From Anaerobacillus alkalidiazotrophicus (GTDB lineage Bacteria > Bacillota > Bacilli > Bacillales_H > Anaerobacillaceae), in the NCBI RefSeq assembly GCF_001866055.1, contig NZ_MLQS01000001.1, positions 1,417 through 65,416 on the forward strand: DNA of 64,000 bases, read 5' to 3'. Both the position numbers and the translations under genes were made by a program. The notes beneath the pieces were generated by a model that was given only the letters and a program-made list of their open reading frames with translations, ran no database searches and was not told the DNA's origin. Positions 1-64,000 of the stretch are shown here, in pieces. How positions within the stretch are numbered: the stretch's first letter is position 1; every line of letters starts with the position of its first letter.

Positions 1-226
1 GTTAGGTAAACCCAACTTTTACTTTAGAACCATGAGGCTCCAAAGATTATCCGGTATTAGCTTCGGTTTCCCGAAGTTATCCCAGTCTACAGGGCAGGTT
101 GCCCACGTGTTACTCACCCGTCCGCCGCTAATTTCAGGGAGCAAGCTCCCATCCATTCGCTCGACTTGCATGTATTAGGCACGCCGCCAGCGTTCGTCCT
201 GAGCCAGGATCAAACTCTCCATAAAA
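1..226 (-). rRNA. rrs: 16S ribosomal RNA gene, 5' end (partial)
   Basis: The reverse complement starting near position 226 reads the conserved 16S 5' end: the GAGAGTTTGATCCTGGCTCAG primer site (reverse strand of 201-219), then GACGAACGCTGGCGGCGTG and ACATGCAAGTCGAGCG. The gene runs off the left edge, so only about 226 bases of roughly 1,550 are present. The next genes, ygxA and perR, are the same neighbours as those of rrnD in Bacillus subtilis. Confidence 0.97.
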
Positions 227-294
227 GTGTTTGATAAAGCTCAAAATAAAACATTGACGAGATAATGTTATCTCTTTTAATTCGCTTGGCTGTG

Positions 295-314
295 TGTTCA
301 GTTTTCAAAGAACA
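295..314 (-). promoter_or_regulatory. rRNA leader boxA-like antitermination element
   Basis: On the minus strand this reads TGTTCTTTGAAAACTGAACA, the conserved leader/spacer motif of Bacillaceae rRNA operons. It contains the boxA-like TTCTTTGAAAA used by Nus factors for antitermination. It lies about 70 bases before the 16S 5' end and downstream of three promoters, as expected for an rrn leader. Confidence 0.75.
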
Positions 315-346
315 ATCAATGTTGTCCAAATCGCAACAAGAATTAA

Positions 347-375
347 ATCTTATCAATTTTTTCCTTGTTTGTCAA
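347..375 (-). promoter_or_regulatory. rrn promoter P3 (proximal)
   Basis: Minus strand TTGACA, 17-base spacer, TAAGAT. The -35 is the complement of 370-375 and the -10 of 347-352. It is the promoter closest to the 16S gene of three tandem sigma-A promoters, with a perfect -35 and optimal spacing. Confidence 0.8.
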
Positions 376-423
376 CAACTTTTTTCAATAACGTCAACCG
401 ATGTTCAAATCAGCGACTTTTTA

Positions 424-452
424 AATATACCATTTTAACCGAGTTATGTCAA
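424..452 (-). promoter_or_regulatory. rrn promoter P2
   Basis: Minus strand TTGACA, 17-base spacer, TATATT. The -35 is the complement of 447-452 and the -10 of 424-429. It is the middle of the three tandem rRNA promoters. Confidence 0.75.
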
Positions 453-534
453 ACACTTTTTAAAACTTTTTTTTGAAAAATAAGTGTTTCACACTTTAAG
501 CAACTAGCAACTGTCGTTTTTAGCGACAAGATTT

Positions 535-562
535 ATTATATCACCAAACCAACCAAAGTCAA
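535..562 (-). promoter_or_regulatory. rrn promoter P1 (distal)
   Basis: Minus strand TTGACT, 16-base spacer, TATAAT. The -35 is the complement of 557-562 and the -10 of 535-540. It begins just 12 bases after the ygxA stop codon, so the rRNA operon has its own dense promoter block filling the 350-base gap. Confidence 0.75.
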
Positions 563-574
563 TAACTTTTTTTA

Positions 575-1438
575 TCACCTAAACCTAACATAGTAAAACC
601 TCCTAAATATTTCTTCACTATCTGTTTTCACCTTCATTATATCAATTATTCCTTTTTGAACTAGATAATCGACAAGTAAATTTAATTCAACCACACACCC
701 TTTAAATTCAAGTTGAGTTATTACTCCTTCAATATCCACAGGTTCTTTTAAGTTTAATATCTCTATCAAGTAGGTTGCACTTAACTTTGATTTTGATGCT
801 ATCGCAAAATCAATCGCTAGAAAAAGGAGTTCTAATCTTTTTTCTAAGTTTTCACCACCAGTAACAATTTCATCATACAATTTATATATTTCTGGCTCAA
901 TACGTTTAACCTGTTTCCAAACATTAACCTCAGGATAATACCCATGTTCAATTATCGAGAGTTTAGCAAGGTGTTGTAACGAACAGACAATTGTATTGAA
1001 AGCATCCAAATAACATCCATTAAGAAATAATTTCTTACCATAGTTATATTTACGAATTAACTTCGCAAGTTCGGTTAGCATTTTTTGTTTTCTTTCCATT
1101 AAAGGAAAATCATTAATATTTTCTCGATACATAGTTATATATTCATCTTTTTCAAACAAAACCATACCACTTAGTACCCAATCAATTAGATGAGAGTCAC
1201 TACTGTTTACAGAACCCCTCTCTAATTCATCTTTATTAATCCATTGTAACTGTACCAACTTATTTTTTATATCATAGTGTTCTAAAGGGTTAGGTTTAGC
1301 GCTTTCAACAATTAGTAGCACAACTGCAGAAAGATTCGGAATCCCTTCTACCTTGGACATCATTTCATTTATATACAATACCCCTAATGTATCTTCAGTA
1401 ATCCTGTTATCATATAAATGATTAATCAATTGTTCCAA
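575..1438 (-). CDS. ygxA: YgxA-like nucleotidyltransferase-like protein
   Basis: This 287-residue protein of unknown biochemical role matches, from memory, the YgxA family of Bacillaceae (a nucleotidyltransferase-like N-terminal half plus a helical substrate-binding-like half). The sequence is charged and helical with no signal peptide or membrane segment, so it is probably cytoplasmic. Position supports the name: B. subtilis ygxA lies between perR and an rRNA operon, exactly as here. The intervening ygzB gene of B. subtilis is absent. The start is an ATG preceded by a GGAGGG-type ribosome site. No catalytic residues can be assigned with confidence from the sequence alone. Confidence 0.75.
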   Translation of the reverse strand: MEQLINHLYDNRITEDTLGVLYINEMMSKVEGIPNLSAVVLLIVESAKPNPLEHYDIKNKLVQLQWINKDELERGSVNSSDSHLIDWVLSGMVLFEKDEYITMYRENINDFPLMERKQKMLTELAKLIRKYNYGKKLFLNGCYLDAFNTIVCSLQHLAKLSIIEHGYYPEVNVWKQVKRIEPEIYKLYDEIVTGGENLEKRLELLFLAIDFAIASKSKLSATYLIEILNLKEPVDIEGVITQLEFKGCVVELNLLVDYLVQKGIIDIMKVKTDSEEIFRRFYYVRFR

Positions 1439-1565
1439 AGTTATACCCTCCTTAAAAACGCTTATTAATCATACATTTTCGACACTATAATAAGTGAAAC
1501 CTTCTAAAAACAATCAATATTATTTCCACAAAGTTTTATAAATGGTAGAAGAGAGTGAACAACAA

Positions 1566-1613
1566 AAAAATGAGCCTTATCCACTCCAAGATCGGAGATA
1601 ATAAAGCTCATTT
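1566..1613 (-). terminator. Terminator downstream of perR
   Basis: An imperfect stem AAATGAGC ... GCTCATTT followed on the minus strand by seven T residues. It lies about 45 bases past the perR stop codon and should end the perR transcript before ygxA. Confidence 0.65.
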
Positions 1614-1627
1614 GTATGTATAAAAGG

Positions 1628-1656
1628 AGCTGACTCAAAAAGTAGTTAAGTCAGCT
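1628..1656 (-). terminator. Hairpin directly after perR
   Basis: Perfect 8-bp stem AGCTGACT/AGTCAGCT ending one base after the perR stop, followed on the minus strand by CCTTTTAT. It is weaker than the second hairpin at 1566-1613 and may act with it or protect the mRNA end. Confidence 0.4.
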
Positions 1657-1657
1657 A

Positions 1658-2092
1658 TTAATGTTGCTCTTTTTTCGAACACTCTGGGCAAGTACCGTAA
1701 ATTTCCATTCTGTGACTCTTAACTTTAAACCCGGTCACATGCTCAGCTAAGGTTTCCACTTCATCTAGGCCTGGGTAATGAAAATCAACTATCTTTTCAC
1801 AACATTGACAGATTACATGATAATGATCAGATGTAACACTATCAAACCTACTAGACGAATCACCATATGTTAATTCTCTCACTAGCCCAACTTCTTTAAA
1901 GACACGCAAATTATTATATACAGTTGCTACACTCATATTAGGGAACTTTCCCTCCAAAGCTTTATATATTTCATCAGCTGTCGGGTGGGAAAATGAACTA
2001 AAGAGATACTCTAATATGGCATGACGTTGAGGTGTCATACGTACTTTTGTGTTCTTCAAGGAATCAAGTGCTTCTTGTAAACGATACGTCAT
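1658..2092 (-). CDS. perR: Peroxide-responsive repressor PerR
   Basis: PerR is a Fur-family metalloregulator that represses peroxide-stress genes and is inactivated when Fe(II)-catalysed oxidation modifies its metal-binding histidines. The 144-residue protein has the winged-helix DNA-binding half ([23 protein letters not shown]) and the C-terminal dimerisation half with two CxxC zinc sites, C95/C98 and C135/C138. Regulatory-metal ligands expected from B. subtilis are present: H36, D84, H90, H92 and D103. The chosen ATG at 2092 is 10 bases from a GGAGAGG site; an in-frame TTG two codons earlier is too close to it. A PerR box lies upstream, implying autoregulation. bcp and the rrn neighbourhood match B. 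subtilis. Confidence 0.95.
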
Positions 2093-2133
2093 AAACAAAC
2101 ACCTCTCCTTTTCATTAAATATAAATTATTATT

Positions 2134-2148
2134 TTATAATGTTTATAA
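2134..2148 (-). promoter_or_regulatory. PerR box (autoregulatory operator)
   Basis: Minus strand TTATAAACATTATAA differs from the PerR consensus TTATAATNATTATAA at one defined position. It lies about 42 bases before the perR start codon, which fits autorepression as known in B. subtilis. Confidence 0.75.
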
Positions 2149-2242
2149 ATAGTATATTATAACTAGGAAGTACTGTCAATAATTGTACCATTAACACAAA
2201 AAATAATGACGTTAAAAGCTATTTGTAACTAAATATACTAAT

Positions 2243-3190
2243 TTAATATCCTCTGTCAAAATCTATTTTGTTCAAATAATTTTTTTCACCTTTTAAGAAT
2301 AACTTTAAATTCTCTTCAAAAATTTCAAGTGCTCTAGGTTGGTATTGAGATGAAATTCCAGACAAGTGAGGTGTTACCGTTACATTTTCCATATCCCAAA
2401 ATGGGTGACTTTTTGGTAGTGGCTCTTCTACAAATACATCTAAAACAGCGTGAGTAACCTTCCCTTGATTTAAGGCTGAAATCAAATCTTTTTCTACTAC
2501 ATTTTTTCCTCGACCTATATTTATAAAAATTACATCTTCCATTAGATCAAATAGTTTTTTATTTAATAAACCATTTGTCATACTAGTGCTAGGAAGTACA
2601 GATACAATAAAATCACTTTCTTTTATTAATTTCTCTAGATTATCAATAGTGACAATTTCATTAAAACCGTCGACTTCTTTACCACTACGATTAAAACCTA
2701 TAGTTCTCATGTTAAACACTTGCGCATATTTGGCAATTTCTGCTCCTATTGATCCTGTCCCTAGTATCCCCAATACCTTTTGATTCAACTCCATCATTGG
2801 TATGCGCCGATCCCAAGTATGATCTTGTTCATTTTGAATTAGTTGCTTAGTTTGCCTTGCTACTTGAAGCATCATGCCGATCGTATATTCAGCCATTGGT
2901 ATTTTATGAATACCTCTTGCATTCGTTACTAAAATGCCTTTTTCTTTAATCGCTTGAAATGGCATCATATCTAAACCTGCTGAAATAACCATTATCCATT
3001 TTAAACTATTTACCTTTTTAATAATTTCATCCGTTAGATCCTCTCCATACGTAATTAAAACATCAGCATCTAATAACTCAGTTAGTCCTTCATCAATATT
3101 TTTATAAAAGTAGAAGGATACCTCTGGATATGTAGAAACTAATTTTTCTTTTAATCTTGTTTTTAAATTAGCAGACGAAACTACCTTCAT
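2243..3190 (-). CDS. D-isomer-specific 2-hydroxyacid dehydrogenase
   Basis: A 315-residue NAD(P)-dependent oxidoreductase that interconverts a 2-keto acid and a D-2-hydroxy acid; the substrate is not predictable. The Rossmann glycine motif GTGSIG spans residues 144-149. The family's catalytic triad is visible: R227 (in NIGRGKN), E256 (in VEEPLP) and H275 (in TPHLSG). The N-terminal ~95 residues form the catalytic lobe and the C-terminal end closes it. It is transcribed toward perR with a 150-base gap and is probably a separate unit. A family-1 repeat sits just upstream of its start. Confidence 0.85.
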   Translation of the reverse strand: MKVVSSANLKTRLKEKLVSTYPEVSFYFYKNIDEGLTELLDADVLITYGEDLTDEIIKKVNSLKWIMVISAGLDMMPFQAIKEKGILVTNARGIHKIPMAEYTIGMMLQVARQTKQLIQNEQDHTWDRRIPMMELNQKVLGILGTGSIGAEIAKYAQVFNMRTIGFNRSGKEVDGFNEIVTIDNLEKLIKESDFIVSVLPSTSMTNGLLNKKLFDLMEDVIFINIGRGKNVVEKDLISALNQGKVTHAVLDVFVEEPLPKSHPFWDMENVTVTPHLSGISSQYQPRALEIFEENLKLFLKGEKNYLNKIDFDRGY

Positions 3191-3233
3191 TTATAAACAC
3201 CTCTCAAAAAAGTTACCTTTATTTTAACAAACC

Positions 3234-3393
3234 ATAAAGCTGAACTTCAATCAGTGGGGGTTTTCCTTCATCCCCCACTGATTGTTAGTTCAACTTATCG
3301 GACCTTTAGGGGCAGTTTATCCCCCACCTAAACTTCTCGATTTTCTTAAGTTTTGAGGTGGGGGTCTTACTTGCCCCTTAAGTGTGGGATAAA
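3234..3393. repeat. Interspersed palindromic repeat family 1, short form (copy 1)
   Basis: A 160-base element bounded by ATAAAGCTGAAC and GTGGGATAAA. It contains a stem formed by AATCAGTGGGGG and CCCCCACTGATT and a second stem formed by CCCCCACCT ... AGGTGGGGG. The same sequence recurs at 3624, 25124, 29941 and 63427 and, truncated, at 21916. This copy lacks the central GAATAACTAATCATCAGC hairpin present in the long form. It lies between the dehydrogenase and bcp genes and codes for nothing. Read on the minus strand it begins TTTATCCCAC and ends TTCAGCTTTAT, so both ends carry TTTAT, suggestive of an IS200/IS605-type target; that origin is inference. Confidence 0.8.
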
Positions 3394-3587
3394 ATAATTG
3401 TATGCTTTTCACTTACTGCTTATCTAAATAAAAAAAAGCGAGAATAACGTATATTCTCGCTAACAATGTATGAGGAGGAAAAATCAAAAACAAATTTCCT
3501 AATTTATCTATATTCACCATGAATAAAAATGTATAGACAGACGCCTCGACTTATGGAATTAAAAAACTTTAGTACAAATCCACCTCA

Positions 3588-3921
3588 TTTGAGTGAATTT
3601 CACCATTACCAAAAAAACGTCACATAAAGCTGAACTTCAATCAGTGGGGGTTTTCCTTCATCCCCCACTGATTGTTAGTTCAACTTATACCACGGGCATA
3701 AGAATAACTAATCATCAGCTTCACTGATGAAAGTTATTCTATATCGGACCTTTAGGGGCAGTTTATCCCCCACCTAAACTTCTCGATTTTCTAAAGTTTT
3801 GAGCTGGGGGTCTTACTTGCCCCTTAAGAGTGGGATAAATCTATACCCAGTTAGAACTGACCTGCGTATCTAAATATAGTATCTTAATTGCGATAATAAT
3901 GAATGATGCAATTCATTAAGT
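3588..3921. repeat. Repeat family 3 copy interrupted by a family 1 element
   Basis: The left part (3588-3610, GAGTGAATTTCACCATTACC) matches the start of family 3 copies at 20091 and 43702. The right part (3868-3921, with TATAGTATC and AATAATGAATGATGCAATTC) matches their ends. Between them lies a full family 1 copy at 3624-3839. The simplest reading is insertion of family 1 into a pre-existing family 3 element with loss of its central hairpin. Confidence 0.5.
3624..3839. repeat. Interspersed palindromic repeat family 1, long form (copy 2)
   Basis: A 216-base copy with the extra central segment TACCACGGGCATAAGAATAA and a hairpin made of AGAATAACT and AGTTATTCT. It is nearly identical to the copy at 63427. 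Together with the neighbouring copies it fills the 740-base gap between the dehydrogenase and bcp genes, where I see no coding sequence. Confidence 0.8.
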
Positions 3922-3929
3922 TAACTCAC

Positions 3930-4400
3930 TTATTTCAAATTATTTTTAACGTATTCTAATGCCTCTACTACATGTTCCTTTACCTTTACTTTACGCCACT
4001 CTTTTACAAGTACTCCCTCTTTATCGATCACAAAAGTAGAGCGCTCTATCCCCATATATTCCTTACCGAAATTTTTCTTTAACTTCCAGACACCATAAGC
4101 TTCTGCAATCTCATGGTTCTCATCAGAAAGGAGCGAGAACGGAAGTCCATGTTTTTCTATAAATTTATGATGTCTATCTATAGGATCTGGACTCACCCCT
4201 AAAATAACTGCGTTTACCTCGTCAAAATTTTTATGATAGTCTCTAAAATCACAAGCCTGAGTCGTACAGCCTGGAGTCATATCTTTCGGATAAAAATATA
4301 ATACAACATTTTTACCACGAAAATCTGAAAGTTTCATTGTTTTACCATTTGTTGCTTCACAAGTAAAATCAGGAGCTACCTGACCTATTTCCAATACCAT
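3930..4400 (-). CDS. bcp: Thiol peroxidase Bcp (peroxiredoxin)
   Basis: A 156-residue thioredoxin-dependent peroxiredoxin of the Bcp/PrxQ group that reduces hydrogen peroxide and organic hydroperoxides in the cytoplasm. The thioredoxin-fold motif [13 protein letters not shown] carries the peroxidatic C45 and the resolving C50 five residues later, the atypical 2-Cys arrangement of this group. The start at 4400 is chosen because a GGAGGGG site lies directly upstream; a further 14 upstream codons in frame are probably untranslated. B. subtilis has the homologous ygaF beside perR, and sharing a neighbourhood with the peroxide sensor fits its role. Confidence 0.93.
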
Positions 4401-4508
4401 ATTACCCCTCCATTTTAAAACTTTAGTAAAGTAGTAAACCATGTATGAAATAATACGCGATTAATCCTACATTAGTATAAGGGTAACCAAATTCAACCAA
4501 ATGTACAA

Positions 4509-4940
4509 CTAGTTTGCTCTTATCTTTTCTTTTAAGTTAGCAACAGTAGAAACTACAAAAGCTGCAGGAAGTAAATATCCAAAAAATGCTTCAACCATCG
4601 CTATCCAACGACCGATACCTAAAGGTGTTATATCTCCATATCCGACCGACAAAATGGTCACTGCACTAAAATACAATGCATCTTCTAACAAATGAAAGAA
4701 AGATCCACCTACCCTAACTTCTCCTTCAGTCAGTACTGGCACTCCCATCAATTCTAGTGATATATATAAACAACCAAAACCTATCGCTACAGTCACATAC
4801 ACAAGAAATAAAATAACAAAATTCCGAACTGAAATCCTTTTACCATGAAAAATAGGTTTATGTTTTAAAATCAATAATACACTCATCATAATTCCAGCCA
4901 CAGATATGAACATCACTAAAAAAAGCACAACTTTGCTCAT
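4509..4940 (-). CDS. Two-pore-helix potassium channel family protein
   Basis: A 143-residue integral membrane protein of the ion channel superfamily. A hydrophobic N-terminal segment (about residues 3-24) and a second (about 41-62) are followed by a pore loop with the selectivity filter SVGYGD (near residue 98) and a last membrane helix. The filter is the potassium type (TVGYGD-like, with S for T). There is no cytosolic RCK domain, so gating and physiological role cannot be stated. It is transcribed in the same direction as bcp with a gap of about 110 bases. Confidence 0.8.
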   Translation of the reverse strand: MSKVVLFLVMFISVAGIMMSVLLILKHKPIFHGKRISVRNFVILFLVYVTVAIGFGCLYISLELMGVPVLTEGEVRVGGSFFHLLEDALYFSAVTILSVGYGDITPLGIGRWIAMVEAFFGYLLPAAFVVSTVANLKEKIRAN

Positions 4941-5001
4941 AACAAAACCACCTCCTCATATTGTATGATCAGGTGGTTTCATTTAGGACAGGCAACAGCA
5001 A

Positions 5002-5787
5002 CTAGTTGCCTGCACCTCGATATTTTTTTACACCAACATTCCATATACAGATCGATATTATAATAAAAATTAATCCCATTACTGGTGTTAAGAAAGCATA
5101 ATAATACCATTCCTCACGCTTTAAGAAATAAGCAGCTGGATAGACCCCAACAAAAGCAAACGGTAAGATCCACGTTAAAATATAGCGAATTACTCGATGA
5201 TAAATATCGACTGGGTATCTACCGTAGTTACCTATGTTATACATCATTGGCATAATATCGGTTCGACTATCTGACCAAAAACCAATGCTTGCTAATGAGA
5301 TAAAAATACCAGCATAAATAAAGGCTCCACCTAGGACCATCACGATGAATACGAAAACATCATACCAAGCGATAGATAGTCCTAAACTACTTCCTGCATA
5401 ATACATAATGACCAACCCAGTGACCACACCGAATAACGACTCTAGTTCCATGCGTTCCATAATAATTTGAAAAAGGCTATGAATTGGCCTTGTTAGAACA
5501 CGATCCAATTCCCCTTTAACAATATAACGATCATTGAAGTCCCAAATATTAAAAAACGATGTAAATATCGCATAAGGGACTAGGAAAAAACCGTAAATAA
5601 AAATAATTTCCTCACGGTTCCATCCACTTAAAAAAGTTGTATGTCCAAATACAACCAAAATGAAAATAAGGTTTACTGCTTGGAACAGTAAGTCCGAAAG
5701 TATTTCTACAAGTGTATCCACTCTATAGGTTAGTCTTGTTTTTAAGTATTGTGCAGCATACTGAAAGAAAATACTCACATAAAACAT
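5002..5787 (-). CDS. ABC-2 type transporter permease
   Basis: A 261-residue membrane protein with about six hydrophobic segments, belonging to the ABC-2 exporter permease type found in pairs with one ATPase. The stretch GELDRVLTRPIHSLFQ between membrane segments is typical of this subfamily, in which two related permeases form the channel. It follows its partner permease with a 5-base gap and is the last gene of a three-gene operon. The substrate is unknown; related systems export small hydrophobic or antimicrobial compounds, but nothing in this sequence decides it. Confidence 0.85.
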   Translation of the reverse strand: MFYVSIFFQYAAQYLKTRLTYRVDTLVEILSDLLFQAVNLIFILVVFGHTTFLSGWNREEIIFIYGFFLVPYAIFTSFFNIWDFNDRYIVKGELDRVLTRPIHSLFQIIMERMELESLFGVVTGLVIMYYAGSSLGLSIAWYDVFVFIVMVLGGAFIYAGIFISLASIGFWSDSRTDIMPMMYNIGNYGRYPVDIYHRVIRYILTWILPFAFVGVYPAAYFLKREEWYYYAFLTPVMGLIFIIISICIWNVGVKKYRGAGN

Positions 5788-5792
5788 ACTTT

Positions 5793-6584
5793 CTATCCCC
5801 CCTGCACAATCAACTGTTTTTTAGCTATCAGCCATAACAATTGAATTGGTATTAGTAAGATTGCCACCCAGATCATCTGCAGAATAAGAGCAGAATATAT
5901 CTCTTGGCCAACAAACCCCTCAGTGAAAATCATACTTGGAATATAACTGATCGCTTGAAAAGGCAAATATGTCATTACTGTTTGCGCCCATATTGGATAA
6001 AAACTAATCGGCAACAGTAATCCCGAGAAAAGGTCGATAACAACTCGCTTCGCTCTTATCAAACCAGAATTATTAAAAAGAAAAAACGTCATTATACCAG
6101 TAAGGAGATTAATCTGAGTGTTAACGATAAAGCTAAATAAAAGTGAAATAAAAAACAATCCCCAAGTTGTTAAATTGGCAGAAAAGTTTAACGGGAATAA
6201 AAATGCAACGATAAACATCCCTGGCACCGAAAAGAACAACAGGCGAAATACACCTTCGCCTAAACCTTGCATCGTTTTCATACCTAAATAGTTGTAGGGG
6301 CGGATCATTTCTATAGCAACCTTACCGTCTTTAATCTCGGCTGCAATTTCTCTATCAATGTTATTAAAATAAAATGCTCTAGCCATCCAGGCAACTGCTA
6401 CATATGTAGTCATTTGAATGACTGAAAGGCCTTGAATTTCTTCCTTCCCACCATAAATAGCCGTCCACAAAAAATAGTAGGCACCTATATTAATACTATA
6501 AATTAAAATTCCACTATAGTAATTTGTTCGATAAGCCAGCATCATTAAAAAACGAACTCTTATCATTTCTAAATATTTACTCAT
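5793..6584 (-). CDS. ABC-2 type transporter permease
   Basis: A 263-residue permease with about six membrane segments, distantly similar in layout to the permease encoded downstream (compare KDGKVAIEMIRPYNYLG here with the RP-containing loop there). Its start codon overlaps the end of the ATPase gene by 4 bases, so the two are translationally coupled. Together with the ATPase and the next permease it would build a heterodimeric exporter in the cytoplasmic membrane. Substrate unknown. Confidence 0.85.
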   Translation of the reverse strand: MSKYLEMIRVRFLMMLAYRTNYYSGILIYSINIGAYYFLWTAIYGGKEEIQGLSVIQMTTYVAVAWMARAFYFNNIDREIAAEIKDGKVAIEMIRPYNYLGMKTMQGLGEGVFRLLFFSVPGMFIVAFLFPLNFSANLTTWGLFFISLLFSFIVNTQINLLTGIMTFFLFNNSGLIRAKRVVIDLFSGLLLPISFYPIWAQTVMTYLPFQAISYIPSMIFTEGFVGQEIYSALILQMIWVAILLIPIQLLWLIAKKQLIVQGG

Positions 6585-7579
6585 GAAGTCGCCATTCCTT
6601 CTTCATATATTTTTCGAATGATTTCCTCAGTAGAAATCTCATTAATTTTAATGTTCTTAATTGGATCTTTCTCAACAACTTCACTAATTAATTTTGAAAC
6701 TTGAGTTTCATCTCCATCAACCATTGCAATCCAAGTATATGGATCTTTCCTTTCCCATTTCACATTACCTTTCTTTGGTAATACTTCTTCAGATATATCC
6801 TTTAAAAACTGAAATTCAATTTGTTTTAATTCAACAGAATTAGCCTGTAATTGATCTAGTCTTCCGTCATAGACAATTTTTCCTTCATCTAATAACACAA
6901 CTCTTTCACATAGCGCTTCAATATCAGTTAGATCGTGCGTTGTTAATAATACAGTAGTTTTATACGTTTCATTCATTTCTTTTAGGAACTTGCGAATTTT
7001 CAACTTCACTAGTACGTCTAGACCAATCGTAGGTTCATCCAAAAATAACAATGGTGGATTGTGAATGAGCGCAGCTGCTAACTCACATCTCATTCGTTGT
7101 CCTAATGAAAGCTTTCTTACTGGTTTATCTAACAAAGGACCAATATCTAACGTCTCAATTACATATCCCATATGCTCTTTATAATCTTTATCAGATACCT
7201 TATAGACCTTCTTTAACAACCTAAAAGATTCTTGAACGGCAATATCCCACCAAAGCTGCGAGCGTTGCCCAAATACAACACCAATTGTTCTAACAAACTC
7301 TTCTCGTTGTTTATGAGGATCCATTCCATTGACGATGACGGATCCTGATGTAGGTGTCAAAATACCAGTAAGCATTTTAATGGTAGTCGATTTACCAGCC
7401 CCGTTTTCACCAATATAACCCACCATTTCACCTTGTTTTATATTTAATGAAATATCATCTACTGCAGCCATAACTTTGTAATTTCTAGTAAACAAGTCTC
7501 GGAAAGCTCCAGTTAGTCCTGAACGACTTGAATAAGACTTAAATTCTTTACGTAATTTTTTTACCTCTATTACATCCAT
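6581..7579 (-). CDS. ABC transporter ATP-binding protein
   Basis: A 332-residue ATPase that powers the two permeases encoded directly downstream. The Walker A motif GENGAGKST lies at residues 57-65, the signature LSLGQRMRCE near 157-166 and the Walker B LLFLDEP near 177, followed by the TTHD switch histidine. The last ~100 residues are a C-terminal extension common in ABC-2 exporter ATPases. The N-terminus, with a ~40-residue insert before the D-loop strand (FRDLFTRNYKVMAAV), is typical of the subgroup also seen with the paired six-helix permeases. First gene of the operon. Confidence 0.9.
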   Translation of the reverse strand: MDVIEVKKLRKEFKSYSSRSGLTGAFRDLFTRNYKVMAAVDDISLNIKQGEMVGYIGENGAGKSTTIKMLTGILTPTSGSVIVNGMDPHKQREEFVRTIGVVFGQRSQLWWDIAVQESFRLLKKVYKVSDKDYKEHMGYVIETLDIGPLLDKPVRKLSLGQRMRCELAAALIHNPPLLFLDEPTIGLDVLVKLKIRKFLKEMNETYKTTVLLTTHDLTDIEALCERVVLLDEGKIVYDGRLDQLQANSVELKQIEFQFLKDISEEVLPKKGNVKWERKDPYTWIAMVDGDETQVSKLISEVVEKDPIKNIKINEISTEEIIRKIYEEGMATS

Positions 7580-7981
7580 TCTTAATTCCCCCTGAATTTT
7601 TCAACGAGTTAAGTGTAACTGGTGGTCTTCATTACTTCAAGTAGTCTGTGAAAATTGAAGGGCTATGGTATAAAATAATTTCAGATCAAGAACTAGAAGT
7701 GAAAAAAACAACTAATTTATGAACAAGGAATACAATGATCAATGTTGTCGAACAGCAAAGCATAAAGTTACATAGTAAGTCATCATTCATGCTAGAATAT
7801 GTAGGACCTTAAATGAAGGAAGATTTAAGGCATCTCTCTAATGTTTTTTTAACTTAGTAAATTTCATCATTACATTGAATACATCGACACAAACTAATTC
7901 TATTCAAAATGCGCTAATTCAACTAACTATAGTAACTCAGTCGAATAAACTTTTGAGTATTATTGTTTTAAGGAGGAAATT
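7580..7981. other. Divergent intergenic region, no gene seen
   Basis: The 400-base gap separates the ABC operon (leftward) from the aminomutase gene (rightward) and should hold both promoters. It is AT-rich with stop codons in all frames. I see a strong AAGGAGG ribosome site at its right end (7971-7977) but no convincing -35/-10 pair or repeat. Confidence 0.5.
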
Positions 7982-9277
7982 ATGGAATTTCAAAAATCAG
8001 AACTTCTATATAATGAAGCACTAGAACATATCGTTGGTGGCGTTAATAGTCCATCACGCTCGTTTAAAGGGGTGGGTGGTGGCACGCCAATTTTCATGGA
8101 AAAAGCAAAAGGGGCTTACTTTTGGGATGTAGATGGAAACAAATATATTGATTACTTAGCTGCATACGGACCATTAATTACTGGCCATGCTCACCCCCAT
8201 ATAATAGAGGCAATTACAGCTGCCGTAAAAAATGGAGTTTTATACGGAACACCCACAATTCTAGAAGTGAAATATGCAAAAATGTTAAAAGAAGCCATAC
8301 CATCTATGGAAAAAATTAGGTTTGTAAACTCTGGAACCGAAGCTGTTATGACAACTATTCGTGTTGCACGAGCCTACACGGGGAGAGATAAAATTATTAA
8401 GTTTGCTGGATGTTACCACGGACATTCTGACTTAGTCTTAGTCGCCGCCGGGTCCGGACCATCGACTCTCGGAACACCTGACTCGGCTGGTGTTCCTAAA
8501 AGCATTGCCCAAGAAGTCATTACCGTACCTTTTAATGATATTGATGCATATGAAAAAGCCTTACATAAATGGGGTAATGAGGTGGCCGCTGTTTTAGTCG
8601 AACCAATTGTGGGTAATTTCGGAATTGTCGAGCCTTCTTGTGGATTTTTAGAAAAAGTTAACGAACTTACTCACAAGGCAGGAGCGCTTGTCATATATGA
8701 TGAAGTAATAACAGCATTTCGCTTCATGTATGGTGGAGCACAAAACCTTTTAAACGTAGAGCCGGATATAACTGCTTTAGGAAAGATTATTGGTGGTGGA
8801 CTACCAATAGGCGCCTATGGTGGAAAAAAGGAAATCATGGAACAAGTAGCACCATTGGGGCCTGCTTACCAAGCCGGGACAATGGCTGGGAACCCAGCAT
8901 CAATCAGCGCAGGAATAGCTTGTCTTGAAGTTTTAAAAGAGCCTGGAATATACGAAAAGTTAGATCAATTAGGGAAGATGCTAGAAGAGGGAATTGAACA
9001 ACTTGCAACTACACATCAAATTCCTATTACTATCAATCGACTAAAAGGTGCGTTAACTATCTATTTTACGACTAAAAAAGTTTCTAACTATGAACAAGCC
9101 GAACAGACAAATGGAGACATGTTTGCTAAATTCTTTAAATTAATGTTAAAAGAGGGAATCAATTTAGCACCTTCGAAATACGAAGCATGGTTCCTCACAA
9201 CCGAACATACAAAAGATGATATCGCACTTACATTAAAAGCTGTTGAAAACGCATTTAGGGCTTTACAAAATGAATAA
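7982..9277 (+). CDS. gsaB: Glutamate-1-semialdehyde 2,1-aminomutase
   Basis: This 431-residue PLP enzyme converts glutamate-1-semialdehyde to 5-aminolevulinate, the committed tetrapyrrole precursor of the C5 pathway. The family fold-type I aminotransferase signature is clear: VNSPSRSF near the N-terminus, [11 protein letters not shown] at 117-127, GCYHGHSD at 143-150, YDEVITAFR at 239-247 and the PLP lysine K268 in [14 protein letters not shown]. Length matches HemL proteins. Bacilli often hold two copies, hemL in the hem operon and gsaB near perR; the location here favours gsaB. It stands alone behind an AAGGAGGAAATT ribosome site. Confidence 0.93.
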
Positions 9278-9322
9278 ACATACATTATATACCGCCCTGA
9301 AGAATATTAATCAAACTAATTT

Positions 9323-9440
9323 GTACTTAAGGGGCATAGAACCCCACCTCTAAGCGTAGTATAGGTGGGAACTTCCATTCAGGTGGAGTTGAGACTCCAT
9401 CTGAATTTCCGATGTTCTAGCGAAGCTAGAACGAGTTCTC
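9323..9440. repeat. Interspersed palindromic repeat family 2 (copy 1)
   Basis: About 118 bases beginning ACTTAAGGGGCATAGAACCC and ending GCTAGAACGAGTTCTC, with three stems: a CCCACCT/AGGTGGG stem, TTCAGGTGGAGT/ACTCCATCTGAA, and GTTCTAGC/GCTAGAAC. An inverted copy lies at 25006-25121. Its left end resembles the TTAAGGGGCA end of family 1, suggesting related elements with different right ends. Confidence 0.75.
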
Positions 9441-9621
9441 TTTGAAAAAGAAACCGATCAAAAAAATCCTTTACTTAAACGAACTTGCCACTAATAAACC
9501 TTCACATATTAATTGTCGCTCGTCCATTCGAATAAATACAAATAATTGATTTAAATATTAACAAGTGATATACTTATTTTATAATTCTGACAATTCAACT
9601 AACATACTTCTGTCGTTACCT

Positions 9622-9645
9622 ACCAATCTAGTATTGGTTTTTTTT
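9622..9645 (+). terminator. Terminator-like hairpin upstream of gltB
   Basis: ACCAAT-CTAGT-ATTGGT followed by eight T residues. Nothing codes just upstream on the plus strand apart from gsaB 350 bases away, so it either ends gsaB transcription or is an early attenuator of the gltB leader. Confidence 0.55.
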
Positions 9646-9800
9646 AAGATTGATTAAATTAAATTTCATAATCTAATAAACATAACTACAACTCTATATT
9701 TGGTTAAGAATGGTTCAACTCAACCAGCCTAAATGTCCATCTAATAAACGAGCGCACAATACCGCCAAATGGCGTAAACAAACTCATACATCATATGTTA

Positions 9801-9850
9801 TAGACTTTAGCTTCTATCCCATTTCTTAATAAAGCTAGTCTAACTTTTTT
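9801..9850 (+). promoter_or_regulatory. Attenuator-like hairpin just before the gltB ribosome site
   Basis: TAGACT..AGCTT pairs with AAGCT-AGTCTA (801-813 with 832-842 of this interval, a 6+5 bp stem with a 2-base bulge). It is followed by AACTTTTTTATT and then directly by the Shine-Dalgarno sequence at 9854-9860. The stem plus T-run looks like an intrinsic terminator placed to attenuate gltB; its control signal is unknown. Confidence 0.4.
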
Positions 9851-9853
9851 ATT

Positions 9854-9884
9854 GGAGGTGACGGTCAGTACTTGACCAAATACT
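9854..9884 (+). promoter_or_regulatory. gltB ribosome site with hairpin between SD and start codon
   Basis: The SD sequence GGAGGTG (9854-9860) is 24 bases from the ATG at 9885, too far for normal initiation. A perfect hairpin GGTCA-GTACT-TGACC (9863-9877) lies between them; folding it leaves about 9 bases, the usual distance. No in-frame start exists closer to the SD, because a GTG within it runs into a TGA. Confidence 0.55.
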
Positions 9885-12800
9885 ATGAAAATTAAATGGA
9901 GCCCCGAACACTTTACTGGTTTTAAGAATGAAGAGCATGACTCATGCGGTATTGTTTCTGCCATTGAAAAGAAGCGTATCCCAACAAAGAAGAATATTGA
10001 TAATTGTATTAACGCATTGATAAAAATGAATCACCGTGCAGGCTTTATTAATGAAGAAGGTGATGGCGTTGGTATACACATCGATATACCTCGTGCTCTC
10101 TGGAAAGAAAAGTTACATGAAGTCAATCAAACCCCCAATATTGTAGATAATCCAAATTTCGTTGTCGGTCACTTCTTTATAAGTAAGGAAACTGATGTAA
10201 CAAAATCTAAAGATAACATTAAAGTTAAATTTGCAAAAGCTAACTTAGAGGTTGTCTATGAAACTGATCAAGTAACCAACTCTGATGCATTAGGACCATT
10301 GGGACGCAGAGAAGAGCCTTACTTTTGGCAAGTAGCTTTACTTGCCAATGACAATGTCGAAAATCTCTCTAGAAAATTATTTGACTTAACAATTGAAATC
10401 GAAAAAGACGCTTATATTCACGTTACCTCTCTCAGCCAATACTCTGCTGTTTACAAAGTAATGGGTGCTGGTGATATCTTACCTAAATTCTACAAGGATC
10501 TATCTAATCCATTAGTAGCTTCTACTATGACACTCGGCCATAATCGCTATTCCACAAACACATTATCAAACTTTTTTCGTGTTCAACCATTCAGTCTCTT
10601 AGGACATAACGGAGAAATAAATACGATTGCTAGATTACGTGACGAAGCAGCCATGCTAGGCGTGCCTCTTGTAGAAGGTGCTAGCGATTCCCAAGATTTA
10701 AGCCGCATCTTAGAAACATTCATCTGTAGACATAATTATTCTTTATTTGAAGCTCTTGAAATTATGTTCCCACCAATCATAAATGAAATCAAATCTTTTC
10801 CAGAACACTTACAAGATTTATATACGTATATTCGCGAAGCATGGGGCCATTTTGCCCAAGGTCCAGCTGGTATCATCTCAAGATATGGAGATGAAGCGGT
10901 ATTTTCCTTAGATTCGTTAGGATTGCGTCCTCTTTGGATGATAGAAAATAAAAGTACGTATTATTTTTCTTCTGAACAAGGAATTTTAACCACTAATGAA
11001 TTTGTTTCTGATCCTAAACCACTTGCCCCTGGTGAAAAAGTTTCCTTAAAGTGGAATAGAGACGATATTCAAGTTTACTTTCACGATGAAGTTCAAGAAG
11101 AAGTCTATAATCGGATGAAAAAACGACTGAACTTTACGGGGAGCCGTAAACGTTTAAGTACAAAACTAGAGAACATTAAAACACCTCATAAAATGAAAAT
11201 AAAAGTAACAAACAATTACTATTCAGCGTTTGGATGGAATCGTGAACACATTCAAATGGTGGAGCAAATGGCTGAAAAAGGTGTAGAACCAATTCGTTCA
11301 TTAGGTCATGATGCCCCTCTTGCATCTCTTGATCAGAATCGTAAAAACTTGGCTGATTTTATTAAAGAAAGTGTAGCAGTCGTGACAAATCCAGCAATCG
11401 ATAGAGAACGTGAAATGGAACATTTCTCAACTCGAGTTATTGTTGGTAAGCGTCCATCACCATTTACGGATGCACCATTTCATGTTATCGAGCTAGCATC
11501 ACCACTCGTAATTGAAGGTTCACCTGGTGAATTTATAGCTAGAGAGAATAACCACCCATCTTATGAGCAAGTAATGGGAAACTTTAAAAATAAAAATGAA
11601 GTTTATTATATTGCTATCTCCTTTTCTAAAGAGGAAAAAATTGAGGATGTATTAAAACGATTAGTTGAAGAAGCTGCCTTAGCAACGAAAAACGGTGCCG
11701 CACTTATTGTCCTAGATGATGAAAAAGCACATAAGGAAGATCAATTGTGGTTAGACCCTCATTTAGCCGTTTCTGCCATTGACCAAGGGTTAACAGAAAT
11801 GGAACTAAGACGTGGCTGTTCAATCGCTGTACGGTCTGCTAGTGTTCGTTCATTACATGATGTAGCTGTAATGTTTGGGTTAGGTGCAGATATCATTAAT
11901 CCTTATTTAATGTTTGCAACAGTTGTTGAACAAAGTGATGAACCAGCAATTAAGCTTTTCACCGCATTAAACAAAGGACTAGAAAAAATTATTTCTACAA
12001 TTGGTATACATGAGTTACGCGGGTACGGTCGTTTATTTTCATCGATTGGTTTGAATAAAGAAATTGCTGATGTATTAAATATTGTAAATTTCTTAGGGTC
12101 AAGCGAAGTAGTTCTTAACTTTAAAACATTAAAAGAAGATGCTTTAGCACGCTACAAAGATTTTCATAGCGACAAATCAAAACCAGGAAAACTTTTTCAT
12201 TTCTTCCCTCGTATATGGAAGTCAATAGGAGACTTAGCAACTGGTGCCGCAACTTACGAGGATTATAAAAATAAGCTTAATGAACAAGAATTAAAAAATC
12301 CTATTTCTATTAGACATTTAACAGATATAAAGAAATCAAAAAAGAAATTAAATCCAGAAGATGTTAATATCGGTATTAAAAAGCATAGTCTCCCATTCAT
12401 TATCAGTTCTATGTCATTCGGTTCTCAAAATGAAATTGCGTTCCGAGCTTACGCTGAAGCTGCCGAACGCCTAAATATGATTTCGTTAAATGGTGAAGGT
12501 GGAGAAATCAAGGATATGTTAGGTAAATACCCGAATACAAGAGGGCAACAAGTTGCTTCTGGTCGCTTTGGGGTAAATGTAGAGCTCCTTAATTCAACAA
12601 ATTTAATCGAATTAAAAATAGGGCAAGGAGCTAAACCTGGTGAAGGTGGACATTTACCTGGTTCTAAAGTAACGGCAAAAGTAGCAGCGGCTCGTAATGC
12701 TACTACTGGATCAGACCTTATCTCACCATCTAACAACCATGATATCTATTCAATTGAAGATCTTGCTCAAATAATTACAGAGTTTAAAACTGCTAATGAC

Positions 12801-14354
12801 CAAGCGAAAGTAGCCGTTAAAGTACCAATCGTCCCAAACATAGGAACTATCGCTGTAGGAATTGCTAAAGCCGGGGCTGATTTTATTTCATTAAGTGGGT
12901 TCGACGGCGGTACCGGTGCTGCTCGTGTTCACGCTATCCAACATGTCGGCCTACCAATTGAAATTGGTGTAAAAGCAGTCCATAACGCCCTTATTGAAGC
13001 AGGACTTCGAAATTCTGTTGAAATCTGGGCCGACGGCGGAATGCGTAGCTCTCTTGACGTTATGAAAATTATCTTATTAGGGGCTAACCGAGTTGGATTT
13101 GGTACATTAGCGATGATCGCGGTTGGTTGTACAACTTGTCGTGGTTGTCACTTAGATACTTGTCATGTCGGGATTGCAACACAAATCGAAAGTGAAGAAC
13201 AAGCTAAAGAACACGGGTTGCGTCGTTTCGTTCCTCGGCAGTTTGATTTGGCCGTTAATGGATTGATAAACCTTTTCACAGCATTTGGAAATGAGTTGAA
13301 AGTACTTACTGCATCTTTAGGTGTAAAGCGTACACAAGATCTCGTCGGACGATCAGATTTACTAGAGCAAGTACGTGGTAAAGAATTAATGGATTTAACT
13401 AGTATGTTAGAAACTATTTCAGTAACTGATATTTCTCATTTTGATTCTCATCAGCAAATGGAAAAAACTGCGTTATCACTTGCAGTTGGAGCTGAATATT
13501 TAGATGGAAACGTAGACGAACTTTCTCAATCTAGAGAGTTCACTTCTGTAACTGCAGAGCAACGAGTGCTAGGAAGTCGCGTTTCGTGTCATCGAGTAAG
13601 AGGAAAACTCGATGGTTCTTATCGGAACCTTCCTGAAGTAACCTTAAATTTTAAGGATGGATCAATTCCTGGGAATGGACTTGGCGCATACAATTGTGCT
13701 GGTGTAACTATTAATGTAGTAGGTGGGGCTCAAGACGGCATTGGAAAAACTTCCTTTGGTGGCTCGTTTGCAATTTTAAAATCTGAAGGAGCTGACGGTA
13801 GGTATTATAATGGATCAGTCGGTAAAGGAGCAGGGTATGGCGCTCAAAAAGGACTTTTCATTATTCAAGGAAATGCCGATGCGAGAGCAGGGATTCGCCT
13901 TTCTGGGGCAGATATGATTATTGGTGGCCGAGTAACAAAACCACTTCGTACCGATTACTTTGCAAACATAGGTACACACGCTAATATAAAAGGATTTGCT
14001 TTTGAATATATGACAAATGGCCGTGGTGTTGTTCTAGGAGATCCTGGTCCATGGATTTGTGCTGGTATGACTGGTGGGATTGTTTATCTACGTCACCAAC
14101 CTGAAGTTGGCTTAACAAAGGAAGCTCTTCTTAGACGCATTGCAAAAGGAGCTCACGTCACAATTCAGCCGTTAACCAATAGAGGAATTGATGATTTAAC
14201 AGAACTATTGACTATTTACAAAGATATACTAACGAAGAATGGTCAATCAGAAGAAGCTGAAATCATCGGTATGTTGCTTACTGAGCCAGAAGAACATTTC
14301 TTACAAGTAATCCCGACAAAAGAGCAGGCAGATCCATCAGTTTCTACAGAATAA
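9885..14354 (+). CDS. gltB: Glutamate synthase large subunit
   Basis: A 1,489-residue iron-sulfur flavoenzyme that makes two glutamates from glutamine and 2-oxoglutarate, the assimilation partner of glutamine synthetase. After a 20-residue propeptide the catalytic cysteine C21 (SCGIVSAIEK) starts the class II amidotransferase domain (to about 430). A central linker domain, the FMN-binding synthase domain (about 800-1170) and the GXGXG helical domain follow. The 3Fe-4S ligands have the expected C-x5-C-x4-C pattern in CTTCRGCHLDTC. Size is normal for GltB. No gltD small subunit is adjacent, so the electron donor subunit must be encoded elsewhere or the enzyme uses ferredoxin. The leader is unusual (see 9801-9884). 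Confidence 0.93.
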   Translation: MKIKWSPEHFTGFKNEEHDSCGIVSAIEKKRIPTKKNIDNCINALIKMNHRAGFINEEGDGVGIHIDIPRALWKEKLHEVNQTPNIVDNPNFVVGHFFISKETDVTKSKDNIKVKFAKANLEVVYETDQVTNSDALGPLGRREEPYFWQVALLANDNVENLSRKLFDLTIEIEKDAYIHVTSLSQYSAVYKVMGAGDILPKFYKDLSNPLVASTMTLGHNRYSTNTLSNFFRVQPFSLLGHNGEINTIARLRDEAAMLGVPLVEGASDSQDLSRILETFICRHNYSLFEALEIMFPPIINEIKSFPEHLQDLYTYIREAWGHFAQGPAGIISRYGDEAVFSLDSLGLRPLWMIENKSTYYFSSEQGILTTNEFVSDPKPLAPGEKVSLKWNRDDIQVYFHDEVQEEVYNRMKKRLNFTGSRKRLSTKLENIKTPHKMKIKVTNNYYSAFGWNREHIQMVEQMAEKGVEPIRSLGHDAPLASLDQNRKNLADFIKESVAVVTNPAIDREREMEHFSTRVIVGKRPSPFTDAPFHVIELASPLVIEGSPGEFIARENNHPSYEQVMGNFKNKNEVYYIAISFSKEEKIEDVLKRLVEEAALATKNGAALIVLDDEKAHKEDQLWLDPHLAVSAIDQGLTEMELRRGCSIAVRSASVRSLHDVAVMFGLGADIINPYLMFATVVEQSDEPAIKLFTALNKGLEKIISTIGIHELRGYGRLFSSIGLNKEIADVLNIVNFLGSSEVVLNFKTLKEDALARYKDFHSDKSKPGKLFHFFPRIWKSIGDLATGAATYEDYKNKLNEQELKNPISIRHLTDIKKSKKKLNPEDVNIGIKKHSLPFIISSMSFGSQNEIAFRAYAEAAERLNMISLNGEGGEIKDMLGKYPNTRGQQVASGRFGVNVELLNSTNLIELKIGQGAKPGEGGHLPGSKVTAKVAAARNATTGSDLISPSNNHDIYSIEDLAQIITEFKTANDQAKVAVKVPIVPNIGTIAVGIAKAGADFISLSGFDGGTGAARVHAIQHVGLPIEIGVKAVHNALIEAGLRNSVEIWADGGMRSSLDVMKIILLGANRVGFGTLAMIAVGCTTCRGCHLDTCHVGIATQIESEEQAKEHGLRRFVPRQFDLAVNGLINLFTAFGNELKVLTASLGVKRTQDLVGRSDLLEQVRGKELMDLTSMLETISVTDISHFDSHQQMEKTALSLAVGAEYLDGNVDELSQSREFTSVTAEQRVLGSRVSCHRVRGKLDGSYRNLPEVTLNFKDGSIPGNGLGAYNCAGVTINVVGGAQDGIGKTSFGGSFAILKSEGADGRYYNGSVGKGAGYGAQKGLFIIQGNADARAGIRLSGADMIIGGRVTKPLRTDYFANIGTHANIKGFAFEYMTNGRGVVLGDPGPWICAGMTGGIVYLRHQPEVGLTKEALLRRIAKGAHVTIQPLTNRGIDDLTELLTIYKDILTKNGQSEEAEIIGMLLTEPEEHFLQVIPTKEQADPSVSTE

Positions 14355-14356
14355 TA

Positions 14357-14729
14357 AGAAAAGCGCAAGCGCCTTGGTCACGAGCAGCTGCTCCTGTGCC
14401 ACTCCGTTTGCTCAAGAGCAAAGCCGCTTCGAAGTAATCCAAGTAGTAGCTTCACTGGGGCGGCCTTTGACAGAAGCCGCTCTTTGGCTTCTTACATGCT
14501 TCTGCATCTTCAAGTACTGCTTCGTAGTAAGCTTCCTCGAAGCAGTGTTTTGTGCGACGAGTAACCGCAGGAGCAATTGTTTTCCGTGCGACGAGTAACC
14601 GCAGGAGCAAAGCTGCATGAAGCTAATCAACGAAGAATTTCAAGCGGTAATTGAAGTCAGTTGCTTGACTGAAGTGACCGAGCTCGTAGGCGCTTGCGCT
14701 AGACAGTTTCCAAGTTAGAAATTTATAAA
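14357..14729. repeat. Repeat family 4, expanded copy
   Basis: GC-richer element starting AAGAAAAGCGCAAGCGCC and ending GGCGCTTGCGCTAGACAG, i.e. inverted terminal sequences. The outer parts match the copy at 18060-18242. This copy has about 190 extra internal bases between two GAGCAAAG motifs, including a direct duplication of TGCGACGAGTAACCGCAGGA. Short open frames inside it are not supported as genes. The rest of the gap to 15102 holds a terminator. Confidence 0.75.
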
Positions 14730-14831
14730 TTCTGGTGTATAAAAAAATATTGAGTACATTATAAATGCACAATACGCGAACAACATTATCTTTTATAATG
14801 TAAAAATAATATCTTTTCATTTTCTATCTCC

Positions 14832-14878
14832 AAAAGGTCAAGTTTACCAGATTTATCACCTGGTAAACTTGACCTTTT
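14832..14878 (+). terminator. Strong terminator between gltB and ygaE
   Basis: A long stem AAAAGGTCAAGTTTACCAG pairs with CTGGTAAACTTGACCTTTT and ends in a run of T residues. It is the likely end of the gltB transcript and, being nearly symmetric, may also work on the other strand. Confidence 0.75.
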
Positions 14879-15102
14879 TTAAAGAACCTTATTTCATTTT
14901 TTTGTCAATTTTGAAAACGAAATCATTTTAATACTAAAACTTTTTTATCTTGATTGTTTTATAAATTAAGTGTATATTACCTTTCGATGGATTAAGTTTA
15001 GTGCGGTTGTTAATAATACTTGTTTAACAATCAAATAATAGGATATAGGTAAAAATATTTAGACTATAATAGAAATTTATAACGAAAGGAATTAATAAAG
15101 AT

Positions 15103-16182
15103 ATGAAACTTGGAGCCCGGATTTTTAAAACCGGTTTATCCATTACACTTTCGCTTTACGTGGCTCTTGCTTTTAATTTGCAACCACCTATGTTTGCTGC
15201 TTTAGCAGCTACATTTGCTATTCAACCTTCAATTTACAAAAGCTTTCAAACAATACTAGAACAGGTTCAGGCAAACATTATTAGCGCCATACTAGCTGTA
15301 ATATTTGTCCTTACATTCGGTCATGATCCCTTTGTTGTTGGTGTCGTAGTTATCATTGTGATTGCTATTAATATTCAATTAAAAATGAACTCAATTATTC
15401 CACTTGCAGTAGTTACCGTTATTATTATTATGGAAACTCCTACAGATGATTTCATTACTTTTGCAACAACTCGATTTCTTTTGATTATGATTGGTGTATT
15501 TTCAGCATTTATTATTAATTTATTATTCATTCCACCTAAGCACGAAACTCAGCTTTATTACAAAATTTCTAATAGTACTGAAAATATTATTAAGTGGATT
15601 CGTCTTTTAACGAGGAATGATGCCAAGCATAAAATGCTTAAGAAGGATTTATCAAAACTAAAAGAATCGATGATGAAAATTAACAATCTCTTTCTTTTAT
15701 ATAAAGAAGAGCGAAATTACTTTAAAAAGCGACAATATGCAAAAGGAAGAAAAGTTGTACTTTTTCGCCAAATGCTAGCTACTTCAAATAAAGCACTAAC
15801 GATCTTGAAATCACTAAACAGAAGAGAAAATGAACTACATCATATGCCGGAAGAATTACAAATGCTAATTCGAGATCGACTTGATTATTTAACAAATTAT
15901 CATGAACGTATCCTTCTTAAATATGCTGGTAAAGTAAAATCTCACACAACTGACGAATGTATTCAAGAGGTTTGCCACGGCAAAAAAGAGTTAACAGAGC
16001 TTTTTATGAACTTTTATAAAAAAGAGGATATTGACTCAAATGAATGGCTTCACCTTTTCCCAGTTATTGCTCAAATTATTGAATATAGTGATCAATTAGA
16101 ATACTTAGATAAACTTGTCGACAGTTTCTTTACTTACCATAAGCAAGAAAATGAAGTGAATCTTAAGGATAGAGAAGAATAG
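15103..16182 (+). CDS. ygaE: YgaE-like membrane protein (UPF0421, aromatic acid exporter type)
   Basis: A 359-residue protein with an N-terminal membrane half of about five helices in the first 145 residues, then a charged, helical cytoplasmic half. The arrangement is that of the UPF0421/ArAE-type family (FUSC-like). B. subtilis ygaE sits between gsaB and ygaD, as here except for the inserted gltB region. Members are annotated as putative aromatic acid exporters, but transport has not been shown for this protein. It stands alone and converges on ygaD. Confidence 0.8.
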   Translation: MKLGARIFKTGLSITLSLYVALAFNLQPPMFAALAATFAIQPSIYKSFQTILEQVQANIISAILAVIFVLTFGHDPFVVGVVVIIVIAINIQLKMNSIIPLAVVTVIIIMETPTDDFITFATTRFLLIMIGVFSAFIINLLFIPPKHETQLYYKISNSTENIIKWIRLLTRNDAKHKMLKKDLSKLKESMMKINNLFLLYKEERNYFKKRQYAKGRKVVLFRQMLATSNKALTILKSLNRRENELHHMPEELQMLIRDRLDYLTNYHERILLKYAGKVKSHTTDECIQEVCHGKKELTELFMNFYKKEDIDSNEWLHLFPVIAQIIEYSDQLEYLDKLVDSFFTYHKQENEVNLKDREE

Positions 16183-16215
16183 TTATTAGTCATTTGATTG
16201 ATACGTGGCTTACTG

Positions 16216-16252
16216 AAAAAAAGTCCAATACCTATAGGTATTTGGACTTTTT
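16216..16252. terminator. Bidirectional terminator between ygaE and ygaD
   Basis: Stem AAAAAGTCCAATACC, loop TATA, GGTATTTGGACTTTTT. A-rich on the left and T-rich on the right, it serves both convergent genes. Confidence 0.85.
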
Positions 16253-16310
16253 ATGTATACGAGTTCCATGCTTATCTTTCATTCAAGATACACTTTATTT
16301 ATTGTACTTG

Positions 16311-18041
16311 TTAAATATCAAATAATTTTCGATACGTTCCACCACGATTAAGCAACTCATCATGTGTACCGACTTCAGAAATTTGCCCATTTTCAATTAC
16401 AACGATTCTATCCGCATGTGTAATTGTTGAAAGACGATGTGCAACGATAAATGTTGTACGATTTTTTGCTAATCTCTCCAGAGCGACTTGAATCCAATGT
16501 TCACTTTCATTATCTAGTGAAGATGTTGCTTCATCGAAAATTAATAACTTTGGACTTTTCAAGAACACTCTAGCTATAGCAATTCTCTGTTTCTGACCAC
16601 CAGAGAGTTTTACTCCTCGCTCACCAATTTCTGTTTCGTAACCCTCGGGTAAGCTCATGATAAACTCGTGAGCATCTGCTGCTTTTGCTGCAGCTATCAC
16701 TTCTTCTTCAGTTGCAGCGGGGTTGCCCATTAATATATTAAACTTAATAGAATCACTAAAAATAATATTATCCTGTAAAACCATTCCAATTTGATCTCTT
16801 AATGAACGCACTTTATAATTTCTTATATCCTCACCATCAAGGAGAATTCTTCCTTCATTCACATCGTAAAATCTAGGTAATAAGCTTACTAACGTACTTT
16901 TTCCCCCACCACTCATTCCGACAAAAGCGATAGTTTCACCACTACGAATAGTTAAATTAATATTCTTAAGAACTGGCTCTTTGTCTTCGTCATAGGAAAA
17001 AGTCACATTTTCAAAACAAACATCACCTTTAACATTCTTTAATTCTTTTGATTTTGAATGATCAACGATATCATACTTTTCATCAATAAATTCAAATACT
17101 CTATCCATAGAAGCGACTGATTGTGTTAGTGAGGTTGAAGAATTCACCAGACGCCTTAGCGGATTATAAAGTCTATCCATATATAGAACAAAGGCACCCA
17201 TTGCTCCGATACTTAAATCTTCATTAATAACTAAAAATCCAGCATAACCTATGACTAATAAAGGAGCAATATCGGTAATCGTATTAACAACAGCAAACGT
17301 TTTTGCATTCCACTTCGTATGATCAATCGCTTTTGATAGAAAATTAAAGTTCCTTCTATCAAACTGTTCTTGTTCATAATTTTCAAGAGCAAAACTACGA
17401 ATAACAGTCATACCCTGTAGCCTTTCATGAAGGTGACCTTGAACTTCTGCTAATGCTTGTGAACGTACTTTAGTTAACATTCGTAGTCTACTATAAAAGA
17501 ATTTAATCGAAAATCCGTATAACGGTAGTAGCGCTATAGCTACAATTGTTAACTTTACATTCATTGTAAACATAATAATAATTGCCACAATTATGGTAAA
17601 CATATCAAGCCAAACATTCATTAAACCTGTAATAATGAATGTTTTGGTTTGTTCTACATCATGTATTACTCTTGAAATAATTTCTCCAGATTTACGATTT
17701 GAATAAAAGCGGAGACTAAGTTTTTGGATGTGTGAAAATAATTGATCACGAATATCATATAAAATTTTACTACCGGTCCATTGCGCAAAATATTGGCGAT
17801 AATATTCGATAGGCGGTCTTAACAAGACAAAAATAACAAATACAATCCCCATTAACCAAACTAATTCTGTTATTTTTTCATTAGCAGATTGATTTCCACC
17901 AATTATGTGATCAATAACATATTTTAAGATAAGTGGCATAGCTAGAGGAATACCGAATTTTAACATACCAATAAAAATTGTCCCAATAATTTCTTTCGTA
18001 TAAGGTTTTACAAAAAGTAAATAACGTTTAATACTATCCAT
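16311..18041 (-). CDS. ygaD: ABC exporter, fused membrane and ATPase domains (YgaD-like)
   Basis: A 576-residue half-transporter. Residues 1-320 form a type IV ABC exporter membrane domain with six helices. The C-terminal ATPase has Walker A GMSGGGKST near 376, signature LSGGQKQR near 479, Walker B LLIFDEATSSLD and the H-loop in VAHRLST. It probably forms a homodimer exporting lipids or drugs; the substrate is unknown. Position beside ygaE and ntdP matches B. subtilis ygaD. The start is an ATG; a family 4 repeat begins about 20 bases upstream, so its promoter may lie within or beyond the repeat. Confidence 0.88.
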   Translation of the reverse strand: MDSIKRYLLFVKPYTKEIIGTIFIGMLKFGIPLAMPLILKYVIDHIIGGNQSANEKITELVWLMGIVFVIFVLLRPPIEYYRQYFAQWTGSKILYDIRDQLFSHIQKLSLRFYSNRKSGEIISRVIHDVEQTKTFIITGLMNVWLDMFTIIVAIIIMFTMNVKLTIVAIALLPLYGFSIKFFYSRLRMLTKVRSQALAEVQGHLHERLQGMTVIRSFALENYEQEQFDRRNFNFLSKAIDHTKWNAKTFAVVNTITDIAPLLVIGYAGFLVINEDLSIGAMGAFVLYMDRLYNPLRRLVNSSTSLTQSVASMDRVFEFIDEKYDIVDHSKSKELKNVKGDVCFENVTFSYDEDKEPVLKNINLTIRSGETIAFVGMSGGGKSTLVSLLPRFYDVNEGRILLDGEDIRNYKVRSLRDQIGMVLQDNIIFSDSIKFNILMGNPAATEEEVIAAAKAADAHEFIMSLPEGYETEIGERGVKLSGGQKQRIAIARVFLKSPKLLIFDEATSSLDNESEHWIQVALERLAKNRTTFIVAHRLSTITHADRIVVIENGQISEVGTHDELLNRGGTYRKLFDI

Positions 18042-18059
18042 TAAATCACCACCATTTTT

Positions 18060-18242
18060 AAGAAAAGCGCAAGCGCCTTGGTCACGAGCAGCTGCTCCTG
18101 TGCCACTCCGTTAGCTCAAGAGCAAAGCTGCATGAGGCTAATCAACAAAGGATTTCAAGAGGTAATTGAAGTTAGTTGCTTGACTGAAGTGACCGAGCTC
18201 GTAGGCTGCTTGCGCTAGACAGTTTTAAGTTAGAAATTTTAT
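18060..18242. repeat. Repeat family 4, compact copy
   Basis: Starts AAGAAAAGCGCAAGCGCC and ends TGCTTGCGCTAGACAG, matching the ends of the copy at 14357 but lacking its ~190-base internal expansion. A short related fragment (AAGCATAAGCGCCGCAGCTC) follows at about 18263. The remaining gap before the ntdP gene has one hairpin and no coding sequence. Confidence 0.75.
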
Positions 18243-18385
18243 ACTTTCTTACCTGATAAAAAAGCATAAGCGCCGCAGCTCTAGACGTCATAAATAATTG
18301 TGCTTGTTGTTTCTACAAGAATATCCTCGTGTTGAATTACTTGTACAATGCTACATAAAACATTGTATTTTTTGATTATAAATGT

Positions 18386-18424
18386 AACGTAACCTCGACT
18401 AATTGTAAATGTCGAGGTTACGTT
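18386..18424 (-). terminator. Terminator downstream of ntdP
   Basis: Perfect 14-bp stem AACGTAACCTCGAC / GTCGAGGTTACGTT with an 11-base loop, 27 bases past the ntdP stop. The minus-strand side is followed by only ACATTT, so it may be a mixed or weak terminator. Confidence 0.6.
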
Positions 18425-18450
18425 TTATTACAACGTATTTAAATTCAGAA

Positions 18451-18981
18451 CTAATCACGATATTGTAGAAACCTTTCATACCACATTTCTACAAAATGAG
18501 GATCAAAAGGACCTTTCCGTTGAGTAATCCAACTAATTAGTTCCGTCATACTTTTTTGAATAATGCTATCTAACGCCTCAGGATAGTTCATTAATTTACG
18601 ATGCTGCTCATACTCATCTTCATCCAAAATTACATATGTCATATCTGGAAAGACTTTAATATCTAGATCGTAATCAATATACTTTAAGGCTTCTTGATCC
18701 CATGTAAAAGGTGTTCCTAAATTACAATAATAGTATATTCCATCTGAACGGATCATCCCAATTGTATTAAACCACTTTTCAGAGTCAAAATAACAAATCG
18801 CTGGCTCTCTAGTTCGCCAATGCCTGCCATCTGCTTCTTGGACTAAAATACGATCATTTCCACCAATAACAACATTCGACGTCCCTTTTAACACAATGGT
18901 TTCTTCCCAAATTCGATGTATAGTCCCGTTATGTTTATAGCTATGAACTTGAATGCTGCTTCCTGTCTTTGGGAAACTCAT
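18451..18981 (-). CDS. ntdP: Nucleoside tri-/diphosphatase NtdP-like (YgaC, DUF402)
   Basis: A 176-residue DUF402 protein. The family is a beta-barrel phosphatase acting on nucleoside tri- and diphosphates with divalent metal. The conserved core here includes [12 protein letters not shown] (near 84-95) and [12 protein letters not shown] (102-113), whose acidic residues correspond to the metal site, plus the late WYERF motif. Length equals that of B. subtilis YgaC. It is probably co-transcribed with the upstream DUF3939-like gene, 18 bases away. Cytoplasmic, no signal peptide. Confidence 0.83.
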
Positions 18982-18999
18982 GCTAATCTCCTTTCTGTA

Positions 19000-19497
19000 T
19001 TATTCAGGACGCCGATGAGTCACCATTTTATCCCTTTTATCAAGGTATAATTCAACTTCAGGTTTATTATGCAAATAATGCCTAATTAAGTAATAGCTGA
19101 TTTTCCTATCCGGATTCCCTGGAATAATGGGTTCTTCACCTGTTTCCTGCATATACTGATCTACTGCTTTTTGAACATTGTCAATTTGCTTAGGAAGTTC
19201 AGCTGTTTCAAATATTTCAAACGTTTCTTTGGACATATAAAAAGGTTGACTAGGCAGCCCTTTTAGCGTCCCTTTTAATAAATGAAAATCAATGGAGTGA
19301 TCATCTAAGATTAATGTTCGAAGTGAGATGCCTTGCTTAAGTCCGTCCGCATATTCATTAACCGCTTGTCTCACCTGACCAATTGTAACATTGATGATTT
19401 GTTCCTTTACTTCTCCTTTCTGCTTGCTTTTTCTTTTTTTAAAGAACAATGATTTCAACTCCTTAAACTTTCGAATATTTGAACAACATTTCCCCAT
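19000..19497 (-). CDS. DUF3939-like hypothetical protein
   Basis: A 165-residue protein with a very basic N-terminus (KSLFFKKRKSKQKG) and then an alpha/beta body. From memory it resembles the DUF3939 family of bacilli (ITIGQVRQAV... and YYLIRHYLHNKPEVELYLDKR motifs), whose function is unknown. No catalytic motif, signal peptide or membrane helix stands out. It precedes ntdP by 18 bases on the same strand and probably shares its transcript. Confidence 0.55.
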   Translation of the reverse strand: MGKCCSNIRKFKELKSLFFKKRKSKQKGEVKEQIINVTIGQVRQAVNEYADGLKQGISLRTLILDDHSIDFHLLKGTLKGLPSQPFYMSKETFEIFETAELPKQIDNVQKAVDQYMQETGEEPIIPGNPDRKISYYLIRHYLHNKPEVELYLDKRDKMVTHRRPE

Positions 19498-19611
19498 TTT
19501 ATTAGTGCTTTTTTTTCTATCATATCTATTATACAGTTTTAAAAGTAAATTTGAAATGAAACAACCACCCTTTTTTAGGGTGGTCCGGAATTTAACTATA
19601 AAATAAATCTA

Positions 19612-19905
19612 TTATCCACAAAATGTTTGCACATATTCTTCAGACCTATGCTGAAAGGCCTTTCTTAAATGATCATATAACTCCTTTTTTTGTTGTAGCT
19701 TTACTTGAATATAATGAATCGCAAACTCTGTTTCTACTTGCTCATCTTTACAACCTAATGCTTTTTTATGAAGTTCTCTATCGCGTTTCAAAACCAATTC
19801 TTTCTCTAATTTTTCATAATACTCAATCTCATTTTCAATAGCTATTATTTGATCGGCAATCTCTACTTGAATTTGGACAAGTTTTTCAAAATCATTATGT
19901 CCCAC
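19612..19905 (-). CDS. ygaB: YgaB family protein
   Basis: A 97-residue, highly charged protein that is almost entirely predicted coiled coil (EKLVQIQVEIADQIIAIENE and following heptads). It matches the small YgaB family by size and composition, and lies between sspE and the ntdP/ygaD genes as in B. subtilis. Function unknown. The start ATG has a GGAGGCG site upstream. A downstream gene lies about 110 bases away. Confidence 0.7.
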   Translation of the reverse strand: MGHNDFEKLVQIQVEIADQIIAIENEIEYYEKLEKELVLKRDRELHKKALGCKDEQVETEFAIHYIQVKLQQKKELYDHLRKAFQHRSEEYVQTFCG

Positions 19906-20399
19906 TATATTCGCCTCCTAATAAAAGCGCTAGGTAACTGAATGTAGGCAAAACCAGAAGAACATACACCAAATACCGGTCGATAAGTAGACTGAAAGTG
20001 CCTTAAAGTGGTTAAGCCTAGCTACCTCGAGCTAGATTACATTCTAACTATAATTTTCCCTTCCAATATCCTCGGATAAAAATAGGTTTTTAATTGAGTG
20101 AATTTCATAATTACCTAAATGGAGCTACATAAGTCTAAATGTTATTAGAAACGGTCTTTATCCAACAATATTTAGTATCCTAGTAGCGAAAATTAATAAT
20201 TTATAAGTTCATTAAATTTTGTAATAGCTATTTCTATATTGTTATATTGCTATCAATTTAGGATCGTTCACTCCTAACTAGAAGAATCCTTTTATAACTC
20301 TAATAATTCGATGTATTAAAAGTGTTTCCTTTGACTAGTTATGTAGATGCGTAAGAACTTTTGTAGAAATATATGATTTGATTAAGCTTACAGAAACAG
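19906..20399. other. Intergenic region between ygaB and sspE
   Basis: Almost 500 bases without a gene. It contains a family 3 repeat (20091-20217); the rest is AT-rich with stops in every frame and no recognisable promoter pair. Confidence 0.5.
20091..20217. repeat. Repeat family 3, full copy
   Basis: Begins TAATTGAGTGAATTTCATAA, continues TTACCTAAATGGAGCTACAT, then a hairpin of CTAAATGTTATTAG-type sequence with CCAACAATATTTAGTATC, and ends TTCATTAAATTTT, roughly the inverse of its start. It matches 43702-43824 over its whole length. Confidence 0.7.
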
Positions 20400-20434
20400 G
20401 AAAAAGCACTCCTTCGTGTAAAGGAGTGCTTTTC
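20400..20434 (-). terminator. Terminator of the gamma-SASP gene
   Basis: Stem AAAAAGCACTCCTT, loop CGTGT, AAAGGAGTGCTTTT, just after the sspE stop codon; T-rich on the minus strand. Confidence 0.85.
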
Positions 20435-20438
20435 TCAA

Positions 20439-20600
20439 TTATTGTTGTTGTTGACTTTTCTTTTGAGCTGATTGTTGATTTTGCTGACGAACTTCTTGAA
20501 CATCAGTTTCGCTAGCAAATTCTTGGCTTAGCCCTTGAGCAGAAGATTGGTTTTGTTGTTTAACTTTTTGTGCATTAGTTTTTGATGGATTATTTTTCAT
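20439..20600 (-). CDS. sspE: Gamma-type small acid-soluble spore protein
   Basis: A 53-residue, glutamine- and asparagine-rich protein (starting MKNNPSKTNAQKVKQQNQSS) with the germination-protease cleavage motif EFASE at residues 27-31. Gamma-SASP is an amino acid store degraded when spores germinate. B. subtilis SspE is about 84 residues with two repeats; this version is short, with one full repeat unit and a second beginning with VRQQNQQSAQ. A ribosome site GGAGGTGATAG precedes the ATG at 20600, and a terminator follows. Presence shows the organism forms endospores. Confidence 0.9.
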   Translation of the reverse strand: MKNNPSKTNAQKVKQQNQSSAQGLSQEFASETDVQEVRQQNQQSAQKKSQQQQ

Positions 20601-20670
20601 CACTATCACCTCCACAAAAATTAATATCTCCTCACGATGTGATTTTATCCAAAAAAATATTAATTTTATT

Positions 20671-20755
20671 TAATGGAGTGAATTTCAGTATTACCTAAAT
20701 CGAGCTACATATAGTATCTCACTGGTGAGAATAATGAATGATGAAGCAATAAATA
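20671..20755. repeat. Repeat family 3, internally deleted copy
   Basis: Starts TAATGGAGTGAATTTCAGTA and TTACCTAAATCGAGCTACAT like the full copies, then jumps to TAGTATCTCACTGGTGAGAA and AATGAATGATGAAG, lacking the central hairpin. It sits between sspE and fabL. Confidence 0.6.
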
Positions 20756-20781
20756 GTGTAGAAAAAACATTATATGCTTAG

Positions 20782-21558
<777 letters not shown>

Positions 21559-21662
21559 TCAAACATTATACCGAATACTTATTATTGTTACTACAAAGAC
21601 TAGAAAAGATGAGAAAAACTCATCTTAATTAAATAACGGTTCGCCTGAGGAGGGAATTGTTC

Positions 21663-21890
21663 ATGTATGTTGGCCGTGATATGACTGAGCTCTCAATGAT
21701 GTCTAAAAAAGAATGGACAGATAAAGAATTAGCTTATTTTCATCGAAGCTTACAACAGGTGGTTCCTTATTTAAATGCTGAAGGCGTAACAATCCACAGG
21801 GAAATCGTTAAAGAAATTATGTCTCGAGGCAGCATGTCTCAGGAAGACGAAGCAAGTTATGAGCACGGGTCAAGAGTTCATTTTGAATAG
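21663..21890 (+). CDS. YfhS-like small protein
   Basis: A 75-residue acidic soluble protein starting MYVGRDMTELSMMSKKEW. The start ATG at 21663 is preferred because GAGGAGGG lies 8 bases upstream; a TTG two codons earlier is too close. It occupies the place of yfhS beside fabL in B. subtilis and has similar size; the name is based on position and is tentative. No domain is recognised. It is divergent from fabL and ends in a terminator near 22040. Confidence 0.6.
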   Translation: MYVGRDMTELSMMSKKEWTDKELAYFHRSLQQVVPYLNAEGVTIHREIVKEIMSRGSMSQEDEASYEHGSRVHFE

Positions 21891-21915
21891 TTCAAAATGA
21901 AAAGCTTGCTTCACA

Positions 21916-21991
21916 ATAAAGCTGAACTTCAATCAGTGGGGGTTTCCTTCATCTCCCACTGACTGTTAGTTTAACTCATACCACAGGCATA
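21916..21991. repeat. Repeat family 1, truncated copy
   Basis: Only the ATAAAGCTGAAC end and the AATCAGTGGGGG / CTCCCACTGA stem, through TACCACAGGCATAAA, are present; the second half is missing. It has more base changes than the other copies, so it is probably an old remnant. Confidence 0.7.
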
Positions 21992-22020
21992 AATAAAAAG
22001 TATAGATTTCTATCCTTAAA

Positions 22021-22047
22021 GGTTGAGTTTTAACTCAGCCTTTTTTT
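22021..22047 (+). terminator. Terminator after the yfhS-like gene
   Basis: GGTTGAGTT-TT-AACTCAGCC followed by seven T residues. Confidence 0.75.
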
Positions 22048-22133
22048 ATACTAATTTGGACTATAGTTTTATTTTTAAAAAGATGGAAGCTTGAAACAGG
22101 CTAAATTTCTATATTTATAAAGGGGAGAAATCC

Positions 22134-22667
22134 ATGTTTGATCCGACAATTTATGAAAATTTAAAGGTTGTATTGGAGGGGCAAATTTATGAGCGCGATT
22201 TTAATAATGAAATAATTATTGTAGATCGGCAAGACAACATTGACCTAGCGTCAATGTCTCGTCAATATGTTATTACTTTCTCGATAAAAAGTGGCTCAAA
22301 GAATTATCAAGCTAAAGTAAAACTAAAGGCGGATTCTAAAGACCTCTATGGTGAAATCTTAGAAAAAGAAACAATAAGTAACTGTGGGTGCCATTTGATG
22401 CTTTCTTTAAATGGTCCATTAACAAACATTTCTTCAAACCCCCAAATAATCAAACAAATGTTAGAGAACAAATGGAATAAACGACCTATAATAACTCAAG
22501 AAATATATTACACTTGGAATCCAAACGAAGCTCATCAATATTTTTTTAAAACCATCTTAAGCTTCGATCGAAAAATTAATGAAGATCATATAGATGATTT
22601 CGATCAAATAATGAATCTTCTAATTGAGTCTCTACTACTAGTGGAAAAAATTAATACAAACCCTTGA
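22134..22667 (+). CDS. Hypothetical protein
   Basis: A 177-residue soluble protein that I do not recognise. Residues 1-75 look beta-rich (QYVITFSIKSGSKNYQAKVKL) and the C-terminal third is helical with acidic residues. A CGC motif (NCGCH) lies near residue 85. The ATG follows AGGGGAGAAATC, a good ribosome site. It is followed 59 bases later by an aminotransferase gene on the same strand and may be co-transcribed; no function can be inferred from that. Confidence 0.6.
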   Translation: MFDPTIYENLKVVLEGQIYERDFNNEIIIVDRQDNIDLASMSRQYVITFSIKSGSKNYQAKVKLKADSKDLYGEILEKETISNCGCHLMLSLNGPLTNISSNPQIIKQMLENKWNKRPIITQEIYYTWNPNEAHQYFFKTILSFDRKINEDHIDDFDQIMNLLIESLLLVEKINTNP

Positions 22668-22726
22668 CGAGAGCTTTTCTTGCGATAATAATGAGTAATA
22701 ATTAATTTCACAAAGGACTGGTAAAT

Positions 22727-23890
22727 ATGATTAATCACTCAAAAAGGTTAGCTCCTTTATCAACTGGGATTTTTAATCAACTATTGCAATATAAACAAGA
22801 ACAGTTAAACCTCGGAGTTGATATCATCGACTTAAGTATCGGTAGCCCGGATTTGAAACCACCTACTTTTGTCACTAATACACTTTCTACCTCTGCTTTA
22901 AACACCGATTTATACGGTTATGCCATTAACAGTACATTAGAATTCAAGGAGGCCGTAACTCATTACTATAATCGAAAATTTAATGTTACGTTAAAAGAAG
23001 AAGAAGTTCTGCAACTTATGGGTTCACAGGACGGTTTAGCACATTTAGCTTTAGCTTACTTAGATCCAGGAGATATCGTGATAGTGCCTGATCCAGGTTA
23101 TCCAATCTATTCTGCGAGTGTTCATGTTGCAGGCGGTAAACTTTACCATATGCCTTTAATTGAAGAGGCTGATTACCTACCATCTTTAGAACAGATCCCA
23201 GAAGAAGTTTGCAAAAAAGCAAAAATGCTTATAATTAGCTACCCAGGAAATCCAATCCCTGCTGTGGCTAGTGAAGATTTTTTCAAAAGCTTAATTGAAT
23301 TCGGAAAAAAACATGAGATATTAATTATTCATGATTTTGCATATTGCGAATTACTTTATGACGGTAGAAGACCGTTAAGCATTTTATCGATACCTGAGTC
23401 CCGCGACATAGCCATCGAGTTTAATTCACTATCCAAGAGCTTCAACATAGCGGGAAGTCGTATAGGTTACTTAGTTGGGAATGCAAATTTACTCTCTCCT
23501 TTAGCAATACTAAAATCTCATTTTGATTACGGAGTATTTCTACCCATTCAAATCGCTGCAACAAAAGCTTTAAATGAGGGCGATCAATTTTTAGAAGATC
23601 AAAGAAAGACATATGAAAAAAGACGAAATACATTTGTAGAAAGTTTATCAAACGAGGGATGGCAAGTAAAAATTCCTGCTGGAGGCATGTTTGTTTGGGC
23701 TAAAATACCCGATGGATATACATCTTTTGAGTTCACACTTAAAGCTATTGAAAATGGTGTGGTTGTTACCCCTGGTGATGCTTTTGGTCCTCATGGGGAA
23801 GGCTATATTCGAATTGCCCTCGTAGAAAGTGATGAACAATTACGAAAAGCGGCAAAACGGTTGAGTAGTATATATTCTGAAAAGCCATAA
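22727..23890 (+). CDS. Class I/II pyridoxal-phosphate aminotransferase
   Basis: A 387-residue fold-type I aminotransferase with the motif set of the LL-diaminopimelate/aspartate aminotransferase-like group: DLSIGSPDLKPP near 35, GSQDGLAHLALAYLDPGD near 105, DPGYPIY, HDFAYCELLYDG around 205-216 and the PLP lysine in SLSKSFNIAGSRIGY. The usual NNPTGAV asparagine region reads SYPGNPIPAVAS, a slight variant. The substrate is unknown; no lysine or methionine pathway genes are adjacent. It starts at an ATG after a weak AAAGGACTGG site. Confidence 0.85.
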   Translation: MINHSKRLAPLSTGIFNQLLQYKQEQLNLGVDIIDLSIGSPDLKPPTFVTNTLSTSALNTDLYGYAINSTLEFKEAVTHYYNRKFNVTLKEEEVLQLMGSQDGLAHLALAYLDPGDIVIVPDPGYPIYSASVHVAGGKLYHMPLIEEADYLPSLEQIPEEVCKKAKMLIISYPGNPIPAVASEDFFKSLIEFGKKHEILIIHDFAYCELLYDGRRPLSILSIPESRDIAIEFNSLSKSFNIAGSRIGYLVGNANLLSPLAILKSHFDYGVFLPIQIAATKALNEGDQFLEDQRKTYEKRRNTFVESLSNEGWQVKIPAGGMFVWAKIPDGYTSFEFTLKAIENGVVVTPGDAFGPHGEGYIRIALVESDEQLRKAAKRLSSIYSEKP

Positions 23891-24067
23891 ATGATGATTT
23901 TCGAAAATACTCCGTTCGAATCGCACACAAACACTATACAACACACTTTCAAACAATCTATAACATAACATAAAAGAGCTTTTTTATTTTTCAAAAAAAA
24001 TTTCTACCAATACTGGAAGTAAAACAAAGGTAATTAGGACATACTCAATTGGTAGAGGTGATAAAAG

Positions 24068-25006
24068 ATGAAAGGCTTACATGTAAAATGGTTTACGGAA
24101 CTCGAACCCATAAGAGAGCCAATTGAAAATATACTTACGTTGAACTTCTTTTTGGTTTCATTATTAATCGCAGCCTTTTTGGCAATTTTACCGCAAATCA
24201 TTCCTTATATTATGCAGCTTAAAATTGTAAAAGCATTTGACAAAAAGTTATCAACTTTAGAACCTTACACAGGTTTAATCTTAAAATACGGAACCGCATT
24301 TGCGATCATATTACAACTTTTTTGGGATTCAATTTTAGCTCCTGAAATCCATTTGACATCATTCTCTTTGATCGTTGCCATATTTGTAGTTATTGCGCTA
24401 CTGATTCCTCACCATCTCGCAACTAAAATTGGTGCAATAGGAATAATCATTCTATTTATGGATGCATTATTACATATAGGATGGTTTAATACATTAGATT
24501 ATGCTTTTTATTTAGCTATTGCTTTTGCTTTATTTACTCAAAAAACAAAGTGGGAAAAATTCGGGATGCCCGCCCTTTATCTTGGAACAGGATTATCTTT
24601 ATGTTGGGTTGCTGTAGAGAAGTGGGTATACCAGGAAATGAGCATTGATATTATTTTAAATCATGCTGTTCCTACGTTTGGACTTGAACCTGTAACCTTC
24701 GTAATTATCAGTGCTTTTATTGAATTTGTTGTCGGGTATCTCCTTATAGTAGGGGTATTAAACCGATTATTAGCTCTAGTACTTACGTTAATATTTGTTG
24801 CTACAACGATGTTGTTTGGGCTACTTGAAATAATTGGTCACTTCATCATTCATATAATATTAATTACATTTATCATAGAAAATACAAGTTTTTATAATCC
24901 ACCTGTTCAAATGCACAAACGAAAAATTGATCAAATTATTTTTATCTTTTTAAACTTTCTCTTTGTGTTAGCTACTACCTTGCTCATTTACTATCGTTTT
25001 GCTTAG
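24068..25006 (+). CDS. Multi-spanning membrane protein (DoxX-like)
   Basis: A 312-residue integral membrane protein with about eight hydrophobic segments and short loops. Features such as LYLGTGLSLCWVAVEKWVYQ, and an early helix after the short soluble N-terminus, resemble DoxX/quinol-oxidase-subunit-like proteins, but the similarity is weak and the function is unknown. The ATG at 24068 has a TAGAGGTGATAAAAG site upstream. The stop codon abuts a family 2 repeat whose GAGAAC end begins at the TAG. Confidence 0.5.
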   Translation: MKGLHVKWFTELEPIREPIENILTLNFFLVSLLIAAFLAILPQIIPYIMQLKIVKAFDKKLSTLEPYTGLILKYGTAFAIILQLFWDSILAPEIHLTSFSLIVAIFVVIALLIPHHLATKIGAIGIIILFMDALLHIGWFNTLDYAFYLAIAFALFTQKTKWEKFGMPALYLGTGLSLCWVAVEKWVYQEMSIDIILNHAVPTFGLEPVTFVIISAFIEFVVGYLLIVGVLNRLLALVLTLIFVATTMLFGLLEIIGHFIIHIILITFIIENTSFYNPPVQMHKRKIDQIIFIFLNFLFVLATTLLIYYRFA

Positions 25007-25121
25007 AGAACTCGTTCTAGCTTCGCTAGAACATCGGAAATTCAGATGGAGTCTCAACTCCACCTGAATGGAAGTTCCCACCTAAGTTTTTAGGTGGGAT
25101 TCTTACTGCCCCTAAAAAGTA
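25006..25121. repeat. Interspersed palindromic repeat family 2, inverted copy
   Basis: Reverse-orientation copy of 9323-9440: GAGAACTCGTTCTAGCTTCG, then TTCAGATGGAGT/ACTCCACCTGAA, then a CCCACCTAA/TTAGGTGGG stem, and ACTGCCCCTAAAAAG. It directly follows the membrane gene's stop codon and is immediately next to a family 1 copy. Confidence 0.75.
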
Positions 25122-25123
25122 GT

Positions 25124-25282
25124 ATAAAGCTGAACTTCAATCAGTGGGGGTTTTCCTTCATCCCCCACTGATTGTTAGTTCAACTTATCGGACCTTTAGG
25201 GGCAGTTTATCCCCCACCTAAACTTCTCGATTTTCTTAAGTTTTGAGGTGGGGGTCTTACTGCCGCTTAAGAGTGGGATAAA
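25124..25282. repeat. Interspersed palindromic repeat family 1, short form
   Basis: Nearly identical to 3234-3393, also without the central GAATAACT hairpin. One base change gives TGCCGCTTAAGAGTG in place of TGCCCCTTAAG. It lies back to back with a family 2 copy. Confidence 0.8.
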
Positions 25283-25303
25283 GCTGTTCCACAAGACAAT
25301 TTT

Positions 25304-26062
25304 CTAAAAATTTGACTTCGATTGACCACCATCTACATTGAGTGTAGCACCTACAACCCATGATGCTTTTTCCGATGCTAGAAATAGAACAACGTTTGCT
25401 ACTTCCTCAACAGTACCGAATCTCCCTGATGGGATTTCTTTTTCCACAAAGTCATTTATTTGTGTAGGATTTGCTTCAAGTCGTTTCTGCCAGTTACCTG
25501 TTGAATGAAGGATAGAGCCAGGAGCAACACCATTGACTCGGATCCCTTCCTTAATAACTTCATCAGCCAAAGACTTAGTAAATGAAATCATAGCTGCCTT
25601 GGCACTATTATAAGTAGGTTTACCGCCAGATTCGCGTCCAAAAATAGATGATATATTTATGATTACACCTTGCCCTTGATTTTTCATTATTGGAACAGCC
25701 AGTTTACTAAAATGGACAGCGGAAAAATAATTTAAGTTCATCGCTGATTCGAAAAGTGAAAGATCTGTTTCGACTGTCGTACTTCCATTACTTCCCCCAA
25801 CATTATTAATAACAATATCTACTGTTCCAAAATCATTAATTAATTGACGGAAAATATTTTCACGATCTTCACTCACAGATAAGTCACCTTCGTAATGAGC
25901 ATCTAAGTCAAGTTCAATACTAGCTTTTTCTAAATCTTGCTTCGTCCTTGCAGCAATGGCTACTTTTGCTCCTTCTTCTTTAAAAGCTTTGGCAATTGCT
26001 TTCCCAATCCCCTTTGAACCACCTGTGACGAATACTACTTTTCCTTCTAATTGTAAGTCCAT
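25304..26062 (-). CDS. SDR family oxidoreductase
   Basis: A 252-residue short-chain dehydrogenase: cofactor motif TGGSKGIG near residue 13, NNVGGS in the position of NNAG, catalytic serine in ISSIFGRESG, then YNSAKAA giving the YxxxK pair, and a C-terminal NVDGGQS. The substrate cannot be told from sequence. The start at 26062 is used because AAGGAGA lies 9 bases upstream; an in-frame TTG eight codons earlier overlaps mutY. The gene begins two bases after the mutY stop, so the two form one operon. Confidence 0.85.
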   Translation of the reverse strand: MDLQLEGKVVFVTGGSKGIGKAIAKAFKEEGAKVAIAARTKQDLEKASIELDLDAHYEGDLSVSEDRENIFRQLINDFGTVDIVINNVGGSNGSTTVETDLSLFESAMNLNYFSAVHFSKLAVPIMKNQGQGVIINISSIFGRESGGKPTYNSAKAAMISFTKSLADEVIKEGIRVNGVAPGSILHSTGNWQKRLEANPTQINDFVEKEIPSGRFGTVEEVANVVLFLASEKASWVVGATLNVDGGQSKSNF

Positions 26063-26064
26063 AA

Positions 26065-27150
26065 TTAAATTTCTCCTTTCAAGCAATGATTCATTATTTT
26101 TTGATGGGAAACTGGAAAAGGATATGCCTTTATCTCTGAACTAGATACCCAAACAGATCGTTCATTCTGTTTTTCACCACTACTTAACAACTCCACTTCA
26201 AAAATCTTAATATCCCACTTTAGGTGTGAAAAAACATGGTCAACATGGAAAATTTGTTCACCAATAATGGTGTGTAAGGAGAATTCGGTTAACAAAAAGT
26301 CGGTTAATTGCTTCTCAATAGGATTTTCATCATTAATTTCAAGATTGGGGAATTCCCATAAATTTGCTAATAGACCGACGCTTAGACGTTGATGAATAAG
26401 AACTTGCCCATCTTTATTTTTTATAAAAGCACAAGCCATTTTTTTCTCTTTTGGTTTTGTCTTTTTTGCTTTAATAGGAAGTTGAGTTTGTACATTTTCT
26501 TCATATGCTTTACAATGCTTTTGAACAGGGCATATCGCACACGAAGGCGTAGTAGGGGTACAAATTAATGCTCCTAGTTCCATCAAACCTTGATTAAAAG
26601 CAGACGGATCATCTTTACTAATAAGTATTTTTATTATTTCTTCAATATTTTTTCTAGTTTTTTGCTTACTAATATCATCATAGCTAGCAATAATACGCGA
26701 GATTACCCGCATGACATTACCATCTACAGCTGGCTCCGGGATATCAAACGCAATACTCAGAATTGCTCCTGAAGTATATGGACCTACCCCTTTTAACTTA
26801 GATATTTCTGCTTTAGAGTTCGGTACCACCCCACCATAACTTGTATGGACTTCTCTTACAGCTGCTTGTAAATTTCTTGCTCTAGAATAATAACCTAATC
26901 CCTCCCAAGCTTTTAGAACATCCCCTTCATCTGCCAAAGCTAGGGCGTCAACAGTAGGAAACTTTTTAATAAACCCATTAAAATAAGGAATTACAGTTTC
27001 TACTCTAGTTTGTTGAAGCATAATTTCTGATACCCAAATCTTGTATGGATCCTTATCCTGGCGCCAAGGTAAATCGCGTTGATTTCCTTTAAACCAACTA
27101 ATTAAATCATTTCGAAATCCTTTCACTGATGCTATATTATCTAGTTGCAT
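26065..27150 (-). CDS. mutY: A/G-specific adenine glycosylase MutY
   Basis: A 361-residue base-excision repair glycosylase that removes adenine mispaired with 8-oxoguanine. The catalytic acid lies at E42 (SEIMLQQTRVET), the helix-hairpin-helix at GVGPYTSGAI (121-130) and the catalytic aspartate at D143 (AVDGNVMRV). The 4Fe-4S ligands C197, C204, C207 and C213 show the C-x6-C-x2-C-x5-C spacing. A C-terminal NUDIX-like domain for 8-oxoG recognition follows. Position upstream of fabL and beside yfhP matches B. subtilis. Confidence 0.95.
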   Translation of the reverse strand: MQLDNIASVKGFRNDLISWFKGNQRDLPWRQDKDPYKIWVSEIMLQQTRVETVIPYFNGFIKKFPTVDALALADEGDVLKAWEGLGYYSRARNLQAAVREVHTSYGGVVPNSKAEISKLKGVGPYTSGAILSIAFDIPEPAVDGNVMRVISRIIASYDDISKQKTRKNIEEIIKILISKDDPSAFNQGLMELGALICTPTTPSCAICPVQKHCKAYEENVQTQLPIKAKKTKPKEKKMACAFIKNKDGQVLIHQRLSVGLLANLWEFPNLEINDENPIEKQLTDFLLTEFSLHTIIGEQIFHVDHVFSHLKWDIKIFEVELLSSGEKQNERSVWVSSSEIKAYPFPVSHQKIMNHCLKGEI

Positions 27151-27160
27151 TTTAGCTCCT

Positions 27161-27481
27161 CTATTCTTGAATTTGCTTTGTTTGAAATGCCCAACAGTTT
27201 AATCTATCCAGTCCACCTTCTATATACTTATCTAACTGACTAAAAATTGGGTGTTCATAAGATTTTCGTAATTTTTTCAATGCTTTATAATGAGCAATAT
27301 TTGGAACTTGAAACATTTCCACATATAAATTTGGTTGATCTGTTGAAACAAACCACTGTATATTTTCTGCACTATACTCCGGTAACTTTCTTATGACTTC
27401 TTGCATAACAGATTCGTATTGAGCAACTTCTGTCTCATTAATTTTATATTCTATAAAAATTTGTAAATTTAATTTATTCAT
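27161..27481 (-). CDS. Hypothetical protein, possible ferredoxin-like dimeric barrel
   Basis: A 106-residue soluble protein read toward mutY with a 10-base gap, so it is likely the first gene of the mutY operon. The pattern of an initial beta strand (LQIFIEYKI), a helix, a strand with Y and E residues (NLYVEMFQV) and a helix ending in Y-x-H hints at an ABM/NIPSNAP-like alpha/beta barrel fold. That is inference from pattern only and I do not recognise a named family. Confidence 0.55.
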   Translation of the reverse strand: MNKLNLQIFIEYKINETEVAQYESVMQEVIRKLPEYSAENIQWFVSTDQPNLYVEMFQVPNIAHYKALKKLRKSYEHPIFSQLDKYIEGGLDRLNCWAFQTKQIQE

Positions 27482-27595
27482 ATTGTAAAACCCCTTTTTA
27501 AACTATATAATTTCGGGTAAAACTAATATAAATTAGAAGAAGATGTTGATACTATGATGAGACAACGTCAATTTTTAACGGAGGTGCAATCACTA

Positions 27596-28576
27596 TTGGA
27601 TACTGGTACGCATGTTGTTATGGGCATTGCTGTTGGATCCATTGCAACGTTAGACCCTGTTGTAGCAAATGACCCTTTATTGGCACAAACTATCATGCTA
27701 GGTGCCTTAATTGGATCGCAAGCACCTGATTTTGATACAGTACTTAAACTAAGAAATAATGCTAAGTACATCCGCAATCATCGCGGTATTACTCATTCGA
27801 TTCCCGCTGTTGTTCTTTGGCCTATTTTAATAACTGCAGCATTAGCTTTTTTTATTCCGGGTGTTAATTTGCTTCACCTTTGGGCGTGGACATTTTCAGC
27901 AGTTATTCTGCATGTATTTGTCGACATTTTTAATGCCTACGGAACTCAAGCTCTATATCCTTTTAAAAAGAAATGGATAGCCTTAGGTGTTATTTATATT
28001 TTTGACCCATTTATATTTATTGGCCACATAGTAGCAATAATTTTTTGGCAGATTGGTTTCCATCAAGGATTTACATTTCTGACTCTTTATTTCGTCTTAA
28101 TTTTTTATTATGTTTGGCGTTTTTATGCACGTAATAAAGTATATAAACTAGCAATGCAAGAACATCCTGATGCTACTCATGTTTTTATATCACCATCGTT
28201 TAAATGGAGAAGGTGGCATGTTGTTATCAGAACAAAGGATATGATGTATGTTGCACAAGCAGAAAAAGACCAAATAAAATATCATGAAAGCTATCCTTTT
28301 GAACCAATACCAAATATTCCGATCATTAATGCTGCAAAAAAAGATGAAAATTTATCTGCATTTTTATCCTTTTCTCCATCGTATCGTTGGGAAATTGTTG
28401 ATGAGGGTGATCATCAAGAAGTTCGTTTTATAGACCTTCGTTATCGTAGTAAAGGTCATTATCCATTCGTTGCTATTGTAAAGATTGACAATAACCACAA
28501 TATTTTAAGCTCATACACTGGCTGGATATATAACCAAGATACGTTAAAGAAAAAATTGGAGTTTGCTACTGAATAA
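27596..28576 (+). CDS. yfhP: YfhP-like membrane-bound metal-dependent hydrolase
   Basis: A 326-residue protein of the YdjM/YfhP family (inner-membrane predicted metal-dependent hydrolase). Conserved histidines and acids appear in DTGTHVVMG at the very start, SQAPDFDTV near residue 44 and NHRGITHS near residue 63. Four membrane helices follow to about residue 180, then a soluble C-terminal half. The start TTG at 27596 is chosen because GGAGGTG lies 9 bases upstream and the family begins MDTGTHV; 14 in-frame upstream codons are not expected to be translated. It is divergent from the mutY operon. Confidence 0.83.
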   Translation: MDTGTHVVMGIAVGSIATLDPVVANDPLLAQTIMLGALIGSQAPDFDTVLKLRNNAKYIRNHRGITHSIPAVVLWPILITAALAFFIPGVNLLHLWAWTFSAVILHVFVDIFNAYGTQALYPFKKKWIALGVIYIFDPFIFIGHIVAIIFWQIGFHQGFTFLTLYFVLIFYYVWRFYARNKVYKLAMQEHPDATHVFISPSFKWRRWHVVIRTKDMMYVAQAEKDQIKYHESYPFEPIPNIPIINAAKKDENLSAFLSFSPSYRWEIVDEGDHQEVRFIDLRYRSKGHYPFVAIVKIDNNHNILSSYTGWIYNQDTLKKKLEFATE

Positions 28577-28597
28577 ATGGTAGCAACTCTTTTTTTC
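28559..28597 (+). terminator. Terminator overlapping the yfhP stop codon
   Basis: GAGTTTGCTAC pairs with GTAGCAACTC (one bulged T), followed by eight T residues. The left arm lies within the last codons of yfhP. Confidence 0.75.
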
Positions 28598-28600
28598 TAC

Positions 28601-28849
28601 CTACTTTAGCAAATGCTTGAACTTCTCATTTTTTGAGGCGAACTTATGAAGATAAGCACCATAATTTTGAATAAATTGTTTCACATAGCTTTCTGTTACC
28701 TCTTGTCCTTCATAATCATGTCCAGCTTTTGCTCTAGTGGCTTCAAAGTCTTCCCACAAAGCTTCCACCCAATTCCGAGCTAACTGTTCATTTAGGTCAC
28801 AATTTTTTTCCATTAATAATTTTGCTAAACGCTCAAATCTTTCTTCCAT
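28601..28849 (-). CDS. yfhJ: YfhJ family protein (WVELL protein)
   Basis: An 82-residue acidic protein with the family signature NWVEALWEDFEATRAKAG around residues 26-43, which corresponds to the WVELLWEDFE motif of the YfhJ family. Function unknown; found in spore-forming bacilli next to yfhP and sspK, as here. It converges on yfhP with a 24-base gap. Confidence 0.75.
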   Translation of the reverse strand: MEERFERLAKLLMEKNCDLNEQLARNWVEALWEDFEATRAKAGHDYEGQEVTESYVKQFIQNYGAYLHKFASKNEKFKHLLK

Positions 28850-28979
28850 ACAAACTCTCCTTTACTAATTATTGCTAGAAATTTCACATGCGTGTTAGTT
28901 CAGCCAACTTTTACTACTAATAATCCTTCATCGAAAACTCATACTAATAACGTACCGCTTTGAAAGGAGGTTTCACCAA

Positions 28980-29129
28980 ATGCGTAATAAAGAAAAAGGA
29001 TTTCCTAATCGAATGTCTTTCGACGGAGAGCCGCGAGCAAAAGTAGAATATTCTTCTAAAAGAGCCGATGGCACAATTAAAGATCATCCACAAGAAAGAA
29101 TGATGAACTCTAATCAAAATCGAAAGTAA
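28980..29129 (+). CDS. sspK: Small acid-soluble spore protein K
   Basis: A 49-residue minor SASP whose start ([20 protein letters not shown]) and [15 protein letters not shown] segment closely match B. subtilis SspK. A GAAAGGAGGTTT ribosome site lies upstream. Expression of this family is under the forespore sigma factor in B. subtilis. The gene was too short for routine ORF cut-offs. Confidence 0.9.
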
Positions 29130-29173
29130 CTATTTAGAAATCATTGTTTGGATTATTCTAGGAGGTGCTTATC

Positions 29174-29329
29174 TTGGCAAAAAATAGTAAGGACCATCGA
29201 GCCCACTATCAAGATCCGTTCCAATCTCCACGTGCAAATCCAAAACATGCTTTTATGCAAGTGAATGGTGAAACTGAACAAAGTCTTCACAACTACGTTC
29301 TTCAAGTTCAAACACGAAAAAGATCGTAG
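29174..29329 (+). CDS. YpzG-like small protein
   Basis: A 51-residue protein starting MAKNSKDHRAHYQDPFQSPR and containing ANPKHAFMQVNGETEQS, which resembles the YpzG family of bacilli as I recall it. The start is a TTG six bases after AGGAGGTG. It lies 44 bases after sspK and probably shares its transcript; a spore role is suggested only by that context. Confidence 0.65.
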   Translation: MAKNSKDHRAHYQDPFQSPRANPKHAFMQVNGETEQSLHNYVLQVQTRKRS

Positions 29330-29385
29330 AGGTACAGGGCTACTCATTCGAATACTCCAAATGTAGTAACTGATTTACTACAAAT

Positions 29386-29412
29386 AGGGTACCTTTATGG
29401 GTAGCCTTTTTG
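29386..29412 (+). terminator. Terminator after the sspK / ypzG-like pair
   Basis: AGGGTACC-TTTAT-GGGTAGCC with one mismatch, followed by a five-T run. Confidence 0.45.
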
Positions 29413-29416
29413 TTAG

Positions 29417-29734
29417 TTAGTTTACTTTTCTAAGTAATAATGAAATTGGAAAGGCTTCTTCTTCGTTCTCATTACCAATTCTAAATCCCCAAGCGAAAAT
29501 ACCATTCATATGCGATATATGGAATAACGAGCCGTCATTTAATTCATAGGTTTCTCCTGCCTTAAAATCATCAGGATGATTTAATAAGTATGACCTTGCC
29601 ATCGTAATTTTACGTTCATAGACTGCCAATTCATTTATCATACCCATCTGTTCAGCTTTCTTTGATTTATCATTTAATTTTGTGATTTCTTGGTGTAATT
29701 CGAACTCCGTCATTTGACTATAACGTTTCTCCAA
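29417..29734 (-). CDS. yfhH: YfhH family protein (DUF1811)
   Basis: A protein of about 105 residues matching B. subtilis YfhH: EKRYSQMTEFELHQEITKLN at the start, NELAVYERKITMARSYLLNP in the middle and INGIFAWGFR-like sequence near the end. Function unknown; SH3-like barrel at the C-terminus is likely. The start is placed at the TTG (29734) that gives the family N-terminus LEKRYSQM; an ATG five codons upstream is an alternative. In B. subtilis it is also next to recX. Confidence 0.78.
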   Translation of the reverse strand: MEKRYSQMTEFELHQEITKLNDKSKKAEQMGMINELAVYERKITMARSYLLNHPDDFKAGETYELNDGSLFHISHMNGIFAWGFRIGNENEEEAFPISLLLRKVN

Positions 29735-29940
29735 TAAGACCACTCCCATTTAATGAATTTCAAAAAAATAGATATTACTCGACTAAAATAGTATATCTAG
29801 TTGAATTAGCGCTTTATCAACTTTAATGGTCGCTGAAATAATGATGAGATTCACTTCATTGAAAAAGTATTGTAAGTTTAATTATAATGTTATTTTACGA
29901 AAAACAAAACTTTCATAACTTGAATGATCACTTTCAGCAA

Positions 29941-30155
29941 ATAAAGCTGAACTTCAATCAATGGGGATTTTCCTTTATCCCCGACTGATTGTTAGTTCAA
30001 CTTATACCACGGGCATAAGAATAACTAATCATCAGCTTTCGCTGATGAAAGTTATTCTATATCGGACCTTTAGGGGCAGTTAATCGCCCACCTAAACTTC
30101 TCGATTTTCTTAAGCTTTGAGGTGGGGGTCTTACTGCCCCTTAAGAGTGGGATAA
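29941..30155. repeat. Interspersed palindromic repeat family 1, long form (diverged)
   Basis: Full-length with the central hairpin (AGAATAACTAATCATCAGC / GCTGATGAAAGTTATTCT) but with several changes such as CAATGGGGATTTTCCTTTATCCC in segments of the first stem, so it is older than the copies at 3624 and 63427. It lies between yfhH and the lactate permease; the rest of that 785-base gap is AT-rich with no gene. Confidence 0.78.
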
Positions 30156-30471
30156 GTTCAATAACTTTTTTCACAAAAGTACAATGGTACACACTTTCTA
30201 CTTGCTACTTTTTCTATCCTACACACAAATTTCCTTTATTTACTTTGAAAAAATTTCGTTTTGACTAGGAATTTATTCTTTTCCTTCACGATTTGGTATA
30301 CCCTTTGCTGCAAAGTTACTTTTCCCAATTTCCCATTTACTTACGTGTTTCTGTACTTCACTACCCGTTCTATTCTATTCTAATTGGGTACCGTATTTCG
30401 TTACTCAATCTCTACTTATACTTACACATTTGACTTGAAGACATCACTTCAATTGTAGCAATTTAACAAAA

Positions 30472-30509
30472 AAACACACGGCATCTGCCTATACAGACGC
30501 TGTGTGTTT
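30472..30509 (-). terminator. Terminator of the L-lactate permease gene
   Basis: AAACACACGGCATCTG pairs imperfectly with CAGACGCTGTGTGTTT around a 6-base loop; the minus strand continues with seven T residues. It starts 11 bases after the stop codon. Confidence 0.85.
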
Positions 30510-30519
30510 CATTTCATAT

Positions 30520-32202
30520 CTAAACTAAATATGCCAATATTAGACCAATTAAACCGGAAAATAATGAGTAGTAGAACATTGGTCCAAGTGTCATTCGAAT
30601 AATCGTACCTTCTTTTCCTAATAAACCAACAACTGAGGCTGCAGCTACCACATTTAGTACACAAATCATATTTCCAGCATTTGCACCTAATACTTGCATA
30701 CTAACCACAATTGTTGGATCTACTGCTATTTGATCAGCAACACTAAATTGGAAAAGTGAGAACATCATATTACTAAATGTTGCACTTCCAGAAATAAATG
30801 ACCCTAAGGCGCCTATTAAAGGTGCCACTAATGGCCAAGTCCCCCCCATTAAAGCTGATGCAGTATTTGCCAGTTCAATCGGCATACTTTGTAAGTTTGC
30901 ATCATTTAATCCAGAGTTAATGAAAATACGGACCATTGGAACTGCAGTAAATAAAGCAATAGCGCTTCCTACAATTGCCTTCCCCGACAGTGAGAAGGTT
31001 CTTGCTAACTGATTTGTACTCATATTATGAACAAAAAATGTTATCAATACTACAAGAATAAAAACTGTACCAGGTAAATATAGGGGTTGAAGCGACGTCC
31101 CAATATTAGTCCCTAAAATATTGTTCCAAGTTATACTAAAGCTCAATAACCACTGTTTTAGCCCTATTGCCTCTATCCTAGTGAGTACTAGAAAAAGACC
31201 AACTAATAAATATGGGATCCAAGCAACTAATAGCGGTAGCTCTTTTTTCATTCCTTTCTTTTTTACGTAAGGTGCTTCACTTTCTTCTTCCCGTCCAATC
31301 CATGATTGAAGCCAATTAGCTTTTTGAGGGAAATCCCATGATTCTTTCGGTAATAAAAATCCCTTTTTAGCTGCCGGTACAACAATGATTAATCCAATTA
31401 AACCACCAAATATTGAAGGGAATTCTGGGCCTAAAAAGGTTGCTACAAGGAGTGCTGGAATTGTAAAGGCTAAACCAGCAAATATAGCAAATTTCCAAAT
31501 TCTTAACCCTTCCTTAAACGTACGATTTTCACCAAAAAATTTTGTTAATAATAAAACCATTATTAATGGCATTAGTGTTCCTACAAAGACATCTACCCTC
31601 ATTGCTTGAGCACCAATGATATGCATGTAATCTAGCATATTCATATCACCTAAATACGGTTGAACGATAGGAGCAATAATTGATCCTTCTTGAAGACCTT
31701 GATTTACCCCTACAATTATTGGTGTACCAACAGCTCCAAAGGATACAGGGCTACTATCAGCAATTAACGCTAACACAACTGCTGCTAATGGCGGGAAACC
31801 TAACGCAACCAATAATGGTGCACATATTGCTGCTGGAGTTCCAAAGCCCGCTGCTCCTTCAATGAACGCTCCAAAAAGCCATGCAATAATAATTAATTGC
31901 ACACGACGATCCGGTGTAATTCCTAAAAAACTGTTTCGAATCGTATCAATCGCACCACTAATTTTCAAAGTATTTAATAGTAAAATTGCCCCGAATACAA
32001 TGTATAAAATTGAAACGCCAATGATAATTCCCTCAAGTGAAGCAGCCAACACTTGGATAACCGGAACTCTCCAATAAATTATAGCTAATATAGCTGTTGC
32101 CAAAAGGCTTATTGGCATAGCTTTCACAGCTGGTATTCTTAAAATAACTAAAAATAATAGTACAGCAATTATTGGTGTAAGTGCTACTAAAGTTGTAATC
32201 AT
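30520..32202 (-). CDS. lctP: L-lactate permease
   Basis: A 560-residue transporter of the LctP family that takes up L-lactate with protons. It is hydrophobic with about twelve or more membrane segments. Conserved segments include [20 protein letters not shown] (near residue 120), [14 protein letters not shown] and a late [15 protein letters not shown]. Start at 32202 is chosen for the AAGGAGC site; 16 upstream in-frame codons are unlikely to be used. It stands alone with a strong terminator. L-lactate oxidation genes are not adjacent. Confidence 0.92.
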
Positions 32203-32302
32203 AATTATGCTCCTTTTTCTACACAAAGTTATCCTATATACAGAGTCCATAAAAATTTGAATTTTATGTTCCTAATACTATTAGCTTGTCCTAAAAGGAA
32301 AA

Positions 32303-32327
32303 ATAAAAAAGCAGAAAATTTCTGCTT
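32303..32327 (-). terminator. Terminator of recX
   Basis: AAGCAGA-AAATT-TCTGCTT; the minus strand continues with a TTTTTTA run, 25 bases past the recX stop. Confidence 0.8.
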
Positions 32328-32354
32328 CCCCTAAACATATTTATTTATCTTTCC

Positions 32355-33170
32355 TTAGACAAACTCTTCAATAAATTTTTCAATTAAATCGACTGTAAAT
32401 CCACGGCGATATAAGTATTGTTTTATTTTTTTCTTTTTCTCCCAACCATCTTCATTTTTATATTTTCTCAGCGCTTTTTCACCTTGATAAGTTACAGCAT
32501 CCCACTCAGCATCAAAATCCTCTACCGTTTCTTCAATTAATTTCTGTAATGCATGTTGTGCAATTTCATAAGTAAACCCTTTAGATAATAATAATAGTTT
32601 CATCTTATTATAATATTCTGTTCGTGAAGTCCGCTTAGTATTCAAGTTTTTTTTCAGTAACAATGTACTAGCTTTTTCTATTTGATCTTCGAAAGTGTAC
32701 ATCTTTAAACTTTCAGTAATTTCTACATTACTTATTCCTTTCTCAATTAATTCTTTTTTAACAAGTTCTGGACCTTTGTTTGTTAAATTAATCCTCGAGC
32801 GAACAAAAGCATTAGAAAATTCAGCGTCATTTATGTACTTCTCCTCGATTAATCGATCAACTACAATAGAAATAACTTCTTTATCAAACTCTTTTTTTAT
32901 TAAATAATCAATCACTTCTTTTTTTGATCTCATACGATAAGATAAGTAATTTAAAGCATGATGGTATCCTTTCCTTATCATCTCTTCATGAGTAATTTCA
33001 GTTAATAATTCTTTTGTTATTTCCAATCCTTTTCTAAGTTGGAATGTAACCAAAACTCCTTGATCGACACTAAATGCATATTGTTCTCCATGACCATCAT
33101 CTAGAAATATATTGTAACGTTCTAAATTTTTCTTTTGGGTAGTTATTTTTGAAATCACTGCCACATCCAT
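32355..33170 (-). CDS. recX: Recombination regulator RecX
   Basis: A 271-residue protein composed of repeated three-helix modules, the RecX fold that binds and modulates RecA filaments. Family marks are YLSYRMRSKKEVIDYLIKK (78-96), DAEFSNAFVRSR (around 120) and the C-terminal YLYRRGFTVDLIEKFIEEF. Larger than the 150-residue proteobacterial RecX, as usual in bacilli. The ATG at 33170 is chosen; a GTG one codon earlier is an alternative. It is divergent from yfhF, as in B. subtilis. Confidence 0.9.
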   Translation of the reverse strand: MDVAVISKITTQKKNLERYNIFLDDGHGEQYAFSVDQGVLVTFQLRKGLEITKELLTEITHEEMIRKGYHHALNYLSYRMRSKKEVIDYLIKKEFDKEVISIVVDRLIEEKYINDAEFSNAFVRSRINLTNKGPELVKKELIEKGISNVEITESLKMYTFEDQIEKASTLLLKKNLNTKRTSRTEYYNKMKLLLLSKGFTYEIAQHALQKLIEETVEDFDAEWDAVTYQGEKALRKYKNEDGWEKKKKIKQYLYRRGFTVDLIEKFIEEFV

Positions 33171-33235
33171 CACTTCCCTTCCTAAAATTAACGTAGTATC
33201 TTTTCGTACACTAAAAAATCTATTGGAGGTAAATT

Positions 33236-34141
33236 ATGAAAATTGTAATTGCTGGTGGAACTGGTTTAATTGGCGCTCATTTAGTTAAAAAACTAGCTCA
33301 TGAAGGACACCATATTTATATATTAACAAGAAATGTTCAAAATAAGAAAACAAACATGAACACCACCTACGTAAATTGGTTATCGAAAGAGTCTAAACCA
33401 GAACAACAATTAACCGATATTGATATATTCATTAACCTCGCTGGTGAAACTATTAATAGAAGATGGACGAAAAAGCATAAGGAACGTATCTTACATAGTC
33501 GAATTGAAGCCACTAGAAGATGTATTTCATTAATGAAAAAATTGAACAGATTACCAAAGGTATTTTTAAACGCTTCTGCAATAGGCCTTTATGGTACATC
33601 ACTAACCCATACTTTTACAGAAAATCATCAACTGGTTGGAGACGATTTTTTATCATCGGTTGTGCACAAATGGGAAAAAGAAGCCTTAAAAGCAGAATTA
33701 CTTGGCGTTCGAACCGTTTTACTACGTTTCGGCGTCGTTCTAGCAAAAGAGGGTGGTGCATTATCGAAGATGTTACTCCCTTATCAGCTACTAATTGGCG
33801 GAACAATAGGTTCTGGACGCCAATGGATATCGTGGATTCATATCGATGATGCAGTAAACATGATTTATTTTGCTATAAATAACGAAAATATTAACGGAGC
33901 ATTAAATATTACAGGACCAGAACCGATACAAATGAGCTCATTCGGAAAAGCTATAAGTACCACATTTCAAAAGCCTCATTGGCTTCCCGTACCATCTTTT
34001 CTCCTCAAGATACTATTAGGTGAAATGAGCACCCTTGTACTTAGTGGCCAAAAAGTATTACCTAATAAAGCAATGAACCAAGGCTATCAGTTTACATATT
34101 CTAATATAGGTGATGCCTTAAAAAATTTCACATTAGATTAA
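33236..34141 (+). CDS. yfhF: TIGR01777-type epimerase (YfhF-like)
   Basis: A 301-residue NAD(P)-binding SDR-like protein of the SDR39U1/TIGR01777 type. The glycine motif GGTGLIG lies at residues 7-13, NLAGETINRRWT around 82-93, and the C-terminal domain carries the DUF1731-type region around HWLPVPSFLLK. The biochemical substrate is unknown. It sits between recX and the amidohydrolase, starts after TTGGAGGTAAATT and ends in a terminator. Confidence 0.85.
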   Translation: MKIVIAGGTGLIGAHLVKKLAHEGHHIYILTRNVQNKKTNMNTTYVNWLSKESKPEQQLTDIDIFINLAGETINRRWTKKHKERILHSRIEATRRCISLMKKLNRLPKVFLNASAIGLYGTSLTHTFTENHQLVGDDFLSSVVHKWEKEALKAELLGVRTVLLRFGVVLAKEGGALSKMLLPYQLLIGGTIGSGRQWISWIHIDDAVNMIYFAINNENINGALNITGPEPIQMSSFGKAISTTFQKPHWLPVPSFLLKILLGEMSTLVLSGQKVLPNKAMNQGYQFTYSNIGDALKNFTLD

Positions 34142-34173
34142 TGTGCTTGGGGATCTATCTCCAAGCACATTTT
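34141..34173 (+). terminator. Terminator after yfhF
   Basis: ATGTGCTTGG-GGATCTATCT-CCAAGCACAT followed by TTTTG; the left arm begins in the stop codon region. Confidence 0.7.
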
Positions 34174-34192
34174 GATGGAAAGGGGTTTAGAT

Positions 34193-35320
34193 ATGGAAAT
34201 ACTCATTGAAAATGCAACAATTTACCCAATTACCTCTGAAAAAATACAAAAAGGTTCATTATTCATTAAAGACGGGAAGATAGTTGCAATAAAAAATTAC
34301 ATTGAACCTACATCTAATATGACAGTTATAAACGCTGAAAATAAATATTTACTCCCTGGTTTCATAGATGCTCATACTCATCTTGGTTTATATGATGAGG
34401 GAACAGGGTGGGCTGGAAATGATGCTAACGAAACGATTGATGCTCTAACACCTCACATTCGCGCCATTGATGGTGTGTACCCATTAGATATCGGTTTTAA
34501 AGATGCTATCAAATATGGTGTTACTACGGTGCATGTCATGCCAGGAAGTGCAAATGTGATTGGTGGGACTACATCAGTAATCAAAACGGTGGGAAAGAAC
34601 ATTAAGAAAATGATTTTAAAAGAAAGAGCAGGATTGAAAATCGCCTTAGGGGAGAATCCTAAGCGTGTTCATAGTAATTCTAATAAAAATGATATTACTC
34701 GAATGGGGATCATGGGAATGCTTAGGGAAGTTTTTTATCAAGCTAAGCGAAATCAAAACAAAAATGATCTTCGAATGGAACCTATCATTTCTGCGCTTAA
34801 TCGCGAAATACCTGTTAGAATCCACGCTCATCGTGCTGATGATATATTAGCTGCAGTTCGTTTTGCCCAAGAGTTTCAATTAGATTTGCGAATCGAACAT
34901 TGTACAGAAGGTCATTTAATTGCAGAGGAATTAAATGAGTATCCATTGCAAGTAACAATTGGGCCAACATTAACAAGGCGTTCTAAAATTGAATTAAAAA
35001 ATAAAACATGGGATACGTATCGAATACTTTCTGAACTTGGCATAAACGTATCGATTACCACTGATCATCCTTATACACCCATTCAATATTTAAATATTTG
35101 TGCCTCTATCGCTGTGCGAGAAGGTTTACCTGAAAAGAATGCTCTTGAAGGTATAACAATTAATCCAGCAAAAAATTTAGGTGTCGCAAATCGGGTTGGT
35201 AGCTTAGAAGAAGGGAAAGACGCAGATGTTGTACTTTGGAGTCACCATCCATTTCATTATATGGCCACCCCAATTATGACCATAATAAATGGGGTAATAA
35301 TTTACAAAAAAAACATATAA
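34193..35320 (+). CDS. Amidohydrolase (imidazolonepropionase-like)
   Basis: A 375-residue metal-dependent amidohydrolase. The HxH metal pair is H61/H63 (in DAHTHLGLYDEG). Further likely ligands are in VRIHAHRADD, LRIEHCTEGH and the TTDHPY motif with the catalytic aspartate. The C-terminal part (NPAKNLGVANRVGSLEEGKDAD) is the typical barrel-closing end. Closest overall character is the imidazolonepropionase-like group, but the substrate is undetermined. The ATG at 34193 is chosen; GAAAGGGG lies upstream. Confidence 0.82.
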   Translation: MEILIENATIYPITSEKIQKGSLFIKDGKIVAIKNYIEPTSNMTVINAENKYLLPGFIDAHTHLGLYDEGTGWAGNDANETIDALTPHIRAIDGVYPLDIGFKDAIKYGVTTVHVMPGSANVIGGTTSVIKTVGKNIKKMILKERAGLKIALGENPKRVHSNSNKNDITRMGIMGMLREVFYQAKRNQNKNDLRMEPIISALNREIPVRIHAHRADDILAAVRFAQEFQLDLRIEHCTEGHLIAEELNEYPLQVTIGPTLTRRSKIELKNKTWDTYRILSELGINVSITTDHPYTPIQYLNICASIAVREGLPEKNALEGITINPAKNLGVANRVGSLEEGKDADVVLWSHHPFHYMATPIMTIINGVIIYKKNI

Positions 35321-35495
35321 AAAAAGGTTCCATTTTGATACGAATTCGATTATGATGATATAGGATTTTCAAGTAATCACAAAAATGTGTAAGTAAATTT
35401 AAGTTTTTGTGCATATAATTAACCAATAACAACATATTTGACAATATTTCATGATTTATTTGAGTTTTTCAAGTTTTTTACAACAGAATAGGCAA
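35321..35495. other. Upstream part of the GNAT gene leader
   Basis: AT-rich sequence between the amidohydrolase stop and the tRNA-like structure. It contains a TATAAT near 35415 and a TTGACA near 35440 but no well-spaced pair, so the promoter is uncertain. Confidence 0.35.
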
Positions 35496-35563
35496 GAATG
35501 GGAAGGCAATTGGTTGCGCCACCAGATTACTGGTCCTAGTGGGTTCGATTCCCACCCCGAATT
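35496..35563 (+). ncRNA. tRNA-like structure in the GNAT gene leader
   Basis: 68 bases with the marks of a tRNA. A perfect T-arm, GTGGG-TTCGATT-CCCAC, spans 539-555 of this kilobase. A D-arm GGC...GCC has GG in its loop at 35512-35513. A 5-bp anticodon-like stem ACCAG/CTGGT closes on only four bases (ATTA), and the acceptor-like strand CCCGAAT pairs with GAATGGG through three G-C and two wobble pairs. It cannot be a normal tRNA because the anticodon loop is too short and the acceptor stem is poor. Pseudo-tRNAs have been described in Bacillus cereus. It sits 69 bases before the start codon of a GNAT gene, on the same strand. Confidence 0.65.
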
Positions 35564-35624
35564 TGATACGAAATTTCATTAAATTCGAGGGGTAGGCCTT
35601 TTTCTGCCCCTATGTGGAGGGGTA
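35555..35624 (+). promoter_or_regulatory. Mutually exclusive helices controlling the GNAT ribosome site
   Basis: The 3' strand of the tRNA-like domain (CCC-GAATTT, 555-564 of this kilobase) can pair with AAATTCG-a-GGG at 35581-35591, giving 10 bp with one bulge. Alternatively AGGGGTAG (35588-35595) pairs with CTGCCCCT (35604-35611), and that C-tract can instead pair with the SD AGGGG at 35618-35622. The four alternating C- and G-tracts allow two exclusive folds, one with the SD free and one with it masked. This is inference from complementarity. Confidence 0.45.
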
Positions 35625-35631
35625 AAAAAAG

Positions 35632-36183
35632 ATGATTAAAAAGCGCGAATTAACGGATTGTCAAAAATTGTACGAATTAATGATTGACCCAGCTGTTTTC
35701 CCATTTGTTCGGCAAAAAGCACATTCTTATGAAGAGTTCCTTTTCCTAACTAAGCAAACAATTGAGGCTGAAGAACGAGGCGAAGTCATTTCACGAACAG
35801 TTGTAGACGAGTGGGGTAACCCAATTGGTACCATTAATTTATTTGACATTAACAATCATGCTGGTTTTTTAGGTACATGGTTAGGTAAACCATATCACGG
35901 GAAAGGCTACAATAATATTGCAAAAGATGCATTTTTTAGTGAGTTGTTTTATGAACTTTCTATAGAAGCAGTATTTATGAGAATTCGAACAGAGAATGTT
36001 CGGTCTAGAAAGGCTGCAGAAAAGTTACCTTATGCAGCTTTAGCAAATGAAACTCGAAAAGATATTTATAATGAAATTAATCCCAATTCAAAGATTTATG
36101 ATTTATTTCAAATTGAAAAAGATCAATTTACTTTATACCAATACAGACAACAAGCAGATGTATTCGAGTTAAAAGAAGCATAG
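35632..36183 (+). CDS. GNAT family N-acetyltransferase
   Basis: A 183-residue acetyl-CoA-dependent acyltransferase of the RimJ/RimL-like type: a beta-rich core (SRTVVDEWGNPIGTINLFDI), LGTWLGKPYHGKGYNN providing the acetyl-CoA pyrophosphate loop near residue 84, and VRSRKAAEKL with the conserved asparagine-rich step (RTENVRSR). The usual RxxGxG loop reads HGKGYN. Substrate unknown. The ATG follows GGAGGGG with 9-base spacing, and the leader carries a tRNA-like element and competing stems, which suggests regulation at translation. Confidence 0.83.
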   Translation: MIKKRELTDCQKLYELMIDPAVFPFVRQKAHSYEEFLFLTKQTIEAEERGEVISRTVVDEWGNPIGTINLFDINNHAGFLGTWLGKPYHGKGYNNIAKDAFFSELFYELSIEAVFMRIRTENVRSRKAAEKLPYAALANETRKDIYNEINPNSKIYDLFQIEKDQFTLYQYRQQADVFELKEA

Positions 36184-36384
36184 TACAGTTTTACTTCAGT
36201 CCTACACATTCAATCATAAAAACTAACCATCTTCAATTTCTTTTAATTTTAAATTGTGGTCTTTTGCCACTTTAAAAATGAATTGAAAAACGAGCTGCCT
36301 AACAAGCTCGTTTTTTTAGTATAAAAAATTGGTCGGATAAGCAAACTACAACAGAAAAAGCTAGAGCTTAAAGGTGGTTATATT

Positions 36385-36513
36385 ATGGAAAGTAAAAAAC
36401 AACGCGCAAGAGAAGAAAGAAAAACGATGAGTAAGGCTCAGGAATTTCATTACTTATCAGATTTCAAAGCAGCTGATCGTGCCATGGATCGAGCAAGGAA
36501 TAATAAAGCTTAA
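36385..36513 (+). CDS. YfhE-like small protein
   Basis: A 42-residue basic protein (MESKKQRAREERKTMSKAQE, then FHYLSDFKAADRAMDRA). The SKAQE...Y..DFKAAD core resembles the YfhE family of bacilli, and it lies directly before a yfhD-like gene as in B. subtilis. AAGGTGG precedes the ATG. Function unknown. Confidence 0.6.
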   Translation: MESKKQRAREERKTMSKAQEFHYLSDFKAADRAMDRARNNKA

Positions 36514-36556
36514 CTACGAGTAGTCCAAAAGGAAAAAAAGTAAGGAGTGAACCAAA

Positions 36557-36703
36557 GTGGGTAAAAAGAAAAAACAGAAAAATCAAGAAATCATTAGTGA
36601 TGGTAGAGATATAGAATTCTCTCAAGAGTTAGCTGATCAAGATGATTTAGAAGCACAAGAAAGATCACAAGCAGCTGACAATAGAGCAAAAAAGAAAAAA
36701 TAA
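36557..36703 (+). CDS. yfhD: YfhD family small protein
   Basis: A 48-residue protein (GTG start after AAGGAGTGAACC) with the YfhD signature DIEFSQELADQDDLEAQERS followed by a basic AADNRAKKKK tail. Function unknown; found in Bacillaceae near yfhE and recX. It ends in a terminator 13 bases later. Confidence 0.8.
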   Translation: MGKKKKQKNQEIISDGRDIEFSQELADQDDLEAQERSQAADNRAKKKK

Positions 36704-36715
36704 CATTTTTCAGGG

Positions 36716-36739
36716 AAACGTCAACTTTTCTTGACGTTT
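36716..36739 (+). terminator. Terminator after yfhD
   Basis: AAACGTCAA-CTTTTC-TTGACGTTT followed by TTCTTTTT. Confidence 0.75.
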
Positions 36740-36826
36740 TTCTTTTTACAAAAATAAAACACTTAACTTTCGAAAATTCCCGCATTTATTATTTGGTGGG
36801 TGCATACTTTAAATTAAATCATTGCT

Positions 36827-36869
36827 AAAAGTTGTGTGTATTGAGTCACTCTTTACATACAACTTTTTT
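36827..36869 (+). terminator. Second terminator-like hairpin
   Basis: AAAAGTTGTGTGTA pairs with TACATACAACTTTT with one mismatch and is followed by further T residues. It lies 84 bases before the next gene and could be an attenuator for it or a backup terminator for yfhED. Confidence 0.6.
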
Positions 36870-36952
36870 GCTGCTAATCGCACTTGGAATAACCACATCT
36901 TTTGTGTAAGATAGTAGTAAATATAGTTTTAAAAAGAAAGTAGGGATGTTTT

Positions 36953-37816
36953 TTGAATAACAAACTTCCACAATGCCTTCTAGGGAAAAAGGTCTATTTA
37001 AACGAAAAAAAGGCTTATACAATTAAATATCAAGACAATCGTAACAAAGACGGAATCCATGTTTTATTGTTTGTGGGCGATAAACCTGTAATTTTCGCTA
37101 TACTGAAAAAAGACGGCTCATTTAGTGAATCATTTTTTCTTGATAAAAAAACAAACGAGGCATCAGTAATAGCGATAAATCGGTATAATCGAATAGTAGA
37201 TCGAAAAGCAAAGCTACAGTTGACCCAAGATGATCTAAGGGATGCACTGCGAAGTAAAGAAGATGCAAAAATGAAAAACAATCATATTATTAAGCTTCTC
37301 GTAGATGAACACTTAGAAGATATAAGCAATGGTTGGTCTTCTCGCCTCCTCTATTTACAGATGACAGAATTTAAAACAGATCAATCTCTAATAAACGCTT
37401 CCTTAAGAGAAGCATTACGAAAAGCCAACCCACAAAAAGCATTTTACTACCTTACTCTTCATCGTCGTGATGATCTCTTACTTGAACTAATCCACCAATT
37501 ATCCAATCAAAATCAATTACTTGAAACAATTTTTGAATATTATATAGCTTTTCCTGAAGAAACCTATTTACTTTCGTTTCTGAAACAAGCTGCAAAAACA
37601 CTTCCCATAACTGATATTAAATTAATTCAAAAAGTACTTACCTTCACTCTTTCTTTCGACATACATTACAAATCCCATTACTTCAAACCTATTTTTTTAT
37701 TATTTTATAAACGCACAAAAAAAGAACCAGATATTGAAACTAAGGATTGGCTCACACAGATTTCAAGAGATTCATCGTTAAAAGGAGCTATTCGATCCAT
37801 AACAAAAACCAAATAA
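36953..37816 (+). CDS. Hypothetical protein
   Basis: A 287-residue protein with a TTG start after a modest GTAGGGA site. Residues 1-75 are beta-rich, 75-110 are charged and the C-terminal 170 residues are helical with leucine repeats, suggesting an alpha-solenoid-like part. No membrane segment, signal peptide or catalytic motif is seen, and I do not recognise a family. It is followed 66 bases later by a small membrane protein gene on the same strand. Confidence 0.6.
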   Translation: MNNKLPQCLLGKKVYLNEKKAYTIKYQDNRNKDGIHVLLFVGDKPVIFAILKKDGSFSESFFLDKKTNEASVIAINRYNRIVDRKAKLQLTQDDLRDALRSKEDAKMKNNHIIKLLVDEHLEDISNGWSSRLLYLQMTEFKTDQSLINASLREALRKANPQKAFYYLTLHRRDDLLLELIHQLSNQNQLLETIFEYYIAFPEETYLLSFLKQAAKTLPITDIKLIQKVLTFTLSFDIHYKSHYFKPIFLLFYKRTKKEPDIETKDWLTQISRDSSLKGAIRSITKTK

Positions 37817-37882
37817 TTTTTTATAACAAATTAACTCTTCTATTCTTACAACTACCTCATACAAATATGTTGAGGTGATACT

Positions 37883-38101
37883 ATGGGTAGAAAATTTATA
37901 GAACAAATTATAACTCTGTTTACTGCTGCGATTGGTGTTATGGCTGCCCTTGCTTGGAATGATGCTGTACAAGCCTTATTTAATTCTTGGTTTCCTCAAG
38001 GAGGAGGAATTAAGGAACGTTTTGTTTTTGCAATTATGATAACAGCGATCGCCGTTCTAGTTACTAGCATATTTGCAAGTTACTTAGATAAAGATAATTA
38101 A
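37883..38101 (+). CDS. DUF5654-like small membrane protein
   Basis: A 72-residue protein with two membrane helices: FTAAIGVMAALAWNDAVQAL near the start and FAIMITAIAVLVTSIFA near the end, joined by a glycine-rich loop with a basic stretch (GGGIKERF). The TAAIGV.AALAWN..V.AL pattern resembles the DUF5654 family found in archaea and bacteria; function unknown. A TTGAGGTGATACT ribosome site precedes the ATG. Confidence 0.6.
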   Translation: MGRKFIEQIITLFTAAIGVMAALAWNDAVQALFNSWFPQGGGIKERFVFAIMITAIAVLVTSIFASYLDKDN

Positions 38102-38447
38102 TTAGTTGCCCAGTTTTTTCTTAAAACAGATAAAGAATTGTTCAAAATTCAAGAAAAAACTTTTTTAGGAATTTTATCTGCCGCAAAAACACAAGTAATT
38201 TGTAAAAATTTCTCACATTATTTGAAAACAGTTGGAAATAGCACAATGATGTAGTATTAAATTATATTTTAATCCTTACGTACACTCATAACGACTGATG
38301 GTAAATAATCGCTGATTTTCCCTAATAAACAAGTTTGATAATAATTGTATAAATAATTATGATTATTTATGTGCAATAATAATTACTTTAAAGGAGAGTG
38401 AATTATATTTTCATTCAAAGACATCTTCTCAATCGTGGTGATCTTCA
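38102..38447. other. Upstream region of the ectoine operon
   Basis: About 345 bases without a recognised gene. A palindromic AT-rich stretch AATAATTATGATTATT lies near 38351. A strong SD AAAGGAG (38390-38396) lies 52 bases before the ectA ATG; an 17-codon frame from GTG 38398 ends in TGA that overlaps the ectA ATG. Osmotically controlled promoters of ectABC are known in bacilli, but I cannot pick out a -35/-10 pair here. Confidence 0.4.
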
Positions 38448-38951
38448 ATGAAAAACAATTATCATATGAATCAAACATTAACGATAGAAAAACCAACAGT
38501 TGCAGATGGAGCCTTAATGTGGCAACTAGTAAAACAATCGACACTTGATCTCAATTCTCCCTATAAATATATCATGATGTGTGAGTATTTCAGAGAAACG
38601 TGTGTGGTTGTAAAAGAAAATGATGAATTACATGGTTTTATAACTGCTTTTATTCCCCCAGACCGTCAAGACGTTATTTTTGTATGGCAAGTTGGAGTTG
38701 ATCCATCACAACAGGGTAAAGGTATAGCATCCAAAATGCTCCAAGAGTTACTTTCAAGACCTGCTTGCAAAAATGTACGATATTTAGAAGCAACTGTTAC
38801 CCCTTCTAATATTGCCTCACAGTCATTATTTCGAGGTTACGCACGAAAGAATCAAACAAATTGTGTTGTGAAAGAATGTTTCTCTGCTGACCTTTTCCCT
38901 GGTAAAGGTCATGAAGAAGAATTAACATTTCGAGTCGGACCTTTATCCTAG
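38448..38951 (+). CDS. ectA: L-2,4-diaminobutyrate acetyltransferase
   Basis: A 167-residue GNAT enzyme that acetylates L-2,4-diaminobutyrate, the second step of ectoine synthesis. The motif VWQVGVDPSQQGKGIASKML (around 83-102) contains the acetyl-CoA loop Q-x-x-G-x-G, and EATVTPSNIASQSLFRGYA is typical of EctA rather than other GNATs. Length matches the family. It is the first gene of ectABC. The ATG follows GGTGAT with short spacing; a stronger SD lies further upstream (see 38102-38447). Confidence 0.95.
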   Translation: MKNNYHMNQTLTIEKPTVADGALMWQLVKQSTLDLNSPYKYIMMCEYFRETCVVVKENDELHGFITAFIPPDRQDVIFVWQVGVDPSQQGKGIASKMLQELLSRPACKNVRYLEATVTPSNIASQSLFRGYARKNQTNCVVKECFSADLFPGKGHEEELTFRVGPLS

Positions 38952-39036
38952 TAAACAGATCAGAAAACTTTCATTCATTTAGTAATACCTAATAATTTAA
39001 AATGATTTCTAATAAATCGAGGAGGTTTCATTAAAC

Positions 39037-40320
39037 ATGGTAAATAATGATTTGAAAATATTTGAGGAATTAGAATCAAGTGTACGTAGTTATGTAAGAA
39101 GCTTTCCAACTGTATTCAAAAAAGCAAAAGGCTATAAAATGTGGGATATTAACGGAAAGGAATACATCGATTTTTTTGCAGGTGCTGGTGCCCTAAATTA
39201 TGGACATAATGATGAAAAAATGAAAAAAAAGCTACTAGAATATATAGCACAAGATGGTATTGTCCACTCTCTTGATATGGCCACAGAAGCGAAAGCAAAT
39301 TTCTTAGAGAAATTTAACGAAGTAATTCTAAAGCCTCGTAACATGAATTACAAAGTAATGTTCCCGGGACCTACTGGAACAAACACTGTAGAGAGTGCTT
39401 TGAAACTTGCACGCAAAGTAACTGGCAGAACAAATGTTATTTCTTTTACAAACGGATTTCATGGAATGACGATTGGTTCATTATCTGTTACAGGCAATTC
39501 TGCAAAACGCCAAGGTGCTGGTATTCCTCTTCAACACGTAGTAACAATGCCTTACGATAATTTTGTTAGTAACAATCTCGACACCGTGGAGTATCTCGAA
39601 CGCTTTTTAGAAGATAACGGTAGTGGCGTTGACATCCCAGCTGCTATGATTCTCGAGACAGTCCAAGGTGAAGGTGGTATTAATGCCGCAAAGTTCGAGT
39701 GGCTAAAACGTATTGAAGAAGTATGTAAACGTTGGGGCATTTTACTTATCATTGATGATGTGCAAGCAGGAGTAGGTCGTACAGGTACTTTCTTCTCATT
39801 TGAAAAAGCAGGTATCAATCCTGATATTGTTTGTCTATCAAAATCAATTGGTGGAAACGGTCTACCACTAGCACTTACATTAATTAAGCCCGAACTAGAC
39901 ATTTGGAATCCGGGTGAACATAACGGAACATTCCGAGGAAATAACTTTGCTTTCATAACAGCAACAGAATCTCTTACTTATTGGGAAACTGATGAGTTTG
40001 AAAAAAGTATTGAAGAGAAGTCAGTAAAAATTACTGAATTTTTAAATAATATCGTTGAAAAATATCCAGAACTTAACGGGAAAGTAAAGGGTCGTGGCCT
40101 TATGCAAGGAATTAGTACTCCGATTGAAGGTCTTGCTAGTGAAATTGCTGCTAAAGCATTTGAAAATGGATTAATTATGGAAACAGCTGGACCTGAAGAT
40201 GAAGTATTCAAATTATTCCCACCTCTTACTATTGATAACGAAGGTTTAGAGAAAGGGTTTAAAATCATTGAAGAAAGTGTTCGTAGCTTAGTAGCATCGA
40301 AACAATTAGTTGGACAATAA
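39037..40320 (+). CDS. ectB: Diaminobutyrate-2-oxoglutarate transaminase
   Basis: A 427-residue class III PLP aminotransferase that makes L-2,4-diaminobutyrate from aspartate semialdehyde with glutamate, the first committed step of ectoine synthesis. Family motifs are [20 protein letters not shown] (111-130), [25 protein letters not shown] (238-250) and the PLP lysine K269 in [11 protein letters not shown]. It follows ectA by 85 bases with AGGAGGTTTC ahead of the ATG. Glutamate demand links it to gltB and nitrogen supply. Confidence 0.96.
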
Positions 40321-40365
40321 AAAAAACAATAAAAATTTTCTAGATATTTTCGAGGAGGAACAGTA

Positions 40366-40761
40366 ATGAAAGTTGTAAAATTAGAAGATATTATCGGAAC
40401 AGATCAAGAAGTAAAAGGTGAAAACTGGACTAGTCGTCGTCTACTTTTAGCGAAAGACAATATGGGCTATTCGGTACATGACACAATCATTAAAGCTGGA
40501 ACTGAAACACATATTTGGTACCAAAATCACCTTGAAGCTGTATATTGTATTGAAGGGGAAGGTGAAGTTGTTACTTTAAAAGATAATAAAGTTCATCCAA
40601 TTACAGCAAACAGCATTTATGCCCTTGATGAAAATGATGAGCATTTACTAAGAGCAAAGACAACTATGCGTATGGTATGTGTATTTAACCCACCAATTAC
40701 CGGAAAAGAAATCCACGATGAAAATGGAGTTTATCCACTTGTAGAAGAAACAAAAAAATAA
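40366..40761 (+). CDS. ectC: L-ectoine synthase
   Basis: A 131-residue cupin-fold enzyme that closes N-gamma-acetyl-diaminobutyrate to ectoine. Metal and substrate residues sit in [20 protein letters not shown] (around 47-66) and [12 protein letters not shown] (85-96). The C-terminus carries [18 protein letters not shown] typical of the family. It ends the ectABC operon, 45 bases after ectB. No ectD hydroxylase follows, so only ectoine is predicted from this locus. Confidence 0.96.
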
Positions 40762-40771
40762 GAAGAACTTA

Positions 40772-40807
40772 CCCTCGCTTGTCATTAATCAAGCGGGGGT
40801 TTTTTTG
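40772..40807 (+). terminator. Terminator of ectABC
   Basis: CCCTCGCTTG-TCATTAAT-CAAGCGGGGG with a single mismatch, followed by seven T residues. Confidence 0.9.
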
Positions 40808-40921
40808 TTAACCCTAGTCATATACATTTTTATTTCTGGACCTTTTAGAAAATGCCTACTATTCCTGTATGAAAATCAAATCACAACAAAATATAAGTGT
40901 ATAGTTATTCCACTAGCTGAG

Positions 40922-41632
40922 GTGAGAATTATCAAATTATCTGTATTGAGTATGAATATTCGTCATGGTCGTGGTTTGGACGGGAAAGTGAATTTAAAAC
41001 GCATTGCTGAATTACTAAAGAATTCGAAAGCAACAATTATAGGTTTAAATGAGGTCGATAAATATTTTTCAAGAAGAAGTAATTTTGTCGATCAAGCAAA
41101 TTGGTTAGCAAGTGAATTGAACATGTTCTATGTTTATGGACCAGCTATCTCATTAAAATGGGCCACAACAAGAGAATATGGCAATGCCCTATTAAGTATT
41201 TATCCGATAGTTCAACACACAAATAATATTTTTCGCTTGACTACTAAAATAGCTGAACCAAGGTCTGTTTTAGAAGCAACAGTTAATGTAAATGAAAGAA
41301 AACTGAAAGTATTGGTTGGTCACTTTAGCTTTCACCCTACCTTACACAATAGACAAATAGAGTTTTGCCTTGGAACTGATGAATCGTATCCTCTAATAAT
41401 TATGGGGGATTTAAATCGAAAACCTAATTCTTCTAGTTATAAAAAAATGGTGAAAAAATACCACGATTGTAGCTTTAATAATAACGATTTTACATTCCCT
41501 TCTAAAAAACCTAAATCCAAAATTGATTATATATTTGTAAACAAGTATTTTACTGTCGATTGCGCTAACGTTATCAAAAGTGATGCTTCTGACCATTTAC
41601 CGGTATTTTCAAAATTAAAATTATTGAGTTGA
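40922..41632 (+). CDS. Endonuclease/exonuclease/phosphatase family protein
   Basis: An EEP-fold hydrolase of about 235 residues. Active-site motifs are visible in order: SMNIRHG, GLNEVD with the metal glutamate, VGHFSFHP, GDLNRKPNS and the terminal SDHLPV. The substrate (phosphodiester, phosphoinositide-like or nucleic acid) is open. The start is uncertain: family N-termini would begin near IIKLSVLSMN, but the best SD GAGGTGA (40919-40925) is followed at the right distance only by ATT/ATC codons. GTG 40922 or TTG 40946 are ordinary alternatives. Upstream in-frame codons reach into the ectC terminator and are unlikely to be used. Confidence 0.75.
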   Translation: MRIIKLSVLSMNIRHGRGLDGKVNLKRIAELLKNSKATIIGLNEVDKYFSRRSNFVDQANWLASELNMFYVYGPAISLKWATTREYGNALLSIYPIVQHTNNIFRLTTKIAEPRSVLEATVNVNERKLKVLVGHFSFHPTLHNRQIEFCLGTDESYPLIIMGDLNRKPNSSSYKKMVKKYHDCSFNNNDFTFPSKKPKSKIDYIFVNKYFTVDCANVIKSDASDHLPVFSKLKLLS

Positions 41633-41647
41633 ATTGAAGTAATATTC

Positions 41648-41687
41648 AAAAAGGAAGGATGATATATTATACTCCATCCTTCCTTTA
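41648..41687. terminator. Bidirectional terminator between convergent genes
   Basis: AAAGGAAGGATG and CATCCTTCCTTT form a near-perfect stem around a 14-base loop, between the EEP gene and the WG-repeat gene. Confidence 0.8.
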
Positions 41688-41708
41688 GCTAATTAAAATA
41701 TTGATAGT

Positions 41709-43427
41709 TCAATGGAAAGAAAGCCAAAATTCCCCTTTCTTATCGATGATATCGATTATTTTTAAGAAAGGTATTTTAAATGTCGGAAAGCCCGCTGCAT
41801 AAGGGCCAATTTCATAAGGTTCAAAATAAATAACCAGAAATTCTTCTTCAACATAAAACGGCTGATTTTTAGATATTCCTTTATAGGCACCTGGAAATAC
41901 ATAGTCATACTTCGGATCAGTTTTTATCATATGTCTAATAATTTCACTTAAGCGTTCCACGTAATCACTATCTTTTTTAAACAGATTCTCTAACTCATAA
42001 AACCGACCGTTAATTAAATTTATATTGACAAAAGTTTTATTTGGCATTCCGTGGGCTGCTCCAAAATAATACTCATAACCATACAACTCTATAACGAGCA
42101 GATTTTTTTTGAAAAAGGTCACATTAAAATCACCATTATAGCTATAATCTAGTTGTTCGTTTTGTTTGATTTTTTTTAATTTTGATAACAATTTTAGTCT
42201 TTTATTAACTACCATTTCTATGACACCAATTTTTAAGCCATCGAGTTGTGGATAATACACAACATAATCTTTATTAGGTTTATATTTTTTTTCCAGTATA
42301 CGATACCGTTTTGTTAAAGGAATGATTGTATTTTGTTTCCATATGAGTTTTCCTTTTCTATCTACGTAGCTAACTCTAGTATTTTCAAGAACACGAATTA
42401 ACTTCCCAACTAAAGTAACACTATCCGCGTTTTTCACAACAGGAAGGCCGCGTGCCCTATTTCCTGAACGATCGATAAAATAAGCTTTTTCATCTTCTGA
42501 TACAGAAGCAATTCCCTGATCAAACAAAGAAATATGATTATATTTAAAAGCTGTGAGAACTTCTCCCTTCCAATTTGCAACAGCATACTTTGAACCAAGA
42601 TATGGCCTTTGTTCGTCTATAGCTTTACCTACTGCAACTCGGTGTTCTCCTAGGATCGTAATATCATTATAAATTGGCTTTATAATGTAAGCACCTTTTT
42701 TATTTATTAAACCAAACTTATTTCCGAAATCTTCTGCTGCATTTACAACCGCCCTCCCATTTTCAAAAGGTTGTGCACTAGTAAAGGATGGTTGAATGAC
42801 AATAGTTCCTTCTGTATTTACGTACCCATACTTCCCTTTGACACTTTTCCGAAACGAGAGCATATTTTCTCCATAATTTCCTACATAATTATAAAAAAAT
42901 AATTTAATTTCGTTACCATTAATATCAATTAACGAAAAAGTATCTTCCTTGATTTTGACAACAGCCATACCGTCTTTAAAATCACTAGCCATTTCATATT
43001 GTAAAGGGATAACGACATTTCCTGCTTTGTTCAAATAGCCATATTTAAATTTCCCGTCTGTATCAATATCTGAAAATAACGCTCTACCATCTTGATACAT
43101 ACTAATAAAATTAAATGGTTTTGAATTTAATAGTAATCCCCTTTCATCTATCACATGAAAGCCATTATCTAAAACAACCGTCGCTCGACCCTCAGAAAAT
43201 TCATTAATAGATTCAAATTTCGGTGGTATGACAAAATTCCCTTTAACATTAATACCACCATAACGTTGTTTCGTTTTTACAATTGCCAATCCATTACTTT
43301 GAAAGTCATTTGCAAAATCAAAATGAGGTTTAATTTCGAATTCACCAGTTTCATTAATATATCCCCATTTCGTTCCATCCTTTGTTTTTAATGAAGCTGT
43401 ATATAAGAAGTTATTATTAATGTCCAT
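41709..43427 (-). CDS. WG-repeat protein with C-terminal DUF3298-like domain
   Basis: A 572-residue protein with about eight WG/KWG beta-repeats in its first ~380 residues (KWGYINETGEFEIKPHF, YGYLNKAGNVVIPLQYEMA, KYGYVNTEGTIVIQPSFTSA, FGLINKKGAYIIKPIYND and others). The last ~190 residues resemble a DUF3298/DUF4163 region (NLINGRFYELENLF; FPGAYKGISKNQPFYVEEEF). No signal peptide is seen, so it appears cytoplasmic. WG-repeat proteins lack a known general function. It converges on the EEP gene. Confidence 0.8.
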   Translation of the reverse strand: MDINNNFLYTASLKTKDGTKWGYINETGEFEIKPHFDFANDFQSNGLAIVKTKQRYGGINVKGNFVIPPKFESINEFSEGRATVVLDNGFHVIDERGLLLNSKPFNFISMYQDGRALFSDIDTDGKFKYGYLNKAGNVVIPLQYEMASDFKDGMAVVKIKEDTFSLIDINGNEIKLFFYNYVGNYGENMLSFRKSVKGKYGYVNTEGTIVIQPSFTSAQPFENGRAVVNAAEDFGNKFGLINKKGAYIIKPIYNDITILGEHRVAVGKAIDEQRPYLGSKYAVANWKGEVLTAFKYNHISLFDQGIASVSEDEKAYFIDRSGNRARGLPVVKNADSVTLVGKLIRVLENTRVSYVDRKGKLIWKQNTIIPLTKRYRILEKKYKPNKDYVVYYPQLDGLKIGVIEMVVNKRLKLLSKLKKIKQNEQLDYSYNGDFNVTFFKKNLLVIELYGYEYYFGAAHGMPNKTFVNINLINGRFYELENLFKKDSDYVERLSEIIRHMIKTDPKYDYVFPGAYKGISKNQPFYVEEEFLVIYFEPYEIGPYAAGFPTFKIPFLKIIDIIDKKGEFWLSFH

Positions 43428-43562
43428 CCATAAATTCTCCTAATAACGTTTTCTGTATTATATGGAGATTTGTTTAGGTTCGTGCCTACTAGTTCGATTA
43501 ATATAACTCTATATTTTTTTAATTGTTAGTTTAATAAGTTGTTATTTTAGAAAGACTGATAA

Positions 43563-43688
43563 CAACGATATCAGCACGAATACATTGAACAAATTAACAA
43601 AATACTTACAAGTGCGAAGGATGAAACAGAAGAAGTTGAATACATTAATTTATATTTAGAAGAATTAAGATCATTATTTTCCCAATGA
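43563..43688 (+). pseudogene. Possible remnant of a small coding sequence
   Basis: A 41-codon open stretch with protein-like composition (reads YQHEYIEQINKIL, then EEVEYINLYLEEL) ends in TGA at 43686 and is preceded in frame by TGA TAA without any start codon. It may be the tail of a decayed small helical protein gene. Alternatively it is chance; the support is weak. Confidence 0.25.
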
Positions 43689-43701
43689 TCTGCTTTTATC
43701 C

Positions 43702-43824
43702 AACTGAGTGAATTTCTAATTACCTAAATGGAGCTACATAAGTCTAAATGTTGTTGGAAACGATCTTCATCCAACAACATTTAGTATCAGAGTAGAAAAT
43801 AAGCAATTATGAAATTCCTTAAAC
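43702..43824. repeat. Repeat family 3, full copy
   Basis: CAACTGAGTGAATTTCTAAT, TTACCTAAATGGAGCTACAT, a clean hairpin of CTAAATGTTGTTGG with CCAACAACATTTAG, and an end GAAATTCCTTAAAC that roughly inverts the start. It matches 20091-20217. The rest of the gap 43428-43915 has no gene apart from the possible remnant at 43563. Confidence 0.7.
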
Positions 43825-43915
43825 TAAATAACTAAAAAATTGTTGGACAAAGTCCCATTTTTCCCTTACTTACATATTTTACTTTTGTATGTAATGAATG
43901 AAGGGAGAGGGAAGC

Positions 43916-44698
43916 ATGTATCACTTTTATCAACCTACAAATATAGTTGTCCAAAATGCGGCACTGTACGATTTACTAGCTAATTATTATAAGTATCTAG
44001 ATCCTCAAAGGCATATTCACTATTATCAGTTGCACTTCATGTGTATGCAACAACTTTGCCAACTCCAAGCACAGCAACAACTTTATAGACACTTTGAAGA
44101 AAATAGAAATTATTACAGAGCAAATGCGAAGGTTCGTGTACTTCACGCCTCACCAGATGCTCCAGCTGTTGACGTTTATGTAAATGGAGAAAAAACTTTT
44201 GATAATATGACATATTATCAAATTAGCCCTTATCTAGAAATTCCAGCAGGCTCTTATGAGGTAGAAATTTACCCTGCCGGACAAACGACCAATCCTGTTC
44301 TAAGTCAAAGTGTTGAAGTGGAAGCTGACAAAAACTATACAGTCGCTGCTAGTGATCGCCTCAATAATATTCAGCTAGTTCCTGTTGTCGATACAACCGA
44401 TATCCCTAGAAACAAGTCTAAAGTTAGGTTTTTACACATATCACCTAATACCCCTGCAGTAGACATCGCCGTGCAAGATGGAGATATTTTATTTGAAAAC
44501 ATTTCTTTTGGTAATGCTTCAAATTATATAGAAGTAGACCCTGGCAGAGTTACACTTGAAGTTCGAAAAGCTGGAACAAATGAGGTTATCTTAACACTTC
44601 GAAACACTAATCTCAGAGCAAACCAAGCTTATACAATTACGGCAATCGGAATTTATGAAGGACGACCACGGTTAGAAGCACTCATTTTAGAGCCGTGA
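43916..44698 (+). CDS. DUF4397 domain protein
   Basis: A 260-residue protein with two tandem DUF4397-type beta-sandwich modules (KVRVLHASPDAPAVDVYVNG at about 74 and KVRFLHISPNTPAVDIAVQDG at about 171). A ~70-residue N-terminal extension is rich in tyrosine, glutamine and histidine (YYQLHFMCMQQLCQLQAQQQ). No signal peptide is evident, although DUF4397 proteins are usually at the cell surface or in the spore coat. The ATG at 43916 lies just after GGGAGAGG. Function unknown. Confidence 0.8.
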   Translation: MYHFYQPTNIVVQNAALYDLLANYYKYLDPQRHIHYYQLHFMCMQQLCQLQAQQQLYRHFEENRNYYRANAKVRVLHASPDAPAVDVYVNGEKTFDNMTYYQISPYLEIPAGSYEVEIYPAGQTTNPVLSQSVEVEADKNYTVAASDRLNNIQLVPVVDTTDIPRNKSKVRFLHISPNTPAVDIAVQDGDILFENISFGNASNYIEVDPGRVTLEVRKAGTNEVILTLRNTNLRANQAYTITAIGIYEGRPRLEALILEP

Positions 44699-44885
44699 AC
44701 TACTATCCGTTAGTTTTTGCCCTTCACCTAGTTTAAAGATGGGTGGAATACCCTTGACGAATTTGCTATTTACCTTCCGAAAAGTGGGGAAGTTACCTAA
44801 TCATTCGTTGTGCTTTAGCTAGGAAAATTTAAATTTTCAGCTTTAAATCTTGTTAATACAAAAGACTGTTTTCGTAAACTTTATT

Positions 44886-44928
44886 GCTTTTAGGTCATCA
44901 AGCATTCGCTTAGTTACGACCTAAAAGC
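44886..44928 (+). terminator. Hairpin after the DUF4397 gene
   Basis: GCTTTTAGGTC and GACCTAAAAGC form an 11-bp stem with further internal pairing (AAGC/CGCTT) and no T-run. It lies about 190 bases after the stop, so its role is unclear. Confidence 0.4.
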
Positions 44929-44962
44929 TAATAGCAACAATCTTTTAGAAAAGAGCGATACA

Positions 44963-45008
44963 AAAAGATAAAGGCTGTATCAAAATAAATTGAAAGCCTT
45001 TATCTTTT
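44963..45008 (-). terminator. Terminator at the end of the nif operon
   Basis: Perfect 14-bp stem AAAAGATAAAGGCT / AGCCTTTATCTTTT around an 18-base loop. It lies between nifV and the DUF4397 gene and can serve both strands. Confidence 0.7.
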
Positions 45009-45028
45009 ATTAATACTATTAATCTAAT

Positions 45029-45080
45029 TTAATGAATTTCTTAATTCATTATTCTCCCCACTAAGATACTGTATCTAAGT
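45029..45080. repeat. Repeat family 3, inverted fragment
   Basis: The reverse complement reads TAGATACAGTATCTTAGTGG, then GAGAATAATGAATTAAGAAA, matching the right end of the family 3 copy at 20671-20755. Only the right half is present. Confidence 0.5.
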
Positions 45081-45147
45081 GCAGTACATTTTATTAACTA
45101 AATTTATAAGATTGTCACACCGCTCTTTTTTCCATCGACTTTTCTAC

Positions 45148-46266
45148 TTATCCAGTTTGATTAATCAAATTCTTTAAATCAGTTAATTCAATTGTTTTTT
45201 TTGTATGATTAGCTAGACTTCGAACTCTCTTTAAAAGTTCTTTCCCAGTATTTTTGTCTACTAAAATCCCTTCTTTTTCAAGAAAATATTGAAGAGAGCT
45301 TAGTCCTGAATGCTTCCCTAATAGAAAAGAATGATCTTGACCTACTTCAACCGGGTCGAAAGTTTGATATGTTTCTCTACTTTTAAGCAACCCATCTACA
45401 TGAATACCAGATTCATGGGCATACACCATAGATCCAACGATTGGCTTAGATTCTGATAAAACCCGTCCTGAAGCTTCAGAAACTATTTGAGCTAAAGCAT
45501 GAAACAGTCTTGTATCAATGACGGTTTCTCCTTTATATAAATGTTTCCATGCCATTACAACTTCTTCAAGCGGTGCATTTCCAGCTCTCTCACCTAAGCC
45601 CATAATTGTTGTACTTGCCCATTTGGCTCCAGCCTTAATAGCTGCCAAAGTATTAGCAGTTGCTAAACCAAAATCATTGTGAGCATGAATTTCTAACTCT
45701 ATATTGGGACATGCCTTTATAATGCTTTCAATATTTTCATACATATCAAAAGGTTGTAACGCTGATACTGTATCTGCATACCTAAAACGTTTTACCCCAA
45801 TATAAGATAGTTGCTCAATTAGTTTAATTAAAAAGTGATGATCAGCTCTTGAAGCATCTTCAAAGCCAACCGAAACTTCCACGTTTTTATTTAATGCATA
45901 TTCTACGACCTTTTGAATCATATACATAATCTCTTCTTTATTACGGTTCATCTTTCTTTGCATTTGTACATCTGAAGTCGGAATAGACAAGTGTGTCCAG
46001 TTAGCTCCTACACTTACTGATGCATCAATATCAGAAGTCGTAGCTCGATTCCAGGTAATTAGTTGTATTGGTAGATTCATATTAATTAATGAATGTATAT
46101 CTCTTTGTTCCTCCAACCCCATTGCTGGTATACCAATTTCGGCTTGTTCAACACCAGCATCAGCTAGTAAAGATAGGATTGCCTTCTTTTCTTGTAAGGA
46201 GAAAACAACGCCAGCCGCTTGTTCCCCATCCCTTAATGTAGTATCACAAAACTTTATCTGCTTCAT
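45148..46266 (-). CDS. nifV: Homocitrate synthase NifV
   Basis: A 372-residue DRE-TIM metallolyase that condenses acetyl-CoA and 2-oxoglutarate to homocitrate, the organic ligand of FeMo-cofactor. The N-terminal CDTTLRDGEQAAGVVFS motif (around 7-23), the HAHNDFGLATAN metal motif (near 194-205) and the catalytic ESGIHVDGL region define the family. Length is that of NifV and shorter than isopropylmalate synthase, lacking the regulatory LeuA domain. It is the last gene of the nif operon, separated from the hesB-like gene by an inserted tnpB. AAAGGATGA precedes the ATG. Confidence 0.92.
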   Translation of the reverse strand: MKQIKFCDTTLRDGEQAAGVVFSLQEKKAILSLLADAGVEQAEIGIPAMGLEEQRDIHSLINMNLPIQLITWNRATTSDIDASVSVGANWTHLSIPTSDVQMQRKMNRNKEEIMYMIQKVVEYALNKNVEVSVGFEDASRADHHFLIKLIEQLSYIGVKRFRYADTVSALQPFDMYENIESIIKACPNIELEIHAHNDFGLATANTLAAIKAGAKWASTTIMGLGERAGNAPLEEVVMAWKHLYKGETVIDTRLFHALAQIVSEASGRVLSESKPIVGSMVYAHESGIHVDGLLKSRETYQTFDPVEVGQDHSFLLGKHSGLSSLQYFLEKEGILVDKNTGKELLKRVRSLANHTKKTIELTDLKNLINQTG

Positions 46267-46428
46267 CCTTTAACCGTTGCCAAAACATTATAAAACTCTA
46301 TAAAAATTTGTTTCTTTCTTGCTTCCACCTGTCCAATTTTGCCGAAGCTTCTCTCGTGTGTTGTGACAGTCCACAAGCGTAAATTCGGGTACAACGAACC
46401 CTACATATTAACAGTGTCTTTTGAGTGA
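46267..46428 (-). ncRNA. Probable TnpB right end and guide RNA (omega RNA) region
   Basis: The 162 bases between the tnpB stop and nifV have the look of an IS605-type right end. On the minus strand there is a small hairpin (GGGTTCGTTGTACCC), then GAATTTACGCTTGTGGACTG and GTGGAAGCAAGAAAG, which resembles the conserved end of IS1341/IS605 elements of bacilli. If so, the scaffold ends near 46311-46320 and the guide would be the flanking bases AAACAAATTTTTATAGAG. The exact boundary and transcription are inference. Confidence 0.5.
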
Positions 46429-47547
46429 CTAGACTGCTAATTTTCCAAAGTTTGATAGATTGATAGCCGCATTCAAGTCTCGATCAATTTTCAATCCGCA
46501 GTCACATGAGTAAGTTCGATCAGAAAGGTTTAAATCTTTCTTGACATCTCCACATGATGAACATGTTTTGGATGATGGATAAAAACGATCCACTTGTACG
46601 AATTCAATTCCATACTTCTGACACTTGTATTTCATTTGGCGAATGAACTCATAAAACGTTTGATTCGCTACAGCTTTGGATAAGTGACGATTTTTTATCA
46701 TCCCATTCACATTCAAATCTTCCATGACAACTTTGCTAGGTTTGGTTTTCACGATAGCATTTGTCGTTTGATGAATGTGATTGGTTCGAATATTAGCTAA
46801 TCGTCTGTGTAGTCGTTGCGCTTTCTTTTCGAGTTTTATAATGTTGCTTGTTTTGACAAAACGGTTTCCCTCCTTATTCATTTCATATTTACGAGAAACA
46901 CTAAGTTGCAACCGACGTAAGCGTTTCTCGGTCTTTCTTACTTCTTTCGTTTTGTTGATATTTTTGAAGTTTTGGCCTGTGGAACAAACAGCTAGTTCTT
47001 TTATTCCTACATCAATTCCTATAATGCTGTTTGTAAGTTCGACTTGCATTTCAGTTTCAACCCCAACTGAAATGTACCAGTATTTATTATCAAAACTAAT
47101 ACGTGGGTTTTTGTACTTTACATCAGTAGGAAGCTGTTCGCTCGTTTTTATCCAACCTACTTTTTCAATTAGAACAAGGTTTTTCTTCACTTTTAATTTT
47201 TCTGTATCGTTATAGAATGACGCTTTTGATTTTCTTCTGCTTTTAAATTCAGGGAACTTCGTTTGACCTTTAAAGAATTTTTTATATGCATCACACGCAT
47301 CTTTTACAGCTTGCTTTGTGATGTTATTTGATACATTGTAGAGCCATTTGAATTCTTCTGTCTGTTTCAGCACAGTTAGCTCTTTCCTCAAATCTCCATT
47401 GGAAATAAACTTACCACCTTGCTTATAGTTTTCTTGTTGTTTATTCAATGTCCAATTATACGCCCATCTAGCCGTACCTACAGATTTCCATAGTTGTTGT
47501 TCTTGCTCTTTTGTTGGTCGAAGTCTAACTTTCTTCGCTAGAATCAC
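46429..47547 (-). CDS. tnpB: IS200/IS605-family RNA-guided nuclease TnpB
   Basis: A 372-residue TnpB with intact catalytic residues of the RuvC fold: D179 (in GIDVGIKELAV), E276 (in VVMEDLNV) and the aspartate of DRDLNAAINL (D355/D357). The zinc finger C329/C332/C348/C350 lies between. Such proteins are RNA-guided DNA nucleases that help IS200/IS605 elements persist. No tnpA transposase accompanies it. It starts with GTG and lies inside the nif operon in the same direction, between hesB-like and nifV genes, so it would be transcribed with nif. Confidence 0.92.
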   Translation of the reverse strand: MILAKKVRLRPTKEQEQQLWKSVGTARWAYNWTLNKQQENYKQGGKFISNGDLRKELTVLKQTEEFKWLYNVSNNITKQAVKDACDAYKKFFKGQTKFPEFKSRRKSKASFYNDTEKLKVKKNLVLIEKVGWIKTSEQLPTDVKYKNPRISFDNKYWYISVGVETEMQVELTNSIIGIDVGIKELAVCSTGQNFKNINKTKEVRKTEKRLRRLQLSVSRKYEMNKEGNRFVKTSNIIKLEKKAQRLHRRLANIRTNHIHQTTNAIVKTKPSKVVMEDLNVNGMIKNRHLSKAVANQTFYEFIRQMKYKCQKYGIEFVQVDRFYPSSKTCSSCGDVKKDLNLSDRTYSCDCGLKIDRDLNAAINLSNFGKLAV

Positions 47548-47628
47548 TATCGATCTACTCCTTAATCATCTTCTTACATTATGTGCTCGTTTACCTTGTA
47601 ACCTATGATCAGAGAATTTTTTTCACTT
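47548..47628 (-). mobile_element. Left end of the tnpB insertion
   Basis: The 81 bases between the hesB-like stop and the tnpB start should contain the left end. Minus strand TCATAGGTTACAAGGTAAAC followed by GAGCACATAATG is a candidate, with the TGAT just before it a possible insertion target. With the right end near 46315, the whole element would span roughly 46315 to 47600. Confidence 0.4.
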
Positions 47629-47958
47629 TTACGAGCAATTACCTAAACTTGATACCTTACATGCTGAGCACGGAGATGATTTTTGAAGAATCATAAATCC
47701 TTCACTGTCTCCTTGTTTCACATATTCAATTACTGCACCAGTTAGCATATGAAAAGAATCAATATCCATAAATATATTCATAAAGCCCTGTTCTACAACT
47801 GCATCTCCAGGTCTCTTTATATCTTCTAGTGTCATCTCGTAGTTAACATTACAACCATTCATCCTTGCTTTTATCCGAAAACCTATATAACCTTTGTTAC
47901 TTGGATGATCAAACAATTCCTTTGCCTTTTTTTCTGCTTCTTGTGATAATCTGATCAT
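47629..47958 (-). CDS. hesB: HesB/IscA-like iron-sulfur protein of the nif cluster
   Basis: A 109-residue A-type iron-sulfur carrier-like protein. The HesB family fold is seen in FRIKARMNGCNVNYEMTLED, with C36, and in the C-terminal cysteines C97, C100 and C108 (PCSACKVSSLGNC). Canonical IscA has a CxC pair; here it is CxxC, the variant common in nif-linked HesB-like proteins. It probably donates or carries clusters for nitrogenase. Its start overlaps the end of nifZ by 4 bases, indicating translational coupling. Confidence 0.8.
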   Translation of the reverse strand: MIRLSQEAEKKAKELFDHPSNKGYIGFRIKARMNGCNVNYEMTLEDIKRPGDAVVEQGFMNIFMDIDSFHMLTGAVIEYVKQGDSEGFMILQKSSPCSACKVSSLGNCS

Positions 47959-48197
47959 GCCGTTTCCTCCTTATCTAGGGATTGCAATTCCCTTTCCATA
48001 CAACCTACAATAAATCCTCCACTCAGGTAAACAGAATAAATCAGAATATCTTGTAAAAAATACCCATGGTCTACTACGACGCCTTCTGTACCTTTTTTTA
48101 CAATTATTTCTCCTCTTTCATAATTAGGAACTGTACCATCATTACGTAAATCTTTTGTGATAACAACTCTTTCGTCTAAATCGTATTTATATAACAT
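47955..48197 (-). CDS. nifZ: Nitrogenase maturation protein NifZ
   Basis: An 80-residue SH3-like protein with the NifZ signature: VVITKDLRNDGTVPNYERGE near the start, VKKGTEGVVVDHGYFLQD in the middle and IVGCMEREL at the end. NifZ aids assembly of the second P-cluster in MoFe protein of Azotobacter. It overlaps nifW by one base upstream and hesB by four downstream. Confidence 0.85.
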   Translation of the reverse strand: MLYKYDLDERVVITKDLRNDGTVPNYERGEIIVKKGTEGVVVDHGYFLQDILIYSVYLSGGFIVGCMERELQSLDKEETA

Positions 48198-48505
48198 TAG
48201 CTATCACCTTTCTTTAACATATCTAATGAAAAAAATGCAGATTGTTGTTGAAAAACAGGAAATACCTTTTCAACGAGTGGTGATGAGGTAACAAAGTCTT
48301 CATAAGCTTTCTTAAAAAGTTCCCTCTGCTTATTCCAAGTATCGGCATCAGATTCACATACAATTTCGACTAAACTTTCCTGTTCTAGGTATTGTCTAAA
48401 ACGTTTTAAAATGTGCAATCGAGTAACTCGGACTACTTTTGGATCAAATGGTACTTTGTAAAAACGGAAAAAATCTTCAGCATCATGTAGCTGCTCTATA
48501 TTCAT
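48197..48505 (-). CDS. nifW: Nitrogenase-stabilising protein NifW
   Basis: A 102-residue helical protein. LHDAEDFFRFYKVPFDPKVV and RVTRLHILKRFRQYLE are the family pattern. NifW protects or helps assemble the MoFe protein in diazotrophs. It overlaps the end of hesA by 23 bases and precedes nifZ. Uncommon in compact Paenibacillus nif operons, where nifB-H-D-K-E-N-X-hesA-V is usual. Confidence 0.85.
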   Translation of the reverse strand: MNIEQLHDAEDFFRFYKVPFDPKVVRVTRLHILKRFRQYLEQESLVEIVCESDADTWNKQRELFKKAYEDFVTSSPLVEKVFPVFQQQSAFFSLDMLKKGDS

Positions 48506-49286
48506 GTTCCTTCTCCCTCCTCTCTACTCCCTTACAGTGAGTACATTCTGAATTTCTTTTTAGAGAAACCGTATATGGCTCTAAAGTCAACGTATTCAAA
48601 CGATAAAGTTTATTAATAAATGGTGGTGCAATCCCAGTAATAAGCTTGATTACTTCAATAGCTGCAAGGCACCCTGCCACCCCTGAAGTAGCACCTAACA
48701 CCGGAAATCCTAATGGTTCCCAATCCTGTTTTTGCTCTGGATAGATACATGCTAAACATGCCGTCTCACCAGGAATTACTGTCATTAAAGAAAGTTCAAA
48801 CCCATACATAGCAGCTTCAACCATCGGTTTACCACATGCAACACTTAGACGGTTTAGATCATATCGTTCTGGAAAGTCATATCTAGCATCGATGACAATA
48901 TCAGACTTTTCAACCCATGGTTTTGCTTTATGAAACTCAATACGTTCAGCATAGCCCTCTACTTCTACTTCTGGATTAATTCGCTTAAGACTTTCAATAG
49001 CGCAACTTATTCTCTCTTCGCCTAGCTTTTCGTTATCCATCAAGATTTGTCTATTTAAGTCTGGAAGCACAATCACACCCTCATGGGCAATAATAAGCTT
49101 TCCTACACCAGCTGCAGCTAAATAGACAGCTGCCGTCCCACCTAACCCCCCTATACCACCGATAAAAACAGTTGACTTCTTTAACTTTTCTTGACCATCT
49201 TTACCAAGAAGCTTTAACTGTCTACTATAACGATCAAATGGATCCTGTATACTATTTAGCTTCCAATTCACCTGCATCTGACTCAC
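48483..49286 (-). CDS. hesA: HesA/MoeB/ThiF-type E1-like protein of the nif cluster
   Basis: A 267-residue E1-like adenylyltransferase. GGIGGLGGTAAVYLAAAGVG (41-60) is the ATP-binding loop, DLNRQILM (78-85) the adenylation motif with its arginine, and the zinc cysteines are C176/C179 (ACLACIYPEQ) and C252/C255 (CTHC). HesA is found in nif clusters of Firmicutes and cyanobacteria and probably aids molybdenum or sulfur handling for FeMo-cofactor; the exact role is unproven. It lies 46 bases after the DUF269 gene. Confidence 0.9.
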   Translation of the reverse strand: MSQMQVNWKLNSIQDPFDRYSRQLKLLGKDGQEKLKKSTVFIGGIGGLGGTAAVYLAAAGVGKLIIAHEGVIVLPDLNRQILMDNEKLGEERISCAIESLKRINPEVEVEGYAERIEFHKAKPWVEKSDIVIDARYDFPERYDLNRLSVACGKPMVEAAMYGFELSLMTVIPGETACLACIYPEQKQDWEPLGFPVLGATSGVAGCLAAIEVIKLITGIAPPFINKLYRLNTLTLEPYTVSLKRNSECTHCKGVERREKEHEYRAAT

Positions 49287-49332
49287 CTCTATACATAGGA
49301 AATCTTATTATCTTTAATCAAGCCCTCTATAT

Positions 49333-49779
49333 TTAACTAGTAAGATGGGAATACCTATCTAATGTTTTTACAGCCAATTCAGAAATTTTATCACCTTGTT
49401 TACAGGCCCTTTCCATATTTGTAAAGGCAAGTTGTTGAGTACCACGAATAGCTTTATTGACCATAATTAAATTCCCCGAATAAATTAGAGCTCTTCCGAA
49501 ACCTTCACTATTCATTTCTACAATACTACTAACCATCTTGTTCGTTTTCCTTTCAACATTTAAAGCAACTGCTTGAAAAAAAATATTGATTTGGGCTTTT
49601 AACCGTTCAGAAATTTGTCCACAGGAATCCATTTGTTTCTTTTCATCAACACTTAATAAAAAAGCTCGATTTAGCTTTTGTTCATCAGATAGATTTTGAA
49701 AAACACCATACATGTCATAGGCATTAATAATTTGTAGTAAAGAAGCTTGAAATGAATAACTATTCTCTGCACTATCCAT
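49333..49779 (-). CDS. NifX-associated protein (DUF269)
   Basis: A 148-residue protein recognised by QINIFFQAVALNVERKTNKM and the EGFGRALIYSGNLIMVNKAI region, the core of the DUF269 family found with nifX. Function is unknown but linked to FeMo-cofactor work. It follows nifX by 16 bases on the same strand. It is a typical member in diazotrophic proteobacteria and less regular in Firmicutes. Confidence 0.85.
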   Translation of the reverse strand: MDSAENSYSFQASLLQIINAYDMYGVFQNLSDEQKLNRAFLLSVDEKKQMDSCGQISERLKAQINIFFQAVALNVERKTNKMVSSIVEMNSEGFGRALIYSGNLIMVNKAIRGTQQLAFTNMERACKQGDKISELAVKTLDRYSHLTS

Positions 49780-49795
49780 AGTTGGCCTCCTTTAG

Positions 49796-50158
49796 CTAAC
49801 TATTTGCCATAGCTTTAGCCAGCCATATCGGCGGCTTAGTTTTTAACATATTTACTAGACGTTCCATCTGTTCAAATATTGTTGTATCTTCACTGACTTT
49901 TACAGGCATTATTTTACTATTCGTAACTTTTGCCGCTGCAGTTGGCCCAATTTGTGTAAGAAAAACTAACTTACAGTCTTTAATAAGATTTACCCGAGTT
50001 TCAATTCTGTCCATCTCATTTAAAGACTCAACATCTACTTTTCGAATTTCCAAAAGAGAATAATTATCATCTTTTATTTCGTAAATTGTAAAAAAAGGGC
50101 ACTGTCCGAAATGAGCATCAATATCCGTACTATTCGTTGAAGAAAAAGCTACTTTCAT
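49796..50158 (-). CDS. nifX: Nitrogenase cofactor carrier NifX
   Basis: A 120-residue dinitrogenase iron-molybdenum cofactor-binding domain protein. KVAFSSTNSTDIDAHFGQCP at the N-terminus with the histidine before FGQ and the later FLTQIGPTAAAKV define the family. NifX binds NifB-co and FeMo-co precursors and passes them between NifB and NifEN. Its start overlaps nifN by 29 bases. A homologous domain forms the C-terminus of NifB encoded in the same operon. Confidence 0.9.
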   Translation of the reverse strand: MKVAFSSTNSTDIDAHFGQCPFFTIYEIKDDNYSLLEIRKVDVESLNEMDRIETRVNLIKDCKLVFLTQIGPTAAAKVTNSKIMPVKVSEDTTIFEQMERLVNMLKTKPPIWLAKAMANS

Positions 50159-51464
50159 GATTATGCTCCTCCTTTCTCTCCATTAATAAGTTTCCTACCT
50201 TATTTACTAATTCAAGTGTTCCACGGTAACCAACTGACGTTGCATGCACAGCACCAAGTATATGATAAACAGGAAAACCCATTGGCATGTAACTACATTC
50301 TTTTCGAATAGCCCCTTGTTTTCCTTGCGAGTTACTGATCCAAACGTCATTTTTGTTAGCACCCACTTCTAAATCATCTAAATCTCCAATAACCACTTCT
50401 TCGGCTAAATTGTGAATAACTGGAGAATGATGAGTTGTTACTAACCGCTTAAGCTCAACCCCCATCTCTCGTAACCACGAGCTAATAGAATAAAGATGAT
50501 CTGGTTCTAAAGCTACTACAGCAGAACTTCCTAAATAATAGAAATGTGCATCTAACATTGCGTCAACCAAATTCTCTCTTTGTAACATATACCTTAAAGG
50601 TACGTTCTCTCGACTTATCGATTGAAGGAATGTAAATAATGCATCAGTCGCTAGTAACCCAGTCACACTCGGGAAAACCTGAAAAGGTATACCGGTATAG
50701 GCAAATATTTTCTCTGCAATAGGTTGCATACTTGCTCCAATTGCAATAGTATACTTTGCTGTTACTAATTGCTCTAAATAATCTAATGGAACTCCTCCAC
50801 GACTTAATGGCGTAAACCCTTCTAGCAAGTGGCCTGATAGTGATGTAGACAAGTCCGGAATGGCAATAACTTCAAAACCGTAAGATGTGATGATATCTTT
50901 TAATTCAATTACATCTGCCGGTGTTAAATGTGAGCCTACTAACAAATTAATTCGTTGATTCAACCTTACTTTTGGTACTTTCGATTTTGTTTGTTCTAGT
51001 ACAGCACTAACAATCGCATCTACAGTTTGGTTATAACCACTTTCTAAAGACCCAACAAAATCTGGTAAGGAAACGCCTACCACTAGTTTATTCTCGCGAT
51101 AATTCTTCTTTAGATAATCCTTAATATTTGCTTGAATATCATCACCGGCAACTTCAGTTAAACTAGTACTAAGAACACTAATAATATCTGGGTCGTGTTT
51201 TTCAATGACATTATCAATAGCTTCATATAAATTTTCAACACCACCGAAAATCACGTTCATTTCTTGAAGTGCTGAGGTTTGAATGCTAATCGGATCTCTG
51301 AAGTGCCTTGTCATCAACGCTTTTATAAAAGCTGCACATCCTTGAGAACCATGAATAATTGGAATTGATTTATAAAATCCTTGCATAGCTAACGTTCCAC
51401 CTAAAGGTTGGCTAACTTTTAACGGATTAATAGAAACTGACTTTTTTGATAGATTAGTAGCCAT
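50130..51464 (-). CDS. nifN: FeMo-cofactor scaffold subunit NifN
   Basis: A 444-residue NifK-like subunit of the NifEN scaffold on which NifB-co is matured to FeMo-co. VNPLKVSQPLGGTLAMQGFYK-like sequence near the N-terminus and IIHGSQGCAAFIKALMTRHF are the family core, with a P-cluster-type C in SQGC. The start at 51464 has AGGTGATAACG upstream; a GTG three codons earlier is an alternative. It overlaps nifE by 11 bases and nifX by 29, so translation is coupled. Confidence 0.93.
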   Translation of the reverse strand: MATNLSKKSVSINPLKVSQPLGGTLAMQGFYKSIPIIHGSQGCAAFIKALMTRHFRDPISIQTSALQEMNVIFGGVENLYEAIDNVIEKHDPDIISVLSTSLTEVAGDDIQANIKDYLKKNYRENKLVVGVSLPDFVGSLESGYNQTVDAIVSAVLEQTKSKVPKVRLNQRINLLVGSHLTPADVIELKDIITSYGFEVIAIPDLSTSLSGHLLEGFTPLSRGGVPLDYLEQLVTAKYTIAIGASMQPIAEKIFAYTGIPFQVFPSVTGLLATDALFTFLQSISRENVPLRYMLQRENLVDAMLDAHFYYLGSSAVVALEPDHLYSISSWLREMGVELKRLVTTHHSPVIHNLAEEVVIGDLDDLEVGANKNDVWISNSQGKQGAIRKECSYMPMGFPVYHILGAVHATSVGYRGTLELVNKVGNLLMERKEEHNHESSFFFNE

Positions 51465-52818
51465 CGTTATCACCTACCCAAGGAGCTTTATACTTAGTTA
51501 TTTTCCATATTGGATGTTGTATGGAATGAACTAGGTCGTTTGCAAGTCGTCGTATACCTTTATATGTGGCATATGCGGTATGACGTTCTTGGTTAATATC
51601 TAAAAAAGGTATTTGTTCTTTGATCGCTAAATACATATTACGACCACCGGCTATTAAAATATCAGCTTGTTTATTTCGAATGACATTCAAAATTTCCTTA
51701 GCTCCACCTTTTTCAATAAGAACACAATCAAAGCCAACTCTTTCTTTTATTTTAGATATATCTTCTAATGTGCTTTTATTCGTACCTACACCTACTACTT
51801 CTATTCCTAGTTCTTTTAATGCCGAAATAATAGACCAACTTTTTACTCCACCAGTGTAAAGAACTGCTTTTTTCCCTTTTAAAAATTGACGATGCGAAAG
51901 TAATTCAGAAAAAACTTTTTCTTCTTCCTCATATATAAGTTCATCAACCTTGGCTTCTAGTGTTCGATCCCCAATTAAATAAGCAATTTGTCGGAGTGAA
52001 AAACTCGTTTCCTTAATACCATAAAAAGAACCTTCAAAATATGGTATTTTGTATTTTTCATCCATTTCACGCGCTAGACTTATTAACGCCCTACTACACA
52101 CAACCATATTTACTTTAGCTCTGTGAGCATAAGTTATTTCTCTATACCTACCATCTCCAGTAATTTTCGATAATACTCTTATTCCGACTTGATCAAATAA
52201 CTCTTTAATATCCCAATATTCTCCAGCGATGTTGTATTCCCCAATAACATTTACATCGTAGTCTGTGACTTTTTTGGGCTCCCCTGTTCCAATTACATGT
52301 TGCAGCAAAGAATAACCGGCTAATCGATTACCCAAGTTTTTACTTCCTACAAAACCTGGACTATTTACTGGAATGATCGGTATATTCCACTTCTTACTTT
52401 CATTCTTGCAAACAAAGTCTAAATCATCTCCAATTAATGACGTCACACAAGTTGCATAAACAAAAATAGCTGGCGGTTGAAATCTAGTTACCACTTCACT
52501 AATAGCGGAAATTAACTTTTTTTCTCCCCCCATAATAATGTCTTGTTCTGACAAATCTGTAGTTAGTCCATATTGGTAAAGAAGAGGGCCTGATGACAGG
52601 CTACCTCTTCCTCCCCAGCTGTTTCCAGCACAAGCAATTGGACCATGAACAATGTGAGCAGCATCTGTAATTGGAAGTAGAGTGATTTGACTCCCATCAA
52701 ATGAACAGCCCCCCGCAGCTTCACCTGGTTTCGGCCTTGCACAGCCTTGCTTCGCTTTGGGTGTATGGTTATGTTCACAAGCGGGTTCTTGAAAAGCTTC
52801 TTTTACAATATTTTTCAT
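51454..52818 (-). CDS. nifE: FeMo-cofactor scaffold subunit NifE
   Basis: A 454-residue NifD-like scaffold subunit. Characteristic are GCARPKPGEAAGGCSFDG near residue 26, ITDAAHIVHGPIACAGNSWG and YATCVTSLIGDDLDFVC. It binds the cofactor precursor together with NifN. The ATG at 52818 lies eight bases after GGAGG; a GTG one codon earlier is an alternative. It follows nifK by about 29 bases. Confidence 0.94.
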   Translation of the reverse strand: MKNIVKEAFQEPACEHNHTPKAKQGCARPKPGEAAGGCSFDGSQITLLPITDAAHIVHGPIACAGNSWGGRGSLSSGPLLYQYGLTTDLSEQDIIMGGEKKLISAISEVVTRFQPPAIFVYATCVTSLIGDDLDFVCKNESKKWNIPIIPVNSPGFVGSKNLGNRLAGYSLLQHVIGTGEPKKVTDYDVNVIGEYNIAGEYWDIKELFDQVGIRVLSKITGDGRYREITYAHRAKVNMVVCSRALISLAREMDEKYKIPYFEGSFYGIKETSFSLRQIAYLIGDRTLEAKVDELIYEEEEKVFSELLSHRQFLKGKKAVLYTGGVKSWSIISALKELGIEVVGVGTNKSTLEDISKIKERVGFDCVLIEKGGAKEILNVIRNKQADILIAGGRNMYLAIKEQIPFLDINQERHTAYATYKGIRRLANDLVHSIQHPIWKITKYKAPWVGDNDGY

Positions 52819-52847
52819 CACTCAAACCTCCTTTTGTTTCCTCACAT

Positions 52848-54374
52848 CTATCTTACAACATCATAGTTAAATCCATCAGCATCTTTGTCCATATTATCTA
52901 ACAAGGTATTTACAATAAGTGTTAGTACATTTAGTGTACCTTGGTATCCAATAATTGGGTATCTATGCATATGGTGACGATCAAAGATCGGGAAACCAAT
53001 CCTAACTAAAGGAATGTCTGCATCTTTGGCATTGAACTTCATATGAGTACTTCCAATAACAAAATCTACTGGATCCGTAAACAATAAGGAACGTAAATGC
53101 CATAAATCTTTTCCAATATAAACCTTAGCGTCAAGCCCATAAGGACTGCTAGCTAATAACGTTTCTGCTTCTTCTAGGAACTTCTTATCACCATTTGTAC
53201 AAACGATGTGTACCGGTTCAATTCCAACTTCTAAACAGAATGAAATTAAACCAAGGAGTAAATCTGGATCCCCCGCCATAGCAACTCGTTTTCCATGCAC
53301 ATACGTGTGCGAGTCAGTCATTGCATCAACGATACGTCCGCGTTCTAATTTAAGTTCTTCTGGAATTGGTAAGCCAGTCATCTCACTAATCGTCTTAACT
53401 AATTCGTCTGTCTTAGTGATACCAATTGGCGTTGAAGAAACTGAAACAGATTGCTTCCATTTTTTCTCAATATACTTCATTGTTTTCTTAGTCGAATATT
53501 TTTGTAGAGACAATGTACCTTGCGCTTGAGCAGCTTTTGGTACCTCATCTAGTTTTGTTCCACCATAGTAATACTTATATTCTCCATCTGCAGGTGAATC
53601 TAAGTTTTCACTATAGTCACATAGATACGTATAATCAGCACCAAACAAATCTAGAATTCGTTTCATCTCGGAAAAATTCCCTGTATACGTATCAAAACCG
53701 TGAATAATGTTAATTTTTTCAGTTTTTACTTCTTTATCAATTGTTGCCTTCTCACTTAAGTTACTTAAAATTGCCTTAAGCATGCTATCATAACCAGTTA
53801 GGTGAGAACCGACGAAGCTTGGTGTATGTGCAAATGGTACTGGGAAGTCTTCACTAATTACTCCTTCTGAGCGTGCATTTCCGATGAAGGCTTGTAAATC
53901 ATCACCAATAACCTCAGCCATACATGTTGTACTAACAGCAACCATTTCTGGTTTATACATTTTCGTACAGTTCTCTAAACCGTCTATAAGATTTCGCATT
54001 CCTCCAAAAACTGCTCCATCTTCTGTCATTGAAGAAGAAACCGTTGGTACAGGCTCTCTAAAGTGTCTTGCAAAGTGGCTACGGAAATAAGATACACAAC
54101 CTTGTGAACCTTGAACAAATGGTAGTGTCTTTTCAAACCCTAGCCCAGCCAAAACAGCCCCTAAAGGCTGACAGGCTTTAGCTGGATTAATGACTAAATC
54201 TGTACGAGCGAAGTTCTTTTCCTTGTACTCTTCAGTTTTCGTGTAGTCCTTAATTTTTTCAACTTCTTCAGTAGAACAAGCTGTTTCAAATATTTTCTTA
54301 TTCTCAGCTTGGTCAATATATTTTTGATCTTTAAATAAAGTATTATGGTCTTTTAGTTCAAGCTTTTTTGTCAT
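52848..54374 (-). CDS. nifK: Nitrogenase MoFe protein beta subunit NifK
   Basis: A 508-residue beta subunit of dinitrogenase. P-cluster ligands appear at C68 (in PAKACQPLGA), C93 (in VQGSQGCVSYF) and C151 (in STTCMAEVIGDD), matching C70, C95 and C153 of Azotobacter. The N-terminus is extended relative to short forms. It follows nifD by 18 bases. Confidence 0.97.
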   Translation of the reverse strand: MTKKLELKDHNTLFKDQKYIDQAENKKIFETACSTEEVEKIKDYTKTEEYKEKNFARTDLVINPAKACQPLGAVLAGLGFEKTLPFVQGSQGCVSYFRSHFARHFREPVPTVSSSMTEDGAVFGGMRNLIDGLENCTKMYKPEMVAVSTTCMAEVIGDDLQAFIGNARSEGVISEDFPVPFAHTPSFVGSHLTGYDSMLKAILSNLSEKATIDKEVKTEKINIIHGFDTYTGNFSEMKRILDLFGADYTYLCDYSENLDSPADGEYKYYYGGTKLDEVPKAAQAQGTLSLQKYSTKKTMKYIEKKWKQSVSVSSTPIGITKTDELVKTISEMTGLPIPEELKLERGRIVDAMTDSHTYVHGKRVAMAGDPDLLLGLISFCLEVGIEPVHIVCTNGDKKFLEEAETLLASSPYGLDAKVYIGKDLWHLRSLLFTDPVDFVIGSTHMKFNAKDADIPLVRIGFPIFDRHHMHRYPIIGYQGTLNVLTLIVNTLLDNMDKDADGFNYDVVR

Positions 54375-54392
54375 CTTTTCTCACCTCTCTTT

Positions 54393-55823
54393 TTAAAATG
54401 GAGATTTAATTAAATCCCAAGTCGGACTGTTAATAGCCATATCCATGTCACGTGCAAATATTTTAAAACCATCAAAACCATGGTATGGTCCACTATAATC
54501 CCATGAGTGCATTTGTCTAAACGGCACACCCATCTTATGATATACATACTTTTCCTTAATACCTGATCCCATGAGATCAATATCCAGTTTTTCTGCCAAG
54601 AGCTCTAATTCTAAAGCAGTTGGATCATCATAAATGATTGTTCCTTCTTTAGTATCTCTGTAAGTTTTTTCGTATTCAGTACTATGAGCAAACTCATAAC
54701 CAGTACCTACAATTTCCATACCTAAATCTTCATATGCCCCAATTGTATGACCTGAACGAAGACCACCAACTAAAAGCATTACTTTCTTTCCATCCAAACG
54801 AGGACGATACTTAGCGATTACTTCATCCATCTCATCTTGATACTTAGCAATAAGCTTTTCACAATTTTCCTGAATTTTTTCATCAAATTTGGCCGCAATC
54901 ATTCTAAGACTCTCAATTGTTTTTGTTGGTCCGAAGAAATTATATTCCATCCAAGGAATACCATATTGATCTTCTAATGTTTTACAAATATAATTCATTG
55001 ATCTATAACAATGAATTAAGTTCAATTTAGACTTATGAGTAATAGATAACTCATTAAGCGTTCCGTCACCAGACCACTGGGAAATTACACGTAATCCCAT
55101 TTCTTCTAATAGAATACGGGAAGCCCAAGCGTCACCACCGATGTTATAGTCACCAATAATAGCAACATCATAAGGTCCTGTTTCCTCTAATTCACGTGTT
55201 CCTAGAACATGATCACGGATTGCATCGTTAGCAATATGGTGACCTAATGATTGACTGACACCACGGAAACCTTCACAACGAACAGGAATGACTGGCATTT
55301 CTAACTCTTTTGTCTTTTTCTTTCCAACTGCTTCTATATCATCACCAATTAGTCCAACTGGACACTCAGATTGAACAGAAATACCTTTAGCTAATGGAAA
55401 CATTTCGGTAATTTCATCACAAATTTTATCTAACTTTTTATCTCCACCAAAAACAATATCTTTTTCTTGGAAGTCACTTGTGATTTGCATTGCACCAAAG
55501 CTATCGATACCTAATACACCATTTGCATAGTTACGACGCGTACCCCAGCTATATTGACCACATCCAACTGGACCGTGACTTATATGAACCATATCTTTAA
55601 TAGGTCCCCATACAACACCTTTAGATCCTGCATAAGAACAGCCTCGAGGTGTCATAACACCAGGTCGGGATTTTTTGTTTGAGACAATTTTCCCTTTACA
55701 TGTTTCAATCTTTTCTTCATCATTAATGTCAAAGTGTTTCTTTCTATCCTTTTTTGCTTTATCTGGATATATTTCTAATAGGTCATCAATTAGTTTTTGT
55801 TTTTCATCCAACACCTTTGCCAT
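54393..55823 (-). CDS. nifD: Nitrogenase MoFe protein alpha subunit NifD
   Basis: A 476-residue alpha subunit. P-cluster cysteines are C62, C88 and C154, the FeMo-cofactor ligands C272 (IHCYRSMNY) and H439 ([13 protein letters not shown]), the same pattern as Azotobacter C275/H442. [16 protein letters not shown] and [10 protein letters not shown] confirm a molybdenum-type enzyme. Located 41 bases after nifH. Confidence 0.97.
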
Positions 55824-55864
55824 ATGAAACCTCCTCTACAGTTCCCTTTATATTACTGTTACTA

Positions 55865-56761
<897 letters not shown>

Positions 56762-56797
56762 TTAATAATAATTTTTTAATGTGTTAAGTGAATGAAG

Positions 56798-58252
56798 TTA
56801 ATTAACGGAAGCTGTAGCATAGGTAGATCCATGGTAAAAATATCGATAAAACATACTTGTTTGAAGCAGTACTTCTTCAATCTCGCCCTCTTGGACGATT
56901 GGAATAATTCCATGTTCATTTAGAAATTTATTTGCCCCTTCACCAATACCTGCACAGACTAACATTTGACAATCTTTAATTGTGTTAACAACTTCAGGCA
57001 TTGTATCTGCTCCTTCTTGACTACAACTAGATTTCCCTTTGCAGTGTGAAAGCAATTTACGAATGCCAATAAATTTTACTTGCTGGTTTTCAACTTCATA
57101 AATCATAAATTCTTTTGCTTGCCCTAAAAATAAATTTACATCTCCATCACCCCTAGAAGTTACCGCAAAACGAATGACTTGACTTTTGTTTTGCGCTCCG
57201 AAAGATGCTCCTTTCACCTCCCTTCGCTTCCTTTTTACTCTATTATTGAAAATCTTTTGTAAAAGTTCTTCTTGATGTTCGCTTCTTTTAATTGGATCGT
57301 AGCGAGAAGTCATAGTTTCTAAATGTTTCTTTGTGAATTCCTCACTTCGATCTTCTCCCAATAAACCTACAGCATCAGCCCGACACTGACGACAATGCTT
57401 CATCATCTTCATGTCACCAGAACAGGAGCTCCTTAATTCATTTAACTCCTCTGCTAATGGCTCTCGGATACCTCTTCTTGCAAATTCTGTATCTTCAGCA
57501 ACAATGATTGGCATTATATTATGAAGAAAAGCACCTTTCTCTTTTACAACTTTCGAGACTTCTTTTAGATGTAAGTCATTTACACCAGGAATTAAAACAG
57601 AATTAACTTTACACAAAATTCCTCTTTCTGTTAAAGCCTCAAGTCCTGCCAGTTGTTGTTTGATTAAGATTTCTGCCGCCTCTAGTCCTTTATAACGTTT
57701 ACCGTTATAATAGATCCAAGAGTAGATATCCTTTCCAATTTCTGGGTCTACTGCATTGATTGTTACCGTTACATGCTCAATATCTAACGCTTGGATCTCA
57801 TCAATGTAATCCATTAACTTTAATCCATTTGTGCTTAAGCATAGACGAAGATCAGACGCTTGCTCTCGAATTCCTTTGAAAGTGGCCAATGTTTTTTCAG
57901 GATTAGCTAAGGGGTCTCCCGGGCCAGCAATACCAATTACAGATAACTGTGGAATTTCTCCAGCAACAACAAGTGATTTTTTTATCGCTTCTTCCGGCTT
58001 CAACACTTCACTAACAACGCCTGGTCGACTTTCGTTTGCACAGTCATACATTCTGTTACAGTAATTACATTGAATGTTACATGCTGGAGCTACTGCAACA
58101 TGCATCCTGGCAAAGTAGTGATGCGCCTCTTCACTGTAGCAAGGATGGTTCATAATCTTTTCATCTAAGTCAACTCGAGTATTGGTTGACACTGATACGC
58201 ATCCTGATTGAGTTTTTTTGCTCGAACACCCCTCTTTTTGTGTGAGTTTCAT
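56798..58252 (-). CDS. nifB: Radical SAM FeMo-cofactor protein NifB
   Basis: A 484-residue protein whose radical SAM domain (CNIQCNYC, C58/C62/C65) builds NifB-co, the 8Fe-9S-C precursor. After about residue 370 a NifX-like domain follows (QVIRFAVTSRGDGDVNLFLGQ), the two-domain architecture common in bacteria. HPCYSEEAHHYFARMHVAVA is typical. It is the first gene of the operon. The promoter with GlnR-like sites lies 75 to 170 bases upstream. Confidence 0.96.
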   Translation of the reverse strand: MKLTQKEGCSSKKTQSGCVSVSTNTRVDLDEKIMNHPCYSEEAHHYFARMHVAVAPACNIQCNYCNRMYDCANESRPGVVSEVLKPEEAIKKSLVVAGEIPQLSVIGIAGPGDPLANPEKTLATFKGIREQASDLRLCLSTNGLKLMDYIDEIQALDIEHVTVTINAVDPEIGKDIYSWIYYNGKRYKGLEAAEILIKQQLAGLEALTERGILCKVNSVLIPGVNDLHLKEVSKVVKEKGAFLHNIMPIIVAEDTEFARRGIREPLAEELNELRSSCSGDMKMMKHCRQCRADAVGLLGEDRSEEFTKKHLETMTSRYDPIKRSEHQEELLQKIFNNRVKRKRREVKGASFGAQNKSQVIRFAVTSRGDGDVNLFLGQAKEFMIYEVENQQVKFIGIRKLLSHCKGKSSCSQEGADTMPEVVNTIKDCQMLVCAGIGEGANKFLNEHGIIPIVQEGEIEEVLLQTSMFYRYFYHGSTYATASVN

Positions 58253-58324
58253 ATAATCCTCCTTTCCACCTTCAAAGTTTTGTAGATTTTCTCACATCAC
58301 TTCCATTCCGTTTAAAGAACGTTG

Positions 58325-58341
58325 TGTAAGATTAGCTAAAT
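58325..58341 (-). promoter_or_regulatory. GlnR-like site II, overlapping the nif -10 region
   Basis: Plus strand TGTAAGATTAGCTAAAT. The first half matches TGTNA of the GlnR/TnrA consensus TGTNAN7TNACA exactly and the second is a partial match (TAAAT). It overlaps the last -10 bases and the start region, the position where GlnR represses nif in Paenibacillus. Confidence 0.5.
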
Positions 58342-58368
58342 AGTATTACCGAAACCTAATAGAGTCAA
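58340..58368 (-). promoter_or_regulatory. nif operon promoter (sigma-A type)
   Basis: Minus strand TTGACT (complement of 58363-58368), 17-base spacer, TACTAT (complement of 58340-58345), about 88 bases before the nifB start. No -24/-12 sigma-54 sequence is seen. The pair is well spaced and ahead of the first nif gene, so it is the most likely nif promoter. Confidence 0.7.
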
Positions 58369-58406
58369 TGAGTCCGGGCTTTTGTTAACAGTTTATACTT
58401 AAGTCA

Positions 58407-58423
58407 TGTGATATTTTCTGACG
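58407..58423 (-). promoter_or_regulatory. GlnR-like site I upstream of the nif promoter
   Basis: TGTGATATTTTCTGACG on the plus strand matches TGTNAN7TNACA at all but the last fixed position. It lies about 40 bases upstream of the -35, the place where GlnR activates nif under nitrogen limitation in Paenibacillus. Confidence 0.6.
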
Positions 58424-58473
58424 TACACCGTTATCTTTTTTGACAATTAAACGCTTTCACTTCACAAAATGCG

Positions 58474-58507
58474 AAAGGTACGTTTCTGTGTCGAAACGTA
58501 CCTTTTT
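58474..58507 (-). terminator. Terminator of the AEC transporter gene
   Basis: AAAGGTACGTTTC-TGTGTC-GAAACGTACCTTT. T-rich on the plus side and A-rich before it on the minus strand; it separates the AEC gene from the nif promoter and can act in both directions. Confidence 0.7.
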
Positions 58508-58579
58508 TTGTTGATTTAGCTATTTAATTAAAAAAATTTTAATAGTAAGTTATTTATTCCTACACTAACATATAACTAA

Positions 58580-59476
58580 TTAACCTAAAATGGCAATAAG
58601 AATAGTAATTGTTATGATACTGATTAGTGTAGTTATTAGAGTAATAGTAGAAACTAACCTAGGTTCAGAATCAAACTGAACAGCATACATTACTATCGTA
58701 GCCGCTGATGGCATCGCAGCCGATACGATTAATACTTTAGCAAGAAGTGGATCAAATGGGAACATAAGTGTAATGAGAAATGCAATAAATGGTGAAACCA
58801 ATAATCTCATGATCACCCCGTAGGTTATACTACCCCATTGAAAATTTCCCCATTTAATATTCGCTAGCTGCATTCCCAAAATAATCATCACTGTAGGAAT
58901 TGCCGCTTCTGCAATAATATTAACTGTATTTAATAGATTACTAGGTAATTGAACGTTTATTGCTTTTAACAAAAGAGCAATGATAACTGCATATGTCGTT
59001 GGCATTTCAAATACAGAACGAATTGCCATCCTGACACCTGCTCCTCCACGAGCCGCATAATACACTCCAAATGAATTCATGATAATTGATTGGAGTACCA
59101 TGAACGAGACTGCAAATGCAAAACCAGCATCACCATAGGCAAATAAAATAATTGGCGCTCCGTAGTTTCCAGCATTCATAAAAGAAGTTGAAAGAATTAA
59201 ACCACTTTCTAGGGAAGCGGATTGTTTTGTTAGTTTCGTATATATTTTATTTATTACTATAAGAATACATAAAAGTCCCAAGGCAAATGCAACCATATAT
59301 AAATGTTGGACATCTAACTTCGTACCGTAAAATGTTCGAAAAACAAGCGCTGGTGTCATAATATAAATAGCTACTGTTGAAATTGATTTCAACTCTACCT
59401 TTTTCCACTTTTGTACAGCAAAACCCACAGAAAACACAAGAATAACTGGTAAAACAACTTGATAAAAGATCGTCAT
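58580..59476 (-). CDS. AEC family transporter
   Basis: A 298-residue membrane protein with about ten hydrophobic segments, belonging to the auxin efflux carrier (AEC) family: NAGNYGAPIILFAYGD around 103-118 and the late MPSAATIVMYAVQFD are typical. Bacterial members move small organic acids such as malate or malonate; this substrate is unknown. It stands alone upstream of the nif promoter, in the same direction, insulated by a terminator. Confidence 0.85.
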   Translation of the reverse strand: MTIFYQVVLPVILVFSVGFAVQKWKKVELKSISTVAIYIMTPALVFRTFYGTKLDVQHLYMVAFALGLLCILIVINKIYTKLTKQSASLESGLILSTSFMNAGNYGAPIILFAYGDAGFAFAVSFMVLQSIIMNSFGVYYAARGGAGVRMAIRSVFEMPTTYAVIIALLLKAINVQLPSNLLNTVNIIAEAAIPTVMIILGMQLANIKWGNFQWGSITYGVIMRLLVSPFIAFLITLMFPFDPLLAKVLIVSAAMPSAATIVMYAVQFDSEPRLVSTITLITTLISIITITILIAILG

Positions 59477-59712
59477 CTAAAGAACCCCACCTAACAATTG
59501 TGAATTACTTCATTTTACAATACCGCATTTTTTAACCTACTCATATGTAGTAAGATATTAATCTAATTACAGTTTACGATAAAGGAGCTTCTGATTATTT
59601 CAATAAACTTTATTATACTACTAAATTTTAAAACTAATAAAACTTTAAATTCATTTCCAATTTTCAAGACAGAACTCTTCTTCGCAAATAACAGATCGTT
59701 ATTCTAACACGC

Positions 59713-59744
59713 CAAAAACGCAGGGCGAGAATAGCTCCTGCGCT
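59713..59744 (-). terminator. Terminator of the lia operon
   Basis: Minus strand GCGCAGG ... CCTGCG followed by TTTTTGG; it lies 7 bases after the liaR stop. Confidence 0.75.
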
Positions 59745-59750
59745 TCAAAT

Positions 59751-60383
59751 TTATTTTACCAAGCCATGTTTAAATGAGTAAATAACAGCTTGTGTACGAT
59801 CATTTACTTCTAACTTACCTAGTATATTACTAACATGAACTTTGACTGTTTTTAAGGAGATAAATACTGTATCAGCTATTTCCTGATTGGTTTTCCCCTC
59901 AGCTATCAAGAGCAATATTTCAATTTCTCGTTCAGTTAGCTGTTCATGAGGATGTTTCACTTTTTTTTGACGCATTTTTGTCATCATTTTACCTGTCACT
60001 TCAGGCTCTAATACAGTTTGGCCTGCAAATGTTGCTCTAACGGCATTTACAATTTCACTTGCCTTCGATGTTTTTAGCATATAACTAGTAGCACCTGCTT
60101 CTAATGCAGGGTACACTTTTTCATCATCAAGGAAGCTTGTAACAATAATGACCTTTGCTTCAGGCCATGCCTCAATTATTCTCCTAGTTGCTTCTATACC
60201 ATCCATTTCCTTCATGACTAAGTCCATTAAAATGATGTCTGGACGAAGTTGTAAGGCAAGTTCAACACCTCGGGCACCATTATCAGCTTCTGCTACCACT
60301 TCAATATCAGGCTGTGCAGATAAATAAGAGGTTACACCAATCCTTACCATTTCATGATCATCTACAAACAACACTTTTATCAT
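59751..60383 (-). CDS. liaR: Response regulator LiaR
   Basis: A 210-residue NarL-type response regulator: receiver domain with DDH at 8-10 and phospho-aspartate near D54 ([10 protein letters not shown]), then a LuxR-type helix-turn-helix ([20 protein letters not shown] at 144 on). LiaR switches on the liaIH genes when cell wall antibiotics act on the lipid II cycle. The gene follows liaS by three bases. Confidence 0.92.
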
Positions 60384-60386
60384 TTG

Positions 60387-61418
60387 TTAGTCACCTCTCA
60401 TTAGCGGAACCTTAACCTCTAAACGTGTTCCTTTATTTTTTATACTTACTACTTTAAAAGTGCCACCAATTTCCTTGGCCCTTTCCTTCATATTAGATAA
60501 TCCGTAAGAACCCGCTTTTTCCTCGTTAATATCAAAGCCAATACCGTCATCAACAATGCGCAAAATAATTAAATCATCACGATTGATTAACAGAACTTCT
60601 AAGCTAGTAGCTTTCGAGTGACGAAGTGTGTTAGATACAGATTCTTGGAGTATTCGAAATAAATGATCCTCTACTCCTTTTTCTAATGGAATATCTTCAA
60701 TTTTCCAAGATATTTCCATTGGAACTTTTTGCTTTAATTCTCCTAGTAACTCCTTCATACCCTCTTGCAACGACTTACCTTTCAACGGTACCGGTCGTAA
60801 ATGTAGTAATAAAGCTCTCATTTCTAGCTGAGATTGATGAATCATTTCTTCTACGAGCTTAAGTTGGCGCGCTTCACCACTACCGGTGTCATTCTTCGTT
60901 TCCGTAATAGCGGACATCAACATTGATGCAGCAAAAAGCTGTTGACTAACGGAATCATGGAGTTCTCTAGCTAAACGATTCCTCTCCTCTGAAACAATTT
61001 TTTGAATTTGTTTTTCTTGATCGATTACTTTTTCACTGGCTAGCTTTTGAGCAATCTTTACTTGCTCAGCCATCTGCTTATGAATATTTTTGACTCTACT
61101 AATTACGGTTTCTAGTCCCTCTGCCTCAACAAGTTTCTCATCATCAATCAATCGGCCATGTTCAAGCTCATAAAGTGACTCTTCCATGATTTCAACTTTC
61201 TTTTTAAATGCCATACTATTTACCAACCCAAAGATAATCCCCATTGTAATAGCAACCCCAGGACTAAAGATCCATATAGGTATATCAAAAACCTTTCCTT
61301 CGATAAGTACCTCCCAGTTTTGAACTGGAAAAGCAAAAAAATAAATAATGATAAACAAAGAAAAAAGAAGTAAAGAAAACAATATGCTCCAGAGCATCTG
61401 TTTCTGAATCATCCTCAT
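60387..61418 (-). CDS. liaS: Sensor histidine kinase LiaS
   Basis: A 343-residue HisKA_3 kinase. Two N-terminal membrane helices (about 8-30 and 48-70) hold a very short extracellular loop, an intramembrane-sensing arrangement. The phosphorylated histidine is H154 in ARELHDSVSQQLFA and the ATPase domain has NTLRHSKAT and DDGIGFD. The start overlaps the end of liaF by 4 bases. Confidence 0.92.
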   Translation of the reverse strand: MRMIQKQMLWSILFSLLLFSLFIIIYFFAFPVQNWEVLIEGKVFDIPIWIFSPGVAITMGIIFGLVNSMAFKKKVEIMEESLYELEHGRLIDDEKLVEAEGLETVISRVKNIHKQMAEQVKIAQKLASEKVIDQEKQIQKIVSEERNRLARELHDSVSQQLFAASMLMSAITETKNDTGSGEARQLKLVEEMIHQSQLEMRALLLHLRPVPLKGKSLQEGMKELLGELKQKVPMEISWKIEDIPLEKGVEDHLFRILQESVSNTLRHSKATSLEVLLINRDDLIILRIVDDGIGFDINEEKAGSYGLSNMKERAKEIGGTFKVVSIKNKGTRLEVKVPLMRGD

Positions 61419-62146
61419 ATTCTCTTCACCTCTAATCTTCCAACCCCCATAGAAGTGATGATTTTTATTTTACGTTGAGCGATTGCATAATTTTCCGTAC
61501 GGTAATGTAATGTTTGATTAAATAACCTTTCATCAGCCTGGTCAAAAATAATTGTTGTTCCCGTAATTACTGAATGAGAAACACTAATCTCTATATCATA
61601 CGGAACGAGAATTTGAATATTCCCAATAAAATTACGAATTGAAATGACAGCTTCATCTTTAGGTAGAACCGTATTACTTAAATCTATCCATGTATCACCA
61701 ATTCCAGTTTGAATATTTACATCTTCCCATTCAAATATATCCTCCGGAGTCTTTTGTTTTCCTAAAAAGATATTCTTCAATAACGATTGTCGACGAATGA
61801 TTCTTGCTTCATTAAATGAAGAGTTTCCCTTCAAAACTGGCTCTATCACGATCGGTCGACTTTTCGATTTAAAGAAATGAAATAAAATATAAGCTATAAT
61901 AGCAAAAATTAAAAATTTAAAAACGATCATATTAATAGTGGTAAAAAAAAGAACAAGGCATCCTAAAGCAAAAAATAATTTTCCAATTGAACTACCAAGC
62001 CTTTTCCCACCAAAGTAAAGTAACATCCCTGAAAAAATTACCGAAAAAATTAAACCTTTATTAAAAAAAGTAATTTCCACTACGAGAAGAAGTAGTCCTA
62101 TTAAAACCGTCCAGCTAATGTAGTCTGTTTTTTGATGATTATCCAT
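61415..62146 (-). CDS. liaF: Membrane inhibitor LiaF
   Basis: A 243-residue protein with about five membrane segments in its first 90 residues and a C-terminal toastrack-type beta domain (IQTGIGDTWIDLSNTVLPKD; IRNFIGNIQILVPYDIEISV). LiaF holds LiaS in its inactive state in the absence of stress. Its size and order before liaS match the family. Confidence 0.9.
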   Translation of the reverse strand: MDNHQKTDYISWTVLIGLLLLVVEITFFNKGLIFSVIFSGMLLYFGGKRLGSSIGKLFFALGCLVLFFTTINMIVFKFLIFAIIAYILFHFFKSKSRPIVIEPVLKGNSSFNEARIIRRQSLLKNIFLGKQKTPEDIFEWEDVNIQTGIGDTWIDLSNTVLPKDEAVISIRNFIGNIQILVPYDIEISVSHSVITGTTIIFDQADERLFNQTLHYRTENYAIAQRKIKIITSMGVGRLEVKRI

Positions 62147-62248
62147 TTCGGTCTCTCCTCCTCGTAAAATATGTAATGGGCTGACATTTTATATCCTTGT
62201 TGTCAACCCTAGTCTCTCTTTATTTACCTATTAAAATATATCATGTTT

Positions 62249-62899
62249 TTACTCTGAAATAGAATGACTTTCTTCATTTTTTAACTGTTTTTCCAACTGA
62301 GCTATACGACTATCAATTGTGTGACGATGATACTGTGAGTTCGCTTGATGTTCGAGCCGATCAATATATCGGTCCATTTCATCAAATCGAGTATCTATTT
62401 TTCCAGTAAAACTATTTCCATCTAACATTTGACTCATTCGATAATTAGCACGAGTAATGTTTTCCCGTCCCATTAACTCCATCTGTCTTATATGCATATC
62501 TTTTAATTTATGCTTCATTTCTCCATACTTTTGTTCAAGTTCTTGTAAATGAATACTCGCTTGCTCTAAAGAATTCTTCAAACGTTGAGAACGTTCTTCG
62601 AATTGAGTTTGTTCATTAATAGCAAACTGCATTAATTCAATTTCGCCTGCCCGCGATGCAATCTCTACTTGATATTTTCTCTTATCCGCTAATTGACGGG
62701 CTTCATTGTACTCACGAGTAAATTGCTCCTTTAATAAATATTGTCGTTCAACTAACTTTCTGACTTTTTCAACTTCCTTTTCACATTCACGTAAATATTG
62801 ATTTAAAGCCGCAATTGGATTTTTTTGTTCTTTTTCATCTAACATTTCATGAATATCTGCTGATATCGTTTTTTTTATTCTCGTAAATAAGTTACTCAT
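62249..62899 (-). CDS. liaH: Phage-shock-type protein LiaH (PspA/IM30)
   Basis: A 216-residue protein of the PspA/IM30 family, nearly all long coiled-coil helices. The start MSNLFTRIKKTISADIHEML is the amphipathic membrane-binding segment. LiaH oligomers stabilise the membrane under cell wall stress. It is encoded right after liaI and is the main LiaR target in B. subtilis. Confidence 0.9.
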   Translation of the reverse strand: MSNLFTRIKKTISADIHEMLDEKEQKNPIAALNQYLRECEKEVEKVRKLVERQYLLKEQFTREYNEARQLADKRKYQVEIASRAGEIELMQFAINEQTQFEERSQRLKNSLEQASIHLQELEQKYGEMKHKLKDMHIRQMELMGRENITRANYRMSQMLDGNSFTGKIDTRFDEMDRYIDRLEHQANSQYHRHTIDSRIAQLEKQLKNEESHSISE

Positions 62900-62918
62900 C
62901 GTACAACACTCCTTTATT

Positions 62919-63287
62919 TTAAAAGTTTCTTTTTAATTCAGCCCACTCTTTTTCAAAGTTGATGAATGGATCTTTTTCATTATTTTCATTATTTTCATTC
63001 AAAATGACTACTTCATCATCTTCATTCCATTTTTTATACACGAAATAAAGAATGATCGCTGCAACTAATCCTACGAGGGCTGGTACATTGGAAGCAGTTA
63101 TCGTAAACAAGATCAACCCAAGTATCGCCCAAGTGACTTTACTTACTGACGTTTCTGCCTTAAAAAAACCTTTGAACGCGTAGTATAAAATAATTAAGCT
63201 AAGACCAAAAAGTACGATCGGACCTAAATTTGCTATTAAGATAATCGCAGCAATACCACCTAATATAATTAATCCTAATTTTTTCAT
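62919..63287 (-). CDS. liaI: LiaI-like membrane protein
   Basis: A 122-residue membrane protein with four helices in its first 88 residues and an acidic, asparagine-rich cytoplasmic tail (ILNENNENNEKDPF). LiaI anchors LiaH at the membrane. It is the first gene of liaI-H-F-S-R; the liaG gene found in B. subtilis is absent. A GGGAGGCGATTC site precedes the ATG. Confidence 0.85.
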   Translation of the reverse strand: MKKLGLIILGGIAAIILIANLGPIVLFGLSLIILYYAFKGFFKAETSVSKVTWAILGLILFTITASNVPALVGLVAAIILYFVYKKWNEDDEVVILNENNENNEKDPFINFEKEWAELKRNF

Positions 63288-63355
63288 GTGAATCGCCTCC
63301 CTTCTTGACTCTATCTTACCTATATTTGCAATTTCGCATAATCAACCTTAGCTGT

Positions 63356-63371
63356 ATTTTAACTAAGACTT
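63356..63371 (-). promoter_or_regulatory. Candidate LiaR operator upstream of liaI
   Basis: Minus strand AAGTCTTAGTTAAAAT, about 70 bases before the liaI start and upstream of a TTGATT-like -35 region. LiaR boxes contain AGTC-type half sites, but this match is partial; treat it as tentative. Confidence 0.3.
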
Positions 63372-63426
63372 GAGGCGTATTGTGTTGTAAGTATTTACTT
63401 CAATACACTAAAACTAAATGAGATAA

Positions 63427-63643
63427 ATAAAGCTGAACTAACAATCAGTGGGGGTTTTCCTTCATCCCCCACTGATTGTTAGTTCAACTTATACCACGGG
63501 CATAAGAATAACTAATCATCAGCTTCACTGATGAAAGTTATTCTATATCGGACCTTTAGGGGCAGTTTATCCCCCACCTAAACTTCTCGATTTTCTAAAG
63601 TTTTGAGCTGGGGGTCTTACTTGCCCCTTAAGAGTGGGATAAA
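63427..63643. repeat. Interspersed palindromic repeat family 1, long form with perfect stem
   Basis: Nearly identical to 3624-3839, but the left stem reads GCTGAACTAACAATCAGTGG and pairs perfectly with its partner. Other copies read TGAACTTCAATCAG. It lies between liaI and the symporter gene. Confidence 0.82.
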
Positions 63644-63682
63644 GCAAAAGAGCAGCCACAATTGTGACTGCTCTTTTGCTTT
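63641..63682 (-). terminator. Terminator of the symporter gene
   Basis: Near-perfect stem AAAGCAAAAGAGCAG / CTGCTCTTTTGCTTT around CCACAATTGTGA, overlapping the stop codon, and next to a family 1 repeat. Confidence 0.8.
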
Positions 63683-64000
63683 AGCTAGTTAACTTTTCTT
63701 TTTCGTTATTATCTTTATTGTATTCATTAACCCAATAATCAGCATTTTTAATCCCGAGTTTCTCAGGGTTAAAAACAGGATCAAGACCTTGCTTCTTTTG
63801 TATCTCGTAATCTTTTAACGCCGCTAACGCTGGTTTTGCTAATAGTAAAATGGCAATGAGATTTAACCATACCATTAGTCCAACACCAATATCACCTAAC
63901 GTCCAAGCTAAATCTGCTTTCCTGATAGCGCCATAATAAGTAGCAAATAAAAGAACGACTTTTAAAAGAAACATTGGCACTTTGTTATTCTTACCGAAAG
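63681..64000 (-). CDS. Alanine/sodium symporter, C-terminal part (partial)
   Basis: The reading frame continues past the right edge, so the 5' end is missing. What is left is about 105 residues: two membrane helices (LLKVVLLFATYYGAI and MVWLNLIAILLLAKPALAAL) and a basic/acidic tail ending in VFNPEKLGIKNADYW. This pattern is the C-terminus of AGCS-family sodium:alanine symporters (AlsT/YrbD-like). A terminator overlaps the stop codon. Confidence 0.8.
   Translation of the reverse strand, partial: FGKNNKVPMFLLKVVLLFATYYGAIRKADLAWTLGDIGVGLMVWLNLIAILLLAKPALAALKDYEIQKKQGLDPVFNPEKLGIKNADYWVNEYNKDNNEKEKLTS

Follow-up and report, generated by a model that had tools for sequence, protein, structure and literature searches.

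A conserved tRNA-like leader upstream of a GNAT gene, predicted to act as a translational switch

Described tRNA-like leaders and the layout of the locus

The thrS translational operator of Escherichia coli is an mRNA leader that mimics a tRNA and controls translation, the mimicked part being the anticodon arm read by the encoded synthetase. The yjdF (azaaromatic) riboswitch (RF01764), as presented in the passages cited here, also places a tRNA-like domain in a bacterial mRNA leader; its tRNA-like fold is the ON state and controls access to the Shine-Dalgarno (SD) sequence, which an alternative pairing masks (PMC9142559, PMC4793209), and acetyltransferases are mentioned among the genes under its control (PMC9142559). 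The pseudo-tRNA tRNA-Other of Bacillus cereus, which has a Trp anticodon and lies beside a thioesterase gene and a genomic island, is a tRNA-like element within a longer regulatory RNA (PMC3399842).

Here we describe a tRNA-like element before the gene of a GNAT N-acetyltransferase in Anaerobacillus alkalidiazotrophicus. The window is the whole stretch of DNA analysed, 64,000 nt of contig NZ_MLQS01000001.1. Its initial annotation had proposed a tRNA-like leader followed by competing helices up to the SD of the GNAT gene, and order-wide conservation and covariation bear this out. The locus comprises the following parts.

34190-35320: amidohydrolase gene, upstream neighbour of the GNAT leader
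35414-35419, + strand: candidate -10 hexamer TATAAT without a good -35 box, a weak call from sequence, about 80 nt 5' of the element
35500-35558, + strand: tRNA-like core (from sequence, covariance model and covariation)
35500-35502 (GGG) with 35556-35558 (CCC), + strand: acceptor-like stem, 3 bp
35503-35504, + strand: AA junction of the core
35505-35507 with 35518-35520, + strand: D-like stem
35508-35517, + strand: D-like loop with GG
35521-35525 with 35530-35534, + strand: anticodon-like stem
35535-35538, + strand: variable CCTA
35539-35543 with 35551-35555, + strand: T-stem
35544-35550, + strand: T-loop TTCGATT
35559-35586, + strand: AU-rich hairpin, 35559-35566 pairing with 35579-35586, a pairing kept in relatives
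35587-35596, + strand: exchange strand GAGGGGTAGG, with CCCACCCC (35551-35558) as its putative OFF partner and the C-tract as its putative ON partner
35604-35611, + strand: C-tract CTGCCCCT, with the exchange strand as putative ON partner and the SD as putative OFF partner
35616-35622, + strand: SD GGAGGGG (from sequence and folding)
35632-36183, + strand: GNAT N-acetyltransferase gene, 183 aa, PF13302 by profile match, uncharacterised
36288-36318, + strand: terminator-like hairpin and T-run, seen in the sequence 3' of the GNAT gene

Read directly, the core is GGG-AA-GGC-AATTGGTTGC-GCC-ACCAG-ATTA-CTGGT-CCTA-GTGGG-TTCGATT-CCCAC-CCC. It holds the perfect T-arm (GTGGG-TTCGATT-CCCAC) and the GG of the D-loop to which the initial annotation had drawn attention, both within 35500-35558. 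The 68-base extent first given to the tRNA-like part had to be reduced to this core because the acceptor-like stem is conserved over 3 bp only (GGG/CCC); relatives are 43% identical over the 60 nt just upstream. The anticodon-type loop of four bases is present in the window and is no general trait, since this loop (arm length minus 10) measures 1 to 18 nt over 161 distinct cores. Further downstream, the tail GAATTTGA (35559-35566) is complementary to TTAAATTC (35579-35586), GGGGTAG (35589-35595) to CTGCCCC (35604-35610) and CCCCT (35607-35611) to AGGGG in the SD (35618-35622), so that the pairing of G-tract with C-tract and the complementarity of the C-tract to the SD can be read in the window as first annotated.

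The element shares with tRNA (RF00005) the cloverleaf order, the canonical T-loop and the GG in the D-like loop. It differs in its 3-bp acceptor-like stem (a 7-bp acceptor is absent in the window), in having neither CCA nor a 7-nt anticodon loop, and in carrying AA at the place of U8, its counterpart by tRNA numbering. In the window, ARAGORN made no tRNA call, and no Rfam family reached its gathering threshold at the leader; permissive Rfam searches of 35321-35700 gave only T-arm matches (tmRNA), plus a chance-level snoRNA match upstream. No T-box was matched by Rfam in the window or in the relatives' loci searched. In the eight relatives' loci searched whole, L011 included, default filters left every Rfam family below its gathering score, but with permissive filters the tRNA model reached gathering in 2 of 21 relatives' elements (L011, 32.8 bits; L339, 30.1 bits), and ARAGORN called a tRNA-Lys in 1 of 20 (L326, 16-85, + strand), which is a likely source of false tRNA annotation. 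Since tRNA finder and tRNA model occasionally accept the element, the masking of tRNA matches may explain why it was overlooked. Such calls also speak for a chance neighbour of the GNAT gene, be it a processed small RNA or a tRNA gene that has decayed or been misread. We regard this as highly improbable in view of the purifying selection, the covariation and the linkage to GNAT documented below, of the 1-18 nt loop at the anticodon end, the 3-bp acceptor-like stem and the missing CCA, and of the silence of ARAGORN and Rfam on any tRNA in the window. The short acceptor-like stem and absent CCA also speak against tRNA end-processing nucleases, and hence against the processing nuclease once listed as a conceivable trigger.

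By sequence model the element is not a member of yjdF, though it would work like yjdF, with the tRNA-like fold as its predicted ON state. The yjdF model gave no match up to E 5 in 35321-35700 of the window or up to E 10 in L011, and R1, our 62-position covariance model of the tRNA-like part, had no match up to E 10 in any of 6 yjdF loci. In yjdF the D-like arm is preceded by a long conserved A-rich junction (UAAAAACAC); in the element, AA stands at this place (159 of 161 cores, with an extra A in the other 2, the search pattern allowing these two forms only), and its T-loop is the canonical TTCGATT. In the published passages the P4/T-arm strand of yjdF pairs with the SD directly, whereas the element would relay the signal through exchange strand and C-tract. 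The two RNAs coexist as separate entities, as four of the 6 genomes with yjdF RNA among 101 sampled from the order (G046, G064, G066, G085) also carry the present element. Unlike the thrS operator, the element has a variable anticodon end and precedes no synthetase gene; unlike tRNA-Other, it precedes a GNAT gene, and the cited passages on tRNA-Other describe no SD relay (PMC3399842).

The element was not described in the literature searched, i.e. titles and abstracts, and the main texts of PMC8632094, PMC11109978, PMC2864571 and PMC6429828 by keyword. For this RNA and this gene no described switch was found there, in keeping with the early statement that none of such build was known before a GNAT gene; a switch of the general kind is described for yjdF (PMC9142559). 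Computationally, the leader has what riboswitches have in general, a conserved sensor domain and a predicted expression platform with exclusive folds, and it would be a second, apparently undescribed tRNA-like translational switch besides yjdF.

Distribution, conservation and covariation

When run on 249 sampled genomes of the order, R1 split them into 189 with E 3.8e-16 or better, 38 with E 2.4e-4 or worse and 22 unmatched. Among the weak matches, 7 loci in three genomes were checked, and each coincides with an ordinary tRNA gene (3 Gly, 3 His, 1 Glu). The GNAT gene, called at E<=1e-30, occurs in 193 of the 249 genomes: 189 have both element and GNAT, none the element only, 4 GNAT only and 56 neither, the two genomes absent from the R1 output being taken as G234 and G246 by elimination. 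The GNAT-only genomes are G035, G077 and G234, of one genus and with GNATs 47-48% identical, and G154. Absence from close relatives had been named as evidence against the initial annotation; the same-genus genomes that lack the element (G003, and G007, which is 62% complete) also lack GNAT. Two GNAT matches each at E<=1e-30 were found in G078 and G186, and the single element found in G186 lies beside only one of them.

At E<=0.01, a search at the DNA level detected the element in 47 of 61 relatives, in G020 through a short 3' match only. Across the class, it is present in 22 of 299 genomes, 18 in the order and 4 in one other family. GNAT is present in 77 of these 299 genomes, 58 of them outside the order, where 54 of the 58 orthologues lack the element at the threshold used; the gene therefore does not need the element and has a wider distribution than the leader. 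Among named genomes, a scan gave at least 120 element matches, and those listed include Bacillus, Priestia, Cytobacillus, Oceanobacillus, Halobacillus, Parageobacillus, Psychrobacillus, Rummeliibacillus and Chryseomicrobium. Among the matches listed, 77 of 80 named copies have a GNAT motif at most 560 nt downstream, and the other 3 reach the end of the fetched DNA. Direct reading placed GNAT downstream of the element in 30 of 30 loci and in a further 50, and by coordinates the two are 66-99 nt apart in 16 RNA/GNAT pairs.

The core is much better conserved than its surroundings. Over 155 GNAT genes (4000 sampled pairs), identity is 0.924 in the core, compared with 0.642 for GNAT amino acids, 0.414 for third codon positions and 0.431 for the upstream 60 nt. 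The T-loop TTCGATT is found in every locus read from BLAST or model hits, which were taken without a core-letter pattern filter. In the 161 distinct, pattern-selected cores the D-like loop is nearly fixed and the distal anticodon-like end variable, and since the search patterns fix most core letters, the invariance counted there is partly selection. The conserved letters (T-loop, D-like loop, AA and the first three pairs of the anticodon-like stem) lie on the elbow side. Folding energy is unremarkable within the window (z -1.8 for 35486-35632, z -0.8 for 35496-35563): the element stands out from chance by its conservation and covariation, not by its folding energy.

In an alignment of 90 sequences, the pairs of the tRNA-like fold are formed in 99.4% of cells and 26 cells are double-changed (2.3 in shuffles); for the alternative helix the figures are 93.2% and 78 (18.4 in shuffles). 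These 90, of 145 keyed elements, were picked for the alternative-helix test with the variable ones first, and had to have a short loop and 7 or more of the 8 AU-stem pairs, a filter that raises the paired percentage of that stem but not the variety of compensatory types. Among the 161 cores, T-stem changes include G-C to A-U at the first pair (4 cases) and the third (6) and U-A to C-G at the second (1), and in the same pattern-selected set the fourth pair of the anticodon-like stem changes from A-U to G-C (15), G-U (5) or U-A (4). Permuting the 3' strands lowers pairing from 98.6% to 93.9% in the anticodon-like stem and from 100% to 98.7% in the T-stem. Of 110 elements, 103 keep 7 or more of the 8 AU-stem pairs and 7 have fewer, whereas 7% of shuffles reach that level; the loop of the AU hairpin tolerates inserts, which are long in L020, L141 and L143.

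The initial annotation had taken covariation for one fold only as evidence against two exclusive folds. Both helix sets have compensatory changes, but very few of these fall where the alternative helix reaches into the T-stem. Most double changes of the alternative helix sit in the AU hairpin and are compatible with both folds, whereas the exclusive part (CCCACCC/GGGUGGG) shows mainly conserved complementarity. In the 90 sequences, two pairs of the exclusive part carry a single double change each, and unpaired cells number 45, 8, 15 and 14 at its four outer pairs. Covariation in this exclusive part is thin. The most evident change there is that of Oceanobacillus oncorhynchi (L227), in which the T-stem changes from U-A to C-G and the exchange strand from GGGUGGG to GGGCGGG, and both folds are kept. 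Psychrobacillus and relatives have a CCUAC strand with exchange strands of UAGG or GUAG type. Swapping variant T-stem strands and exchange strands gave mixed results. The single CCCGC case favours its own exchange strand (7.4 vs 6.36), the CCCAU variants (n=5) score 6.38 with common strands vs 5.96 with their own, and the CCUAC variants (n=8) reach 6.5 with common exchange strands against 4.8 with their own; common T-stem strands pair worse with the exchange strands of CCUAC variants (3.2).

The GNAT of the window is 97% identical to that of the nearest genome, G001, and 80-84% identical to those of named relatives, which include three Anaerobacillus. Its model has a RimL/SpeG/FdhC-type fold at 11-19% identity, with no decisive match. 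Among solved structures the best profile match is the MccE acetyltransferase (E 2.7e-4), an enzyme that acts on processed microcin C, and RimJ/RimL-type enzymes are also among the best matches. It is possible, if doubtful, that the leader responds to a protein, the core being bound by GNAT itself in a feedback loop, or by a tRNA-elbow-binding or modifying enzyme, and the same fold equilibrium being shifted. The element precedes only the GNAT gene in the loci read and the two co-occur almost perfectly, as in autoregulation, and it is the elbow side, with T-loop and D-like loop, that holds the invariant letters, the distal anticodon-like end being variable. Yet GNAT orthologues occur without the element, the fold matches of the protein are enzymes (RimL/SpeG/FdhC-type, 11-19% identity), and with the tRNA-like fold as the predicted ON state, binding of GNAT would amount to positive, not negative, feedback.

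Predicted coupling to the Shine-Dalgarno and candidate triggers

We folded 105 of 110 elements under constraints, omitting the 5 without an assigned start. The mean predicted probability that the SD is unpaired is 0.494 when the tRNA-like fold is forced, 0.212 when the T-arm is blocked and 0.20 in free folding. The predicted change exceeds 0.2 in 57 leaders and 0.1 in 68, is 0.1 or less in 37 and falls below -0.1 in 1; with shuffled linkers (n=159), the mean change is 0.033 and 14% exceed 0.2. Helices were counted in 100 of the 105 leaders, 5 being omitted for a weak AU stem. All 100 have a run of at least 5 consecutive base pairs between exchange strand and C-tract, and in 98 the SD forms at least 4 pairs with some stretch of the linker, but a single C-tract is common to both helices in only 59 when the longest helices are chosen. 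By eye, the C-tract mask is not evident in some leaders (L079, L080, L178, L249). In the window, the last three SD bases stay mostly paired (unpaired 0.13-0.21) when only the tRNA-like fold is enforced, and the SD becomes free (0.43-0.98 unpaired per base) when the helix of exchange strand and C-tract is enforced in addition. The computed coupling thus runs, as a prediction, in the direction first proposed, and the chain of exclusive folds in which the tRNA-like fold would leave the SD open is backed computationally by conservation, covariation and constrained folding.

We put at roughly 70% the probability that the GNAT leader is a cis-acting translational ON switch with the tRNA-like fold as its sensor. 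In the mechanism that we propose, the 5' part of the GNAT mRNA would fold as a compact tRNA-like domain, presumably with an elbow contact, and the AU hairpin would abut the acceptor-like stem. CCCAC-CCC would then be held by the T-stem and the acceptor-like stem, and the exchange strand (GAGGGUGG type) would pair with the C-tract (CUGCCCUC type), leaving the SD free. Upon unfolding, the exchange strand would invade CCCACCC by lengthening the AU hairpin, and the released C-tract would pair with the SD, so that translation drops. By secondary-structure energies, which leave tertiary contacts outside the model, the OFF ensemble is the more stable by a mean of 2.9 kcal/mol over the 105 leaders, and by 4.9-6.1 kcal/mol in the window between enforced ON and OFF ensembles. 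With OFF ahead by about 3 kcal/mol on average, the ON state would need stabilisation by tertiary contacts or a ligand. Conservation, association with a single gene, covariation and the predicted coupling of fold and SD exposure are results of computation; real switching, the elbow contact and the nature of the trigger are what we infer.

By analogy with yjdF, our preferred trigger is a small molecule that would bind the tRNA-like core and that GNAT would acetylate or otherwise counter; a core-binding protein is the main alternative. Conservation of the elbow side, together with the variable far end of the stem and its loop, suggests recognition of the core by a ligand or protein rather than a codon-like reader, and the variable loop argues against anticodon readers as trigger. 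The profile matches of GNAT to MccE and RimJ/RimL-type enzymes raise a further reading, which we judge unlikely: the leader may mimic a tRNA so as to report on the metabolism of tRNA or of translation, with GNAT acting on an aminoacyl nucleotide, an aminoacyl-tRNA or the translation machinery, and its stabiliser would be either an enzyme that binds the core or a metabolite connected with the handling of tRNA. Finally, tRNA-type tertiary folds depend on divalent ions, which counts for a leader with no dedicated ligand, whose tRNA-like domain contacts the ribosome or a translation factor or is a fold sensitive to ions, polyamines or temperature. In line with a direct effect on translation, the cited passages report a 2- to 6.3-fold gain in translation from authentic tRNAs placed in cis, and binding of yjdF to ribosomes when activating ligands are bound to it (PMC9142559). 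This ligand-free alternative seems quite improbable to us, as it leaves unexplained both the conservation of core nucleotides beyond the needs of the elbow and the conserved relay to the SD.

If the preferred reading, a ligand-stabilised ON switch, is right, the leader would join yjdF as a second class of tRNA-shaped translational switch, its tRNA elbow being the more canonical of the two. The presence of the element in about three quarters of the sampled order genomes (189/249) makes its ligand, and the function of the uncharacterised GNAT, directly testable.

Transcription unit and other features

Of 206 distinct upstream regions from relatives, 95 have a promoter-like motif of GTATNATA type before the element, vs 22 in shuffles, and an A-tract and a CTATTTCCTTTTT-like stretch lie upstream of it. 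The motif is found 20-110 nt, mostly 40-90 nt, before the element, which would place the tRNA-like part near the 5' end of the mRNA. The window's own upstream region lacks the conserved motif, having only the TATAAT at 35414-35419, and a promoter consensus scan found no + strand promoter at the leader. The conserved block of A-tract, CTATTTCCTTTTT and GTATGATAC in these 95 regions (e.g. L012, L014, L041) has a poor -35 box and may be an unusual promoter or a regulator site. At the other end, a hairpin and T-run lie within 150 nt after GNAT in 39 of 53 testable named relatives, and in the window a terminator scan placed the hairpin after the gene on the minus strand only. The terminator-like hairpin suggests that the GNAT transcript is monocistronic.

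Some GNAT leaders outside the order, read by eye, have other structures. The leader of L154 (G257) has no T-arm, a similar AU hairpin and competing GGGUAGG, CCUUACCC and GGUAGG strands, and is possibly the same platform with another sensor. In another family (L157, L171, L172), a different conserved stretch with GCGGTC precedes the SD and carries GTTCGAAC in L157 and L171 and GTTCAAAC in L172.

Elsewhere in the window, Rfam identified a partial 16S rRNA gene (RF00177, 1-225, - strand), cut by the window edge, and a RAGATH-18 RNA (46316-46377, - strand; 58.6 bits, above gathering). Three adjoining genes at 38448-40761 (+ strand) resemble those of what we take to be the ectoine pathway (acetyltransferase, aminotransferase, ectoine synthase-like).
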